DNA from: an uncultured Elusimicrobia bacterium
GTDB taxonomy: Bacteria; Elusimicrobiota; Elusimicrobia; Elusimicrobiales; UBA9959
DNA length: 64,000 nucleotides
Assembly: GCA_903867985.1 (NCBI GenBank)
Contig: CAIPTO010000043.1
Span: forward strand, 1-64,000
Direction: 5' to 3'
Shown: piece by piece, positions 1 to 64,000 of the stretch
How the letters are laid out: every line of letters starts with the position of its first letter
Numbering within the stretch: the first letter of the stretch is position 1
Translations under genes and position numbers: made by a program
The notes under the pieces: generated by a model
Told to the model about the DNA's origin: nothing
Seen by the model: only the letters and a program-made list of their open reading frames with translations
The model's database searches: none

Positions 1-50
1 GTAAAAATAGATAGAGTAAATAGTACCCGAGCGTCGCTTCGCTCCGACCC

Positions 51-120
51 GGCTACTTTCACCGGAACGCTGGCACACATTCCAGCGGAATCGTGGCAAC
101 TTTCAGCGGATTACGCAGAT
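51..120. mobile_element. Probable IS21-family terminal region with three degenerate ~22-bp repeats (ggctactttcaccggaa / ggcacacattccagcggaa / ggcaactttcagcggatta)
   Basis: Tandem GGCAACTTTCANCGGAA-like repeats ending in ttacgca, resembling multiple terminal binding sites of IS21-type elements; transposase genes would lie outside the window to the left. Confidence 0.55.
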
Positions 121-132
121 AGTGAAAAGCGG

Positions 133-474
133 TTGATGTTTTACATTTCCGAGACAATTGGTTTTTATAAACAAGTAATAACGCTGTTGTTGTTTGTGGT
201 TACATTTGTGCTGGCAGTCGGCTATTACTTCTCAACAAAAAAAGCAGAAGAATTGGCAAATGATGCATTAAAAGGGGAGCCGTTTAAATTGATTTTAGAA
301 GCATTAATCAATAAACAAGTCACCGACCTGATTAATAATAGTGAAATGGCTTCGTCTCAGGCTACTATTAGTGAAATGGATAAGAGGCTTGTTGGGCTGG
401 AAAAATTAGTTTCAGATAAGAGTTATAAGATAGTCGATAATGAAGAAAGAGGTGATGTTAATGGGCGTAATTAG
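133..474 (+). CDS. Small protein with one N-terminal TM helix and a coiled-coil-like tail, hypothetical
   Basis: ORF; hydrophobic segment VITLLLFVVTFVLAVGYYF; overlaps next ORF. Confidence 0.55.
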   Translation: MMFYISETIGFYKQVITLLLFVVTFVLAVGYYFSTKKAEELANDALKGEPFKLILEALINKQVTDLINNSEMASSQATISEMDKRLVGLEKLVSDKSYKIVDNEERGDVNGRN

Positions 475-1012
475 CCGAAAGCATTTTGTTAAATCAGTTG
501 TTCCATTGGGCGATACCGTGGAATTAATTGATACTCCGGATAAACTCATTTCTTTTGCAAAGTCGCGAGAAATTGAAACGGTTCCTCTCGACGCGGAAGG
601 GGTCGCGAAAGCCCTAAATATCGGTGTTAAATATGAGAATTTCGATAATGATGTTTCCGGCGTTCTTCAAAGGAATGAGGACATGAGTGGTTGGGAGATT
701 CTAGTGAACAAGGCCCATCATTTGCATCGGCGAAGATATACGATAGCCCATGAAATTGCGCATTATTGTCTCCATAGATTTTACAGCAACATTTTTGAGG
801 ATGATATGTTTTTTCGGAGCAATGAGTTGTCAGAAACGGAATGGCAAGCTAATGATTTCGCTGGGGCAGTCTTGATGCCTGAGGACGTGTTTCGTGAAAA
901 GGTGCGCGCGGGAGTCAGTGAGGTGGAGGATTTGGCTAAGATTTTTAAGGTCTCTTCTTTAGCGTTGAGAATGCGCGCAAAGAAGTTGGGAATGTCAGGG
1001 CATGGGTTATGA
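461..1012 (+). CDS. ImmA/IrrE family metallo-endopeptidase
   Basis: HEIAHYCLH (HExxH) followed by EWQANDFAGAVLMPE, typical of the family; start at 461 or 455 favoured by the upstream AGAGGTG. Confidence 0.85.
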   Translation: MGVISRKHFVKSVVPLGDTVELIDTPDKLISFAKSREIETVPLDAEGVAKALNIGVKYENFDNDVSGVLQRNEDMSGWEILVNKAHHLHRRRYTIAHEIAHYCLHRFYSNIFEDDMFFRSNELSETEWQANDFAGAVLMPEDVFREKVRAGVSEVEDLAKIFKVSSLALRMRAKKLGMSGHGL

Positions 1013-2085
1013 ATGAAATAATTTATGTGCCTATTATAAAGACGGCAGACGCTGAAGTGCGCGCGTTGGAGAATCTTTCTGATGCTGTCCGCAACATGAC
1101 AACTCCATTACTTGAATTTACGAGGTCAAGGACAACCGCCAAGTTAAAGCGCGGGGATATCCTTCGCAAAGTCAAAAGACTGTCTGAATTATTCAAGGAG
1201 AGGGTGTTTTTCCTGGATTTAACAAATGATCCTAATTTAACAAATGACCAAATAAAAGAATTGCAGAGCAATGTGAATGGGTATAAAAATTGGACTGATT
1301 TCGCTGTGGCTCGCAAATCAGATTTCTCAAAATTTATACCGACCATCCAGATATCCTCTGAAAATATCGCCACCGAGGATGAGCATTATAAAAGGATACG
1401 GCAGCAGGTCGGAGTTTTGGGTAGGAATTTTGAGAAATTGCTTTACCGCATCCCGATTGGATATGAGTTTATTGCAAGGGATATGGCAGAAATAGGCAAA
1501 CATGTCCCTGCTAATAGATTGATTTGTTTGCTTGATGCTGAGTACATCCCAAAAGATAAGGCGCCAATTTATGCGAGGAATGCCATACCAATTATTCAGG
1601 AGTTTAAGAAATACTCACCGGCCTCAATAATTATTGCGAGCACATCATTTCCTAAAAAACCAACACAATATGGTGGAGAGTCAGAGGGAAGAATGTTTCT
1701 TGAGGAAAGAATCTTTTATAAAAAGATTAAAGAGACTGAAAAAAATATCGTTTATGGCGATTATGCAACAATTCATCCCGCACGAAACGACCAATCCGGT
1801 GGCAACGGATGGGTCCCGAGAATTGATATGCCCACGGCGGATGAGGTGTTTTATTTCCGTGATAGAAAAACGAAAGCAGAGGCGACATATGCGAATGCAT
1901 ATATTAGGGTTGCGGAAAAAGTAGCAGAAACTAAAGACTACCAGGGTATTAGAAAAAAGATCAGTGGTTGCTGGGGGATTAAACAAATTGAATCTGCGGA
2001 GTCCGGCCTTCCGCAAGGGCTCTCCCCATCATTTTGGATATCCGTCAGGATGAATATCCATATTTCTCTTACTGTGACACCTTAG
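1009..2085 (+). CDS. Beta family-like protein (phage 'beta protein'/sce7725-like)
   Basis: N-terminal YVPIIKTADAEVRALENL...ITPLLEFTR-like pattern and C-terminal FWISVRMN; overlaps the ImmA/IrrE ORF by 4 nt. Confidence 0.6.
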   Translation: MNEIIYVPIIKTADAEVRALENLSDAVRNMTTPLLEFTRSRTTAKLKRGDILRKVKRLSELFKERVFFLDLTNDPNLTNDQIKELQSNVNGYKNWTDFAVARKSDFSKFIPTIQISSENIATEDEHYKRIRQQVGVLGRNFEKLLYRIPIGYEFIARDMAEIGKHVPANRLICLLDAEYIPKDKAPIYARNAIPIIQEFKKYSPASIIIASTSFPKKPTQYGGESEGRMFLEERIFYKKIKETEKNIVYGDYATIHPARNDQSGGNGWVPRIDMPTADEVFYFRDRKTKAEATYANAYIRVAEKVAETKDYQGIRKKISGCWGIKQIESAESGLPQGLSPSFWISVRMNIHISLTVTP

Positions 2086-2717
2086 GCTGAAATCCTGTTG
2101 ATTTTGCCGGTTAGCCCTTTCAAATCGTCTCGCACAATAATCCCATCGGTGTCGCGCATAAAAAGGTTGAATAAATCGCGATATCTCTTTTTTAATATCG
2201 CTAATGCGGTGAGATATATTTGAGTTGTGGGGATTTTCCTCGAAACCCTATTACGCAGCGCTTGCGTGGAGATGGTACGGGCATTTTTTGTTTTAAATCT
2301 ATGGATTAAATCCTCTTTTGATAAAAACATTAAAAGATCATCTTTGCTAAGTTTTATTTTCCTTTTTGCCGGCCTTTTAATCTGAAATTCCCCTGATTCG
2401 AATAAAATCAGACCAGTGCTTGCAGGGGTAATCTTTTTAATCTGATTTAAATATTTCTTTGTGGTTATAACGGAGAATTCTGGGAAGGAGCGCAAATAGT
2501 CTGGTAATTGATGGTAAAACTTCTTTATTGAATCTCTGTCACTTTTAATCTCGAACGCATATAGCACATTTGAGATAACAATAAGGTCAGCCTTTCTTTT
2601 GTTTTTCGAGAATAGAACCTCAGTGCCAATAGCATCGGTAGATGCTGAGAACGACAACCCGCCATTTAGCAACCAGCTAATAAATCTGACTTTAATGGTT
2701 TCCGCATTCTCTTGCAT
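2082..2717 (-). CDS. sce7726-like protein
   Basis: N-terminal KVRFISWLLNGG...GTEVLFSKNKRKADLIVISNVLYAFEIKSDRDSIKKFYHQLPDY; start placed at MQENAE. Confidence 0.65.
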   Translation of the reverse strand: MQENAETIKVRFISWLLNGGLSFSASTDAIGTEVLFSKNKRKADLIVISNVLYAFEIKSDRDSIKKFYHQLPDYLRSFPEFSVITTKKYLNQIKKITPASTGLILFESGEFQIKRPAKRKIKLSKDDLLMFLSKEDLIHRFKTKNARTISTQALRNRVSRKIPTTQIYLTALAILKKRYRDLFNLFMRDTDGIIVRDDLKGLTGKINRISA

Positions 2718-2833
2718 AGTTAAATCTTCTTGATAAGTTTCTATTTTATTATAGTATTTGCTTATGATTCTTGAGCGCAATTTTTATTGCGGAGAATTTA
2801 TGAGGAAGGTCTATAACCCAGAAGTGGAGGGGG

Positions 2834-3037
2834 TCAAAATAATTCTTTAATTTTTAGGCTCAAAGCTTTTGCGATCTTCGCTATATTCACAATTGATATA
2901 TTGCGGAGACCTCTCTCCACTTCGCTGATGTAGGTCCGATGAAGGGAAGACTTGAATCCTAGGTCTTCCTGAGAAAGACCTTTCTTCTTTCTAAAAAACT
3001 TTATTCTCGCCCCGAACGATCTCCGTATGTCTTTCAT
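2834..3037 (-). CDS. XRE-family HTH transcriptional regulator
   Basis: Compact HTH: GARIKFFRKKKGLSQEDLGFKSSLHRTYISEVERGLRNISIVNIAKIAKAL. Confidence 0.9.
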   Translation of the reverse strand: MKDIRRSFGARIKFFRKKKGLSQEDLGFKSSLHRTYISEVERGLRNISIVNIAKIAKALSLKIKELF

Positions 3038-3044
3038 AATACAA

Positions 3045-3106
3045 TGTCACTTATTGACTACAGTCTATATTTTTGCATACTATATATCTACAGTCTATGA
3101 GTGACA
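3045..3106. promoter_or_regulatory. Putative XRE operator region: ATTGACTACAGTCTAT near-palindrome, repeated ctacagtctat (3058-3068 and 3088-3098), flanked by inverted gtcact/agtgac
   Basis: Direct and inverted repeats read directly, immediately upstream of the XRE gene start. Confidence 0.6.
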
Positions 3107-3608
3107 TCTCTATTGAGGCCAGGCGGAGCCTTATATAACAGCCGAGCGGTATAGTGCGACCTTATAACGAATAAGAGTTGATGCGCGCGGGAAATAATTT
3201 TCTGCGGTGTACGTCCGCCTTAGGCGGACGAAACCCGGCCGCCTCTGGCGGACGGGAAGGGGGTGAGGCCATGAAAAACAACTCTCCTCTGATGGAGCAG
3301 TGCGAAGGCGCAACGTGCCGAGCCTGCGAACCCTCTTTCCTGCGGCGAGCATGGGCGGCCGCGCGGCGTGGCCGACCGTGCGGCAAGGAGCGGAGCGGGG
3401 CCGCGCATCGTGGCCACGCCCGCGACGACTTCGCGCAGTCAGCGGCCAGGGGAAACGGATCGAAAAAGGTATTTATAAAGAGTCTTCAGGATGTTGCGCA
3501 TAGAAGTTTCGAACTTTATCCTGAAAACTCCGGATTTTTTCTTCAAAAACTGGCGCAATCTGCGCAACAAACCTCCGGCGTTCCTGTATACCCCGGATCA
3601 TTATTGTT

Positions 3609-3640
3609 AAAAAACCCGGCTGAATTCAGCCGGGTTTTTA
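3609..3640. terminator. Bidirectional intrinsic terminator (aaaaaacccggctgaattcagccgggttttt)
   Basis: Perfect stem with A-tract and T-tract; 60 bp downstream of the GH3 gene on the minus strand. Confidence 0.85.
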
Positions 3641-3698
3641 ATTTGAATATCTTTTTAAACTTTAGCCTAATACACTACGCTGCCAACCTGCAGTTAAT

Positions 3699-6203
3699 CT
3701 ATTTCAACACCAGGTCTCGCGACAATTTCAGGTCGCGGGAGGAACTGCCGGCCCAGATCGTGAAGCGGCCCGGATCCACCGTCCAGCCCTTGCCTGAATC
3801 GTCATAATAAGCGAAAGCGGACCGGTCCAGCGGCACGCGCACGGTCCGCGTTTCTCCCGCGGCCAGCCGCATTTTTGAGAAGCCCTTGAGCTCGCGCAGA
3901 GGCCTTGGCAGGGCGGGCGAAGCCTCGCCTACATAGATCTGCACTGTTTCTTCCCCGGCCCGCGCGCTCGTGTTCCGCACCGTAACGGCAACGCTTATTA
4001 ATGGCGCCCGAGCGCTGTCGCTTGATATTTCCAGTTCCATGTTTTCGTACGCGAAACTCGCGTAGGATAAGCCATATCCGAAGGGGAACAGCGGGGCGAT
4101 ACCTTGCGCGTCAGCGTGACGATAACCGACGAATATCCCCTCGGTATAACGGACCATGCCATTTTCTCCCGGATAAGCCCCGAAAGACGAGGCGTCCTGC
4201 TCGCGGACCGGGAAGGTGACCGGCAAACGTCCGCCGGGCTCCGCGCCCAGAAGCACCTCAGCCACCGCCTGTCCGCCCTCCTGTCCAGGATACCAGGGCA
4301 GCAGAATAGCGCCAACCTTATCCACCCACGGCATCAGCACGGGAGTCCCGGTAAATAAAACCACCACGGTATTGGGGTTGGCCTTGGCCACAGCTTCAAT
4401 AAGAGCATCCTGCCCCGGAGGCAGGGCCAGCGTCATCCGGTCTCCGCCTTCCGACTCATACTTATCGGATAGTCCGGCAAATATAACGGCCGCGTCCGCG
4501 CCTGAGGCAGCCTCGACCGCCTCCGCTATGTGGTCCTCGGGCGGGATCGCTGCGCGCAGGCGAATCTTAACTTTGCCCTTATCGCTGAAAGTTTCAAACC
4601 GAACGCTGTGCTCGCTGCCGGCCTGAAGGTCAGCGGCCCAGGCCAGGCATTCCCAAAGCGGATTAGACCAGTCGCTGAGAACCTGCACGCCGTCTATAAA
4701 CAGCCGCGAGCCGCCAGACTGAACCACAAATTCATAACGCCCGGTGCGCGGCACGATGAACCTGCCGGTCCAGCGCGCGGAAAATCCGTCCTCGGGCTTG
4801 CCGGGGATAGGCGACTTTTTTAAATCAAAATCCACTTTCGGATCCACACGGCTGAGAACCGGCGCGCCTTCCAATTTCTGGTTGGCGAAATATTCGCCCA
4901 GCAGTCCGTGTCCCGTGCCTGAGGGCGGAGCCAAAAGCTCTTCGGGTATGGCCGTGTCCCGTCCGGGAAGGTCCACGCCCTGCGCGTATACGATCCGGCC
5001 GCCGGGCCAGGATTTGCGCAGCATCTCCAGCGGGCTGATAGAAGCCGCGTGCTGAACCTCGGAACTTCCCCCGCCAGCGGCGCGCAATACGGCGGCATTG
5101 GGGCCTATCACCGCCAGCTTTTTGAACCTCTCCGGGGTCAGCGGCAGCAGCCGGCCTTCATTTTTGAGCAGCACCGTACCCTCTCGCGCCATACGGCGCG
5201 CCAGTTCCAGATGCTCCGGACCGGCCACTATGGATTTAGGCGGACGGTCCGCGTCTTTTCTCTCAAAAACTCCGGCAGAGAACAGCACACGCAGGATGCG
5301 CCTGGCCTTATCCTCTATCGTAGGCACGGAAACCCGGCCTTCCTGAACCGCTTTCTCCAGCGGCGCGGTAAAATAATAGCCCCAGGGCATTTCCAGGTCC
5401 AGCCCGGCGTTAGCCGAGCCTTCCGTACTGTGGGTGGCCCCCCAATCGGAAACAACAAATCCGGAAAAACCCCATTCTTTCTTAAGGACCTGGTTGAGCA
5501 GGAACGGATTTTCCGCGGCGAAGAGGCCGTCCACGCGGTTATATGCTGCCATAACCGTCCACACGCCGGCATGCACCGCGGCCTCGAAAGCCGGGAAGAA
5601 AATTTCGCGCATGGCGCGGCGGTCCGCCCTGACGTCAACCGCCATCCGGCCCGTCTCCTGATTATTGAGCGCGTAATGCTTTACGCTGCCGATAACGCCC
5701 TGCCCCTGCAGCCCCGAGACAAAAGCGGAGGCGAGACGGGAGTTAAGATAGGGGTCCTCGCCGTAACTCTCGAAATTCCGGCCGCTATAGGGATTGCGGG
5801 CTATATTAACGCAGGGGCCCAGCAGCATATCTTTACCCATGGCCAGGGCCTCAAGGCCCATGGCGGCCGCGGCCTCGTTAATAAGCGCGGGGTCGAAGGC
5901 GGCGCCTATAGAAACGCCGGACGGGAACGCTGTCGCCGTAATGTCCCAGCGCGAGACTCCCAGCGGGCCATCGGTCATTCTGATGGGCGGGACGCCCAGC
6001 TCTGGAAAGGAGTAGGTCTCCATCTCCCATCCGCCGGCTATCGCTATCTTCTGGGCAAGGGTCATACGGCCGAGCAGATCGGAAACGCGCGCCTCGACAG
6101 GAGCCTTGGCGTCTTTATACACAGCCGTCGGCTCAACCGCCGACAAAGGGGCGGTTAAAAGCAGCAATGGGGCAAAAAATTGGAACCATTTATATTTGAT
6201 CAT
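3699..6203 (-). CDS. Glycoside hydrolase family 3 beta-glucosidase-like protein with PA14-type insert and signal peptide
   Basis: KHYALNNQETGR, VVSDWGATH, GLLGEYFANQ...RLFIDGVQV PA14-like insert, C-terminal Fn3-like domain; start at MIKYKWFQFF. Confidence 0.9.
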   Translation of the reverse strand: MIKYKWFQFFAPLLLLTAPLSAVEPTAVYKDAKAPVEARVSDLLGRMTLAQKIAIAGGWEMETYSFPELGVPPIRMTDGPLGVSRWDITATAFPSGVSIGAAFDPALINEAAAAMGLEALAMGKDMLLGPCVNIARNPYSGRNFESYGEDPYLNSRLASAFVSGLQGQGVIGSVKHYALNNQETGRMAVDVRADRRAMREIFFPAFEAAVHAGVWTVMAAYNRVDGLFAAENPFLLNQVLKKEWGFSGFVVSDWGATHSTEGSANAGLDLEMPWGYYFTAPLEKAVQEGRVSVPTIEDKARRILRVLFSAGVFERKDADRPPKSIVAGPEHLELARRMAREGTVLLKNEGRLLPLTPERFKKLAVIGPNAAVLRAAGGGSSEVQHAASISPLEMLRKSWPGGRIVYAQGVDLPGRDTAIPEELLAPPSGTGHGLLGEYFANQKLEGAPVLSRVDPKVDFDLKKSPIPGKPEDGFSARWTGRFIVPRTGRYEFVVQSGGSRLFIDGVQVLSDWSNPLWECLAWAADLQAGSEHSVRFETFSDKGKVKIRLRAAIPPEDHIAEAVEAASGADAAVIFAGLSDKYESEGGDRMTLALPPGQDALIEAVAKANPNTVVVLFTGTPVLMPWVDKVGAILLPWYPGQEGGQAVAEVLLGAEPGGRLPVTFPVREQDASSFGAYPGENGMVRYTEGIFVGYRHADAQGIAPLFPFGYGLSYASFAYENMELEISSDSARAPLISVAVTVRNTSARAGEETVQIYVGEASPALPRPLRELKGFSKMRLAAGETRTVRVPLDRSAFAYYDDSGKGWTVDPGRFTIWAGSSSRDLKLSRDLVLK

Positions 6204-6379
6204 AGTTTTTATTTCCTTTACGCGCGGTAATATCAGCCCGGAACTAAAGTTTACAAAAGGGCGACGGGAAAAGCAAAATATACGACCGACCGGCCAGGGC
6301 TGCAATTCCGCGCTAAAAACGTACGCGGCGCCCCTCCCGGATAATATATAATAAGCCTGACAGTTCATCAGGAATCGCC

Positions 6380-6724
6380 ATGCCCGACAATATAGTCTAT
6401 TCCACCGATCCGGATTGGGACCCGCCGTGCCCGGCCTGCGGTAAAAGCCCGTGCGGCTGCGCTTCGCTGTCAGGCAAGCCGAAACAGACGGAGCCGGTGC
6501 GCGTCTCGTTCCGCCGGGGACACAAAGGCAGCGGCCTGACCGTCATTGAAAAGATTCAGATGCACCCTGCCGGAAAAGAAGAACTTCTAAAAAATTTTAA
6601 AAAAAAGTTGGGAGTGGGCGGGACGGTGAAACTGGGGGCGTTGGAACTCCAGGGCGACCACAGGGCCGCGGTGGAAATAGAACTTAAAAACCTGGGCTAC
6701 AAAGTGAAACAACTTGGGGGATAA
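6380..6724 (+). CDS. yciH: SUI1/YciH family translation initiation factor-like protein
   Basis: GSGLTVIEKIQMHPAGKEELLKNFKKKLGVGGTVKLGALELQGDH. Confidence 0.85.
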   Translation: MPDNIVYSTDPDWDPPCPACGKSPCGCASLSGKPKQTEPVRVSFRRGHKGSGLTVIEKIQMHPAGKEELLKNFKKKLGVGGTVKLGALELQGDHRAAVEIELKNLGYKVKQLGG

Positions 6725-6766
6725 TATCAGTGATCAGTGACTGGTAATTAGCCAGGCCCTCATCTC

Positions 6767-7468
6767 TTATTTTCCGCAGTAATTACTCTCCACGCGGTTT
6801 CGCACATTATCGTAACTATAGATCGCCTTCATCACCAACGGATAACCGATCTCATCCTCGTTCTTCAGCATTTCAACAATCAATCTGCTTTCCAGATAAG
6901 CCAGAGCCGGGTCCGCCCCGGGGACCCTCGAGCAGAAAGCCGAGTTGCTCATATCCCTGGTCTCCATGGCGACATGCTCCGCGTAACCTTCCTTCCGCCA
7001 ATCAGACATGCCAAAATAGCTCAGCACGCCCACTTTGTTCTTGATCTGGGCTTTCACTATTTCATGGACAATAACGCTTTCAAGCACCCGGCCCATTCCG
7101 GCGCCCGTGGGACCGTAGGAGATATTTTTGTCGATATCGGCTGAAACTACAAACACTTTACTGTTTATCGGATGCACACAGGCGAATTCTTTCCTGCAGA
7201 AAGGCGCCAGAAATGAATATTCTTTGTAACTCCCTGTCAGATAAACTTCAAAGTTCTGACCGGGGTCATAGAAATCGTCCGCGGATATCTTCGCATATAT
7301 ATCCGACAGCAGTCTGTCCGGAGATTTGGTGAGCGGGTCGTGAGTGTAAAGGGTGAGGTTCTTATAGTCATATTTAGAACTAAAAAGAACAACCGGGTAG
7401 ATAGTCAGGCCGCAGTAGGCCGCGACCGCCAGCAGCACGCATAAAAACAAAAATCTCATCTTGGTCAT
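6767..7468 (-). CDS. Hypothetical secreted/membrane-anchored protein with degenerate gluzincin-like motif (HEIVK ... EGYAEH)
   Basis: N-terminal hydrophobic segment; VIVHEIVKAQ ... WRKEGYAEHVA. Confidence 0.5.
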   Translation of the reverse strand: MTKMRFLFLCVLLAVAAYCGLTIYPVVLFSSKYDYKNLTLYTHDPLTKSPDRLLSDIYAKISADDFYDPGQNFEVYLTGSYKEYSFLAPFCRKEFACVHPINSKVFVVSADIDKNISYGPTGAGMGRVLESVIVHEIVKAQIKNKVGVLSYFGMSDWRKEGYAEHVAMETRDMSNSAFCSRVPGADPALAYLESRLIVEMLKNEDEIGYPLVMKAIYSYDNVRNRVESNYCGK

Positions 7469-7578
7469 AAAACCTCCCCCCCATATAGTGCGCCGCCGCT
7501 GAATTTTTTATTGAAACGCTGCGAACATTCACGCTTCCATGAACACTAAGAAAACTTATAAGAATTGCAGGATTCAGG

Positions 7579-7677
7579 TTAACCGGTCCCGACTATAAAA
7601 TACCAGATGAGGAGAGCGATCACCAGTGCGATGAGCTTTATACTCCAGTTCCTGGTTATCATTTCGGGAATATTCAT
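7579..7677 (-). CDS. 32-aa YbbR/CdaR N-terminal-like transmembrane microprotein MNIPEMITRNWSIKLIALVIALLIWYFIVGTG
   Basis: ATGA overlap with the cdaA stop codon; NWSIKLIALVIALLIWYFIV resembles the YbbR/CdaR N-terminal TM anchor; not in the supplied ORF track (too short). Confidence 0.6.
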   Translation of the reverse strand: MNIPEMITRNWSIKLIALVIALLIWYFIVGTG

Positions 7678-8486
7678 AAGGGTTGCGAAGGCTGCGGCTG
7701 GGCCGGGGACGAAGGCCTGGAGCTCTTCCTTAAAAGCGTCTTCTCGGTTTTGGATCTGTAAAGCTGATAGAGCATGGTTTCGAGATCTTTAGGATCCACG
7801 GCCTGCTGCAGTTTACCGTTCCTGGAGACGGAGATAAGACCGGTCTCTTCCGACACTGTCACGATTATGGCGTCAGCTATCTCGCTTAAGCCCAGCGCTG
7901 CGCGATGGCGCATGCCGAGTATCTTGGAAAGTTCCTGCTGTTCCGTGAGCGGCAGAATGCAGCCGGCGGCCACTAAACGGTTATTGGATATAACCACGGC
8001 GCCGTCGTGCAGGTGCGTATTAGGGTGGAAGATCGTGAGCAGCAGCTCTTTTGAAACCTCGCCATTAACGCGCACCCCGGTCTCCACAATATCGCGCAGG
8101 CCCATGTCCTGCTCAAGCACAACCAGCATGCCGATTTTTTTGGGGACGGCGAACCTGATGGATTCCATCAGCTCGGCGATAAAGCGGTATTCCTGCGAGA
8201 TCAGGATGCGCCCCAGCGGGTTGGAACCGATATTCGCCAGCGCCACGCGTATCTCAGGCTGAAAAACCACAATAAGCAGGAAGATGCCGGCCAGCCAGAA
8301 ATTCTGCAGCAGCCACGCGGTAGCGCCCATTTTGAAGAATTTAGCCAGCGAGGTGATGATGGCAAGTATGAAAACGCCCCATACGACATTCATGGCCCTG
8401 GTGCCCTTAATGAGCAGAATAAGCCGATAAACGATGTAATAGACTACGAAAATGTCTAAAATATTCTTTAAATAGTTCAGATACAT
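7674..8486 (-). CDS. cdaA: Diadenylate cyclase CdaA (DisA_N domain, 3 TM)
   Basis: LHDGAVVI (DGA) and GMRHRAALGLSE (RHR) motifs, N-terminal TM helices. Confidence 0.93.
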   Translation of the reverse strand: MYLNYLKNILDIFVVYYIVYRLILLIKGTRAMNVVWGVFILAIITSLAKFFKMGATAWLLQNFWLAGIFLLIVVFQPEIRVALANIGSNPLGRILISQEYRFIAELMESIRFAVPKKIGMLVVLEQDMGLRDIVETGVRVNGEVSKELLLTIFHPNTHLHDGAVVISNNRLVAAGCILPLTEQQELSKILGMRHRAALGLSEIADAIIVTVSEETGLISVSRNGKLQQAVDPKDLETMLYQLYRSKTEKTLLRKSSRPSSPAQPQPSQPL

Positions 8487-8575
8487 AAAACTCCAGTGGT
8501 TAGTGGACAGTGATTAGTGAAGGAGGTTTCCTTACGACATACTGAACCACTTATCACTTCCGTTCGTACAGGCTG

Positions 8576-10399
8576 CTAAACACCAACCACTTCTCCGGGC
8601 GCCTGTCCCTTCATGATCGCATCCATCTCGGCCGCGTCTATAACTTCTTTCTCGATCAGAGCCGCCGCGATAGCATCCAGCGATTTCTTATTGTCCGTCA
8701 GTATCCCTTTAGTTTTCACAAAACATTCCTGCACTATACGCTTGACCTCGTCGTCCACATTTTTGGCGGTCTCGTTGGAATAAGCAGGCTGGCGCATTAT
8801 ATCCCGTCCGAGGAACACTTCGGATTCGTCTTTTCTGAGGGAAAGCGGCCCGATCTTCTCGCTCATTCCAAACTCCATGACCATTTTCTGGGCGTAGTTG
8901 CTGACCTTGGAGAGATCGTCATGCGCGCCGGTGGTAACCTCGTTGAAAGTCAGTTCCTCGGCCGCCCGTCCGCCCAGCAGGATTGAGAGTTTGTTAAGGA
9001 TCTCCGTCTTAGAGGTCAGGTACTTATCCTCCAGCGGCAACTGAAGCGTGTAGCCCAGAGCCGGGCCCCTGGGGATGATGGACACCCGGTGCACCGGATC
9101 GGAACCGGGCAGCATCCTGGCGACCAGCGCGTGTCCGGCTTCGTGATAGGCAACTATCTTCTTCTCGCTGTCCGAGATCAGGCGGGATTTTCGCTGAGGG
9201 CCTGCGATCATTTTCTCTATGGCTTCCTCTATATCTTTCTGTTCTACAAATTTCCTGTCATGCTTTGCGGCCATAATGGCGGCCTCGTTTACAATATTGG
9301 CCAAGTCCGCGCCCACAAATCCGGGGGTATGCCGGGCTATGACATTTAAATCCGTATCCGGCCCCATCTTAATCTTGAGGGCGTGAACCTGCAGGACTTC
9401 GGTGCGGCCTTTGATATCCGGAATAGGCACGTTAATACGGCGGTCGAACCTGCCGGGTCTTAAAAGGGCGGGATCCAGGACGTCCGGGCGGTTGGTGGCG
9501 CCGATCAGGATGATGCCCTCGTTGGATTCAAATCCGTCAAGCTCCACAAGCATCTGGTTAAGCGTCTGCTCTCGTTCGTCGTGCCCGCCGCCAATACCTG
9601 CGAAACGGGCGCGCGCCACGGCGTCCAGCTCGTCTATAAATACGATGGCTGGAGCGCTCTTTTTAGCGCGCTCAAAAAGATCGCGCACGCGCGAAGCGCC
9701 CACTCCCACGAACATCTCAACGAACTCAGAGCCGGAAGACGTGAAGAACGGAACATTGGCTTCGCCCGCTATGGCGCGGGCCAGCAGGGTCTTGCCGGTG
9801 CCGGGAGGACCGTACAAAAGGACGCCCTTGGGCAATTCTCCGCCCAAAAGTCTGTATTTTTTAGGATTTTTAAGATAATCGACTATGTCGTTGAGCTCCT
9901 CTTTCGTCTCATCGCAGCCGGCCACATCTTTAAAAGTCACCTTCTGCTTTTTGAGATCCTGCTGTTTGGCGCGCGACTTGCCGAAAGACATCGCCTGCTT
10001 GCCGCCCATCTGCGCCTGCCGGAAAAAGAGGAACCACCACAGAAATACAAATATCGCTATCCAGCCCAGGTTTAAAATCAGGCTGGTGATCCAGCTCTTA
10101 TCGGCCTCGCCTGAAAAGCTTTTTATTCCGCCGGCCTCCATATCCTCCACCAGTTTGGCGTCGGTGAGCGGGATCGTCCTGAACGAGGCCGTATTTGCGC
10201 CATCTTTGTATTCGCCTTTTATCAGGTCCGGGCGCACGGTCACCTTCATCACCTCTCCGGCCTTGACCTTGGCCTTAAATTCGGAGTAAGGGATCTCCTT
10301 TTCCTTATCGGCAGTTTTTACATTCTGGTAGACGGCTATAAAAAGCGTGAAAGCCAGGACCCAGAAGAGCATTTGTTTCAGATTTTTTTTAAATGGCAT
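8576..10399 (-). CDS. ftsH: ATP-dependent zinc metalloprotease FtsH
   Basis: Walker [12 protein letters not shown] region, HEAGH. Confidence 0.97.
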
Positions 10400-10941
10400 T
10401 ATATTTTTCCTTCAATAACCGTTTTCTTAAGCACGCCTATATATGGCAGATTCCTGTAAAGTTCGTTATAATCCAGGCCGTACCCCACCACAAATTTATT
10501 TGGGATCACGAAACCGGCGTATTTGATCGGAATTTTTGTCTTGCGGCAGCTGGGCTTGTCCAACAGCGTGCAAATCTCCAGCGAGCGGGGCTGCCTCGTA
10601 CTTAAATTTTTCAGCAGATACTTCATGGTAAGCCCCGAGTCCACTATATCCTCGACGATAATAACATCCCGGCCCTCAATATTCTGCTTGAGATCGAGGA
10701 TGGTGCGGACCACGCCGGTGGATTGGGCGCCGGAATAGGATGTGACCATCATAAAATCCACATTTGTGTCTATATCCATGCGCTTGATCAGATCTGAAAG
10801 AAAAAGCACGCAGCCCTTCAAAACCCCCACCAGCGTGACGCAGCGGCCTTTATAGTCCTTTGAAATTCTGGCGGAGAGTTGGGCGATACGCGCCTGCAGC
10901 ACGATATCGGTGACAAGTATCTCCTCTAAATCCTTATGCAT
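10399..10941 (-). CDS. hpt: Hypoxanthine phosphoribosyltransferase
   Basis: VTLVGVLKGCVLFLSDL, VIIVEDIVDSGLT; start placed at MHKDLEE. Confidence 0.92.
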   Translation of the reverse strand: MHKDLEEILVTDIVLQARIAQLSARISKDYKGRCVTLVGVLKGCVLFLSDLIKRMDIDTNVDFMMVTSYSGAQSTGVVRTILDLKQNIEGRDVIIVEDIVDSGLTMKYLLKNLSTRQPRSLEICTLLDKPSCRKTKIPIKYAGFVIPNKFVVGYGLDYNELYRNLPYIGVLKKTVIEGKI

Positions 10942-11067
10942 AGGCCTATATTTTAGGTTTTTTAGAGTAAATTTTCCATTGGAAAGTTGCGGGCGGGAAA
11001 AACAGGGCGGGCGAAGCAGCGGCAAGTCATTATTCACTCGCCGATTATTCTTGTCGCTGTCCGCTGA

Positions 11068-12735
11068 TCATTGCTTACCGGGGGAAAGTTGGGAGTAAAA
11101 AAACCGGGACATTATCTGCGAGACCAGACCGGGGTTTTCCTTAAGCTCCTCCACCGAATTTATCTTGCGGGCAATTGAGATGTCCCGCATAAAAACGGCG
11201 TCAAGCTGTTCGGTCTCGCTCTTATCCAGAATGCTGAGGTTAAGCTCGGTATCCGACCGCTCGCCGCGGGGATGGATATTATAGGACCCTATACTGGTAT
11301 ACAACCCGTCCACTGTCATAAATTTAGAATGTAGCGTGTCGCCTTTGCCCTGCTTTAAATACACGTTGGCTCCCGCCCTGACGAACGGAAACAGGCATTT
11401 GGCCATGGCGTCGATTATAGGCCTGCCCTCCGCGTCTATGCTCTCTTTGGAATTGGTAAGGATGTTCACTTCCACGCCGCGGGCCCTGGCGTCCAGCACG
11501 GCCTGGGTTACAACCGGGATCGCAACCATGTAAGCGTTCTCTATGTTAATAACCCTGCTGGCGCCGTACATCGCTTTTATTATGCTCACGAGTATAGGTG
11601 AAGTCTTGGGAGGGTCCTGCAGCATTATCGAGATCCTGGCCGAGCCGGCCTCAAAATCACCGTTATCAGAGCCGGGGTCCAGGGTCTTGAACGGAAGATT
11701 CATCTCTTTTACCTTGGAGTTCCATACCCGGGCGAAAATCCTGCGCGATTCCAGCGCGGCAGGGCCGGAGTAAATAATATCAGTGTCGCGCCATTTGAAA
11801 AAGTTGGGGTCTTTGTGCGAATAAGGGTCGCCAAAATTCATTCCGCCGACAATCGCGTATTTATCGTCAGCTATCATCATCTTCACGTGCCAATAGTCCC
11901 CGCCCCTTTCGGAATCCTCGTACCGGATGATCTCAATGCCGGCGTCCTTCATCATCTTTACCACCCTGCGTCCGTGGGAATAGACGATCTTGTTATCCAG
12001 AATGATCTTAATATCAACTCCCTGTTTTTTCTTTTCAATCAACATCTGGGCGGTCTGATACCCGGTGATGTCGTCATAAAAAGCCCAGGTGGAGATAAGC
12101 AGACTCTTTCTGGCGTTCTTTATCAGGCTGTCTTTGACCGCAAAAGCTTCTTCACCGTCTATAAGCAGCCTGGTCGAGTTACCGTCCACGAACAGCGCCC
12201 CGGTTGCCGATTCAAATTCCTTTACAAAACCGGGCTCAGTAAAAAGAGAAGGCTGGCCCTGATTTCTGGCCTTAAAGGAGGTTTTTTTCACTATATCGTT
12301 GACACGTTTTGATATTTCATCAAAAGACGGGGCGGAACCGGTCAAAGGAAGACCGAGGTCGCCGAGTTGCGCTAGTATGGAGTGCCAAATAACAACAGCA
12401 TTACCGAAATTAGAAATTGGTTCGGGGAGCGGCATGTCGGACGGGACCAGCGGGGACGAGGCGGACAGCGCAGGCATAGGCAAGGCCGCCCGGGAGCCGC
12501 TTTGAGGCGCAGTAAAAGCCGGAGCCGGACGGTCCTGTCCGTCTGGCCCGGCATAGACCGGAAGATCCTCGGAAAGCCGGACACCCAAAGCTTCCGCGGT
12601 CCTGATTATCCTGCCCTGATAATCTTTTAATTTGGTTTCATCCGCAGCGGCATTGTATACGCTCTGGGCCTGCGCCAGTTGCTGCGATAAAATCATCAGA
12701 AAAAGTACGACTTTAGGGTTTACGCCTTTAACCAT
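11068..12735 (-). CDS. Phospholipase D-like domain protein (cardiolipin synthase-like), signal peptide
   Basis: Two HxK motifs: HVKMMIADDKYAIVGGMNFGD and HSKFMTVDGLYTSIGSYN. Confidence 0.85.
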   Translation of the reverse strand: MVKGVNPKVVLFLMILSQQLAQAQSVYNAAADETKLKDYQGRIIRTAEALGVRLSEDLPVYAGPDGQDRPAPAFTAPQSGSRAALPMPALSASSPLVPSDMPLPEPISNFGNAVVIWHSILAQLGDLGLPLTGSAPSFDEISKRVNDIVKKTSFKARNQGQPSLFTEPGFVKEFESATGALFVDGNSTRLLIDGEEAFAVKDSLIKNARKSLLISTWAFYDDITGYQTAQMLIEKKKQGVDIKIILDNKIVYSHGRRVVKMMKDAGIEIIRYEDSERGGDYWHVKMMIADDKYAIVGGMNFGDPYSHKDPNFFKWRDTDIIYSGPAALESRRIFARVWNSKVKEMNLPFKTLDPGSDNGDFEAGSARISIMLQDPPKTSPILVSIIKAMYGASRVINIENAYMVAIPVVTQAVLDARARGVEVNILTNSKESIDAEGRPIIDAMAKCLFPFVRAGANVYLKQGKGDTLHSKFMTVDGLYTSIGSYNIHPRGERSDTELNLSILDKSETEQLDAVFMRDISIARKINSVEELKENPGLVSQIMSRFFYSQLSPGKQ

Positions 12736-12794
12736 GATATAGTCTAATGTCCGGGAACGATATTTTTAAGGGTCAAAGAGGCAGAAATAGACAT

Positions 12795-12824
12795 AAAAAA
12801 GGCCCAGACCGGTCTGGGCCTTTT
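12795..12824 (-). terminator. Intrinsic terminator, perfect 20-bp inverted repeat ggcccagaccggtctgggcc
   Basis: Stem with U-tract on minus-strand reading, 3' of the 12857-13162 gene. Confidence 0.85.
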
Positions 12825-12856
12825 AGCGGCGAACACACTGCCGACACCGGAACCGG

Positions 12857-13162
12857 CTAATCTAAATCCATGGGATTTATCGGTCTTGAGGTGTCGCCGG
12901 AATCTTTGATGCGTTTCTTTTCTTTTTCAAAATTTTCCAGAAGCTCTTTTTTCTTCCGTTCCATATCGCCCTGCGCTTTGGAAAAATAATCATCCAGCCT
13001 GGACTTGTCATCCTTTATTTTTTTCAGGGCTTCCTGCATCTGGTCCGAGCCCTCTTTAACTTCCGGCTTCACCCAGTGCCGTAAAACTTTGCCGGTCTTT
13101 TTTTCCACTTCTATCCGCGCCTTGCAGCCGGGACAATCTATAAGAAACGTTTCTTCTTCCAT
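12857..13162 (-). CDS. Small protein with a CxxC motif and coiled coil, hypothetical
   Basis: MEEETFLIDCPGCKARIEVEKKTGKV; upstream codons are repeat-derived. Confidence 0.6.
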   Translation of the reverse strand: MEEETFLIDCPGCKARIEVEKKTGKVLRHWVKPEVKEGSDQMQEALKKIKDDKSRLDDYFSKAQGDMERKKKELLENFEKEKKRIKDSGDTSRPINPMDLD

Positions 13163-13230
13163 AATTTTTCCAACGCATGCCATATGCAAGAATGCCACTG
13201 GCCATATGCCATTTTAATTCCAACGCTAAT

Positions 13231-13914
13231 TTACTTTATTCCCCAAAGTTTATGCAACTGAGGAAGTATCCTGACATCCTCAAGTTTCAGCGCCGCCAGC
13301 CGGTAAAAAGAATCCAGTTTCGCCCGCGACGGCGGCCTTACACCGCCTTTCGGGGTGGCCGGCTGAATAAAAAAAGGGATGGCCCCCCGAACTCGCGAGA
13401 CCACATTAACCGCTTTATTGAATTCGGCGGCGGCCGTCTTTGAAGTGACCACCACCTTCACAAAAGTTTTTTCCGGAGCCGCTGCCAGAAATGCGGCATG
13501 TTCCGTCCAGAAATCCCTGGCTGAAGAGGCCGGCAGTTTAATATCCGCGGCTATCACGTCAAAAGCGCCGGCGATCCTTTTCAGTTCCCGCCAGCGCACC
13601 CCGTTGGTTTCAAGATGCGTTTTCAGACCCAGGCGGCGGGCGTGGAGCGCCAGGGCCTTTAGCGCTTCGGCCTGCAGAAGCGGTTCCCCGCCAGTGAAAG
13701 AAACGGCCCGCGTTCTTTCCCGGGAGCAGACTTTCTCCATTGTTTTTTTCACTTCGCTAAGCGACCGAAGCTTTCCCCCGCCCTTCGAAGCCGGTTCATC
13801 GCAGTATTGGCAGGCCAGATCGCAGCCGGCGAACCTCACGAATAACTGCTTCTGCCCGGCATATAAGCCCTCGCCCTGGATTGAAACAAATATTTCGTAG
13901 ATGTTCGCTTTCAT
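13231..13914 (-). CDS. queE: 7-carboxy-7-deazaguanine synthase
   Basis: Radical SAM CDLACQYC, SIQGEGLYAG, FTGGEPLLQ. Confidence 0.93.
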   Translation of the reverse strand: MKANIYEIFVSIQGEGLYAGQKQLFVRFAGCDLACQYCDEPASKGGGKLRSLSEVKKTMEKVCSRERTRAVSFTGGEPLLQAEALKALALHARRLGLKTHLETNGVRWRELKRIAGAFDVIAADIKLPASSARDFWTEHAAFLAAAPEKTFVKVVVTSKTAAAEFNKAVNVVSRVRGAIPFFIQPATPKGGVRPPSRAKLDSFYRLAALKLEDVRILPQLHKLWGIK

Positions 13915-13918
13915 AATA

Positions 13919-14617
13919 TCAGAAGGTAAAACCCCGCGCCGGATCCTTCATGCCGGCGTCCTTAAAACCTTTAGCTCTCAGCTTGCAGGAGTCGCACCGG
14001 CCGCAGGGAGCGGCCCCCCCGGCATAACACGACCAGGAGTGCCGGAGCGGAGCGGCAAGCCGGACAGCCAGCTCTATAATCTCTTTCTTGCTGAGACGTA
14101 TAAGCGGCGTGAGCAGCTTTATTTTTTTACCGGAAGCGCCCTGGCGGGTACCGGCCACCACGGCTTTCTCTAGCGCCCGGTAAAATTCAGGGCGACAATC
14201 CGGATAGCCGGAATAATCTATGACATTGGGTCCCATAACCACGGCTGCGGCTCCGATAGAGTCGGCCAGCGAGACCCCTATCGAAGCGAACACAAGGTTC
14301 CTGCCCGGCACATAGGTGGACGGTATTTCTCCCCCGCGGCCGATTTTTGAAAGCCTTAATTCCGGCAGACCTTTTTTATCATCAACAAGAGAACTGACTC
14401 CCAGCCATGGAAAATCCAGCTTAATCTCATAAAGCTTAACTCCGAGGGCTGCGGCTATGCGGCGGGCGCAGAGGTTCTCCTTTCTGTGCCGCTGACCGTA
14501 ATCAAATGAAACGGCCGCGCAGTCATAGCCCTGGTCCATGGCCCAGCAAAGGGCGGTGGTTGAATCCAGTCCGCCTGAAAAAAGAACTACGGCTTTTTTA
14601 ATTTTCATAAAATTCAA
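13919..14617 (-). CDS. queC: 7-cyano-7-deazaguanine synthase
   Basis: VVLFSGGLDSTTAL, SWSCYAGGAAPCGRCDSC. Confidence 0.95.
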   Translation of the reverse strand: MNFMKIKKAVVLFSGGLDSTTALCWAMDQGYDCAAVSFDYGQRHRKENLCARRIAAALGVKLYEIKLDFPWLGVSSLVDDKKGLPELRLSKIGRGGEIPSTYVPGRNLVFASIGVSLADSIGAAAVVMGPNVIDYSGYPDCRPEFYRALEKAVVAGTRQGASGKKIKLLTPLIRLSKKEIIELAVRLAAPLRHSWSCYAGGAAPCGRCDSCKLRAKGFKDAGMKDPARGFTF

Positions 14618-15330
14618 ATATCGGACGCATCCGTTATCGTTCCGCAGGCGCCGGAGAGTTTCACCAGGGGCACAACATCCATCGTCCCCTTCTCCAGTAT
14701 GATATTCAGGTCGCGCTTTCCGGTTTCCGGCCTGAAAGCCATGAAGTCGGCCATCCTGGCGCTCAAGCGTATCTCATCCAGCGCCGCCGCGAACGATTCC
14801 CGGCCCTCAATGGCGTCGGCAACGGCGCGCGCGCAAATAAAATCCTCGACATGTTTTTTGTCGTAATAAAGGCAGGCTGGAACGATAAGCGTGTCCATCT
14901 GTTTTTCCCGGCAGTGCCGCGCCACAAAGGGCATGTTGGCGAAACAGCCGATAAGGATCTCTTCAGCGTTTACCAGCGACGCGACAGCCGGAGATCCGGA
15001 ATTGGTTACGATCAGAGCCGGCCGCGAAGCGTCTGAAGCGTGCAGCGCAATATAGGGCGAGTTATCATATTTATCCACTTCCGGCGGGAAGTCGATCTCG
15101 GAAAACAGATCGGATTTTTTTTCAATAGCTTTTATGGCCGCGGCGCGGGCGGGATCAGAGTACATCCTGATATCTCTGCGGCCGCTTTTTAGGAGGGCAC
15201 AGACCGTATTGGAAAACCTGAACAGGTCTATGACTATACCGCGGCCCCGCCACAACCTGGCTTCCTGCGGTTCATAAGCAACTTTCACCAAGCTGCGGCT
15301 ATTTTGCGGCCGTTGAAATGTCTGTGACAT
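14614..15330 (-). CDS. 2-phosphosulfolactate phosphatase (ComB) family protein
   Basis: VIDLFRFSNTVCALL, VTNSGSPAV, ILIGCFANMPFVA. Confidence 0.75.
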   Translation of the reverse strand: MSQTFQRPQNSRSLVKVAYEPQEARLWRGRGIVIDLFRFSNTVCALLKSGRRDIRMYSDPARAAAIKAIEKKSDLFSEIDFPPEVDKYDNSPYIALHASDASRPALIVTNSGSPAVASLVNAEEILIGCFANMPFVARHCREKQMDTLIVPACLYYDKKHVEDFICARAVADAIEGRESFAAALDEIRLSARMADFMAFRPETGKRDLNIILEKGTMDVVPLVKLSGACGTITDASDI

Positions 15331-15685
15331 ATTTGAAGGCGAGGGCGCTGATAAAGGTTTCCAGCTCCTGATAAACTCCAAGCTGATCCCCGCCAGTCAC
15401 AGTTTCTTCTCCGATTATGAGGCCGTCGGCGCCGATCCCGGCAGCCATTTTTCTGGCCATTTTTTTCTGACGGTCCAAACCGGACTTATCGTCAGCGGGG
15501 AATCTTTGACTGTGGATGATGGCGATGGCGCCCCATGGCTTGCTCGTCTCCTCCTTGGAGGAGAAGACCTGCACTTCAGCGGCTGATCTGGCGGGAAACC
15601 AGGGCCCGACCTGGATTATATCGGGCTTTGAAGCGGCGCAGGCGGCGGCCAGAATAATCGGCGCAAAAAAGAACGCCTTTCTCAT
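15299..15685 (-). CDS. Predicted lipoprotein, hypothetical
   Basis: Signal peptide with lipobox-like LAAACAAS. Confidence 0.6.
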   Translation of the reverse strand: MRKAFFFAPIILAAACAASKPDIIQVGPWFPARSAAEVQVFSSKEETSKPWGAIAIIHSQRFPADDKSGLDRQKKMARKMAAGIGADGLIIGEETVTGGDQLGVYQELETFISALAFKYVTDISTAAK

Positions 15686-15870
15686 CTGGGGGGTTCTAAA
15701 CCAAGCTCCCTGCATATCTTCCTCACGGTAAAATCCGCTATTTCGGTATGCCGTGTGACGGGAATTTCCTTACTGGTGGCGGGATTGGTGAAAACAGAAT
15801 ACTTGCCGCCCTCCCTTGAAAGCAGACAGCCGTTAGCTACCAGATACCGGACAAGATCTTTTCTTTTCAT
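15682..15870 (-). CDS. HicA/YcfA-family small protein lacking the catalytic His
   Basis: MKRKDLVRYLVANGCLLSREGGKYSVFTNPATSKEIPVTRHTEIADFTVRKICRELGL matches the HicA architecture. Confidence 0.75.
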   Translation of the reverse strand: MKRKDLVRYLVANGCLLSREGGKYSVFTNPATSKEIPVTRHTEIADFTVRKICRELGLEPPR

Positions 15871-15956
15871 AACTTACCTCTTAAATATATTCTATTAAAA
15901 ACAGGGCATTAAATGTTTGTTTTTTACCTCAGACGCGCTTATATCTTTGTACTGAG

Positions 15957-16451
15957 CTAGTCCGCGCTCCGGTATATCCTTGATACGAGCTTCCAGCTCA
16001 CGGCGGACTTACCCGCGAAAATCTGCACAAAAGATATGCTCCCCTCCTCGTTCTCAAAGACCAGCAGGTTCCTGCCGCCGTCGTTCAGCGTGCCCTTCAG
16101 CTGCCCGTACGAAGCGGGCATCCCCCCAGGCACTACGGGGTCTTCCGGCTCCGCAACCGCGGGCTCGTTATCGGAAAAGCGGCCGGAATAATCCTCGTCA
16201 CCTCTGGCGTCTATCATCACGGCTCCCTCTTCCTCGGACTGCGCGCCCCTGGCGGGCTCTTTTTTTTCGGTCTGGAGGACGACCGGAGCTGATTTATTGG
16301 ATTCTTTCTGCGCCGAAACGGCTTTCCGCTTCAAAGATTGTCTGACATGGGGATGAACCGCAGTAACGGTCCCGGTAGATACGGCTTCCTCCTGAGCGCC
16401 GGCGGGCGCGGCCAGGAACAATATAAAAGCAAGACTTAATGCTGTTTTCAT
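15957..16451 (-). CDS. Hypothetical secreted protein
   Basis: Signal peptide MKTALSLAFILFLAAPAGAQ. Confidence 0.55.
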   Translation of the reverse strand: MKTALSLAFILFLAAPAGAQEEAVSTGTVTAVHPHVRQSLKRKAVSAQKESNKSAPVVLQTEKKEPARGAQSEEEGAVMIDARGDEDYSGRFSDNEPAVAEPEDPVVPGGMPASYGQLKGTLNDGGRNLLVFENEEGSISFVQIFAGKSAVSWKLVSRIYRSAD

Positions 16452-16459
16452 AATCCCTC

Positions 16460-17260
16460 CTAGAATCTATGCACTTCCACGCAGCCTGTTTTTATGCCAA
16501 GCAGCCGCAGCGCCAGAGTTTTAAACTTCCCGGGAGCGTCACTGGCAATAAACCGGACCCGCCCCCTGCCGGAAACGTTAAGCAGCTTTCTGGAAGCCAG
16601 GTTGGTCATGGCTTCCGCAGCCGCTGCCGCAGCCGAATCCACTATCTTAATTCCTCCGCCCAGCACCCGCGCTATAACACTCTGAAGCAGCGGGTAGTGG
16701 GTGCATCCCAATATGACCGTGTCAAAGCCCTTTTTTTTAAGCGGTTTCAGATATTCACAAGCAACCAACTCAGTCAGTTTTTTAGCGCACCAACCCTCTT
16801 CAACAAGCGGCACGAACAGCGGGCAAGCTTTTTCATACACCCTGACTCCCGGCTTTAGCTTTTTAAGGGCCCGGCCGTAGGCTCCGCTCGATATGGTGGC
16901 GGTGGTTCCGGTCACCAGAATACGATTATTCGCGGTTATGGCGGCGGCGGCCCTGGCGCCTGGCTCTATGACGCCGATCACTGGCACTTTAGAAACTTTT
17001 CGCGCCTCCTCCAGAGCAAGTGAGGAGGCCGTGTTGCAGGCCACGATAATAAGTTTGACTCCGCGGTCGGAGAGCAGCGCCGCGATCTCTTTGGAAAACG
17101 CGATAACAGCTTCTTTTGACTTGGTGCCGTAAGGAACGCGCGCCGTGTCTCCGAAATAGATGATATTTTCGCAAGGCATAAGCCGCCTGACGGATTTGAA
17201 TACCGTAAGCCCGCCCAGCCCTGAATCGAAGATGCCTATAGGACTTTTTCCGTTTATCAT
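16460..17260 (-). CDS. murI: Glutamate racemase
   Basis: IGIFDSGLGGLTV, VACNTASS, LGCTHYPLL. Confidence 0.96.
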   Translation of the reverse strand: MINGKSPIGIFDSGLGGLTVFKSVRRLMPCENIIYFGDTARVPYGTKSKEAVIAFSKEIAALLSDRGVKLIIVACNTASSLALEEARKVSKVPVIGVIEPGARAAAAITANNRILVTGTTATISSGAYGRALKKLKPGVRVYEKACPLFVPLVEEGWCAKKLTELVACEYLKPLKKKGFDTVILGCTHYPLLQSVIARVLGGGIKIVDSAAAAAAEAMTNLASRKLLNVSGRGRVRFIASDAPGKFKTLALRLLGIKTGCVEVHRF

Positions 17261-17287
17261 AAAATCTGTGGCTCGTATAGAGGCAAA

Positions 17288-17402
17288 GCAGTCTGGAGGT
17301 AAGGAGGCAAAGTCTGCAAGACTGAATTGCCTTGCGTCTAAATTGCTTTACTTCTAACTGGCTTTACCTCTAAATTGCTGATTTGCTTTACGTCCAGACT
17401 GC
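17288..17402. repeat. Intergenic hairpin/repeat: agcagtctggaggtaa ... ttacgtccagactgct, with interspersed GCTTTAC-NTCTAA repeats
   Basis: Complementary arms and repeated GCTTTAC(T/C/G)TC(T/C)A units. Confidence 0.6.
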
Positions 17403-17425
17403 TGATTTTGCGCAGCAAAATCAAC

Positions 17426-19060
17426 TTACTTCCACCTTTTCATCTGGGCGTACTTCATTATACCCTTATAGATGGCATTGGCCGCCTTGGCTCGCACCTT
17501 TTTGTCGTTCATATCCTTCTGATCTTTGGAATTGGTCATAAAGCCCAATTCCACCAGGACACCGGGGGTGTATGTGCCGCGCAGGACGTAAAAGGCCGCC
17601 TGCTTAACTCCGCGGTTGACGAACGGCGTACTTTTTTCAAGTTCCTTGGATATAAGTCCGGCCAGTTGACTGCCTTCGTTGACATATTCATTCCTTGCCA
17701 GGGAATGCAGCAGCATCGCCGAAGCGTCAGACGGCTCCGCGCCCTCCTCAAGGCCAACAACAGAGTTTTCGTAGTCGGCGACTTCCGCGGCCCAGGGATC
17801 CGAGGCGTTCTCGGACATAAAATAAACTTCGAAACCTTTTTCGCGCCTGTCGCGCGAGGCATTGGCGTGTATAGAGATAAAAATATCCGCTTTATAGTTG
17901 TTGGCGATATCCGACCTTTTGTTGAGCGGGATAAAAACATCGGAATCGCGGGTAAGGATAACATCGAATATATCATCATCCTTGAAGAGATTGTAAAGCT
18001 CCTTAGCCATCAGCATATTTATTTCTTTTTCCCTGAGACCGAACGCTTTCCTGCCGCCGGCATCTTTCCCGCCATGTCCGGCATCTATAACTATTCGCTT
18101 ACGCCCCCCTTTGTCCAGCACGAACTTGTCCGGGATATTAATACCCTCAGCGGAGGCATAAACTCCGGATTCCGGCCCGGTGGAGAGTTCCGGTGCAGCC
18201 ATATCGGCGCCTTGAGCGTCGGGGGCAATTACCCGGATTCCCGCGCCCGACGCTGGCAAAAGCGGTTCGGTCCCGGGAACGGCGGGGCCATTGATACTCT
18301 GGGGTATGGGTTTCGCGCTTTTCTCCATATCGAAAACCAGCCGGTCCGGACCGGACAGCTTAAACGAGGAAACCTTGCCGAAGTTGTCTCCCGGAGTAAC
18401 GACTATGCGGGCCATCTTATTTTCCTGAAATATGTCCACGCGGGTTATCACTCCGTCCGAGATGTTAATTTTATCCTCGGCTTCGACCACGCCATTCGGC
18501 ACTGTTATTGAAAAAACATTATTCTCCTTCTGTGATGTCTGATATTCCAGCGGCTCTGCCACATAGACCACCAGCCTGGTCTTATCCTTATAGGAGTAGT
18601 AGTTTATCGAACTGATGTTTATCTTCTGCTGAGCAGCCAGGACACCGGTGTCCGGGGTATACTCCAGCTTAAAACCGAAAGCCCGGGCAAAATGTTTTGA
18701 AACGAAAAAATTCATCGCCAGGAAGGCGTTCCCGCCGCGCACGATCAGAGGATTGGCAAGAGAGACCTTGGTGTCGTTCAGCATCACCGAATCCGACTTC
18801 ATGAAGAACAGGATCTTGTTTCCCTTATTCTGAAGCAGCAATTTGCCGCTTACCGGATACCAGTAGATCTTACCGCCCATCAACCTAGCCGCCTTGGTCG
18901 CGTCAAGGTATAGCGTATCATTCAGCGTGTAAGTGCCTATCTTGCCCACATACCCGCCGTTCTTCATGTAAGTTACTTCGTCAACCCTGGCCGCGGCATT
19001 AATAGAACCGGCGGCAACCATTAAAAATACCGGCAAAACTCTTTTTAGTAAAGTTCGCAT
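17426..19060 (-). CDS. N-acetylmuramoyl-L-alanine amidase (AMIN + amidase_3)
   Basis: IVIDAGHGGKDAGG, ISIHANAS, VLVELGFMTNSKD. Confidence 0.92.
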   Translation of the reverse strand: MRTLLKRVLPVFLMVAAGSINAAARVDEVTYMKNGGYVGKIGTYTLNDTLYLDATKAARLMGGKIYWYPVSGKLLLQNKGNKILFFMKSDSVMLNDTKVSLANPLIVRGGNAFLAMNFFVSKHFARAFGFKLEYTPDTGVLAAQQKINISSINYYSYKDKTRLVVYVAEPLEYQTSQKENNVFSITVPNGVVEAEDKINISDGVITRVDIFQENKMARIVVTPGDNFGKVSSFKLSGPDRLVFDMEKSAKPIPQSINGPAVPGTEPLLPASGAGIRVIAPDAQGADMAAPELSTGPESGVYASAEGINIPDKFVLDKGGRKRIVIDAGHGGKDAGGRKAFGLREKEINMLMAKELYNLFKDDDIFDVILTRDSDVFIPLNKRSDIANNYKADIFISIHANASRDRREKGFEVYFMSENASDPWAAEVADYENSVVGLEEGAEPSDASAMLLHSLARNEYVNEGSQLAGLISKELEKSTPFVNRGVKQAAFYVLRGTYTPGVLVELGFMTNSKDQKDMNDKKVRAKAANAIYKGIMKYAQMKRWK

Positions 19061-19121
19061 TTTAATCTCTCCGTGTTTCAGTCTCTGCCTATTGCATAAA
19101 ACTTACAGCTTATGGCATATT

Positions 19122-20573
19122 TTACTCTAATATTATCCTGTAATCTTCCCATGTCAGCAAGGGATCCGGCAGCACCTTGACGCTCCGGTGCACATTTTTT
19201 TCTATAAGGTCCTGTTTCTTTTTCAGAACTTCCATCAGCATCGGATTCACCACCACCCTGAGATTTCCGCCCGGACGGCCGAGAGTCAGGTTCTGGATCT
19301 CGCGCTGGATCTTTATTCTGATGCTCTCGCTTGAAAGCACCCGGCCTGAACCGTGACATTCCGGGCACTCCTCGGTAAGAAGACTGACAGTGCTCTCGCG
19401 CTTGCGCTCACGCGTCATTTCCACCAGACCCAGCCGCGTAATGGGCAGGATCCTTATCTTCGCCCGATCGCGCCGCACGGCGTCCTCCATAACGTCCACG
19501 ACCTTGTGGCGGTTGGACGCTTTTTTCATGTCAATAAAGTCTATCACAATGATGCCGCCGATGTTCCTCAGACGCAATTGGCGGGCGACTTCCTGCGCGG
19601 CCTCAATATTGGTCATAGTCACCGTCTCCTCCTGGGAGCGGTTGCCGGTAAAGCGGCCGGTGTTGACGTCTATGGCGCACAAAGATTCGGCTTCCTGAAT
19701 GATGATGCTGCCGCCGTTTGGAAGCTCCACCTTTATCTTGCGCAATTCGTCTATGCCTTTTTCGATATTGAACGCTTTGAAGATAGGGGTCTTATTATCG
19801 TAATACCGCACGCGCTCTTTCAGATCCGGGGAGATCTTGGTTACGAACTCCAGCGTGTTTTTATAATCATCCTTGTTGTCCAGCATATAGATAGACACAT
19901 CGTCTGACAGTATGTCCCGGGCCACCTGCAGGGTCGTATCCATGTCTTTATGAAGCAGGCAGGGAGGTCGCGCGGTCTCAAAACTTTTCTGGATGGAATC
20001 CCAGAGCCGCAGGAGGAATTTCAGCTCGCGTTCGAGTTCCTCTTCGCTGGCCCCCTCCGCCTCGGTGCGCATAATGCAGCCTTTTTTACCCAGCTCATTG
20101 GCGACCGTGATCTTCCTGACGATCTCGGATAGACGCTTTCTTTCCTCCGGTGTTTCTATATTCTTGGACACGCCCACAAATTCCTGGAAGGGAGTCAGGA
20201 CCAGATACCGGCCGGGAAGTGAAACGTCCATGGTAACTTTCATACCCTTAGTACCTATAGCGTCCTTGGTAACCTGAACCATGACTTCCTGGTCTTTTTT
20301 AAGCAACCTTTCGATAGGGTCGCGCTGGCTGCCCAAGACGTCCGAAATATAGATATAGGCGTTCTTATCAAGGCCAATATTAACGAACGCGCTGGAGATG
20401 CCTGGCAGTACATTTTCCACCACAGCCTTATAAATATTCCCCACAATATTCGTATTGCTTCGGCGCTCCCAGAAAAGTTCGGCCAGGCGGCCGTCTTCCA
20501 GGATAGCTATTCTGGTCTCTTCAAAAGAGGTATTAGCGAATATCTCTTTTTTTACTGTTTTCTGATTGTTCAT
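19122..20573 (-). CDS. rng: Ribonuclease E/G family protein (RNase G)
   Basis: S1 domain, DVNTGRFTG, IIVIDFIDM, ECPECHGSGR. Confidence 0.94.
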   Translation of the reverse strand: MNNQKTVKKEIFANTSFEETRIAILEDGRLAELFWERRSNTNIVGNIYKAVVENVLPGISSAFVNIGLDKNAYIYISDVLGSQRDPIERLLKKDQEVMVQVTKDAIGTKGMKVTMDVSLPGRYLVLTPFQEFVGVSKNIETPEERKRLSEIVRKITVANELGKKGCIMRTEAEGASEEELERELKFLLRLWDSIQKSFETARPPCLLHKDMDTTLQVARDILSDDVSIYMLDNKDDYKNTLEFVTKISPDLKERVRYYDNKTPIFKAFNIEKGIDELRKIKVELPNGGSIIIQEAESLCAIDVNTGRFTGNRSQEETVTMTNIEAAQEVARQLRLRNIGGIIVIDFIDMKKASNRHKVVDVMEDAVRRDRAKIRILPITRLGLVEMTRERKRESTVSLLTEECPECHGSGRVLSSESIRIKIQREIQNLTLGRPGGNLRVVVNPMLMEVLKKKQDLIEKNVHRSVKVLPDPLLTWEDYRIILE

Positions 20574-20657
20574 AGTATGTAAATTCTCCTTGCACTTTTT
20601 AAATTACAGGATTAAAGATTAAGCTCCTTAACTTCTTAAACCTTGCTCCTTGATCAC

Positions 20658-21335
20658 TTAAATCACTTCCAGCTTTCCCGTTGAGTCAAGCCAGTATAAT
20701 TCTTCCCTTACCACTTTTTTTATCTTAATTTCCCGGCCGGCCATCACGTTCAGCGCGGCTTCGGGTTTGATGTTCTTTCCGGGTTCCATTTTCAGCGCCA
20801 GACGCAGAGTCCCCGCGCCCTCGTCCAATTCCGCGCCGAGGATCAGCGGTCTTATGTCTATAGTTTCCGCGTCGCCCGTTGACTTCACTTTTTCGTACTG
20901 GACGCTTTTGCGGGCTAAAAACGCGTCCAGCATAGCTTGAGAAAATTCTCCTTTAAACTCCGCCTCGATACGATACCCGGCCGCGCTCACGCTGGCTTCT
21001 ATGGACGGGAAGAAAATCGGCACTCTTTTAACGGACAGCAGGCTGAAAGCCTCCGACTTTACCGCCTCCAGCTTAGCTCTGCATACGTCTTCTTTACACT
21101 GCTGGGCAAGGTAGAGGTCGGCGTACTCGCAGCGACTTTCATAGCCCAGGGAAAGCGCGGGGCCAAAAGCCATTTTGGGAACCAGATTCCGGGCTTGCCT
21201 GGCCGGCATGCAATCCAGACCGGACGCGGCCGCTATGCCCCGCAACGCCTTTATCTGGTCCAGGTGCGACATGCTCGCGGCACCCGCAAGTCTGGCGAAC
21301 TTAAGCCGCATACGTGTTTTTGCAATGTTGTCCAT
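20658..21335 (-). CDS. DUF2344 / TIGR03936-type radical-SAM-associated protein
   Basis: RLKFARLAGAASMSHLDQIKAL...PKMAFGPALSLGYES. Confidence 0.85.
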   Translation of the reverse strand: MDNIAKTRMRLKFARLAGAASMSHLDQIKALRGIAAASGLDCMPARQARNLVPKMAFGPALSLGYESRCEYADLYLAQQCKEDVCRAKLEAVKSEAFSLLSVKRVPIFFPSIEASVSAAGYRIEAEFKGEFSQAMLDAFLARKSVQYEKVKSTGDAETIDIRPLILGAELDEGAGTLRLALKMEPGKNIKPEAALNVMAGREIKIKKVVREELYWLDSTGKLEVI

Positions 21336-21355
21336 AAATAATCGTTATACATACA

Positions 21356-21445
21356 TGCCATTTGCTTTACGCCATTTGCCATACGCAGAAACCATAAAGA
21401 AACTTTCTTATAAAGCCAATGGCAAATGGCTTATAGCGTACGGCA
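21356..21445. repeat. Stem-loop repeat, GCCATA-type heptad family (gccatttgcc ... ggcaaatggc)
   Basis: Inverted repeat; shares gccatacgcagaaacc with 59420-59545. Confidence 0.7.
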
Positions 21446-21469
21446 GTCTTTTCGCGCAAAGCTCCATGT

Positions 21470-22810
21470 TCACACCAACGCGTACCTCCGGGCATAAATC
21501 GACTGCACCAAACCCAGGGATATCAGGGTAGCCACAAGGTTTGACCCGCCGTATGAAAGCAGCGGCAAAGGCACGCCGGCCACGGGGCTTAACCCCAGGA
21601 GCATACCGGAATTGATAAAAAAGTACACCATAAACATACCGAATATCCCGCAATTGACCAAGTAACCGAAACGGTCCCGCGCCAGATTGGCGCAGGTACG
21701 TATCCTGCTAAGTATGATAACATAAAGACCCATTACCAGCATGGTTCCCCAAAACCCCATCTCCTCTCCCACTACCGCGAGTATGAAGTCTGTGTGCCTC
21801 TCCGGAATAAAACCCAGCCTGGATTGGGTTCCGGAGAAGATGCCTTTGCCAAGCACTCCGCCGGAACCTATGGCAATGCGCGCCTGCAATAAATTATAGC
21901 CGGCCCCCCTCGGATCTGATTCGGGAGACAGAAAAACCTCAAGGCGCTTCTGCTGATACTCCTTCATCTGGTGTTCCACCATCACTCCGGAAAAAAAGCC
22001 GAGGATGAGAACCAGTGCCGCCCCGCCGAAAAATACGCCGGAGATATTGGAATAAAGTTTAACGGAAAGTATCCAGAGAAGATACGCCGCCGCGCCGACG
22101 CCAAACACAAATGTCAGGGAACTCCAGCCGAAATTTGAAAGGTGGAAGAAGTAACTTACCAGCGGGCTGTCCAGCAGTTCCGGATTAAGATTAATGATGG
22201 TCCACAGGATAGGGAAAAGCGCCGAAATAAAGCTGTAACCAAGTATAACGGCAAGGTGGAAAGGATTAGCCCCAGCCGCGAACAACATGATGAGGATTAT
22301 CGGCAGCGTGATCAAAATGGCCGAGAAATCCGGCTGTTTTATCAGCAGCAGGAACACCGGCAGGCTGAGCATCAGCGCGCCGAACACCACCGAGAACTCC
22401 TTGATTTTCCCTATTCGCTTGTCCAGGTAATTAGCGATCACAAGTATCAGGCCGATGCGGGAGAATTCGGAAGGCTGTATGGAAAAAAAAGGCAGGTGGT
22501 ACCAGGACCTGGAACCCTTGTCCACCACTCCGAAAAAGAGCACACCGACGAGCGCCAGGAGCACCGCCCCGTATATGAACTTCCATTGGTCCTGGAATAT
22601 CTGGTAATTAAGGCGCCACACGACCGCGAAAACCGCGAATCCAAGCGGGATAGCGATAAGATGCGTCCTGACTATGCGGATCTGGTTCGGCAGGACGGCT
22701 ACAGAGGAGAATATGGCCAGAGTGCCGATGGTGAGAAGGGCCAGCACCGAGAAAAAAAGCAGCCAGTCCATTCTGTTTTTTTTAATGCCGGAGGTCGCAG
22801 TGGATATCAT
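21470..22810 (-). CDS. rodA: Rod shape-determining protein RodA
   Basis: SEDS family: FIPERHTDFILAVVGEEMGFWG, PLLSYGGSNLV. Confidence 0.94.
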   Translation of the reverse strand: MISTATSGIKKNRMDWLLFFSVLALLTIGTLAIFSSVAVLPNQIRIVRTHLIAIPLGFAVFAVVWRLNYQIFQDQWKFIYGAVLLALVGVLFFGVVDKGSRSWYHLPFFSIQPSEFSRIGLILVIANYLDKRIGKIKEFSVVFGALMLSLPVFLLLIKQPDFSAILITLPIILIMLFAAGANPFHLAVILGYSFISALFPILWTIINLNPELLDSPLVSYFFHLSNFGWSSLTFVFGVGAAAYLLWILSVKLYSNISGVFFGGAALVLILGFFSGVMVEHQMKEYQQKRLEVFLSPESDPRGAGYNLLQARIAIGSGGVLGKGIFSGTQSRLGFIPERHTDFILAVVGEEMGFWGTMLVMGLYVIILSRIRTCANLARDRFGYLVNCGIFGMFMVYFFINSGMLLGLSPVAGVPLPLLSYGGSNLVATLISLGLVQSIYARRYALV

Positions 22811-24621
22811 CTGCCCTCCCCGGCCGAGGTGGAGATTTTTACCGTATCCGGCCCGCCCGACAACCTGTCCCGCAAGGCGGCGAGGATAACTGCCTTCGCT
22901 ATAGGCACCGCCGCCGAGGCCCCGTGCTCCCCGTGCTCGACCAGCACGGCCACGGCAACCTCAGGCTCTTTACCCGGCAGTTGCGCATATGCCACGAACC
23001 AGGCGTGGTCCTTGCCGTGCGGATTCTGAGCCGTGCCGGTCTTGCCGAATATTTCCACCCCGTCTATCCTGACGGTCTGCCCGGTGCCCTCAAGCACGAC
23101 TTCCCTCATGCCTTCTTTTATGAGCGCCCAGGTGCTCTCTTTAAGTTCCACCTGCGAAATTTTTTCCGGCCGGCTTTTGAAAGTTGTTTGCCCCTCAGCA
23201 TCCATCACATAATCCACATAGTACGGCCGCCAGAAAGCTCCGCGACTGGCTACGGCCGAGGCGAGCTGCGCCAGCTGAATAGGGGTGACGAGCGTCTCCC
23301 CCTGTCCGATGCTGAGATTCAGCGTGTCACCTATAAACCAGTAGCTTTTTCTGGCCGCGCGCTTGCTGGGCCCGAATACATTTCCGCTCTTTTCGTCCGG
23401 CAGCGGTATACCTGTGGGCATACCGAGCCTGAACATCCTGGCGTACTTCTCGATATTTAACGGGCCGGTTTTTATGCCCAGGTTGTAATAATACACATCG
23501 CAGGATTTAGCCATGCCGTTCAGAAAATCCACCTTCCCGTGACCTTTCTTGTCCCAGCATTTAAAGACCCGGCTGCCGGCGTCAAAATAGCCGGGGCATA
23601 AAAAAGTCTCAGCCGGATCTATCTTGCCGGAATCCAAGCCTGCTATAGAACTGATGATTTTAAAAATAGAGGCGGGCGGATAGGTGCCCTGCACGGCCAC
23701 GTTGAACTCAGGCAGTTCCTTCAGATTATCAGCAGTCTTCTCCTCGCTGTTGGAAACAAAACGGTTAGGATCATAGTCCGGCATGGAAGCCATGGCAAGC
23801 ACAGCCCCGGATCTGGGGTCTATCGCCACAACAGCGCCTTTCCCGGTGTTGGATTTTTTTAATCCTTCTTCGGCCGCGGACTGGATCTTAGAATCTATGG
23901 TAAGGTAAATATCAGACCCGGGCTGCCATTTGCGGCTTTCCAGTATCCGGTTGAGCTTACCCCTTGAATCCACTTCCAGATAAATACCGCCATCCTTTCC
24001 CTTAAGGTTCCTTTCGTACATTTTCTCCAGCCCCGCCTTGCCCACGCGCGCATCCATGCCATAATTCTTATCCCTCCCGTAGACAGCCCATTCAGCGGCA
24101 TCCATCTTACTGATATAACCGATGACATGACTCAGATAGTTCCCGAAAGGATAATAACGCCGTGCTTCAACTATTATGTCTATGCCGGAATAAATAGTCT
24201 TAAGCTCGGAAAGCGAGAACATGGCCTTTAAGGAAAGGTTCTCGGCCAGGCGCACAGGAGCGCCTCTTTTGACCGCCTTGTAAAGGGCGGCGCTCAGCGC
24301 GTCAAAGGGAATATTGAGCCGCTGAGACAGGCTGCGAGCCATCAGATTGATGTCGTCCACGGATTTCACAGCCCCGGGGAAATAGATAAGACTGAATGAA
24401 GGTTTATTGGTCGCCACGGCGGCCGAATCCCTGGTGTAAATGCGACCGCGGGGAGCCGCCTGAGGCAGGATCTGGGTCTTGTTCCTTTCCGCAATCTCCC
24501 GGTAATGAGCGTGCATAATAATCTGAAGACTGACGAGCCGGAGCACGAAGACCAGACTGACAACCGCGACGAGACCCCACAAGAGGTTCATCCTGTCCTG
24601 CGAGATGCCGCGTTCTATCAT
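22807..24621 (-). CDS. mrdA: Penicillin-binding protein 2
   Basis: YPPASIFKI (SxxK), FGKTGTAQNP. Confidence 0.94.
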   Translation of the reverse strand: MIERGISQDRMNLLWGLVAVVSLVFVLRLVSLQIIMHAHYREIAERNKTQILPQAAPRGRIYTRDSAAVATNKPSFSLIYFPGAVKSVDDINLMARSLSQRLNIPFDALSAALYKAVKRGAPVRLAENLSLKAMFSLSELKTIYSGIDIIVEARRYYPFGNYLSHVIGYISKMDAAEWAVYGRDKNYGMDARVGKAGLEKMYERNLKGKDGGIYLEVDSRGKLNRILESRKWQPGSDIYLTIDSKIQSAAEEGLKKSNTGKGAVVAIDPRSGAVLAMASMPDYDPNRFVSNSEEKTADNLKELPEFNVAVQGTYPPASIFKIISSIAGLDSGKIDPAETFLCPGYFDAGSRVFKCWDKKGHGKVDFLNGMAKSCDVYYYNLGIKTGPLNIEKYARMFRLGMPTGIPLPDEKSGNVFGPSKRAARKSYWFIGDTLNLSIGQGETLVTPIQLAQLASAVASRGAFWRPYYVDYVMDAEGQTTFKSRPEKISQVELKESTWALIKEGMREVVLEGTGQTVRIDGVEIFGKTGTAQNPHGKDHAWFVAYAQLPGKEPEVAVAVLVEHGEHGASAAVPIAKAVILAALRDRLSGGPDTVKISTSAGEGR

Positions 24622-25097
24622 AGTAAATCAAATCTTCTTTTAAGCTGCGCGAAAAAATAAAACACAATAGGCGCCAGGAGCGCGTTGAGAAATGGCTCTA
24701 CCAGAAACGCCTTCAATTGCAACGGATTAATCTTAGCGAGCGCGAGTGACAACCCCTGATAGCACAACATGGATATCATAGTAAGCGTAAACGCCGCTAT
24801 AACCTGAGAAAAAGGGCTGACCAGATCCAGATGGCGCTTCATAATATAAATGCCGTAAGCCATGAGCGTGTAGGTTAGCGCGTAAGCCCCAAAAAGATTA
24901 GAGCCAAGCATGTCCAGATAGATCCCGAAGAAAAAACCGTAGACCAGCGCTTTGGCTGGACGCGCAATTATCGCGGCCGCCAACGCCGCCACAAAAATAA
25001 TATTGGGCGCCACTCCAAAAATGGAGAGGTTGGTTGTCCACCACCAGTAAATAACTCCGGTAAGGAGATATATCAGGATATCGCCCATTAATCTCAT
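24618..25097 (-). CDS. mreD: Rod shape-determining protein MreD
   Basis: Small polytopic protein between mreC and mrdA. Confidence 0.85.
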   Translation of the reverse strand: MRLMGDILIYLLTGVIYWWWTTNLSIFGVAPNIIFVAALAAAIIARPAKALVYGFFFGIYLDMLGSNLFGAYALTYTLMAYGIYIMKRHLDLVSPFSQVIAAFTLTMISMLCYQGLSLALAKINPLQLKAFLVEPFLNALLAPIVFYFFAQLKRRFDLL

Positions 25098-25954
25098 TTT
25101 TTCAAAGTCTCCTGGATAACGGCAAGGTCAGTCGGGAAGTCTCGTTTTACCACATAAACTTCCTTAAGCGCGTTAATAGTTATAACCGGCGCGACATCCG
25201 CGGTTATAAAATTCATAAAAGATTCCTTGGGATGAACTTTCTGCACCCGGCCCACCGGCAGGCCCTGCGGAAACAACAGTCCGCCCGGAGAAGTCACAAA
25301 TTCCGCGCCTTCGGTGATATCAGAGCCCTCCGGGATATAGTTCATCCTTAGAAGCCATGTGCCCCGCCCCTCAGCCAGACCTTCGAAACTGGCTCCTGGC
25401 AGCGAGCAGATCAGCGAAGAAACGCTATTGGTTATCAGCAGCACTTTGGAAAAATCCTGATATATCTCAAAGACGCGCCCGGCCAGACCGACACGGCCGT
25501 TCTCAAACCCGACTACGGTTGAGTTAAGAGCGATACCGTCTTTGGCGCCCTTATTTATGAAGAAAGCTCCGTACCAGTCCTGCGGATTCTTATTAATGAC
25601 TCTGGCCCATACGCCTTTAAGGGCGATGCTGCGCGAAAGCCCCATCTCAGAGGTCAGGCGCCGGTTCTCCTCATCTGCGGCTTCAGCCGCCTTGATGGAG
25701 ACTTCCAACTCTTTGATCCTGCCGGTCAGAGCCCTGTTTTCCTGGTCGGTCTTGAGAATGTTAAGAAAATTATCCGGCACATTACGGATAAAATAATCGT
25801 ATTTTGCTCCGTAGTGAAGCGACGGGTAAAGGCTGTAACTGAAGAATATGCGGGCGGTCTGGGCTATACGGGCGGAAGGGAAAAGGAGGAGAAGCGTGGA
25901 AATAAAGATGAAAAAGACAGCAGTATAATTTGCTATATCTTTTTCCCTGTTCAT
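25094..25954 (-). CDS. mreC: Rod shape-determining protein MreC
   Basis: Single TM, coiled coil, VWARVINKNPQDWYGAFFINKGAKDGI. Confidence 0.92.
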   Translation of the reverse strand: MNREKDIANYTAVFFIFISTLLLLFPSARIAQTARIFFSYSLYPSLHYGAKYDYFIRNVPDNFLNILKTDQENRALTGRIKELEVSIKAAEAADEENRRLTSEMGLSRSIALKGVWARVINKNPQDWYGAFFINKGAKDGIALNSTVVGFENGRVGLAGRVFEIYQDFSKVLLITNSVSSLICSLPGASFEGLAEGRGTWLLRMNYIPEGSDITEGAEFVTSPGGLLFPQGLPVGRVQKVHPKESFMNFITADVAPVITINALKEVYVVKRDFPTDLAVIQETLKK

Positions 25955-26158
25955 AAATCGCCCCTCCAGCCTATGGCCGCGCCGTTTCTAACATCTGGTT
26001 GTGCCGCACAAGCGCTATACGCTTCAGACGGCTAAGGGCAATACCTATTGCCAAGACGGCCTGAATGGGAGACTCGATTTTTTTCGGGAACTTAAAAGCG
26101 CTGAGCCGGGAAACGACCGGCAGGGCAAAGCTGCGTGATAAAGAATTCAGCGTTCCAG

Positions 26159-27229
<1,071 letters not shown>

Positions 27230-27312
27230 CTAGCGGATAATACCCGGCAGACGGCGCCGAATAAACAAATTTACCCCTTTCAATATTACGATCACCCGCC
27301 GCTTCACTGTCT

Positions 27313-27657
27313 TTAATCTACCAGTTTAATCAAGGCCACTTCGGTGGCGTCGCCTTTGCGGCTTCCGAGCAACAGTATCCGGGTGCAGCCGCCTTTGCGA
27401 TCCTTGTACCTGGGGGCGATCACGTCGAACACTTTGTGATATACGTCCTTGCTCTTTATGATCTTCCTGACCGAAAGCCTGCGTCCCAACTTGGCGTCGT
27501 TAATTACACCCTCCACCACGCGACGAAGTTCTTTGGCCTTAGGCACGGTGGTCTTGATCTTTTCGTGCAGGAGAAGACTGGTCGCCATGTTGGAGAACAT
27601 GGCGCGCCTGTGCGAGCCTGTCTTTGAAAGTTTTCTGTGTCCGAGATTTTTTATCAT
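27313..27657 (-). CDS. rplQ: 50S ribosomal protein L17
   Basis: RKLSKTGSHRRAMFSNMATSLL. Confidence 0.96.
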   Translation of the reverse strand: MIKNLGHRKLSKTGSHRRAMFSNMATSLLLHEKIKTTVPKAKELRRVVEGVINDAKLGRRLSVRKIIKSKDVYHKVFDVIAPRYKDRKGGCTRILLLGSRKGDATEVALIKLVD

Positions 27658-27675
27658 AAACGGTCCTTTTGGAGG

Positions 27676-28656
27676 TTACGCAACCTTCATACCGAGTTCG
27701 AGTCCCATTTCCTTGAGCTTATCCTTGATCTCGTCCAGAGATTTCTTGCCGAAATTCTTGACGGCCAGCAGGTCTTCCTCGGTCTTGCCTACCAGTTCAC
27801 CGATGGTGCGGATACCCGCGACTTTAAGGCAGTTTGAAGCCCGGGAGGAGAGCTCTATCATCTCCACGCCCTGATCGAGCGTACCCTTAAGCTCCACACC
27901 CTTCTCTCCGGAGTCGGCGGCGCCAACAGCCTTGGCAGGCTCGGCGGCAGCTTCAGCTTCCGGCAGGAACGGAATAATCGAGCGGCGCAAAAGCGACGCG
28001 GTCTTGTTAACGGCGGCCTCGGGGCTGATACTGCCGTCAGTCCATATCTCAAGGACCAGCCTGTCGTAGTCTGTCCGCTGGCCCACGCGGGCGTTCTCGA
28101 CATTATAATGCACCTTCTGTATCGGGGAGAAGAGCGCGTCCATAGGTATAAAATCAGCGGGGAGATTCATCCGCGCCCTGATTTCTTCCGAGGTCAGGTA
28201 GCCGGCGCCGCTGGCAACTTCCAGTTCCACTTCAAAAACCGCGCCGGATTCAACATGGGCTATGACCAGTTCCTTGTTAATAATTTCGACATTGGCGTTC
28301 TCGCGGATATCGGAGCCCTTTACTTCTTTTTTGCCGTGCACGGACAGCAGAAGGGTCTCCGGACCCTCGCCGGTGAGCCGCACGCGCAGTTTCTTAAGAT
28401 TCAGCAGAATGTTAATGACATCTTCCTGAACCCCGTTGATGGTGGCATATTCATGTCTGGCGCCTTTGATCCTGACCGCCACGACAGCCGAACCGTCCAG
28501 GCTGGAGAGCAGAATACGGCGCAGCGAATTGCCGATGGTATGGCCATAGCCTCTCTCATAGGGCTCGGCGGTAAACTTGGCGTAGTTACCGGTTTTTGTT
28601 TTTTCCTCGACATTAATCGCTTCGGGGATAATAAGCTGTTTTTAAAAGGTAAACAT
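27676..28656 (-). CDS. rpoA: DNA-directed RNA polymerase subunit alpha, with an in-frame TAA at codon 5 of the apparent reading frame
   Basis: Homology-like reading extends upstream of the ORF-track start: KQLIIPEAINVEEKTKTGNYAKFTAEPYERGYGHTIGNSLRRILLSSLDGSAVVAVRIKG; ATG at 28656 preceded by AGGAGG. Confidence 0.85.
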
Positions 28657-28674
28657 TTATTGACGGCCTCCTGA

Positions 28675-29319
28675 TTACTTGGAATAAAACTCTACTATAA
28701 GCTGTTCATCGACATTTATAGAAACTTCTCCGCGGTCGGGCCAGCGGACCATTTTGCCAGTCATAGTGGCGGTATCATATGACAGGAAGCTGGGCCTGGG
28801 CGCCGATTTTTCCGCATTCTCAAGCCCCTGCTTAACTGCGGGGGTCTGCGCGGTCTTCGGGTCGATAGTCACCGTGTCTCCGGGCTTAACAAGGAAGGAC
28901 GGGATGTCCGTCTGACGGCCGTTAACGCGAATGTGGCCGTGGTTTACGAGCTGCCTGGAGGTCTTCATGGAGACCGCGAAACCCAGGCGCCGCACAATAT
29001 TATCAAGCCTGACTTCAAGGAAGCGCAACAACGCCTCTCCGGTCTTGCCTTTGTCCTTGGAGGCTTTGTCGAAAAAACGCCTGAACTGCGTTTCAGTGAT
29101 CTGCGCCATGAGACGCGCGATCTGCTTCTCGCGCAGATGTTTGCCGTAGTCGGACATTTTTTTCATACCGCCGGGCCCCCCGGACGAGAATTTCTTATCG
29201 CGACTGGATTTGGCCTTCTTATCCACGATGCAATTGGTGGAGCATTTGCTGCCTTTGAGGAACAGCTTCTGGCTTACTTTTCTGCATTTTTTGCAGCTGG
29301 GTCCTGTATATCTAGACAT
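28675..29319 (-). CDS. rpsD: 30S ribosomal protein S4
   Basis: RLDNIVRRLGFA, HGHIRVNGRQTDIPSF; N-terminal Cys motif. Confidence 0.96.
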   Translation of the reverse strand: MSRYTGPSCKKCRKVSQKLFLKGSKCSTNCIVDKKAKSSRDKKFSSGGPGGMKKMSDYGKHLREKQIARLMAQITETQFRRFFDKASKDKGKTGEALLRFLEVRLDNIVRRLGFAVSMKTSRQLVNHGHIRVNGRQTDIPSFLVKPGDTVTIDPKTAQTPAVKQGLENAEKSAPRPSFLSYDTATMTGKMVRWPDRGEVSINVDEQLIVEFYSK

Positions 29320-29343
29320 TAAACTTTTATCCTCCGTGGTAAA

Positions 29344-29781
29344 TTAGACTCTTCTGGGTTTGGGCGGCCTGCAGCCGTTGTGCGGAATAGGCGTGGTGTC
29401 CTTTATGGAGATCACGTGTATACCGCTCGCAGCTATCGCCCTGATCGCTGTTTCTCTTCCGGGTCCGGGGCCTGTGACGAGCACCACTGCCTGCTTGACG
29501 CCGTATTCCATCGCCCTGCCGCAGGCTTTGGAAGAAGTTATCTGCGCCGCGAACGGCGTTCCTTTCTTAGTGCCTCTGAAGCCGTTGGCGCCCGATGTTG
29601 ACCAAGCCAGAACATTTCCCTTTTCATCGGTAACGGTGACTATGGTATTGTTAAAAGAGCAGTTGATGTACACCTTGGCGAAAGTCACGGTGCCATGATA
29701 CCGCCTCTTGGCCTGAGGCTTATGCTCGGTCTTCTTATATCCGTCCACGGCTGGCTGTTGCTGTTTCTTCTCTTCAGTCAT
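29344..29781 (-). CDS. rpsK: 30S ribosomal protein S11
   Basis: [22 protein letters not shown]. Confidence 0.97.
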
Positions 29782-29802
29782 GATAAATTCCGATCCTCCT
29801 GA

Positions 29803-30201
29803 TTATTTAGCCGCGGGTTTAACCGGAGCTTTAGCCGCTGAACCGACGGTCTTCCTTCTGCCGCGGCGGGTGCGGGCGTTGGTTTTAGTTCTCTGGCCAC
29901 GCGCGGGAAGCATGCGTCTGTGTCTCATGCCTCTGTAGCTGCCGATCTCTATATGTCTTTTCATGTGAGCGGTGATCTCCCTGCGGAGCTCGCCTTCCAC
30001 CTTGTATTCCTTGGAAATGATAGAGTTCAGAAGACCGACCTGGTCTTCGGTCATATCTTTAACCCTGGTAGTGGGGTTAATCTGATTTTTCAGACCGCCT
30101 AAAATCTTAAGCGCCAGCGGACGCCCTATGCCGAAAACATAAGCGAGCGCAACGTCTATCCGTTTTTCTCTAGGTAAGTCCACACCTGCGATTCTTGCCA
30201 T
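29803..30201 (-). CDS. rpsM: 30S ribosomal protein S13
   Basis: [26 protein letters not shown]. Confidence 0.97.
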
Positions 30202-30328
30202 AATAAAAAAGTGGTCAGTGGGCAGTGGGCAGTGATAAGCGCGGAAACCGCATTCATCATAAATCCCTCCTTAACCAAGCACTTCCTCCTCTCTGTTTAT
30301 ATTTTAAAAAGACACCGACCACCGCTTG

Positions 30329-30442
30329 CTATCCCTGCCGCTGTTTGTGGCGGGGGTCTTCACAAATAACCCTGACAACGCCTTTGCGTTTCACGATCTT
30401 GCACTTAATGCAAATTTTCTTCACGCTGGCTCTTACTTTCAT
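30329..30442 (-). CDS. rpmJ: 50S ribosomal protein L36 (37 aa: [37 protein letters not shown])
   Basis: Translated by hand from the gap between rpsM and infA; below the ORF-track size cutoff. Confidence 0.95.
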
Positions 30443-30562
30443 TTTACTTGCTCCTTCTTTGTCGCACCCCGCGCTCAACACACTCGCGGGGCGGATTACC
30501 CGCCGGACCTCTAAAGTTATCTTTGATCATCCGGATAAACCACGGATGTTTTAGCGCAGTTG

Positions 30563-30784
30563 TTATTTCTCCCTGTAAACTATTCTGCCTTTTGACAGAT
30601 CATAGGGAGAAAGCTCCATTTTAACCTTGTCGCCGGGAAGTATCTTTATATGGTTGATGCGCATCTTGCCGGAAATAATCCCGAAGATTATTTTCCCGGG
30701 CGCTATTTCAACCCTGAAAGTCGCATTCGGAAGGGCCTCTTTTATGACCCCGTCTACTTCTATTTTTTCGCTGTTTTCTGACAT
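30563..30784 (-). CDS. infA: Translation initiation factor IF-1
   Basis: [33 protein letters not shown]. Confidence 0.96.
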
Positions 30785-30872
30785 ATTTATATATTATACT
30801 AAAATAACACCCGATTATTTATCCATAAAAAAGGGAATAGCCTCTCACGGCTTACACTTTCCGTTTCACGAC

Positions 30873-31062
30873 ACTAACCTGAAAGTTGCAGTTGCAACTT
30901 TCCGCCTGCACAGCAGACGCCCATTCGGGAGGTATACACCTTCTCGGACACATCGCGCATAGCGCTTGTTCCTCGACCCGCTGCTGCGGGGAATCCTGCA
31001 GAATAATTCTTTTCCCTGATTTTATCAAGGAGATATACCTTGAACTGCAGAATTCAGGCTAA
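30873..31062 (-). repeat. MITE-like dispersed repeat, copy 1
   Basis: ~190 bp, clearly alignable to 61448-61634; terminal TTAGCCTGAA/CTAACCTGAA inverted repeats; internal hairpins. Confidence 0.8.
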
Positions 31063-31808
31063 ACCACACTGAGTATTTCGCACCCATTTTCAGTTACGGC
31101 CACCGTGTGCTCAAAATGCGCGGTGCAGCTTCCGTCAGCCGAGACGGCGGTCCAGCCGTCGTTTTTGATGATGATCTCCGGCTTGCCCAGGCAAACCATG
31201 GGTTCTATCGCGAGAGTCATGCCGGCCTTAAGCGTAACCCCTGAACCGGGTTTCCCGTAGTTCGGAATCGACGGCTCCTCGTGAAGGCGGCGGCCTATAC
31301 CATGGCCGGTAAACTCTCTCACCACGGACATACCGTTCTCAATAACAAAACTTTCCACCGCGTGGGACACATCACCGAGTTTTGCCCCGCTCCTGACTTC
31401 GGACAGTGCCCTGGCGAGCGAGGCTTCCGTAACAGCCATAAGGCGCCGCATTTCCGGCTTTACGGCCCCGACTGCCACGGTAACGGCGGCATCTCCGTAA
31501 AAGCCGCGGTAGACAGCGCCAAGGTCCATGCTGACCAAGTCGCCGCTCCGTATGATCCGCTTATCACTCGGGATTCCGTGGACAACTTCCTCGTTTATTG
31601 AAACGCAAAGAGCAGCGGGGTAACCACGATAACCGAGAAAGGCGGGGACTGCTTCGCGGTTCCTGATTTCCAGTTCCGCAAATTTATTCAGTTCGGCGGT
31701 GGAAACTCCGGCACAAATCTTTTTTTTCAGGAGGGCCAGCACCTGGGCCACTATTTTGGAGGACTGCCTCATCAGCTCAAGTTCAGCCGCCGTCTTTATT
31801 TCAACCAT
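31059..31808 (-). CDS. map: Methionine aminopeptidase
   Basis: GHGIGRRLHEEPSIPNYG, VSMDLGAVYRGFYGDAAVT. Confidence 0.96.
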   Translation of the reverse strand: MVEIKTAAELELMRQSSKIVAQVLALLKKKICAGVSTAELNKFAELEIRNREAVPAFLGYRGYPAALCVSINEEVVHGIPSDKRIIRSGDLVSMDLGAVYRGFYGDAAVTVAVGAVKPEMRRLMAVTEASLARALSEVRSGAKLGDVSHAVESFVIENGMSVVREFTGHGIGRRLHEEPSIPNYGKPGSGVTLKAGMTLAIEPMVCLGKPEIIIKNDGWTAVSADGSCTAHFEHTVAVTENGCEILSVV

Positions 31809-31826
31809 TAAATTGTGCCCGCGCCG

Positions 31827-32474
31827 TCAGACGTTCTTTATTTTCAGAACTGCCGCGATTTCCTGAGTCACAGACTCTGGATCTTTGCCGCCTTTAACCA
31901 TGCAGAAATTGCCCATTCCCTTATAATACGCAACCAGCGGTTCCGTCTGGTCTTTGTAAACTAAAATCCGGCGCCGTATCACTTCAGGCTTATCATCTTC
32001 GCGCAGGATAAGTTTTTCGCCGCAGGCATCGCATAGTCCCTCTTTGACCGGCGGAGAAGTAAGCAGGTTGTATATCTTCTGGCACTTCGGACAAGTGCGC
32101 CTTGATCCGAGCCTGGCAACTACAGCCTCTTCATCCACGTCAAGGAAGATTACGGCGTCTATACCCTGAGATCTGGAGGCGAAATAATCATCCAGTTCGC
32201 GGGCCTGGTCCACTGTTCTGGGAAAGCCATCGAACAATAATCCCCTGGTCTCCGTGGCAAGCCTGGTCTTTATAACGTCAAGAACCAGCTTATCCGGCAC
32301 AAGCCTGCCTGCGGAGAGATATCCCGAAACTTCCTGCCCAAGCGCGGTCTTAGCTGAAATAGCTTCCCGAAAGATGTCTCCCGTTGATATGTGAAAAAGA
32401 GAGAATTTTTCGCTTAAAACGCTGGCCTGAGTGCCCTTGCCCGAACCCGGGTAACCCAAAAGAATGAGATTCAT
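31827..32474 (-). CDS. adk: Adenylate kinase
   Basis: LLGYPGSGKGTQA, FDGFPRTVDQA, Cys4 lid. Confidence 0.97.
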   Translation of the reverse strand: MNLILLGYPGSGKGTQASVLSEKFSLFHISTGDIFREAISAKTALGQEVSGYLSAGRLVPDKLVLDVIKTRLATETRGLLFDGFPRTVDQARELDDYFASRSQGIDAVIFLDVDEEAVVARLGSRRTCPKCQKIYNLLTSPPVKEGLCDACGEKLILREDDKPEVIRRRILVYKDQTEPLVAYYKGMGNFCMVKGGKDPESVTQEIAAVLKIKNV

Positions 32475-32692
32475 AACACTCTCCCCAAATAGTAACCGAC
32501 AAGTTAATAATTATAAAAAATTGCGGATCAGCAAATCTGTAAGTTTTAAAAGTCTCGCGGTCGGGGGTTTTAAAACAGAATCACCAGCATCTCAAAATTG
32601 CCCGCTCTTTAACTCTGCAACTTCTTTAAACTTGAACACCAGTTGTATTCGCGTAAAACTTAACATCAGGTTAGTCAGTTCAGGACCCGCTT

Positions 32693-34021
32693 TTAGCTGC
32701 CCACATTGAACCAACGCCCTTTGATCTTTGAGTTTTTATAGAAACCTTCATAGTTCCGCATTATAAGATGGGCTTCCGTCTGCGCGATAGTATCAAGCGC
32801 CACGCCGACCACGATCAGCAAAGATGTTCCCCCGAAGTAAAACGGCACATTGAGCCTGGCCCGCATATAATCGGGAAGAACCGCCAGCATCGCAACAAAA
32901 AGCGCGCCGCCGAGCGTAATCCTGTTCATAACCCACTCAATATACTGCGATGTGGGGTCTCCGGGCCTGATGCCGGGGATAAAGCCGCCCCACTTTTTCA
33001 TATTCTCAGCCAGGTCTTTGGGATTTATACTGACTGAGTTATAAAAGTAACAGAAAAATACGATCAGCGCCACATACATGAGCTGATAGGATATATTACC
33101 GTGGTTCATAAACGCCATAACCTTCTGAGCCAACGGAGAATTCGGGTTGAACTGGGTGATGGTGTACGGCACGCTTAAAAGGGAAACTGCGAATATGACC
33201 GCTATGACGCCGGACTGGTCCACTTTAAGCGGCAGGAAAGTGCTGACGCCACCGTACATCTTGCGGCCGACCTGGCGCTGCGCGTATTGAATGGGAATCT
33301 TGCGCTGCGCGGTCTCTATCCAGATAACGAGGCCGACCACCAGTAAGACTATGGCAATTATAATTATACCCGTGAGGAGACTGATTTCGTCTATCTGCAC
33401 AAGCTTGATCATGCTCCGGATAGCGCTGGGGAGACGATCCACGATACCGGCGAAAATGATCAGCGATATTCCGTTGCCGATGCCGCGCTCCGTTATCTGT
33501 TCGCCCAACCACATAACAAATACCGTGCCCGTGGTAAGAGTGAGGACTGTAACGAAATAAAAAGCCAGATCCGTGTTCGGGGCTATCGGCGCCCCGCCGG
33601 CAGGAGACATTTTAGTCAACGCTATGGTTAGACCAAGGGACTGGAAGGCGGCCAGAAAAAGTGTGAAAATCCTTGTGAACTGCGTAACTTTTCTGCGGCC
33701 CAGCTCACCCTCTTTCTGCAGGCGGTCAAGTATCGGGAAAACGTGCGCGCCCTGCACCAGGCTCATAATGATGGAGGCGTTGATATAGGGCATGACGCCC
33801 ATAGAAAAGATGGAGAATTTACCTAGTGCGCCGCCGGAAAAAATATCCAGAAAGCCCAGAAGACTGCCCTGGTTTGCCGCAAAAAGAGCCCTGAGCGCCG
33901 CGGTGTCTATGCCGGGGATCGGGATGGAAGCGCCTAACCGGTAAACGGCCAGCGCTCCTAAAACAAAAAGTATCCTTTTCTTGAGTTCCTGAATCTTGAA
34001 CAAGTCAGTTATCTGTTGCAT
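32693..34021 (-). CDS. secY: Protein translocase subunit SecY
   Basis: 10-TM SecY pattern, GIGNGISLIIFAGI; start placed at MQQITDLF. Confidence 0.97.
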   Translation of the reverse strand: MQQITDLFKIQELKKRILFVLGALAVYRLGASIPIPGIDTAALRALFAANQGSLLGFLDIFSGGALGKFSIFSMGVMPYINASIIMSLVQGAHVFPILDRLQKEGELGRRKVTQFTRIFTLFLAAFQSLGLTIALTKMSPAGGAPIAPNTDLAFYFVTVLTLTTGTVFVMWLGEQITERGIGNGISLIIFAGIVDRLPSAIRSMIKLVQIDEISLLTGIIIIAIVLLVVGLVIWIETAQRKIPIQYAQRQVGRKMYGGVSTFLPLKVDQSGVIAVIFAVSLLSVPYTITQFNPNSPLAQKVMAFMNHGNISYQLMYVALIVFFCYFYNSVSINPKDLAENMKKWGGFIPGIRPGDPTSQYIEWVMNRITLGGALFVAMLAVLPDYMRARLNVPFYFGGTSLLIVVGVALDTIAQTEAHLIMRNYEGFYKNSKIKGRWFNVGS

Positions 34022-34183
34022 TATTTGCCCCGTTGGAGTTCTCCGCGTAAGAGGGACGCGCTCCGCAAAATTATCCGGCTTAAACTTTTCCCCGGGAAAG
34101 CCCGGCACACCTCATACTAAAACTAACCCGTGACTGAGGCCCGGGGTAAGACAAAACCAACGGGCGGACAGTCCCGCGAATAG

Positions 34184-34663
34184 TTATTTTGCGGACTTGG
34201 TTTCCGGCTTCGTCTTTACGATAAGCTCGGTCTTGCCGCCGGCTTTTTCTATTTTTTCTTTAGCCGAACCGGAAAAGGCGTGGGCCTTGACCGTCAATTT
34301 TTTATTAATAATGCCGTCGCCCAGGACCTTTATCAGGTCGCCTTTCTTTATCAGCCTTTTCCTGACAAGAAGTTCCGGGGTGACTTCGGTCCCGTTTTCG
34401 AAATGTTTGTCGAGTATGGAAACGTTGGTCCATTCGTACACTACGCGGAACCGCCTGTTACTAAATCCGCTTTTGGGTATGCGCCGCAACAGCGGCATCT
34501 GACCGCCTTCAAAACCATCCCGCTTGGAGCCGCCCGCAGTGGCGTTCTGGCCTTTCTGGCCTTTGGTGGAGGTTTGGCCGTGTCCCGAACCCTGTCCGGT
34601 GCCGAGCCTTTTTTTTCTGTGAACGGAGCCCGGTTTAGGGCGGAGTTGGTGTATACCTGGCAT
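34184..34663 (-). CDS. rplO: 50S ribosomal protein L15
   Basis: GTGQGSGHGQTSTKGQKGQ. Confidence 0.96.
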   Translation of the reverse strand: MPGIHQLRPKPGSVHRKKRLGTGQGSGHGQTSTKGQKGQNATAGGSKRDGFEGGQMPLLRRIPKSGFSNRRFRVVYEWTNVSILDKHFENGTEVTPELLVRKRLIKKGDLIKVLGDGIINKKLTVKAHAFSGSAKEKIEKAGGKTELIVKTKPETKSAK

Positions 34664-34664
34664 A

Positions 34665-35231
34665 TTATTTATCTCCTCTCATCTTTAAAACTTCTTCCCG
34701 GCTGCGCAGCTGCTTCAGGGCGTTAAGAGTCGCATAAACGGTGTTGAAAGAATTTCTGCTGCCGAGGTTCTTTGTCAGAATATTCTTCACGCCGCCTGCC
34801 TCCAGCACGGCGCGCACGCCGCCGCCGGCTATCAGGCCGGTGCCGCCAACCGCCGGTTTCATCCACACATGGCCTGCGCCGAAATAGCCTTCAGCTTCGT
34901 GCGGTATAGTAGAACCTTTCAGGGGGAAAGTGATCATTTCCTTGCGGGCGCCTGCCGTGGCCTTCTGAATAGCGACCTGAACTTCGTTGGACTTGCCTAA
35001 AGCAACTCCGACCGAGCCGGCGCTGTCTCCGACCACAACAAGAGCGTTGAAGGAAAATCGTTTACCGCCCTTGACGACCTTGGTGACCCTGTTTATGGCG
35101 ACGACCACGGTCTTTTCTTCCGCGACCGGGCCTATTTCCAGCTCCAGCATCTCCACGGCGGCTACGACCTTGGACGGGCCGTCGGCGTTGAGTTCTTTTT
35201 CGGTCCTTAATTGTTTCTGATTTCTAAGCAT
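34665..35231 (-). CDS. rpsE: 30S ribosomal protein S5
   Basis: [24 protein letters not shown]. Confidence 0.96.
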
Positions 35232-35361
35232 TATTCAGCTCTCCTGTAAACGTAACTACTTAGGTTGTTTAGGCTGTAGGCTGAAGGCTGTTAGCCGATC
35301 CCGCCTCTTACCTAATAGTCTAACTGCCTGCAGTCTTATAACCTGGAGCAGTGTGTTTCTG

Positions 35362-35766
35362 TTAAAACTTAAGACCGGCTTCTCTGGCCGCGTCGGCCAG
35401 CGCCTTTATCCTGCCGTGGAATATCCGGCCGCCACGATCAAAACAAACTTCCTTGACACCTTTCTCTATTGCCCTCTTGGCAACGAGCGCGCCAATAACT
35501 TTGGCGGTTTCCAGACTCTTGCCGGACTTCACTTTGCCTTTCAGCTCTTTATCCACGCTGGAGGCGCAGGCAAGGGTCAAACCCTTCGCGTCGTCAACGA
35601 CCTGGGCGTAAAGGTGCTTATCGCTCCGGTACACGCTCAGGCGGGGCCTGGTAAACGCGTTGGCCTGAAGACTTCTCCTGGTGCGATCCTTTCTGAACTG
35701 ATATCTTTCCTGTTTGCTTATCATATATGGTCTTCTTCCTTCTTGAATTGGCCGCCTGATAGCCAT
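35362..35766 (-). CDS. rplR: 50S ribosomal protein L18
   Basis: [44 protein letters not shown]. Confidence 0.96.
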
Positions 35767-35837
35767 AGGCTCAGATGCGGCTCGTGCACAAGTGTTGTTT
35801 TTGAGGTGCGGGGATTAACGCCTCCCGCCCGAAAAAC

Positions 35838-36422
35838 TTATTTCTTCGCCGCGCCGGCACCGGCGGCGCCGCCTGAACTCGCACCAGCCGCGGTCTTGCC
35901 GGCCTTGCGGATGATATGCTCGCCCTGATATTTGATCCCGGTACCCTTATAGGGTTCCGGCGGTTTCACCCTTTTAATCTGGGCTGCCAGATTCCCGACC
36001 ACATCCCTGTCGATGCCGCTTATGGTAAGGATTGTCGCCTTGGGATCAAAAGTCATTTTGATGCCCTGAGGTATATCCATTATGACCGGATGAGAGAAGC
36101 CTAACTGCATGGTAAGCCTGGCCCCCTCCACCGCGCCTTTGAAACCTACGCCGTTGATCTCCATCACTTTATTAAATCCGAGCAGCACGCCGTTAACCAT
36201 GTTGTTGACCCGGGCTCTGATGGTACCGTAAAGAGCGGCCTTTCCGATCGACCCGCCGGCCACGCTTAAATTGACCTTGCCATCCTTAACCTCGGCAAGT
36301 ATACCGTCGGGAAGCGCGTAAGAAAGCTTGCCCAGCGGTCCTTCCACGAACACCTGGCCGCCTTCAACTCTGACCTTTACCTTCTCTGGAACTACTACAG
36401 GTTTTCTTCCGATTCTGCTCAT
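35838..36422 (-). CDS. rplF: 50S ribosomal protein L6
   Basis: MSRIGRKPVVVPEKV; KPPEPYKGTGIKYQGE. Confidence 0.97.
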   Translation of the reverse strand: MSRIGRKPVVVPEKVKVRVEGGQVFVEGPLGKLSYALPDGILAEVKDGKVNLSVAGGSIGKAALYGTIRARVNNMVNGVLLGFNKVMEINGVGFKGAVEGARLTMQLGFSHPVIMDIPQGIKMTFDPKATILTISGIDRDVVGNLAAQIKRVKPPEPYKGTGIKYQGEHIIRKAGKTAAGASSGGAAGAGAAKK

Positions 36423-36482
36423 AAATGTTACCTCTTAAATTAACGTTCTTTACCCCTGCCCTGAAAACCCTCTGCCCTTTTC

Positions 36483-36890
36483 TTACCACACCTGGCAGAG
36501 CACTTCACCGCCAATTTTCTGCTTCTTGGCTTCGGAGTCGGTCATCAAACCTTTGGAAGTGGAGAGTATGCTCACGCCGAAAGCGGCGCGGACCCGGGGT
36601 ATCTCATCATGAGGCCTGTAAATCCTCAAGCCCGGACGGGATACCCTTTTTATGCCAGTTATGACCGGACGCTTATCCTGTGTGTATTTCAGGGTTATCC
36701 TTATGATGCCGCGCCTGTCTATGCTCTTATCGGTCTTGGGGTCTATCACCTTGTAATTGGAAACAAAACCTTCGTCTTTAAGCAGTTTGACAACCGATGT
36801 CTTGATGTTTGAAAAAGGCACATCAACTCTCTCTTTGTTCTTCGCCACGGCATTCCGTATCGAAGTCAGCATGTTGGATATGGGGTCCAT
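36483..36890 (-). CDS. rpsH: 30S ribosomal protein S8
   Basis: DPISNMLTSIRNAVAKNKERVDVPFSN; start placed at MDPISN. Confidence 0.96.
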   Translation of the reverse strand: MDPISNMLTSIRNAVAKNKERVDVPFSNIKTSVVKLLKDEGFVSNYKVIDPKTDKSIDRRGIIRITLKYTQDKRPVITGIKRVSRPGLRIYRPHDEIPRVRAAFGVSILSTSKGLMTDSEAKKQKIGGEVLCQVW

Positions 36891-37002
36891 TCGTTTCTCC
36901 TTCAAAAAAATAAGTAAGTTATGAGTTCTAAGCCGCAAGTGGCAAGGTTTTAAAATTTAATTATTAAAACTTAATCCTTAGCACTTGCTTCTTGCCACTG
37001 CG

Positions 37003-37188
37003 CTACCAACTGGACTTCTTGAGCCCCGGTATAAGACCTTCGTGGGCCATTTTCCGGAGGCAGATTCTGCAGAGTCCGAAATCTCTGTAGTAGCCCCTGG
37101 GTCTCCCGCATATCTGACACCTGTTCCTGAAGCGCGTGGAAAACTTCTGGGGTTTGCGCATCTTCGCCATCCAAGCGTATGTTGCCAT
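37003..37188 (-). CDS. rpsN: 30S ribosomal protein S14, zinc-binding type
   Basis: [38 protein letters not shown]. Confidence 0.96.
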
Positions 37189-37259
37189 ATCTGCTCCTTC
37201 CTTTTGATCCTCACTGCCCTTCTCGCCTTCCGGACTTTGGAAAGCCTTCGGGCGAAACT

Positions 37260-37877
37260 TTACCGTCTAACGGCGTGTACTTCCGGCTTCTTAAAAGGCA
37301 TGCCCAGGTGCTCAAAAAGGGCTTTCGCTTTATCGTTGTCGCCGGCCGTGGTCACGAAAGTGATGTTCATGCCGCGGGCCTTGGGAGATTTTTCCTGGTT
37401 CACTTCCGGGAAAATATGATGTTCCTTGAGGCCGATATTCAGGTTGCCACGCCCGTCGAAATACCGGGGATCCACGCCCTGGAAGTCACGTATCCTGGGC
37501 ACAGAGAGCGAGATGAAACGATCCAAAAACTCGTACATCATTATACCGCGCAGCGTCACGCGGACAGCTATGGGCATGCCCTCGCGCAGCTTGAAGTTGG
37601 AAATGGACTTCTTGGCCCGCCTGATCTGGGGCGCCTGGCCGGCTATCTGGGCCAGATCTTCCTTGGCGAGGTCGAGGGCCTGAATGTTCTCCTTCGCCTC
37701 GCTCACTCCAATATTGATGACGATCTTGGTTATCTTAGGCACCGCCATAGGCGATTTAAGAGACAGATCTTTCATCAGGGCCGGGACCACAGTTTTGAGA
37801 TAAAGCTCTTTCATCCTCGGCGTATAATTCTTAGGCAGGGCCTGCTGGTTTTCTTCCTTTTTGTTTTCCTTAGTCAT
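37260..37877 (-). CDS. rplE: 50S ribosomal protein L5
   Basis: [33 protein letters not shown]. Confidence 0.96.
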
Positions 37878-37891
37878 TTAAAAAATACCTC

Positions 37892-38203
37892 TTATAGTAT
37901 AACTTCGCCGCACTTGCGGCAGGCGCGCATCTTATCTCCGGAGGGCGCCGTGGAGACTTTGGTCTTCACCGGCTTGGCGCACTTGGGGCAGATGATCTGC
38001 ACATTTGAAATATGTATGGAGGCTTCGAGTTTGTGGATGCCTCCAGGTTTTTCCTTGGTGGTGCGCTTGTGCTTGGATACGATATTCACGCCCATGACCA
38101 CGACTCTGTCGCTATCGGGGCGAATCTCTTTGATTTCACCCTTCTTTCCCTTATCCTTGCCGGCCATCACCATCACCATGTCTTTCTTTTTAAGTCTAAG
38201 CAT
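37892..38203 (-). CDS. rplX: 50S ribosomal protein L24
   Basis: KKDMVMVMAGKDKGKKGEI. Confidence 0.95.
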   Translation of the reverse strand: MLRLKKKDMVMVMAGKDKGKKGEIKEIRPDSDRVVVMGVNIVSKHKRTTKEKPGGIHKLEASIHISNVQIICPKCAKPVKTKVSTAPSGDKMRACRKCGEVIL

Positions 38204-38221
38204 ATTGTGTTTCCTTAACGA

Positions 38222-38590
38222 TTAAATTACTTCAGGGGCCAATGAAACTATCTTGAGGAAGTTCCTGGCTCTGAGTTCCCTGGCCACGGGACCGAATACG
38301 CGGGTGCCCCTGGGTTCGCCGTTAGCGTCTATCAGGCAGACGGCGTTGTCGTCAAAACGGATATACGAACCGTCCTTACGCCTGGATTCCTTCCTGCACC
38401 GGACAACCACGCCTTTCACGACCTCGCCTTTCTTTACGGCGCCGTGAGGAATAGCGTCCTTCACCGAGCAGACCACTATATCACCCAAAAAAGCGTAACG
38501 CCGCGTGCTGCCGCCCAGAACCATAAAACACATCAACTTTTTGGCTCCGGAATTATCCGCCACATTCAACATCGTTCTTAGCTGTATCAT
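38222..38590 (-). CDS. rplN: 50S ribosomal protein L14
   Basis: [22 protein letters not shown]. Confidence 0.97.
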
Positions 38591-38621
38591 AAAGCATTCT
38601 CCAGTTTTGCCGAGGCCCCGA

Positions 38622-38894
38622 TTAAATCCGGGCCTTTTCTATTATGCGCGAGATCCTCCACCTTTTCAGGGTGGACAGCGGTCTCGTGCTCATGATCTCT
38701 ACCGTATCGCCGGCTTTTGACTCGTTCGCCTCGTCATGGGCGTAAAATTTCTCATTGCTTCTCAGGGTCTTGGAATAAGCGCTATGGCGGGTCGTGCGTT
38801 CCACGCTTATGACGCGGGTCTTGTTCATTTTATCCGACACCACAACCCCGCGGAAAACTTTTCTGGCGTTTCTTTCAATTTTATTTTCGGTCAT
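38622..38894 (-). CDS. rpsQ: 30S ribosomal protein S17
   Basis: [29 protein letters not shown]. Confidence 0.95.
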
Positions 38895-39127
38895 TATTTT
38901 TTCACCTCTGCCGTTTTGCCGGCGGTTTCGGCGCGCTGCTTCGCTCCGATGTATGTTTTAATCACGGCCATCTTGCGCCTTATGAGCCTGATCTCCAGCG
39001 GATTTTCAAGCGGCGAAGACGCCCTCTTGAACTTTATCTGAAAGAGGCGCTTCTCAAGGTCCCGCAGCTGGGACCTGAGTTCCGCTTCAGACATGTTCTT
39101 TAAATTCTCTTTATCTTTTCTCTTCAT
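38894..39127 (-). CDS. rpmC: 50S ribosomal protein L29
   Basis: MSEAELRSQLRDLEKRLFQIKFKRASSPLENP. Confidence 0.94.
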   Translation of the reverse strand: MKRKDKENLKNMSEAELRSQLRDLEKRLFQIKFKRASSPLENPLEIRLIRRKMAVIKTYIGAKQRAETAGKTAEVKK

Positions 39128-39182
39128 ATTTCAAACTCCGTAACCGCTCAGGTTATTTAGACTGACAACTGTCAGCCATAAG

Positions 39183-39596
39183 TTAATCGTTTCTGGCTAC
39201 AAACCTCGTCCGTATCGGCAGCTTGTGGCTGGCTCTGGTAAAAGCCGTTTTGGCGGTCAGCAGGTCCAGACCTTCAACCTCAAACAGAATCCGGCCCGGC
39301 TTAACGACCGCGACCCAATGATCCGGGGCGCCTTTACCTTTACCCATCCGGGTTTCAGCGGGGTGCTTGGTAACAGCTTTATCAGGGAATATGCGTATCC
39401 AGACCTTTCCCTTCTTTCTGACAAAGCGCATTATAGCCACGCGGCAGGCTTCTATCTGGCGGGCCGTAATCCAGCGGGGCTCAAGGGCCTTCAGTCCGTA
39501 TTCTCCGAAAACAATAACCGCGCCGCCCTTGGTATTTCCCTTTATCCGGGGAGCGGAGTGGGTCTTTCTGTATTTAACCCTTTTTGGCATCAACAT
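39183..39596 (-). CDS. rplP: 50S ribosomal protein L16
   Basis: [60 protein letters not shown]. Confidence 0.97.
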
Positions 39597-39641
39597 AGAA
39601 ATTATTCTCCTTAATAGCGTCCGGGGTGGAACTCACCCTTT

Positions 39642-40373
39642 CTACTTTGTCTCTTCCGCCGATACCGCGGCATCAATATTTACCGGAACTTCCATAGGGG
39701 TTTCGGACTGCAGCTTCTTCAGCTGTTCCATAAGCTCCCTGGGAGTCTTGGCGAAGAAAAGTTTTTTGAATATCCACACTTTTACTCCGATCTTACCCAT
39801 AGTTGTATTGGCTTCGGTTAAACCGTAATCGATGTCGGCCGACAGGGTCTGCAGGGGCACGCGGCCTTTGCGGAACCACTCGCGGCGGGCGATCTCAGAA
39901 CCGCCGAGACGGCCGGAAACCATGACTTTTATGCCTTGGGCGCCGGAGCCCATGGTGCGTTCCATGGCGCGCTTAATGGCTTTTTTATGGCCCATGCGCT
40001 TCTCAAGCTGCTGCGCGATAGACTGCCCGACCAGCCTGGGGTCCATTTCCGCGATTTTTATCTCGGAAACATTGATGAACACCTTCCTGCTGGTAAGCGC
40101 TTCAACATCCTTTTTAAGGCTCTCGATATCCATGCCGCGGCGGCCGATAACTATACCGGGGCGGGCGGTGTGAATTGTCAGTTTGAGATAGGAACCGGCT
40201 CTTTCGATACCGACCCAGCTGACCGAGGCCATCTGAAAGCGGTCGCGCACCATGCGTCTGATTTCAAAATCTTCTCCGATTAGCTCCGGCATCTTGTGCA
40301 CGGAGAACCACTTGGACTGCCAGTCTTGAATATACCCGAGCCTTATACCGCGGGGATGAATTTTTTGACCCAT
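39642..40373 (-). CDS. rpsC: 30S ribosomal protein S3
   Basis: MGQKIHPRGIRLGYIQDWQSKWF. Confidence 0.97.
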   Translation of the reverse strand: MGQKIHPRGIRLGYIQDWQSKWFSVHKMPELIGEDFEIRRMVRDRFQMASVSWVGIERAGSYLKLTIHTARPGIVIGRRGMDIESLKKDVEALTSRKVFINVSEIKIAEMDPRLVGQSIAQQLEKRMGHKKAIKRAMERTMGSGAQGIKVMVSGRLGGSEIARREWFRKGRVPLQTLSADIDYGLTEANTTMGKIGVKVWIFKKLFFAKTPRELMEQLKKLQSETPMEVPVNIDAAVSAEETK

Positions 40374-40465
40374 ATAAAGTCAGTGATTAGTGGATAATGT
40401 TTAGTGGTTAACGGTTAAAGAGTCTCCTCTGCTGTCCGCTATTCACTATTCGCTATTCGCTAGTT

Positions 40466-40822
40466 CTACTTGCCTCCTTTAGTGTCGGAAACGGTCACGG
40501 TTATATGACACATTTTCCTTTTGAACGGCATCGCTCTGCCCTGGGGACCGGGCTGAACCCTTCTCAGCATCTTCATCGGGCCCTGGTCGGCGAACGCCGA
40601 TGTTACCCATATAGCCTTAAGATCCAGTTTTTTCCCCAATTTAACCGACAGGTTGGCGCCGGCGGACTTAACAGCGTCCTGCACCAGTTCGGTAGCCCTC
40701 ATGGGAATGCTGGCCAGGATCTGCTCGGCCTGATACAGGTTCTTACCCCTGATCTGGTCAAGCAGCTGTCCGACTTTCCGGCGACCATACCTCTGATACT
40801 TCAATTTGCATATAGCTTCCAT
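40466..40822 (-). CDS. rplV: 50S ribosomal protein L22
   Basis: [22 protein letters not shown]. Confidence 0.95.
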
Positions 40823-40918
40823 AAAATTAGCTCCAATTAATTCAGTGATTAGCGAACAGCGGCTAGCGGATAGTGGAGGAATTACTGATCACCCGCCACT
40901 ATTCACCTGCCACTTTTA

Positions 40919-41206
40919 TTACGTCAAAGCCGTGGCTTCCTTGGTATGCGACTGGCCGTGACCCTTGAAGAGCCTGGTAAAAGAAAACTCGCCCAGCTTA
41001 TGTCCGACCATTCTCTCGGTCACATAGACCGGCAGGAACTTTCTGCCGTTATGCACCATAAAAGTCTGTCCGACGAAAGCCGGAGTGATCGTGCATGTCC
41101 TGGACCAGGTTTTAATCGGCTTTTTATCTCCGGCCTGAACCATCTTTTGCACCTTCTCGGCCAGTTTAGCGTCAACGAAAGGACCCTTTTTTGATGACCT
41201 GCTCAT
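40919..41206 (-). CDS. rpsS: 30S ribosomal protein S19
   Basis: [31 protein letters not shown]. Confidence 0.97.
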
Positions 41207-41219
41207 TTAAAAACCTCCG

Positions 41220-42059
41220 TTAAATTGACTTCGCTTTACGCCTGTCTTCTATGATCATCCAGGACCATATCTTTTTCTTTGTCCTGGTTTTGAAGCCCTT
41301 GGACGGCTGATTCCACGGAGAGCGCGGAACGTTATTGCCCTTGGAATGCCCTCTGCCTCCGCCGAGCGGATGGTCACAGGCGTTCATAGCGGCGCCGCGG
41401 ACGGTCGGCCGCACGCCGATGTGACGCTTGCGCCCGGCTTTGCCGAGAGTTATAGTGTTATGCTCAATATTTCCAACCTGGCCGATGGTGGCGAGACAGT
41501 TCTTAAGGACTTTGCGGATCTCGCCGGACGGCATCTTCAGGAGAGCGTAGTCTCCTTCCTTGGCCATAAGCTGAGCCTGGGTGCCGGCAGCGCGCACGAA
41601 CTGGGCGCCCTTGCCCGGGATCATCTCTATTGCGTGAACGAATGAACCTTCAGGGATATTGACCAGAGGAAGAGCGTTCCCGAGCCTGATTTCAGCCTTG
41701 GGGCCGCTCATCACTGTTGCACCGACTCCGAGCCCCAACGGGGCCGGTATATAACGCTTTTCGCCGTCCACGTAGAACAGCAGGGCGATGCGGGCGTTAC
41801 GATTGGGGTCATACTCTATAGCCGCGACCCGGGCGGGCACGCCGAACTTCTCGCGCTTAAAATCTATTGTGCGGTAGCTGCGTTTATGTCCGCCGCCATG
41901 ATGACGCACCATCACCATACCGGTGTTGTTGCGTCCGCCGTGCTTCCTGAGGCCGCGGGAGAGCTTTTTTTCCGGCACCGTTTTGGTGATGTCGGAAAAG
42001 TCGCTCATCTGCAGTGTCCTTCTGGACGGGGTATATGGTCTATATGATTTAACTGGCAT
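41220..42059 (-). CDS. rplB: 50S ribosomal protein L2
   Basis: [43 protein letters not shown]. Confidence 0.97.
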
Positions 42060-42160
42060 ATTCTATTCCTCTTTTATGCGATTCAAGATCCCGGATTAAA
42101 AATTGCAGGAAATAGCCTTCAATCTTTTTATATCCCTGAATACTTGGATCTTTAATCTTT

Positions 42161-42457
42161 CTATTTGGGCAGATCCGTCAGATCAATCTTCTGTCCGGCT
42201 TTCACCGTAACCACGGCTTTTTTCCAGTCAGACCGCCTGCCTTCGTAGCGGCCCACCTTGTGCATCTTGCCCATGAAAATCATGGTTCTGACTTTATCCA
42301 CTTTCACTTTGAACAGCGTCTCTACGGCCTTTTTTATATCCACCTTGTTGGCCTTGGCGTTCACTTTGAAAGTATAGCGGTTCTGCGCGTCCTTGATCGT
42401 GACGCTCTTCTCGCTTAATATCGGAGATACAAGCACTTCTGAAACTGGCCTGTTCAT
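42161..42457 (-). CDS. rplW: 50S ribosomal protein L23
   Basis: LVSPILSEKSVTIKDAQNRYTFKVNAKANKVDIKKAVE. Confidence 0.96.
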   Translation of the reverse strand: MNRPVSEVLVSPILSEKSVTIKDAQNRYTFKVNAKANKVDIKKAVETLFKVKVDKVRTMIFMGKMHKVGRYEGRRSDWKKAVVTVKAGQKIDLTDLPK

Positions 42458-43090
42458 TTAATCCTCCTTCTTGAGGTTGTTCACCAGCGCGGACATGCCT
42501 GCAACGGTAAATATCAGGCGGCCGTGATGAAGCACTTCGTAAGCGTTGAGATTTGCGGCAAGACTCCAGCCCGCGCCGGGGATGTTACGGGAGGCCTTAA
42601 GAAAGTTCTTCTCGGCCTTGTCCATAACAAAAAGTATCCGCTTACCGTCTAAAGCCAGGGTCTTATAAAGCTCGCTAAGGGCTTTAGTTTTGACTTCTTT
42701 GAGATCAAAGTTTTCCATCACAAGTATGGCGCCGTCCGCCTGCCTGGCTGAAAGAGCGTCGATGAGCGCGGCCTGCCGCTTGGTCACGGACATATCCTGC
42801 CTGTAGGAATGCGGCCTGGGTCCGAACACGATGCCGCCCTTTCTCCACACCGGAGAGCGCGTGCTGCCGGAGCGGGCGCGACCGGTGCCCTTCTGCTTCC
42901 AGGGCTTTCTGCCGCCGCCGGAAACTTCACCGCGGGTCTTAGTGGAGGCCGTGCCGCGATGCTTGTTGGCCAGATAGTACTTTACCGCTTCGTGCAGAAA
43001 GTAGGGGTCGGGTTTGACGGCGAAAAGGAATTCAGGCAGTTCAAACTTCCCCACTTCCTTGCCGCTAAAATTTAAGAGTTTGGTTTCCAT
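42458..43090 (-). CDS. rplD: 50S ribosomal protein L4
   Basis: RGTASTKTRGEVSGGGRKPWKQKGTGRARSGSTRSPVWRKGG. Confidence 0.97.
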   Translation of the reverse strand: METKLLNFSGKEVGKFELPEFLFAVKPDPYFLHEAVKYYLANKHRGTASTKTRGEVSGGGRKPWKQKGTGRARSGSTRSPVWRKGGIVFGPRPHSYRQDMSVTKRQAALIDALSARQADGAILVMENFDLKEVKTKALSELYKTLALDGKRILFVMDKAEKNFLKASRNIPGAGWSLAANLNAYEVLHHGRLIFTVAGMSALVNNLKKED

Positions 43091-43103
43091 ATTTCACGCT
43101 TCC

Positions 43104-43895
43104 TTATTTTTTTATGGCCTTTTTGGGAGCCGTTTTCGCCGCCGCGGCCTTCGCCTTCGCCTTCGCGCTGATAACAGCGGGCTTGGGCACAGCCTTCACG
43201 GTCCTGACAATGTACACAAGACAACCCTTGGCTCCGGGCACGCTGCCGTTAAGGAGTATAAGGTTCTCTTCGGGGATGATCTTCATGACTTTCAGCTTCA
43301 TCATGCTCACGGTATCCATACCCATGTGACCGGCCATGCGCTGGCCGGGAAGAACGCGGCCCAGAGATCTTCTGGAAGCCAAGGACCCCGGGGCCCTTTC
43401 CCTGTCTGAGGCGCCGTGTGAGGCGGGGCCGCCGCTGAAATTGTGCCGTTTCATGCCGCCGGCGAAGCCTTTGCCCTTGGAAACGCCCTGAACGTCAACA
43501 TATTCTCCGGCTACGAAGCGGGCGGCCACGGTAGCCATCTGCCCGTCTTTCACTCCGTCAATGTTATCCAGACGAAACTCTTTCATATGGCGGATGGGGG
43601 TGATGCCGAGTTTGGTGAAAATTCCTTTGGCGGCATTATCGGTATGTTTGTCCTTGCGATGGCCGAAACCGAGACATACGGCGGTATAACCATCCCTCTC
43701 TTTGGTCCGGGTGCGGACCACGCGGCAAGGGCCGGCTTCAACCACAGAGACGCCGTGAAGCTCGCCTTTTTCGTCGAACATCTGCGTCATGCCGACCTTT
43801 TTGCCGATTATTATTTTGAGCGCGGCAGGCATTTCCTCGGGCTGGGCCTGAGGAGCGGTCTGGGGCTGTTCTGGATTTTTATTTTCTTCTGTCAT
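43104..43895 (-). CDS. rplC: 50S ribosomal protein L3
   Basis: IIGKKVGMTQMFDEKGELHGVSVVEAGPC; start placed at MTEENKN. Confidence 0.96.
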   Translation of the reverse strand: MTEENKNPEQPQTAPQAQPEEMPAALKIIIGKKVGMTQMFDEKGELHGVSVVEAGPCRVVRTRTKERDGYTAVCLGFGHRKDKHTDNAAKGIFTKLGITPIRHMKEFRLDNIDGVKDGQMATVAARFVAGEYVDVQGVSKGKGFAGGMKRHNFSGGPASHGASDRERAPGSLASRRSLGRVLPGQRMAGHMGMDTVSMMKLKVMKIIPEENLILLNGSVPGAKGCLVYIVRTVKAVPKPAVISAKAKAKAAAAKTAPKKAIKK

Positions 43896-44252
43896 ACGAT
43901 TACCTCTTAATTTGTGACCGCGCGTAGTATCCGCCGCGGCGCGCACTTCTTAAAATAGGCCGTCTGATAGACACCGTCTCTTAAACGGCACCTAAGCGAG
44001 TATTAGCAAACAAGCATTCCGTAGCCCGGAGGCTTACGGGAAAGAGTTCGCACATCAGTTGTTTTCGTTTTTATCTTATTCGTCCGCAGGCAGAGGGAAT
44101 TAAGGCCGCCCCGCCTATAGGACCGACCGTCCGTATTCCGAAGAACGCGACAGCCGATATTATAAAAACTAACCTTTTTCCGCCGGAGGCGGACCCGCCG
44201 CACAATCTTGGCGGGCAAAACTTCAATAAAGGTTTTTTGGAACTACGGGATT

Positions 44253-44291
44253 ATTGTAACAAAATATCTTTTGAGAGTCAAAAGATATTTT
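44253..44291 (-). promoter_or_regulatory. Ribosomal-protein operon promoter (TTGACT-17-TACAAT) overlapped by a 31-bp perfect palindrome (44261-44291)
   Basis: -35 at 44281-44276, -10 at 44258-44253 on the minus strand; aaaatatcttttga-gag-tcaaaagatatttt. Confidence 0.75.
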
Positions 44292-44349
44292 ATGCGCGGC
44301 ACTTGTGGGTCAAAGCCGGGGGCATGATTTGGCTGAAGCAGCGGAGGGA

Positions 44350-44553
44350 TTACGGATTCACGGATTTTTTATCGGCGCAAACCTTTTTTTTATACTCCAC
44401 GGCCTTATCCACAACTTCCTGCACCGAATCCTTTACAAGAAACCGGTTTCCGGTAGAGAGATTAATAACAGTATCCGGCGTCGCTTCCACGCTTTCTATC
44501 AGTTCGGCGTTAATGATTATTTCGGCGCCGTTCAATTTGTGAAGTTTTATCAC
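44350..44553 (-). CDS. FlbD-family protein
   Basis: MIKLHKLNGAEIIINAELIESVEATPDTVINLSTGNRFLVKDSVQEVVDKAVEYK. Confidence 0.8.
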   Translation of the reverse strand: MIKLHKLNGAEIIINAELIESVEATPDTVINLSTGNRFLVKDSVQEVVDKAVEYKKKVCADKKSVNP

Positions 44554-44646
44554 CTTTCCGCCTCCCGGCGCTTTTTGCCCCCTCGCGGGATGGCATACAC
44601 TGCATTATAATTAATTATACCTTATGTTCCTGCATGGAAGTCGGGC

Positions 44647-46911
44647 CTACTTCACCTCTTTTTTCCCTTTCAGCGCCCACTTCATCCGCTCAGAGAACGA
44701 TTTTTCCATAAGCCGATACCTTTCCAGCTCCGCGGAAACAGCATTGATGCGGGCCTGGTAAGCTTGCGCGGCCCCGGACGCCTCTTCTCTTAAAGCGATC
44801 TCCACCTGCTTCTCCGCCTCTATCCGGCGGACAGAATCCTGAAGCTGCAGATCAAGCTGCTGCGTCTGCTGCTTGAGCAGCATAAGCTCGGACTCCAGCC
44901 GCACACGGTTACCGCTTTCGGTCTTAAAATCCCGCACAACCCCGGCAAGTTCCGCTTCACGTGAAAGTTTAGAGGCCAGCGCCGCGTCCAACTGAGCCTT
45001 GACCGAAGAATACTCGGCACCGAGGCGTGAAAACTCTGTACCCAGTCGCGCACGATCGGCCTCCATGGCGGCAAAACGCCTCTCATAGTCGGCCCTTACG
45101 GCCAGCAGTGAATTTAACTGCGCCTCCAGACGTTTGTAATTTTCAGCCATGGACACATTGGAGTCCGCGTATTCTTTCCGGATGCGGGCCAGCTTTTCCT
45201 CGAAGCCGCGGGCCTCCTCGGTCAGCCGTCCGACCGCCACCTCCAGGGCCACCTTGTCATCCTCCGCCTGAGTCCTGGCGGCCTTGAGCCGCACCAGCTC
45301 ATACGCGTATTCCTGCTCCAGCTCCCGCTTAACCCCGGCGCGTATATCGTTGACGCCGGCTTCATACTTGGCGCGCATGTCCAGATTGCTGTTTTCCAGA
45401 TCTGCCGCGGACGAGGCCTTGACCCTGGCCAGCTCTTCCTGATGCTTTTTATTGCCAGCCAGCATCTCCTCCTGATGCCTTTTACCGGCGGCAAGCAGCT
45501 CTTCCTGATTCTTTTTACCGATAGCCAGCAGCTCTTCCTGATGGCTGCGCTGCAGGTCCGCCAGGCGCTGCGCGTGTCCGCCCGCGAATTCGGCTGCGTA
45601 ATCGTTTTTAAATTTCTGGATATCTGCCTGATATTTTTTCATCAGGCTCTCTATCTCCGCCTGGTGCGAAGCGCTCATCGCCCCCATCTCGGATTTCAGC
45701 TTTTTTACGTCCTCGATGCCGGACGCCATGGCCTGAGCCATCTGCATCTTCTCCATGCGCAGAGATTGCCGCTCTTTTTCCAGCACCGCGTTAATAGCCT
45801 GCACCCTGGAAACAAAACCTTTAATCCTGACCAGCTCCGACATGGCGCGGACCTTCTCCCCCGTTACATCGGCCACGGCCTTCTCTTTTTCCTGCAGGGC
45901 AAATTCGTAGCGGATCTGGAGCTTGCGGAGTTCCTCATCCTTTTCGGCGTTTTTGCGATCTGAGATAGCGCCGATTTCGGACTGCAGGCTGCCGATCTCC
46001 TTGCGCATCTTGTCCATTTCAAAACGGAACTTTTCGTCAGCCAGCTTGCACTCGTTGCGCGCGCTTTCCTCGCGGGCGCGCAGGCCGGCGTTCTCAGCCC
46101 TCATATCCGAAAATTCCCGCTCGCGCTCAGGAATATTTTTTATATAAGACTCAATAGAGGCTTTCTCGCGGTCAATCTTGGCCACATCGTCCCGGAGTTT
46201 GGTTATCTCTCTGGCCTGCATTTCTTTTTCCATGGCCGCGCGGCGGAATTCGTCCTCAACCTCTCTTAATTTTTCAGCGCTGGACTTAAACGATCTGACT
46301 TCATCCTCTTTCTGGGAAATGGTCTTCTGCCACTGCGCTTTTTCCTCAAGCCAGCGGCGCTCCATCTCCTGAAGCCGGTAAATAAAATGGCCCTCAACGT
46401 CCTTGGATTGGGTTTCGCGTTCCTGTATCTGCCCCTTCAAAGTCTGCATCCAGGTCTCGCGCTCGGAAACCAGCCGTGTTTCCAGGTCCTTCACTTTGGA
46501 TTTAAGCGTAAGGCGCTCTTCTTGCACTTCCTGCTCGCGCCGGTCGCGGCGCAGCTTATCCTGTATGTCCTTCAGCGAAGATTCAACCTTGGATGAAAGC
46601 GCCTCATCCTGCTGGTTCTTTAAAGTGGCCAGAAGTGCTTTCTCTTTTTCCTGGGATACGATCTTCTCCATCTCGGTTATTTTTTTCTCAAGCCTGTCCT
46701 TTTCCTCTTTCATTCTGGCGGACTCTTCGGACAGCGTGTTCCTCTGAAAATTCTGGGGCGGATTAGGAGCAGAAAAGTTCTGTGGCTGAGATGAGGCGGA
46801 TGCCTCCCCGCCCTGCAGCTGCGGGAGCAGGGGAGAATAGTGATTAACGCCCTCCGGAGGCGTCGGCGGAGAACTCATTTTTTCCTTCTGCTTGTTATCT
46901 TTGTCTTCCAT
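44647..46911 (-). CDS. Large coiled-coil protein with 11-aa tandem repeats
   Basis: Long Glu/Lys/Arg-rich heptads; HQEELLAIGKKNQEELLAAGKRHQEEMLAGNKKHQEEL. Confidence 0.8.
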   Translation of the reverse strand: MEDKDNKQKEKMSSPPTPPEGVNHYSPLLPQLQGGEASASSQPQNFSAPNPPQNFQRNTLSEESARMKEEKDRLEKKITEMEKIVSQEKEKALLATLKNQQDEALSSKVESSLKDIQDKLRRDRREQEVQEERLTLKSKVKDLETRLVSERETWMQTLKGQIQERETQSKDVEGHFIYRLQEMERRWLEEKAQWQKTISQKEDEVRSFKSSAEKLREVEDEFRRAAMEKEMQAREITKLRDDVAKIDREKASIESYIKNIPEREREFSDMRAENAGLRAREESARNECKLADEKFRFEMDKMRKEIGSLQSEIGAISDRKNAEKDEELRKLQIRYEFALQEKEKAVADVTGEKVRAMSELVRIKGFVSRVQAINAVLEKERQSLRMEKMQMAQAMASGIEDVKKLKSEMGAMSASHQAEIESLMKKYQADIQKFKNDYAAEFAGGHAQRLADLQRSHQEELLAIGKKNQEELLAAGKRHQEEMLAGNKKHQEELARVKASSAADLENSNLDMRAKYEAGVNDIRAGVKRELEQEYAYELVRLKAARTQAEDDKVALEVAVGRLTEEARGFEEKLARIRKEYADSNVSMAENYKRLEAQLNSLLAVRADYERRFAAMEADRARLGTEFSRLGAEYSSVKAQLDAALASKLSREAELAGVVRDFKTESGNRVRLESELMLLKQQTQQLDLQLQDSVRRIEAEKQVEIALREEASGAAQAYQARINAVSAELERYRLMEKSFSERMKWALKGKKEVK

Positions 46912-47111
46912 ATACTGTTCCTTAATATGCCCGGTCCGCGTTTTAATCTTCACAATATTCTAGAAGTTGCTGATTTCCTTTTAGTTAAGGAATTGTTAAC
47001 AGGCTGTTTAAGTAAGCTACATATGCCATAAGCTATACGCCGTAGGCCGTAAGCGGGACTCTTATACGGTGAAATTGGAGACCTTAGGAGCCTGGCCGAA
47101 TTATTACAAAT

Positions 47112-47305
47112 AAAAAAGCCGCTTCCGCTTTCCTCGCGGACCCATGCCCGGAAGATAACTGAAACGGCCAACCTGAATTGTCCCGTTAGGGGCGCACCGG
47201 ACACTCCTAGCGCACCGCAACCGCACTACACTACGCCTACGCGTTTCCGACTGACTCTGCCGCGCTCCTAACGGGACACACACTGCACTACCCGCCGCAC
47301 TTCTC
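47112..47305 (-). ncRNA. Candidate ~190-nt structured small RNA
   Basis: TTGACA-16-tgcTATAAT promoter; 17-nt inverted arms tgtcccgttaggagcgc/gcgcccctaacgggaca; terminal hairpin followed by UUUUUU; no coding potential. Confidence 0.6.
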
Positions 47306-47311
47306 CGTTAT

Positions 47312-47339
47312 ATTATAGCAGATTTACAAAAATTGTCAA
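47312..47339 (-). promoter_or_regulatory. Consensus sigma70-type promoter TTGACA-16-TATAAT with extended -10 (TGC)
   Basis: Read on the minus strand; -35 overlaps the stop codon of the S41-like gene. Confidence 0.8.
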
Positions 47340-48508
47340 GGGCGACCCATTGCCTTGTCAAGGGGCGGTCTGGCGCCGACGACAACACTCCCTGCTTTTG
47401 CGTATACGGGGTCGATCATAAGCGCTGTTTCGCTGGCTGAAATCCAGGCCCTCCTGAGTTCCTCCGCCTGGGCGCCGGCAAGCTCTACTTTAAAATCCGG
47501 CTCTACGCCTTTCCCCTCCAGGGCTGCGCCTGAAGGAGGAAACATCCTTGCCACGGTAAGCCTGAGCCCCTTGCCGCCGGCCCCGAGTCTGAATGTTTTT
47601 TGCAGGGAGACTCCGCCCCGCGTAGTCTCGCCTATAACTTGCGCGCCGCGCAGCTCCCGCAGAGCCTGCGCGAAAACTTCAGCCGCCATAGCGGTCCCCG
47701 AATTAACAAGCACAACCGACCGCAGGGCCGCGAAAGCCCCCCCACCCTGAGCCTCAAATAGCCGGCGGTAGCCTTTATGCCTGGACTTTATCTCAAGAAC
47801 CGGCCCCGCCCTGGCCGTCAGGGTCTTAAGCAGAGCGGCCGCCTCATCCGGCACGCCGCCGGCGGAATCCCTGAGATCAAATATCACTTTTTTCGCGCCC
47901 AAGCCGGACAAAGCGTCCAGCCCGGTGATAACCGCAGAACTTGAACCCGCGGAAAACATCCTTATCCTGATAAAAGCGGTAGCCGTGGCAGGATCGTAAA
48001 AGCCGAATATCGGCGGGGAATAAAAAATTTTCTTTTCAATATCCGCCACGATCACACCGGAACCTTTAGGCGTCCGCCGCTCCACTTTCAGCCTGAACCC
48101 TTTGTCCGCGCGCGCCAAACCAAAAACCGAGCCGGAACTGGCCACAACCCCGTTCACTTCAAGCACCCTGTCTCCGTCCCGCAAACCGGCTGCCAGGCCG
48201 GGAGACCCACGGAACACCTTGATCAGATAGAAAGCGCCGCCCCGCTCATTCAGCAGCAGACCCGAAGAGATTCCTGCCGCGCCGGGCAATTCTTTTATTT
48301 TTTTCCTGGCCGCTACGACTTCGGCGTGACGGTCCAGAAGCTTGAGGCCATCCGCGCCTTTGGACTGCAATAACTCCCGCACCCTCTGCGGGGAGTATTC
48401 TTCATAGCTATGCGCCTCAAACACATTAATAATGCTCGGGGTCAGATCTTTATCGGCGCAGGCCGCGATAAAAAAAAGTATCACGGGTAGAAAAATTTTC
48501 TTCATCAT
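47336..48508 (-). CDS. S41-family (C-terminal processing) peptidase homologue, predicted lipoprotein, catalytic residues apparently lost
   Basis: PDZ-like GSPGLAAGLRDGDRVLEVNG; KVIFDLRDSAGG; LVNSGTAMAAEVFAQAL; VIGETTRGGVSLQ. Confidence 0.8.
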   Translation of the reverse strand: MMKKIFLPVILFFIAACADKDLTPSIINVFEAHSYEEYSPQRVRELLQSKGADGLKLLDRHAEVVAARKKIKELPGAAGISSGLLLNERGGAFYLIKVFRGSPGLAAGLRDGDRVLEVNGVVASSGSVFGLARADKGFRLKVERRTPKGSGVIVADIEKKIFYSPPIFGFYDPATATAFIRIRMFSAGSSSAVITGLDALSGLGAKKVIFDLRDSAGGVPDEAAALLKTLTARAGPVLEIKSRHKGYRRLFEAQGGGAFAALRSVVLVNSGTAMAAEVFAQALRELRGAQVIGETTRGGVSLQKTFRLGAGGKGLRLTVARMFPPSGAALEGKGVEPDFKVELAGAQAEELRRAWISASETALMIDPVYAKAGSVVVGARPPLDKAMGRP

Positions 48509-48544
48509 ACGCTCCAGAAATCAAACCCGGTCCGGAAATATTCT

Positions 48545-49855
48545 CTACGCCGGCAATGTGCCAGTGGTGTTGGCCGGGAAATCCCCGACCGGCGCGCCGT
48601 CATAAAGCCCGGCGCCGCAGGGATCATCCGGCAGGAACGGCCCGTACATGGGACACGATTGACCATTTGCAGAATTGGCAGGCAGACAGGAGCAGGGCGA
48701 CTGCGGCGTGCAGCCGCATTCCGCACCGTAACCTTCGGTCGCGACATAATCCTCCACCCCGATGTCCTGCAAGGTCTGAGCGTCATCAGGGTTGGAAAAA
48801 GTGCTGAAATCACTGTTTCCCGGATCCGTGGCAGTCTGTCCAGTATCGGCGGCGGGGTTATCGCCCGAATTCCCTGACCCCGTGAACGGGCCAAGCGGAG
48901 TGAACAACGCCTTAGCCAGGTCTCTGCCCTCTTTTTTATCCTGGTAGTCTTTATCTTCTTCCAGCGATTCTTTGGTGCCTTCTTTATCCAGCTCCGGCTT
49001 GCCCACGCTGGACACTCCGAGCGACTTGGCATCGGTAGCATCCATATTCTGATCTCTGAGGAAGTTGGGAATGGAACCGGGATTCACGCGGTCCAGCTTG
49101 GCCTTCACCTTCTCATCGTACTCCAGCGAGAGCTCCGCGTCGTGGTTGGCGTCAAAGGCTTTGGCTATCCAGCTTTTAGCCGAGTCCTGGGAGGCCAGCC
49201 GCGCCCCGTAAAGATTCGCCTTGAAAGCGCTTTTCAGCGCCTCCATCACGGAGATCTTCGGCCCTTTTGCGAGACCGCCGCCGGGCGCGCCGCTTTTAGA
49301 CTGTGCGGTCGCGGCCGAAACACTTCCTCTCGTTTCTTCCGGCCTGAGCGCCATCGCTTTGGAGGCCTGGCCTCCACTCATCTGGCCGAGATGTATCGCC
49401 CTGACATTAAGCCTGTAGGCGAGCCCGGAGCCCTGAGCCGGGGAAGGCGACGCGGAACCGCCGCCGGAAGCAGAATTAAAATTTCCACCCCCGGCGACGC
49501 CGGATTTACCTGAGACAGGGAGGGCCGCAACGGCGGAATTACCCATAAGTTCTTTTTGAAGCGCGGGGTCAGCCTTAGCGAATTCCTCTTCCGAAGCGAA
49601 AAATCCTTCTTCCTTTTCAGCTTTGGCCGCAGAGCCTTCCCTGTAGGGCGCGCTATTGGCGCTAAGAGAATTGTAGCTGCCGCCGCCCGCAAGCTTATTG
49701 GCGGCGTTTTTCATGGTAAACCAGGCAACAAACCCGCCCGCCACAAGAAATGCCAGTACCAGCGCAGTGCCCAGCCATTTATAATTCCTGATATTTTTTA
49801 AACCGGGGGAAAAAATCCAAAAACCGCCTCGTTCCTCATCCTCTTCGGAAGCCAT
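48545..49855 (-). CDS. Hypothetical membrane-anchored protein, low-complexity linker, Cys-rich C-terminus
   Basis: One TM near the N-terminus; GYGAECGCTPQSPCSCLPANSANGQSCPMYGPFLPDDPCG. Confidence 0.6.
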   Translation of the reverse strand: MASEEDEERGGFWIFSPGLKNIRNYKWLGTALVLAFLVAGGFVAWFTMKNAANKLAGGGSYNSLSANSAPYREGSAAKAEKEEGFFASEEEFAKADPALQKELMGNSAVAALPVSGKSGVAGGGNFNSASGGGSASPSPAQGSGLAYRLNVRAIHLGQMSGGQASKAMALRPEETRGSVSAATAQSKSGAPGGGLAKGPKISVMEALKSAFKANLYGARLASQDSAKSWIAKAFDANHDAELSLEYDEKVKAKLDRVNPGSIPNFLRDQNMDATDAKSLGVSSVGKPELDKEGTKESLEEDKDYQDKKEGRDLAKALFTPLGPFTGSGNSGDNPAADTGQTATDPGNSDFSTFSNPDDAQTLQDIGVEDYVATEGYGAECGCTPQSPCSCLPANSANGQSCPMYGPFLPDDPCGAGLYDGAPVGDFPANTTGTLPA

Positions 49856-49957
49856 ATCTCCTCCGCCTCATCCCGGATTACAAAAAAACAATCTGAGTCT
49901 GGAGACTAATACATAACTATATTATCCCCACGGCCCATTTAAAAATATTTCGCTTAT

Positions 49958-49986
49958 GTTATAGCAGAGAAACCAGTTAGTTTCAA
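49958..49986 (-). promoter_or_regulatory. Predicted promoter TTGAAA-17-TATAAC
   Basis: Upstream of the 48545-49855 gene; similar to the flp-like gene promoter. Confidence 0.6.
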
Positions 49987-50044
49987 GGTCTAATACAATG
50001 CGACGATGGTCACAAAATATCGTCCGGGTTACAGAGGAACCCTA

Positions 50045-50647
50045 TTATTTTCCAATGCCCGGCAGCACAAATTGTATCGGCCGGTCGCGATTCGGAACAT
50101 ACTTGATCACTTCCAGCTGTTTTCCGCCGCTGCACAGGTAATCGTAACCGTTATTACAGGCGGCACCGTACGGAGCGGCACAGACCACCTGCCTGGGATA
50201 TTTACACAACATATTGATCCCGGCCGGATCCGTCTCAACAGTCAAAGTTACAACATTCCAGACCTGGGTCCGCACGATCTCCAGCTTAAGCGTGCGCAGA
50301 TTAAGGAATTTTTTAACCGAGGGTGTGTCAAAACCGACATAGCCTCTGACCTTATCCTCTATATCCCTTCTAAGCCAGGGATCGTCCCAATTGGCGGCGA
50401 ACTCGGCGCTAAGATGGGACTCCAGCTGCCAGCGACGGGCGGCGTAATAAGAACCTATCTCCATCTTCTGCACAAGCACCAACAGGGCGAACATCTTGGC
50501 CGTAATGAACACCACCAGCATGAAAAGCGGGAACAGCAGGACAACTTCGGTCATGGCTTGTCCTTTCCTGCGGGGCCGGAAAGGACGCCATAGGCCGTAG
50601 GCCGTATGCTTTAAGCTTGTTATGATTTCGGATAATTTCATCTGCAT
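50045..50647 (-). CDS. TadE-like pilus assembly protein with prepilin-type leader
   Basis: GLWRPFRPRRKGQAMTEVVLLFPLFMLVVFITAKMFALL. Confidence 0.75.
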   Translation of the reverse strand: MQMKLSEIITSLKHTAYGLWRPFRPRRKGQAMTEVVLLFPLFMLVVFITAKMFALLVLVQKMEIGSYYAARRWQLESHLSAEFAANWDDPWLRRDIEDKVRGYVGFDTPSVKKFLNLRTLKLEIVRTQVWNVVTLTVETDPAGINMLCKYPRQVVCAAPYGAACNNGYDYLCSGGKQLEVIKYVPNRDRPIQFVLPGIGK

Positions 50648-50697
50648 TTCAGCACCTTATCTGTATATGGCTTATGGCCTAAAGCATATGGCATTAT

Positions 50698-51879
50698 TCA
50701 CGGATACAGCCTGGTCTGGTACTTCGGAGTTGGGTTGGGCCATACGCAATTATTACCTGATTCCAACTGCGGACATTGGGTGGCCACCAAAGCGTGCACG
50801 CAGGGACGCCCGGTCTCCTGACAGGCCACCATGCTGTTGAAATTAACGCCGAAATAATTAGAGGACACATCCCATCCCTGATAAACATGATAGCCGGGGC
50901 GGCCCACGGTCTTAAGAGCGTCATCGCTGAAAGTGGCGAGCTGAAACAAGCCGGGGCCGGGCATCCGCAACGGGGGATTGGTCTTCCCCAGAAAATACGG
51001 CGGCAGGCCCGGCTGCGGCACTTTAGCGTGGAACATTATCTCTCCCAAGTACCACATAAACATGCTTGAGCCGCGTACGAACTTGTTGTTCCTGAACCCG
51101 CCGGGGCTCTTGATGCCGTCTTCGCCGCAGGTGTTTGGGTTATCCACGCATTCCTGCGTATTGGCGTTCAGATAATACGACTTCCTGAAAAAGTTAAAGT
51201 TTTCGGTCAGCCTCTCGAACACCGTCATCTGGGATTCCTCCACCGTGCCCAGCATTGTATAGACCTGGGCGTAAAATTTGTAAATAGCTATGGCTGGGTC
51301 CCAGAAAATATATATCTTGATGCCCTGGTCGCTGGTTATCAGCATGAGCGAATTACCCACAGACGGAGGATTTTTATTAATGCCGCCCCTGGGTGGATCC
51401 TTATACTCAATCTCCCATTTGGACTTATCATCCAGTGGCGTGGCTTCCGCACCCGAAACATCGTTCTTATATTTAGGTATAGCCCCCGCGTCATAAAGCA
51501 TATTGTAAGTACAGACCGAGCCGCTTTCGTCGGTCTTTTTCAGACAATTGCCTCCGCTGCCGCATCCTCCGCTGCACTCATACGCTTCCTTGAAGATCCT
51601 GTATGGGAACGCGCCGTTGACATAGGCCGTGCGGTTGAGAATGTTGGTGTAGTCGCCCATCTGGATGAAGGCGGCGGAGTCCACCGCGAACTGCTGGCGT
51701 ATTTTTTCTCTGGACAACTTTGTGGTCTCAAATATAAGATAGATAAAAAGCATGAGCGACGGAATTATCAGGATCGAGGGAATCAGGATCTGTCCTTTCC
51801 GGCTTAACCGGAAAGGACGCCATAGGCAATAAGCCATCGGCCGTATGCGGTTAAGAAAATCCCCAATCATTAATTTCAT
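50698..51879 (-). CDS. TadG/pseudopilin-like protein with prepilin-type leader
   Basis: AYCLWRPFRLSRKGQILIPSILIIPSLMLFIYLIFETTKLSREKI. Confidence 0.65.
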   Translation of the reverse strand: MKLMIGDFLNRIRPMAYCLWRPFRLSRKGQILIPSILIIPSLMLFIYLIFETTKLSREKIRQQFAVDSAAFIQMGDYTNILNRTAYVNGAFPYRIFKEAYECSGGCGSGGNCLKKTDESGSVCTYNMLYDAGAIPKYKNDVSGAEATPLDDKSKWEIEYKDPPRGGINKNPPSVGNSLMLITSDQGIKIYIFWDPAIAIYKFYAQVYTMLGTVEESQMTVFERLTENFNFFRKSYYLNANTQECVDNPNTCGEDGIKSPGGFRNNKFVRGSSMFMWYLGEIMFHAKVPQPGLPPYFLGKTNPPLRMPGPGLFQLATFSDDALKTVGRPGYHVYQGWDVSSNYFGVNFNSMVACQETGRPCVHALVATQCPQLESGNNCVWPNPTPKYQTRLYP

Positions 51880-51954
51880 ACTTTCCCGTTGCCTGCGCGC
51901 AAATCACGCGCCATATGGAAACCCCTAAAAAACCTGCGGCTTACAGCTGAAAAC

Positions 51955-52239
51955 TTACGGCGTCGTGGGTTTGCTGGAGCCTATAACCATCCCAACCAGA
52001 CTAAACATCCCGCCCAGTATTTTTTTGTGAAAGAGTATCCCGATTATCAGCGCCATTCCGGCAACCACGGCCAGCATAAGAAGATATTCCACCGTGGTCT
52101 GCCCCTTGCGGAATATACGGGAAGGACGCAACAAACCGCAGGCCGCAATACAACTTAAGCCATAGGCCATAGGCCATAGGCCATAGACATAATGCTTTAA
52201 ACTTTTTACTGTTTCGTATAATTTAATCTGCATTTTCAA
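51955..52239 (-). CDS. Flp-type pilin-like protein
   Basis: RKGQTTVEYLLMLAVVAGMALIIGILFHKKI. Confidence 0.75.
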   Translation of the reverse strand: MKMQIKLYETVKSLKHYVYGLWPMAYGLSCIAACGLLRPSRIFRKGQTTVEYLLMLAVVAGMALIIGILFHKKILGGMFSLVGMVIGSSKPTTP

Positions 52240-52293
52240 ACCTTGTCAGCCTATAGCGCACAGCCGACAGCTTATGGCGTTTCCCCCCACTAT

Positions 52294-52322
52294 CTTATAC
52301 CACCAAAACAGGCCAGTTTCAA
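52294..52322 (-). promoter_or_regulatory. Predicted promoter TTGAAA-17-TATAAG upstream of the flp-like gene
   Basis: Direct reading of the minus strand. Confidence 0.6.
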
Positions 52323-52372
52323 GGGCCCATGGATCACATATATCATACCTCAGCTATGTTACATTGTCATTA

Positions 52373-52409
52373 AAAAACAGGGGCTGCTGAAAAAGTCAGC
52401 AGCCCCTTT
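52373..52409 (-). terminator. Intrinsic terminator (ggggctgctga-aaaag-tcagcagcccc)
   Basis: Perfect 11-bp stem with U-tract on the minus strand, downstream of the LuxR-type regulator. Confidence 0.85.
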
Positions 52410-52429
52410 ATAATTATGAAAAGGCCCTA

Positions 52430-53101
52430 TCATTGACCTTCGTGCGATATGAGACCTTTTTCTATTGCCTTTACCACGGCTTCGGTCCTGTTGTTGGCCG
52501 AGAGCTTCTGAAAGATGCTGTTGAGGTGGTTTTTAACGGTCTTGACGCTGCAGTCCAGCGTGGCGGCAATCTCTTTATTGGAGTTTCCCTTGCCGAGAAG
52601 GGACATAACCTTTATCTCTGTGGCGGTAAGGGAGTCGGGGGCGTTTTCGTAGCCGGGCTGTCCCATCTGCCTTAAACCCTGTATAAGCTTTCCCATGATT
52701 GGTTGTGGGATCATCACGCCGTCGGTGGTAAAAGTTTTAAGCGCGTGGACAAGTTCGGAAGCGGGCAGCATTTTCGAAAGGTAACCGTTAGCGCCGGCCT
52801 GTATGGCTTCGGTCACGTGCGCCTCGTCTTCATAGCTGGAGAGGATCAGCACGTTCGTGTTGGGACACTCTTTCCTTATAATGCGCGTAGCCGAAACACC
52901 GTCCATCTGGGGAAGTTTTATGTCCATAAGGATCACGTCAGGCTTTAGTTTTTTTGCCATGGCGACGACTTCCGGACCGTTGGAGGCTTCGCCCACGACG
53001 GTGATGCCTTTTTCGTCCTCCAGCAAATCTTTAATCCCTTCCCTGAAAAGCGTCTGGTCATCCGCGATTAAGACTGTAACTGTTTTTTTAGGGGTAGCCA
53101 T
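52430..53101 (-). CDS. NarL/FixJ-family response regulator
   Basis: REC DVILMDIKLPQMDG plus LuxR HTH LTATEIKVMSLLGKGNSNKEIAATLDCSVKTVKNHLNSIFQKL. Confidence 0.93.
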   Translation of the reverse strand: MATPKKTVTVLIADDQTLFREGIKDLLEDEKGITVVGEASNGPEVVAMAKKLKPDVILMDIKLPQMDGVSATRIIRKECPNTNVLILSSYEDEAHVTEAIQAGANGYLSKMLPASELVHALKTFTTDGVMIPQPIMGKLIQGLRQMGQPGYENAPDSLTATEIKVMSLLGKGNSNKEIAATLDCSVKTVKNHLNSIFQKLSANNRTEAVVKAIEKGLISHEGQ

Positions 53102-53236
53102 GCTAAACTCCTTATTTTATAACTCTGTTATACCTATTATACCTGCAGCCTAACCGCCTGCAGCCTATTCACCCGGCAGTTAAGATTATACCTGATTATA
53201 CCGCTCTTTTAAAAATCCGTTTAAAAATTTATCCCG

Positions 53237-54385
53237 TCAGGCCGTCTGGCCGGCTCCCGGCGGCGGCTCCTTGGCGAACGGAATAGTGAATTTAAATGAG
53301 GATCCCTTCCCTACGCCTTCGGATTCCACCCAGATCTTACCCTCATGATTGTGAATTATCTCTTTTGCGATGGAAAGACCGAGGCCGAGCCGCCCGTGCG
53401 GGGACTTGCCGCCGGCCGGCTGATAAAAGCTATGAAAAAGTTTAGTCAGTTCAGCCGGGTCTATACCTTCGCCCGTATCCTTTACGGAAACGCAGACCGA
53501 GTCTTCCAGACGCTCAACGAAAACCGTTATGCTGCCTCCGCGCGAAGTATGCCGGATCGCGTTTTCCAGAAGGTTCATAAGAACCTGGCTTATCCGGCGC
53601 TTATCGGCGCAGACCATCTTAAGGTTCCCTTTATTGATGCTGGTGGCGATAGATATGTTTTTCTGCTGGGCTCTGGCTTTCGGTCCCACCACAATCTCCT
53701 CCACCATCTTATCCATTTCAAAATAATTCTTTTCCATGCGCAGTTTTCCCTGCTCGATGGAGGCCCAGTCCACCAGATCGCCAATAAGGCGTGAGATCTG
53801 GGAGATGCTGGTATTGATAAAACTCATCTTCTTGCCCTGATCTTCATTCGGCGTAATCGTGGCGGCAAGCATCTCAAAGCTTATTTGCAGGGTCATCAGG
53901 GAGTTAGAAAGGTCATGCGAGGCCATGGACATGAATTTAGACTTCATCCCGTTCAGACGGTCCAGCTCCTCGTTGTTGTGCTTGAGCATATCTATGAGAC
54001 GCTTATTCTCCTGCTCGAGGAAAAGCTTTTCTTCAGCCTTCTTTATGGCGCGCCGCAGGTAATTAAAATCCACGGGTTTTATCAGGAAATCGTAAACGGA
54101 TTCCTGGATGGCCTTAACCGCGGTGTCCAGGGAGGCGTGGGCTGTCATCATCAGGATCTGGCTGTCAGTGTTAAGTTTTCGGATATCCTTTATGACCTCG
54201 ATACCGGTCTTATCGGTGAGGTTGAAATCCATGAGTATGATGTGGTAAAAATCGGAAACTACACGTTTCATGGCCTCGGCGCCGGAACTGGCTTCAAAAA
54301 CCTTGTAGCCTTCCATTTCCAGCAGGTCGCGCAGGGTTTCCCGCAGGTGGGCGTCATCATCAACGATCAATATCTTGCTTTCCAT
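53237..54385 (-). CDS. Hybrid receiver-histidine kinase
   Basis: REC MESKILIVDDDAHLRE; FMSMASHDLSNSLMTLQ; HATPase GEGIDPAELTKLFHSFYQ, GLGLSIAKEI. Confidence 0.92.
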   Translation of the reverse strand: MESKILIVDDDAHLRETLRDLLEMEGYKVFEASSGAEAMKRVVSDFYHIILMDFNLTDKTGIEVIKDIRKLNTDSQILMMTAHASLDTAVKAIQESVYDFLIKPVDFNYLRRAIKKAEEKLFLEQENKRLIDMLKHNNEELDRLNGMKSKFMSMASHDLSNSLMTLQISFEMLAATITPNEDQGKKMSFINTSISQISRLIGDLVDWASIEQGKLRMEKNYFEMDKMVEEIVVGPKARAQQKNISIATSINKGNLKMVCADKRRISQVLMNLLENAIRHTSRGGSITVFVERLEDSVCVSVKDTGEGIDPAELTKLFHSFYQPAGGKSPHGRLGLGLSIAKEIIHNHEGKIWVESEGVGKGSSFKFTIPFAKEPPPGAGQTA

Positions 54386-54515
54386 AGTATAGTGTGACAG
54401 CGCCGGATCAAAACGGACTAACCACAAGCGGCAAAGATGCAAAGAGGCAAAGCCCCTGTCGGGCCAAACTGCTTTACGTCCAAACGGCTTTACATCTTTG
54501 TTTGGCCTGCCGCGC

Positions 54516-56414
54516 TCACTTATATTGTTGCTTATTTTGATTATTGGTTACAAGCGGGACAAACAGTTTGAAGCAGGTGCCCTTACCAACGACGCTGGTA
54601 ACTTCTACGCGGCCTCTATGCCGGTCGATAATTTTCTTAACTACCGCCAGACCGAGGCCGGTGCCGCGGGCCTTGGTGGTGAAGAAGGGCGCGAAGATCT
54701 TTTCCAGTGTCTCTTTCGGAATGCCGGGGCCGGCGTCCTCGACGTCTATACGAACCATATCCCCAGCCACCTCGGTGCGAACGAAAATCTTGCCGGCCTC
54801 TGGCATGACTTCAATGCCGTTCTTTATCAGGTTCCGGACCGCCTGGGTCATCTCGTCTGTGTCTATATTTACAGTGGGGTTTTCCGGAGCAAGTTTCTTG
54901 ACGAGTTCTATATGCGGCGGGAAAGGATACGACATCATGAGGTCTTCCATATAGGCGTTCAGATGAGTAAGTTTGGGGTTTAGTTCCCTGGTGCGGGCGA
55001 AACCCAGGATCTCGTCAATAATGCCGTTAGCCTGGCGGATTTCTGATTCTATGATGGAGATATGCTTGGTGACTTTCGGGTCCAGCGGATTTGCCGCGGC
55101 GGACGCGTTGAATTTAGTCTTGATGAAGTAAATTGAGTTGTTTATGACCGCGAGAGGGTTCCTGATCTCGTGCCCGACTACTGAGGCCATCTGGCCTATG
55201 GCGGCCAGCCGCTCCTTCTTGATAAGTTCGTCCTGCGCGGACTTAAGCTCGCGCGTACGGGCTTCAACGCGGTTCTCAAGGCTGCGATTAAGCCTTTCCA
55301 GCTCCTCTTTAGCCGACATGATCTCGGCGGTTTTCACCTTCAGAGATTCGCTCATTTGCATAAAAGTATGAGCCAGCTCGCCTATCTCATCGTTTGGCAT
55401 GCTGATGTCCGGCAGGTAATCAAAATCTCCCTCTCCCAGCTTAATAGCGGCTTCGCGCAGCGCGTGTATGGGCTGCGTGATGAACAGTGACACGGCGTAA
55501 CCAAGGATCAGCACAAAAACTGTGACCAGCAGCATCATCCACCGGGTGCGCTTAAGCATCTCATTGGAGGCCGAATAAGCCACGGAAACAGAGCGCTGAA
55601 TGTAAACCACCCAGCCAAGTTCGGAAACCTCCGCGAAAGCGCCGAGGACCTTCTCTCCGGTATCGAGTATGATTTCCCCCCCTCCGGTCTTCGCGTCGTT
55701 CTGAAGCAGGATCTTAAGAATATCGTCCGGGAGCTTGGCGTCCGGCTTATATATTTCCTTAAGATTTGAATGCGCTATCAGGAAGCCATTGGTGTCTATC
55801 ACCGCGGCCTGTGTATGGGTGACCTCGGGAAAGCCCGTTTTCAGGATGCTGGAAAGGCCGGTAAGACTCATCTTGGCGATAAGGACTCCCGTGCCCTGAT
55901 TGGTGGTGGAACTGACGATTTGCACGCCCATGGTTATGGCAGGGTAAGACCCCATGTATTTTTCCAGCCCGCCCACGAACTCGCCGGTTTTCATGACCTT
56001 GCCGAACAGCGCGTCGTTTGAAAAATCGCGCAGCTTGTTGTCGCGCACGAAACGGCCGACGCGCACGGTCTCCTGTCCTCCCGAGTCGATGACGGAAAGC
56101 TCAAGGAACGGGGCGTGCAGCTGCATGACATGATTGATCAGGGCCTGCTGTTTGCCCGCATTCATGGAGGAAAAATCCTCAAGGTGGGCCGCGTCAAAAA
56201 GCACGTTCCGGAAATTGGTAATGTAGCTGGAAACGGTGTCGGAGAAGCCTACGGCCAGGGCTTCCTGATCGCGGGAGATGGCACGGTTAAGAGTCACCTG
56301 GCTCAGGTTCACCAGATAATAGCCGACTATGCCAAGCGGCACCAGCGAGACAATAAGGAACACAAAAAGGAATTTGTAAAAAAGCCGTCCGCGTTTTTTG
56401 GGAGCTTCGGTCAT
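54516..56414 (-). CDS. Sensor histidine kinase (Cache-like sensor, HAMP, HisKA, HATPase)
   Basis: VGHEIRNPLAVINNS; GPGIPKETLEKIFAPFFTTKARGTGLGLAVVKKI. Confidence 0.93.
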   Translation of the reverse strand: MTEAPKKRGRLFYKFLFVFLIVSLVPLGIVGYYLVNLSQVTLNRAISRDQEALAVGFSDTVSSYITNFRNVLFDAAHLEDFSSMNAGKQQALINHVMQLHAPFLELSVIDSGGQETVRVGRFVRDNKLRDFSNDALFGKVMKTGEFVGGLEKYMGSYPAITMGVQIVSSTTNQGTGVLIAKMSLTGLSSILKTGFPEVTHTQAAVIDTNGFLIAHSNLKEIYKPDAKLPDDILKILLQNDAKTGGGEIILDTGEKVLGAFAEVSELGWVVYIQRSVSVAYSASNEMLKRTRWMMLLVTVFVLILGYAVSLFITQPIHALREAAIKLGEGDFDYLPDISMPNDEIGELAHTFMQMSESLKVKTAEIMSAKEELERLNRSLENRVEARTRELKSAQDELIKKERLAAIGQMASVVGHEIRNPLAVINNSIYFIKTKFNASAAANPLDPKVTKHISIIESEIRQANGIIDEILGFARTRELNPKLTHLNAYMEDLMMSYPFPPHIELVKKLAPENPTVNIDTDEMTQAVRNLIKNGIEVMPEAGKIFVRTEVAGDMVRIDVEDAGPGIPKETLEKIFAPFFTTKARGTGLGLAVVKKIIDRHRGRVEVTSVVGKGTCFKLFVPLVTNNQNKQQYK

Positions 56415-56485
56415 AAGTCAGTAACCAGTACCCGGCAACCGGCAATTTCGCCGATTACAAATTACCAGGATCAAACACACTTTTC

Positions 56486-56523
56486 CCCTGCACAGCAGGC
56501 GCCCATCAGGATTCAGGCTAAAT
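56486..56523 (-). repeat. Internally deleted remnant of the MITE-like repeat
   Basis: cctgcacagcaggcgcccatc + aggattcaggctaaa match copy 1. Confidence 0.6.
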
Positions 56524-56638
56524 CGGCAGTGATATTATCGCACAAGTCTGTTTCGAAAATATTGCGAGGCACAATAAACCCGTAATGCTTCCCGATAAGT
56601 TCCGGTTACACGACACTGATTATCGGGGGGCTTTGCGT

Positions 56639-58162
56639 TTACTTCGCCGCGCAGCCGGCGCCGGTCGATCCTTGCGCCGTGACCTTTTCAAAACCCGGAA
56701 TCTTGGCAAGCTCTCCCACTCCAACCGCAAACAGCCTTCCCTCCCACAGGAAAGATGGCGAGGTGGTCATACCGAGATCGGCGGTATATTTAAAATCTTC
56801 CGCCAACAGGGCCTTCCCCGCCTCAAAACCGTCGGCCAGCGCGGTGGGGTTCAGACCGGCTTTTTTGGCCGCTTCTTCCCACTGAGTGGACGTAATGTCT
56901 TTGTTCCTCTCCAAAAGATAGGCGTTAAGCTTGCCCGGAAATTTTGCGCCTATCACCAGCTGGCGGACATCTTCCTCCCACTCCGGAGTGCCATGAAGAC
57001 TCTTAAAGGTGTATTGTCCGTCGGCGCCTTTCTCGGAGTCGCCGATGTAATGTATCTGTATCTTCGCACCCTCCGGCAGCAGCTTTTTATTCAGCGCGTC
57101 TATAATTCCGTTCTCGGCCGTCACGCCGTAAGGGCACTGGGACATAACGAATAACTTCAGCACACCCGGCTCAAGTTTAGCGCCGGCATAAAGCCCTTTG
57201 CGCTGCTTGTCAAAGTAGACCAGATATCCTTTGTGTTCCGTGAACACGCCTGCTTTTATCTCCTGGGCGAGTATGGTCCGCGCGTTCTTGGTATCCTCAA
57301 TGACATAGGCGGGCAGGAAGTTAAGGTCCGGGAAACTGCTCACACGCTCCGGAGAATCGTAATCCAGGATCACGGGCTTTATGCCGGCGAAATACTTGCC
57401 GAACACATCCACCAGGGTATCGCTTTTCTCCACGCCGGAACTTGTAATGATCCAGAACTTGGGAGCGGGCACCCTTGCGGCTGGAGGGGCCGCGGCCGTT
57501 TTCGGCATGGCGACGCGCTTATCTCCGGGCAACTGACTGTTGACCGTCTCAAATAGAGTTAGAAGCCTGGGCCCCCCCTCGTAGGTTTTCCCGTTCACGA
57601 GAACCGCTGTGCCCGTGACGCCGGCTTTCTTTACACGGTCGTACACTTTCCCCATCAACTCATCGCCGCTCTTCGCAACCTTCGCCTCCAGCTCTTCCGG
57701 AGATATGCCGCAGAAAATAGCGGCGTCGCGCCAGCCGTCGGCCCAGGGGCTCAGTGATCTTGCGTTAAGATAACCTGAAAGTTTGGCACCGTAAAATTTT
57801 GCAACAGCGGCTATGCGCATGGACTCGGCTATTTCGGCAGCCCCGCGTTTAGATTCCCATTCGCCTTTATCGTTCCTGGCGAGCAGGGGATATACGCTCA
57901 TCTCCACTGAAGGCAGCCGCCTTCGCACGGCGTCGCCCAGGAAGAACCACTGCCAACCGGCGCCGTCCATGCTCTCGAAAAATATCTCAAGCTTCACTCC
58001 GCTCTTTTGATTGCGGTTTGAGGGCTCACCAGCAACCGGTAAATCCGCAATACTTGTTTTCTGCGCCACGGGGGCGGGGGCCGAACTTCCTCCCGCCGCC
58101 CTGGAAACAGACGCCAGGCACAGGATCGTCAGGATCAGAATGGGCGTATTCAATAACTTCAT
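56639..58162 (-). CDS. DsbA/thioredoxin-like multidomain secreted protein
   Basis: Signal peptide MKLLNTPILILTILCLASVSRA; FVMSQCPYGVTAENGIIDAL; GMTTSPSFLWEGR. Confidence 0.7.
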   Translation of the reverse strand: MKLLNTPILILTILCLASVSRAAGGSSAPAPVAQKTSIADLPVAGEPSNRNQKSGVKLEIFFESMDGAGWQWFFLGDAVRRRLPSVEMSVYPLLARNDKGEWESKRGAAEIAESMRIAAVAKFYGAKLSGYLNARSLSPWADGWRDAAIFCGISPEELEAKVAKSGDELMGKVYDRVKKAGVTGTAVLVNGKTYEGGPRLLTLFETVNSQLPGDKRVAMPKTAAAPPAARVPAPKFWIITSSGVEKSDTLVDVFGKYFAGIKPVILDYDSPERVSSFPDLNFLPAYVIEDTKNARTILAQEIKAGVFTEHKGYLVYFDKQRKGLYAGAKLEPGVLKLFVMSQCPYGVTAENGIIDALNKKLLPEGAKIQIHYIGDSEKGADGQYTFKSLHGTPEWEEDVRQLVIGAKFPGKLNAYLLERNKDITSTQWEEAAKKAGLNPTALADGFEAGKALLAEDFKYTADLGMTTSPSFLWEGRLFAVGVGELAKIPGFEKVTAQGSTGAGCAAK

Positions 58163-58536
58163 TTTCCCTTCCTTGAGAGGAGCTGGCGTATGCGCAGGCA
58201 CAGTTCCTGGATATCGAACGGTTTTGTGAGGTATTCGTCCGCGCCGAGCGAGAAGCCCTGTGTTTTTTCCTCCGCGGAGAGGAACCGGCCTGTCATCATG
58301 ATGAGAATAAAATCCTTAGAGTAGCGTCTCAACTCCTGACAGATCTGAAAGCCGCTGGAATCAGGAAGCTGGATATCCATGATTACAACATCGGGGTTGT
58401 TCTTCTTGGCCGCTTCAATACCGGACTTGGCGTTGCCGGCCTGAAGGCAGGCAAAACCTTCCAGGTCCAGGACCTCGGCCAGGCTTTCCCGCAGATGGGC
58501 GTCGTCATCAATCACCAGAATTTTTTGACCGGACAT
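58159..58536 (-). CDS. Single-domain response regulator (receiver)
   Basis: KILVIDDDAHLRESL, VVIMDIQLPDSSG, DEYLTKPFDI. Confidence 0.92.
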   Translation of the reverse strand: MSGQKILVIDDDAHLRESLAEVLDLEGFACLQAGNAKSGIEAAKKNNPDVVIMDIQLPDSSGFQICQELRRYSKDFILIMMTGRFLSAEEKTQGFSLGADEYLTKPFDIQELCLRIRQLLSRKGK

Positions 58537-58626
58537 AATTTTAAACCCTCCGTAAAACACAGGATTAAGCTGTAAGCGATTCTTACTCCGTACTACCTGA
58601 CTCCCTGCCACCTACTGCTTCTTATT

Positions 58627-59403
58627 TCACTTCCCAGGCACAAGTTTATAGCCCACACAGGGCACGGTGTGCACATACTTAGCCGCCTTCCCCATCTTAG
58701 ACCTGAGGCGGCGAACATGCACATCCACGGTGCGGGGCGAACCAAAATAGTTATACCCCCAGACGCGCTCGATAAGATACGGACGCGAGAGTACGCGGTT
58801 GGGCGAGCTCAGGAACACATACAGCAGATCGAATTCCTTTGCAGTAACCGTTATCTCCTTGTTGGCGATCTTTACGGTGTAACTGGACATATTTATTTCG
58901 ACTTCGTTCAGTTTGAGGACCTCGTCCGGCTGGGTACTTACCGTGCGGCGAACCACAGCCCGGATGCGGGCCATGCTTTCGTGCAGGTCCTGATTGTAAC
59001 TGAGGCACTCATCCGCGCCCAATTGAAAAAAAGCCAACTTATAACTTATCTTAGGCGACTGGTGGGCATTATGGCCTCCGTGAGCGCCATGTCCGTGCTG
59101 AACCAGGCTCTCAAGGGTCAGGCCGGACGGCATGTGCTCAAGATAGGTGTCCGGGGACTCCAGCATGGCAATGACCGGTATGTTTTTGTTCTTGGCGCGA
59201 AGATTTTTAAGGAAGGTAAGCCCTTCTTCGTCCGCAAGGTTCTGTCCGATTATGACCAGATCGAAGGATTTTTCGGCCAACATTCCCATTACTTCCCGCG
59301 ACCGATGGGCGGTCATGACCGAATAACCCTGCCGGTTAAGCATCTCAAGTATAAGCGACGCCCGGGAAAAGTCTTTTGCGGCAAAAATGACGTTAATTTT
59401 CAC
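58627..59403 (-). CDS. OmpR-type winged-helix regulator with degenerate receiver domain and His-rich insert
   Basis: C-terminal VTAKEFDLLYVFLSSPNRVLSRPYLIERVWGYNYFGSPRTVDVHVRRLRSKM; insert QHGHGAHGGHNAHQ. Confidence 0.9.
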   Translation of the reverse strand: MKINVIFAAKDFSRASLILEMLNRQGYSVMTAHRSREVMGMLAEKSFDLVIIGQNLADEEGLTFLKNLRAKNKNIPVIAMLESPDTYLEHMPSGLTLESLVQHGHGAHGGHNAHQSPKISYKLAFFQLGADECLSYNQDLHESMARIRAVVRRTVSTQPDEVLKLNEVEINMSSYTVKIANKEITVTAKEFDLLYVFLSSPNRVLSRPYLIERVWGYNYFGSPRTVDVHVRRLRSKMGKAAKYVHTVPCVGYKLVPGK

Positions 59404-59419
59404 ATTGTCTCCATGCGGC

Positions 59420-59545
59420 TATTCCAGTTACGCCATAAGCCGTATGCTTTAGGCCATACGCAGAAACCCTATGTTAGGCCTTAAGAACCTCCTTAAAAGC
59501 CTATGGCTTATGGCGGGCGCGGCGCTTTTATGGCTTACGGCTATA
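59420..59545. repeat. Stem-loop repeat, GCCATA-type heptad family
   Basis: gccataagccgtatgctttaggccatacgcagaaacc ... aaagcctatggcttatggc. Confidence 0.7.
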
Positions 59546-59567
59546 TTTTTTTGCGACAGCAAAAAAA

Positions 59568-59867
59568 TTATTCGTGTTCGTGTATCTCTTCTACGTCGAA
59601 AGAAACGCCTTTCATTCCGAGAACTCCGGTCAGGATATTGTACAGGAAAGATACAAACACCATGAGCGCGGAAACGATCACCACATATAAAAGCGCGAAA
59701 AGGCCTATAGACATCATTTTAGCGCCGATATTCATCGGTTCTATTTGCGGATTGGGAACCACCATAAATGTCACGACTCCGCCCAGCACAGCCAGCGCAA
59801 ACACCACGAGTGGCACCGATGATGTTATGAGCGAAGCGACGCTAATGTTCCTGATTTCAAGTTTCAT
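59568..59867 (-). CDS. DUF3566-like membrane protein
   Basis: Two TM segments, FLYNILTGVLGMKGVSFDVEE. Confidence 0.6.
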   Translation of the reverse strand: MKLEIRNISVASLITSSVPLVVFALAVLGGVVTFMVVPNPQIEPMNIGAKMMSIGLFALLYVVIVSALMVFVSFLYNILTGVLGMKGVSFDVEEIHEHE

Positions 59868-60165
59868 GCAAGCCTCCATAATAAAAACGCCGGATAGGCG
59901 CCATCCCCGCTCTTTTGACCGCACATTTAACCCTATTGCCCCGGGCTCAAGTTTAGCGCCCGACACACAGGACAAAAAGGGCGGGGCCTGCGGGGCGCCC
60001 GCCTGGTACTTGTTATTTTAGCAATTATTTTCTGGAAATAAACGACAATGTCACGAAGAAAAGTTCAAGAGTTGCGGGGGGAGGCTGACAGCACTTGTTT
60101 TAAAACTGTTGCAGCTCTGCAACTTGTCAAATTTGCCGGCCGCTGAACTCTTCTGCCGGTTTAAG

Positions 60166-61308
60166 CTACATGGTTATACCCGGTTTCGGGTAGAACATTA
60201 TAAGCGTGCGGTTCATCTCTGACATCTCGCCAACGTGCAGAACCTTAACATTCAGGCTCTGATTTCGAAACACTGTCTCCCCCTCAACCGGCTGATTGGG
60301 CGTCTCAAAGGCCTGCCCCACCAGGCGCAGGAGATTCTGCTGCTGGCTGTCAACAACATCCAATAGGTGAATATTTTTGGCGTCCCCGCCTCCGGCGAGC
60401 TCGAAATTTGCGTACAGGATATTATTATTCTCATCGACAACTATTACGTACTCATTCCCCGGAACGATGATGCTTAAAAGGGAGCGCCACCAATTCTGTT
60501 CGGCGTCCTTGTATTTACGGTCCCGGTTCACGATGCCGTCTATTTCAATCTTCATCTTGTTCAGCAGGCGTGCAACAGCATCGGCCAAGTCGCCGATCTC
60601 ATCCTTCTTCGACGGAAAACGCAGATCAAAATTCTTAAGCGAGATGGTCTCAACGCTATCTTTGAGCGTCTCCATAGGCGAGATGATAAAATGATGGAGG
60701 AAGAAGTAAAGGGGCAGGCCCAACAAAAACAGAACACCTATTGCGCCAAAAATATACTTCCGCATCGCAACTCCGATCAGCACGTCGGCGCCGGCCTTGG
60801 ACACCAGGACGTCTATAATACCTATAATCTCGCCACGCACGGAAAATGGGATCGCAATTTCATAAAAAGGCTCTTTTGGAACCTGCCGGACCTTAGGCAG
60901 CTTTGAAAGATACGCCTGGCCGATGGCGTCCGTGGGCGGCGGATAATCCTTCTGAAAATCGGCCCATGCCATACCGATAAAACGCGATTGTTTATGCCAG
61001 CGCACCGTGCCCGCACGGCTCAGATACAGAACGGAAGCGATGCGCTCGTCCTTAACAAGCGACTGCATTATGTCGTACTCTCCGAATGAGATGATCTTGG
61101 GGTTCTTGAGAAGGCCGTTGCGCATTGTGGGGGCGTAGACCCTTACGGTCTCAGTTATATCCTTTTTCAATTTCTCGTCAAAAGTCCACTTAAAAAGGTT
61201 GTAATAGAAAACCCCGCCCAAACAAAGGACATAAATACCGATGCCGGTAAACCAAAGGAGCCATTTAACAGTAAGCCGCATAATAAAACCTTCCAGACTA
61301 TCCGCCAT
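60166..61308 (-). CDS. HAMP-domain sensor-like membrane protein without a kinase domain
   Basis: Two TMs, extracytoplasmic sensor, HAMP-like ISPMETLKDSVETISLKNFDLRFPSKKDEIGDLADAVARLLNKM. Confidence 0.75.
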   Translation of the reverse strand: MADSLEGFIMRLTVKWLLWFTGIGIYVLCLGGVFYYNLFKWTFDEKLKKDITETVRVYAPTMRNGLLKNPKIISFGEYDIMQSLVKDERIASVLYLSRAGTVRWHKQSRFIGMAWADFQKDYPPPTDAIGQAYLSKLPKVRQVPKEPFYEIAIPFSVRGEIIGIIDVLVSKAGADVLIGVAMRKYIFGAIGVLFLLGLPLYFFLHHFIISPMETLKDSVETISLKNFDLRFPSKKDEIGDLADAVARLLNKMKIEIDGIVNRDRKYKDAEQNWWRSLLSIIVPGNEYVIVVDENNNILYANFELAGGGDAKNIHLLDVVDSQQQNLLRLVGQAFETPNQPVEGETVFRNQSLNVKVLHVGEMSEMNRTLIMFYPKPGITM

Positions 61309-61447
61309 CCACAGTCAACCAGGAACCGTATAAATTTTACATAACAGGCATTTCAAAATTATTGCAAAACAATGAATAAACAACCTCCCCCAAAAAACGG
61401 AGCCGCCTGTTAAGCGGCCCCCGACAGAAAACGGTTACGGATAATAA

Positions 61448-61634
61448 TTAGCCCGAATCCTGCAGTTCAGGATGATTACCATAGAGAAATCAGTGGAACA
61501 AAATTATTCTGCAGGATTCCCCGCGCAGCGGGCGGAGGGCCAAGCGCTATGCGCGACAGGCCCGCCGGGGTGTATTCCTCCCGAAGGGCGCCCGTTATAC
61601 GGGCGGAAAACTTCAACTGAAGTTTTCAGGTCAG
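61448..61634 (+). repeat. MITE-like dispersed repeat, copy 2
   Basis: Aligned to copy 1 (30873-31062, reverse complement) over its full length. Confidence 0.8.
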
Positions 61635-61719
61635 CCTCAAAGCCGCAGCTGCAATTTCGCGGCAAACCTTACAGCCGAATTCCCCGCCCTAATTCTGTCA
61701 CTAACCACTATCCACTGTT

Positions 61720-63036
61720 TTATTGCCCGCCGGCCTGGTATTGCTCAATACGCTTCATGCCGGCCTCGGCGTCGGAATTGCCCGGATCCAATTGCTTAGC
61801 GATAGTCCACTCATCAAGGGCTTTCTCATAGTTGAAATTTTGAAAATATTTCAAGCCTTCCAGGTAATGCTGCTGCGAGGACAGGCGGTTCTCCTCGGTC
61901 GGACCCTGGGTTTTGACGGGGCCTTCCACCGAAGCTCCGCTTCGCTTTGCATCCTCTTCCGCTTTTTTGCGGTCATCTTCCTCTTTCTTGCGCCGCTCTT
62001 CCTCGTCCTTGGCGCGTTTCGCGGCCTCTTCGGAGCGGCGCCGCTTTTCTTCGGATTCAAGGCGCATCTGTTCCTTGGCGCGGGAGATCAGTTTGTCCAG
62101 ATAGGTGAGGTTGGCGGTGTAAGGCTTGGCCGTATTCCATTCTCCGATAGCGTCGGTATATCTCCTCTCACCGTAAAATTTTTTACCGCGTCCGATATAG
62201 CCCTGCTCGATTTCATTCTTGACCTCTGTCAGCAGCTTATTGGCCTTGGAATCACCGGGCTGGATCTCCAGCACGCTCCTTAACCCCTCATAAGCATCCC
62301 GAAGCTTTCCTTGCGCGTAATACTCCAGCGCTCCCTTCAGTTTCTCGTTGGCTGATTCCTGACGGAGTTCGTCCTCGACCCTGGTAATATACTCCACCAC
62401 TCTGGCGTCTCTGGGCTTAATCAGCAGAGCGTCATAGAAGTTATCCAACGCCATTTTCAAGTCACGCCGGGCGTAGAGCTGAGAGCCTTTCTGAAAATAA
62501 TAATCGCGCAGGTCATCTTTCATCTTGGCCAGCCAGTATTTGGCTTTAATGTTGTTAGGGGAAAGCTTTACCACTTCCTCCATCTTCTTGTGAGCGTCCA
62601 GAATCCTGCCCTCGTTGTATAAGGAAAGGGCGCTCTTAAAGCGGTCCTCCAACATAAGCTTTTCGGACATGCCGGGGCGTAAAGAACCGCGCAGCTGATT
62701 GGACGCCTCCAACAGCATGCCGGCGTCCTCAAAATTGGGGTCTATGGAAAGGATCTTGTTCGCCAGGTCACGCGCGTCCTCGTAGTTACCGTCGCGGTAA
62801 TAGTTGAAGGCGTTCTCATAAACATTCATCAGCATCTTGGATTGGATCTTGGCCTTTTCCAGCCGGATGGTCTCAATAAAACGTTTTTTCTCCGACAGTT
62901 CGCTAAGTGAACCCAGGCCGGTTTTCTGAAGGTCAAGGAAAAGAGACTCTTCGCTTTTTACCCGCATTTTCTCCTGGGCGAAAGCCGGGGCGCAAAGCGC
63001 CGCCGAAAAAATCATCGATAAAAGTATGTTTTTCAT
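61720..63036 (-). CDS. TPR-repeat secreted protein
   Basis: Signal peptide; repeats AFNYYRDGNYEDARDLANKILSIDPNFEDA, ALDNFYDALLIKPRDARV. Confidence 0.85.
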   Translation of the reverse strand: MKNILLSMIFSAALCAPAFAQEKMRVKSEESLFLDLQKTGLGSLSELSEKKRFIETIRLEKAKIQSKMLMNVYENAFNYYRDGNYEDARDLANKILSIDPNFEDAGMLLEASNQLRGSLRPGMSEKLMLEDRFKSALSLYNEGRILDAHKKMEEVVKLSPNNIKAKYWLAKMKDDLRDYYFQKGSQLYARRDLKMALDNFYDALLIKPRDARVVEYITRVEDELRQESANEKLKGALEYYAQGKLRDAYEGLRSVLEIQPGDSKANKLLTEVKNEIEQGYIGRGKKFYGERRYTDAIGEWNTAKPYTANLTYLDKLISRAKEQMRLESEEKRRRSEEAAKRAKDEEERRKKEEDDRKKAEEDAKRSGASVEGPVKTQGPTEENRLSSQQHYLEGLKYFQNFNYEKALDEWTIAKQLDPGNSDAEAGMKRIEQYQAGGQ

Positions 63037-63091
63037 AAAGGACCCTTTGCTTCCGGATCACCCGCTTATACCTGCCCTCTAACCTCTGCCG

Positions 63092-63985
63092 TTAAAACGG
63101 CATGCCGCCGGTCATAAGATCCGCTATCATGGGCGACAACATAAGGATAAACACCGTAGGGAAAATAAAGATGAACAAAGGTATAAGCATTTTGGTGGAG
63201 GCCTGGGCCGCGAGCTTTTCGGCTTTGTTCAGTCTGCGGAAGCGCATATCCGCGGAGTAGTTGCGCAGAAGCTCAACGAGGCTGGTACCCAGTTCGTCCG
63301 ATTGTATGACCAGGCCCACGAAAGAACGCACTTCCTGCAGCCCTGTCCGCATTGAAAGGCGCCTGAGCGCGTCCCGCCTTGAATAACCCAGCTGAACCTC
63401 GTTAATGGTTCTTTCCACCTCAACTTCCAGACAGGTTTTAACGGGCACGATCTTGACTATACGGTCAAAAGCGCTCATGTAGTCAAGGCCGGATTCGATC
63501 ATCAGCGCGGCAAGGTCCACGAAGGTCGGAAAATTATGGATTATCTCCTGCTGGCGGGCCCGTATCTTGCGCGAATAGTAAAACACGTCCGGCAGCAGGA
63601 AACCAAGCGGCGCGAAGATAACCACGAAATAAGAATCTGTTAAAACATAAAAGATGACGGGCAAGGCCGCGGCCAGTATCATCTTAATGTGCAGCATTTT
63701 AAGCGGGTCGGTGTTCACCGGCCGGCCAAGGAGCATATACCGCTCTTCCAGCTTTTTCTCCAGCCCCAGGCCCCTCGCGAAGAACAGGTCCAGTTTGTCC
63801 CAGAAATTTTTACTTTCCTCCAGCTTTGAAAAAACCGAAACCTCCTTGCCCTCCATATCGCTGATGTCGCCGATGGCCGAACGCTCCTCCTCCCTGGGAG
63901 CGAAGAAACGCTGCACGGCCGCGCCGACAGCGATAGAGCCTAAGAAGGCGAGGGACATCAGGAAATATTTTGTAAAAGCGTCCAT
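63092..63985 (-). CDS. tadC: Type II secretion system F-family protein (TadC-like)
   Basis: FPTFVDLAALMIESGLDYMSAFDRIV; QSDELGTSLVELLRNYSADMRFRRLNKAEKLAAQASTKMLIPLFIFIFPTVFILMLSP. Confidence 0.9.
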   Translation of the reverse strand: MDAFTKYFLMSLAFLGSIAVGAAVQRFFAPREEERSAIGDISDMEGKEVSVFSKLEESKNFWDKLDLFFARGLGLEKKLEERYMLLGRPVNTDPLKMLHIKMILAAALPVIFYVLTDSYFVVIFAPLGFLLPDVFYYSRKIRARQQEIIHNFPTFVDLAALMIESGLDYMSAFDRIVKIVPVKTCLEVEVERTINEVQLGYSRRDALRRLSMRTGLQEVRSFVGLVIQSDELGTSLVELLRNYSADMRFRRLNKAEKLAAQASTKMLIPLFIFIFPTVFILMLSPMIADLMTGGMPF

Positions 63986-64000
63986 AGCGATCCTTAACCG

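Follow-up and report, generated by a model that had tools for sequence, protein, structure and literature searches.

The rpoA gene of the DNA analyzed here, a window of 64,000 nucleotides from a metagenome-derived Elusimicrobia genome that is ~92% complete, is interrupted at codon 5 by an in-frame TAA. We attribute this stop, with a probability of about 0.7, to a one-base nonsense change private to this genome among the genomes compared, which would stem either from an error of consensus or assembly or from a nonsense allele that is recent or confined to a minority. The stop is read as a defect of the assembled sequence and gives no ground for assigning the gene to a family other than RpoA. 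Most likely it reflects a mistaken consensus base or a stray strain variant, and not a novel mode of translation initiation. The probability given here, the smaller weight placed on re-initiation after a fixed stop, and the remainder left for readthrough and other routes are judgements and not computed values.

On the minus strand, the rpoA frame begins with ATG, TTT, ACC and TTT, meets the TAA, and continues with AAA, CAG, CTT, ATT, ATC, CCC and GAA (Table 1). Past codon 5, the frame is open until the TAA ending at 27676, and the 321 residues encoded in this interval match Pfam RNA_pol_L, RNA_pol_A_bac and RNA_pol_A_CTD in one chain, all above gathering scores. No in-frame ATG, GTG or TTG occurs between the codon 5 TAA and the GTG of codon 59. 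The initial annotation had described this arrangement, from the AGGAGG ten bases ahead of the ATG to the internal stop and the distant GTG, and all of its coordinates hold. An uninterrupted ORF running from the start led by the Shine-Dalgarno (SD) sequence is thus absent from the assembled rpoA owing to the TAA, and present in relatives. Rpo​A is encoded by a single gene copy, and a second, intact rpoA was not found elsewhere in the genome. When viral contigs were probed with the 32 bases that lie shortly after the TAA, no match was found. The surrounding region of the window (22807-32474, minus strand) reads adk, map, infA, rpsM, rpsK, rpsD, rpoA and rplQ, then mreB, mreC, mreD and a penicillin-binding protein 2-like gene, so named from their translations without a family search; the ribosomal alpha operon here adjoins a cell-shape cluster.

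Table 1. Features of the rpoA start region and their positions in the window.
Feature	Coordinates	Strand	Basis
rpoA (RNA polymerase alpha subunit gene), interrupted by one TAA	27676..28656	-	sequence, Pfam, relatives
Shine-Dalgarno AGGAGG, spacing of 10 to the ATG, retained in same-genus relatives	28667..28672	-	sequence and relatives
ATG, matching the position of the relatives' rpoA start codon	28654..28656	-	sequence and relatives
Codons 2-4 (TTT ACC TTT); codon 2 is Phe, against Ser/Ala/Pro/Gln in 28 relatives	28645..28653	-	
TAA, codon 5; a single C-to-A substitution away from the TCA (Ser) that all same-genus relatives carry	28642..28644	-	
ATT (28632) and ATC (28629), codons 9 and 10, proposed near-cognate starts; no SD at the usual spacing	28627..28632	-	
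GTG (28482), codon 59, first canonical start codon past the TAA; a start here trims the N-terminal part of the dimerisation domain	28480..28482	-	

The nearest genomes, Elusimicrobia GWA2_56_46, RIFOXYA12_FULL_51_18 and RA.bin131, belong to the same genus, with RpoA proteins 90-94% identical to that of the window. In all three, an SD sequence and an ATG stand at the matching place, followed by MSSFSKQLIIPEAIN. The SD sequence and the position of the ATG are therefore as in the window, whereas codon 5 is TCA (Ser) and codon 2 encodes Ser in these relatives, against TAA and Phe in the window. A single C-to-A change, TCA to TAA, separates the window from its genus at codon 5. In the more distant relatives of the family, too, wherever the start was read, an SD precedes the ATG and codon 5 is a sense codon, usually for Ser or Thr. 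Among the 28 distinct loci that follow the common pattern, TCA occupies codon 5 in 19, ACT in five, TCC in two and TCT in two, and a stop in none. When 299 genomes of the phylum were searched, the window genome was the only one flagged with an internal stop among the rpoA matches listed, a listing of which only part tests codon 5, as many distant alignments begin past it. Relatives with an intact ATG in this position had been named in the initial annotation as the observation that would speak against anything unusual, and they are what the comparison returned; with their sense codon 5, they support the assembly or strain error that it had listed among its explanations. In G213, a genome of the same family, rpoA appears as three separate matches, the best of them with an E-value much weaker than those of its genus mates, perhaps reflecting a split or fragmented gene.

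The reading frame past the stop is well preserved. Between the window and relative G001, codons 6-58 differ by 18 synonymous and two nonsynonymous codon changes, and codons 6-13, right behind the stop, show no difference. The scarcity of nonsynonymous differences indicates that the protein encoded past the TAA, including the part that precedes the GTG of codon 59, is under strong purifying selection. The level of DNA identity to G001 stays uniform on both sides of codon 5; a chimeric contig join at this point was rejected on that basis, the contig also being free of N. A +1 slip on the TTT-T before the TAA was rejected as well: the shifted frame is open to 28401 but encodes a sequence unlike alpha, and a second, compensating shift would be needed.

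The nonsense rate was taken from ~410 kb of the genome, made up of the rpoA contig together with other contigs totalling about 330 kb. When 169 non-overlapping ortholog pairs with a same-genus genome were aligned (54,295 residues), a credible internal stop appeared only at rpoA codon 5, and none of the pairs has a gene split by a frameshift. Together with the listing from the phylum, this sets the stop apart as more than chance. Other flagged stops were discounted, as judged by position, identity and aligned residues; they lay at a C-terminal end, within a shadow ORF on the antisense strand, or in a non-homologous N-terminus where the relative's ORF is over-extended. Since only one credible internal stop occurs in 169 genes, TAA is not tolerated in general. 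The same cleanness counts against an error at codon 5: in an assembly with no frameshift or other nonsense in the 169 genes, a random error must have fallen in rpoA.

The stop could instead be real and fixed. The MFTF mini-ORF would then terminate at the TAA and ribosomes would re-initiate at the AUU of codon 9 or the AUC of codon 10, yielding an alpha subunit without its ~eight N-terminal residues. Bacterial non-AUG starts do exist, for example in S. aureus infC and cvfC1 (PMC13009471), and nonsynonymous changes with respect to G001 cluster in codons 2-5 (S2F, S3T and S5*, three differences against 2/53 in codons 6-58), while codons 6-13 are identical. Phe at codon 2 is found in 0/28 relatives. 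Such a cluster would be compatible with constraint being relaxed over the first five codons, and may hint at a real, older change. The hint is weak, because other members of the family often have Thr at codon 3 and conservation of the earliest residues is loose. Against re-initiation, the AGGAGG lies 34 bases before the AUU, with no nearer SD, and both proposed codons are plain internal Ile codons in close relatives, which start at an ATG in the position of that of the window. Nor has a one-step change to AUG been selected: codons 9, 10 and 14 (ATT, ATC and ATT) are each one base from ATG and none has changed, although a population carrying this stop for long would be expected to gain an ATG at one of them. 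Near-cognate initiation is, moreover, normally weak, and the alpha subunit is required in high amount. The non-AUG start advanced in the initial annotation is left without positive support, and we regard a fixed stop with re-initiation as unlikely; its more elaborate form, in which a TAA fixed in the species would couple alpha synthesis to initiation-factor activity through termination of MFTF and re-initiation at AUU or AUC, is more doubtful still. A start at the GTG of codon 59, the first canonical in-frame start codon after the TAA, would produce a short alpha and is extremely improbable. It would cost the Pfam dimerisation domain its first ~29 positions, lowering the RNA_pol_L score from 80.6 to 38.9 bits, and the part removed is under purifying selection. 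The lost part also includes a segment that aligns with E. coli residues 35-50, a match made by eye on the common ERGxGHTxGN motif; in E. coli alpha, the F35A and I46S substitutions prevent dimer formation (PMC3294249).

Alternatively, a real TAA could be decoded, by readthrough or by an ochre-suppressor tRNA, to give full-length alpha. TCA and TAA are one step apart, and one step could likewise turn a tRNA-Ser(UGA) into an ochre suppressor. The tRNA search, however, recovered 34 tRNA genes, whose anticodons all read sense codons and include an ordinary tRNA-Ser(tga); no suppressor or stop-reading tRNA is among them in this genome of about 92% completeness. Given that completeness some tRNA may be missing, so that a suppressor outside the assembly is possible, but unsupported. 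Elsewhere in the sampled genome there is no readthrough of TAA, no other conserved gene among the 169 has a credible internal stop, and rpoA itself and rpsD terminate in TAA. Stop readthrough, also raised in the initial annotation, accordingly finds no backing here, and we consider it very unlikely. Reassignment of TAA was rejected too: in-frame TAA does not recur at conserved positions of many genes, the ortholog pairs holding no other credible case.

An erroneous base or a transient variant at codon 5 thus remains the most likely explanation. The gene would be an ordinary rpoA whose assembled sequence bears a single C-to-A nonsense change; the consensus may be wrong at that base, or the base may record a recent or minority nonsense allele of the sampled population. 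For the living majority, translation would proceed from the ATG at 28656 behind the AGGAGG, with a sense codon at position 5. If the stop were real, this would be one of the rare instances in which an essential housekeeping gene lacks a canonical start and its leader carries a translated mini-ORF. For now, the case serves chiefly as a warning that a single wrong or minority base in a draft genome can lead a gene caller to shift the start of an essential gene 58 codons downstream. A literature search for internal stops caused by assembly errors in metagenome-assembled genomes found no paper.

Two kinds of known case bear comparison. Ribosome profiling in S. aureus revealed starts at the AUA of infC and the AUU of cvfC1 (PMC13009471), and the infC (AUU/AUA) and cvfC1 (AUU) starts resemble the proposed re-initiation in rpoA in their use of a near-cognate codon as start. 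The S. aureus AUU and AUA starts are, however, directed by a strong, extended SD that is suitably spaced from them, and the AUU start of cvfC1 is conserved among staphylococci, across the genus (PMC13009471); neither holds for the rpoA of the window, where the near-cognate codons have no SD at normal spacing before them and the relatives do not share a non-AUG start. In form, the rpoA stop resembles the isolated nonsense variants or errors of draft metagenome-assembled genomes, being a single substitution in one genome and in a gene that is otherwise clean; it differs from them in striking an essential gene, close to its start.
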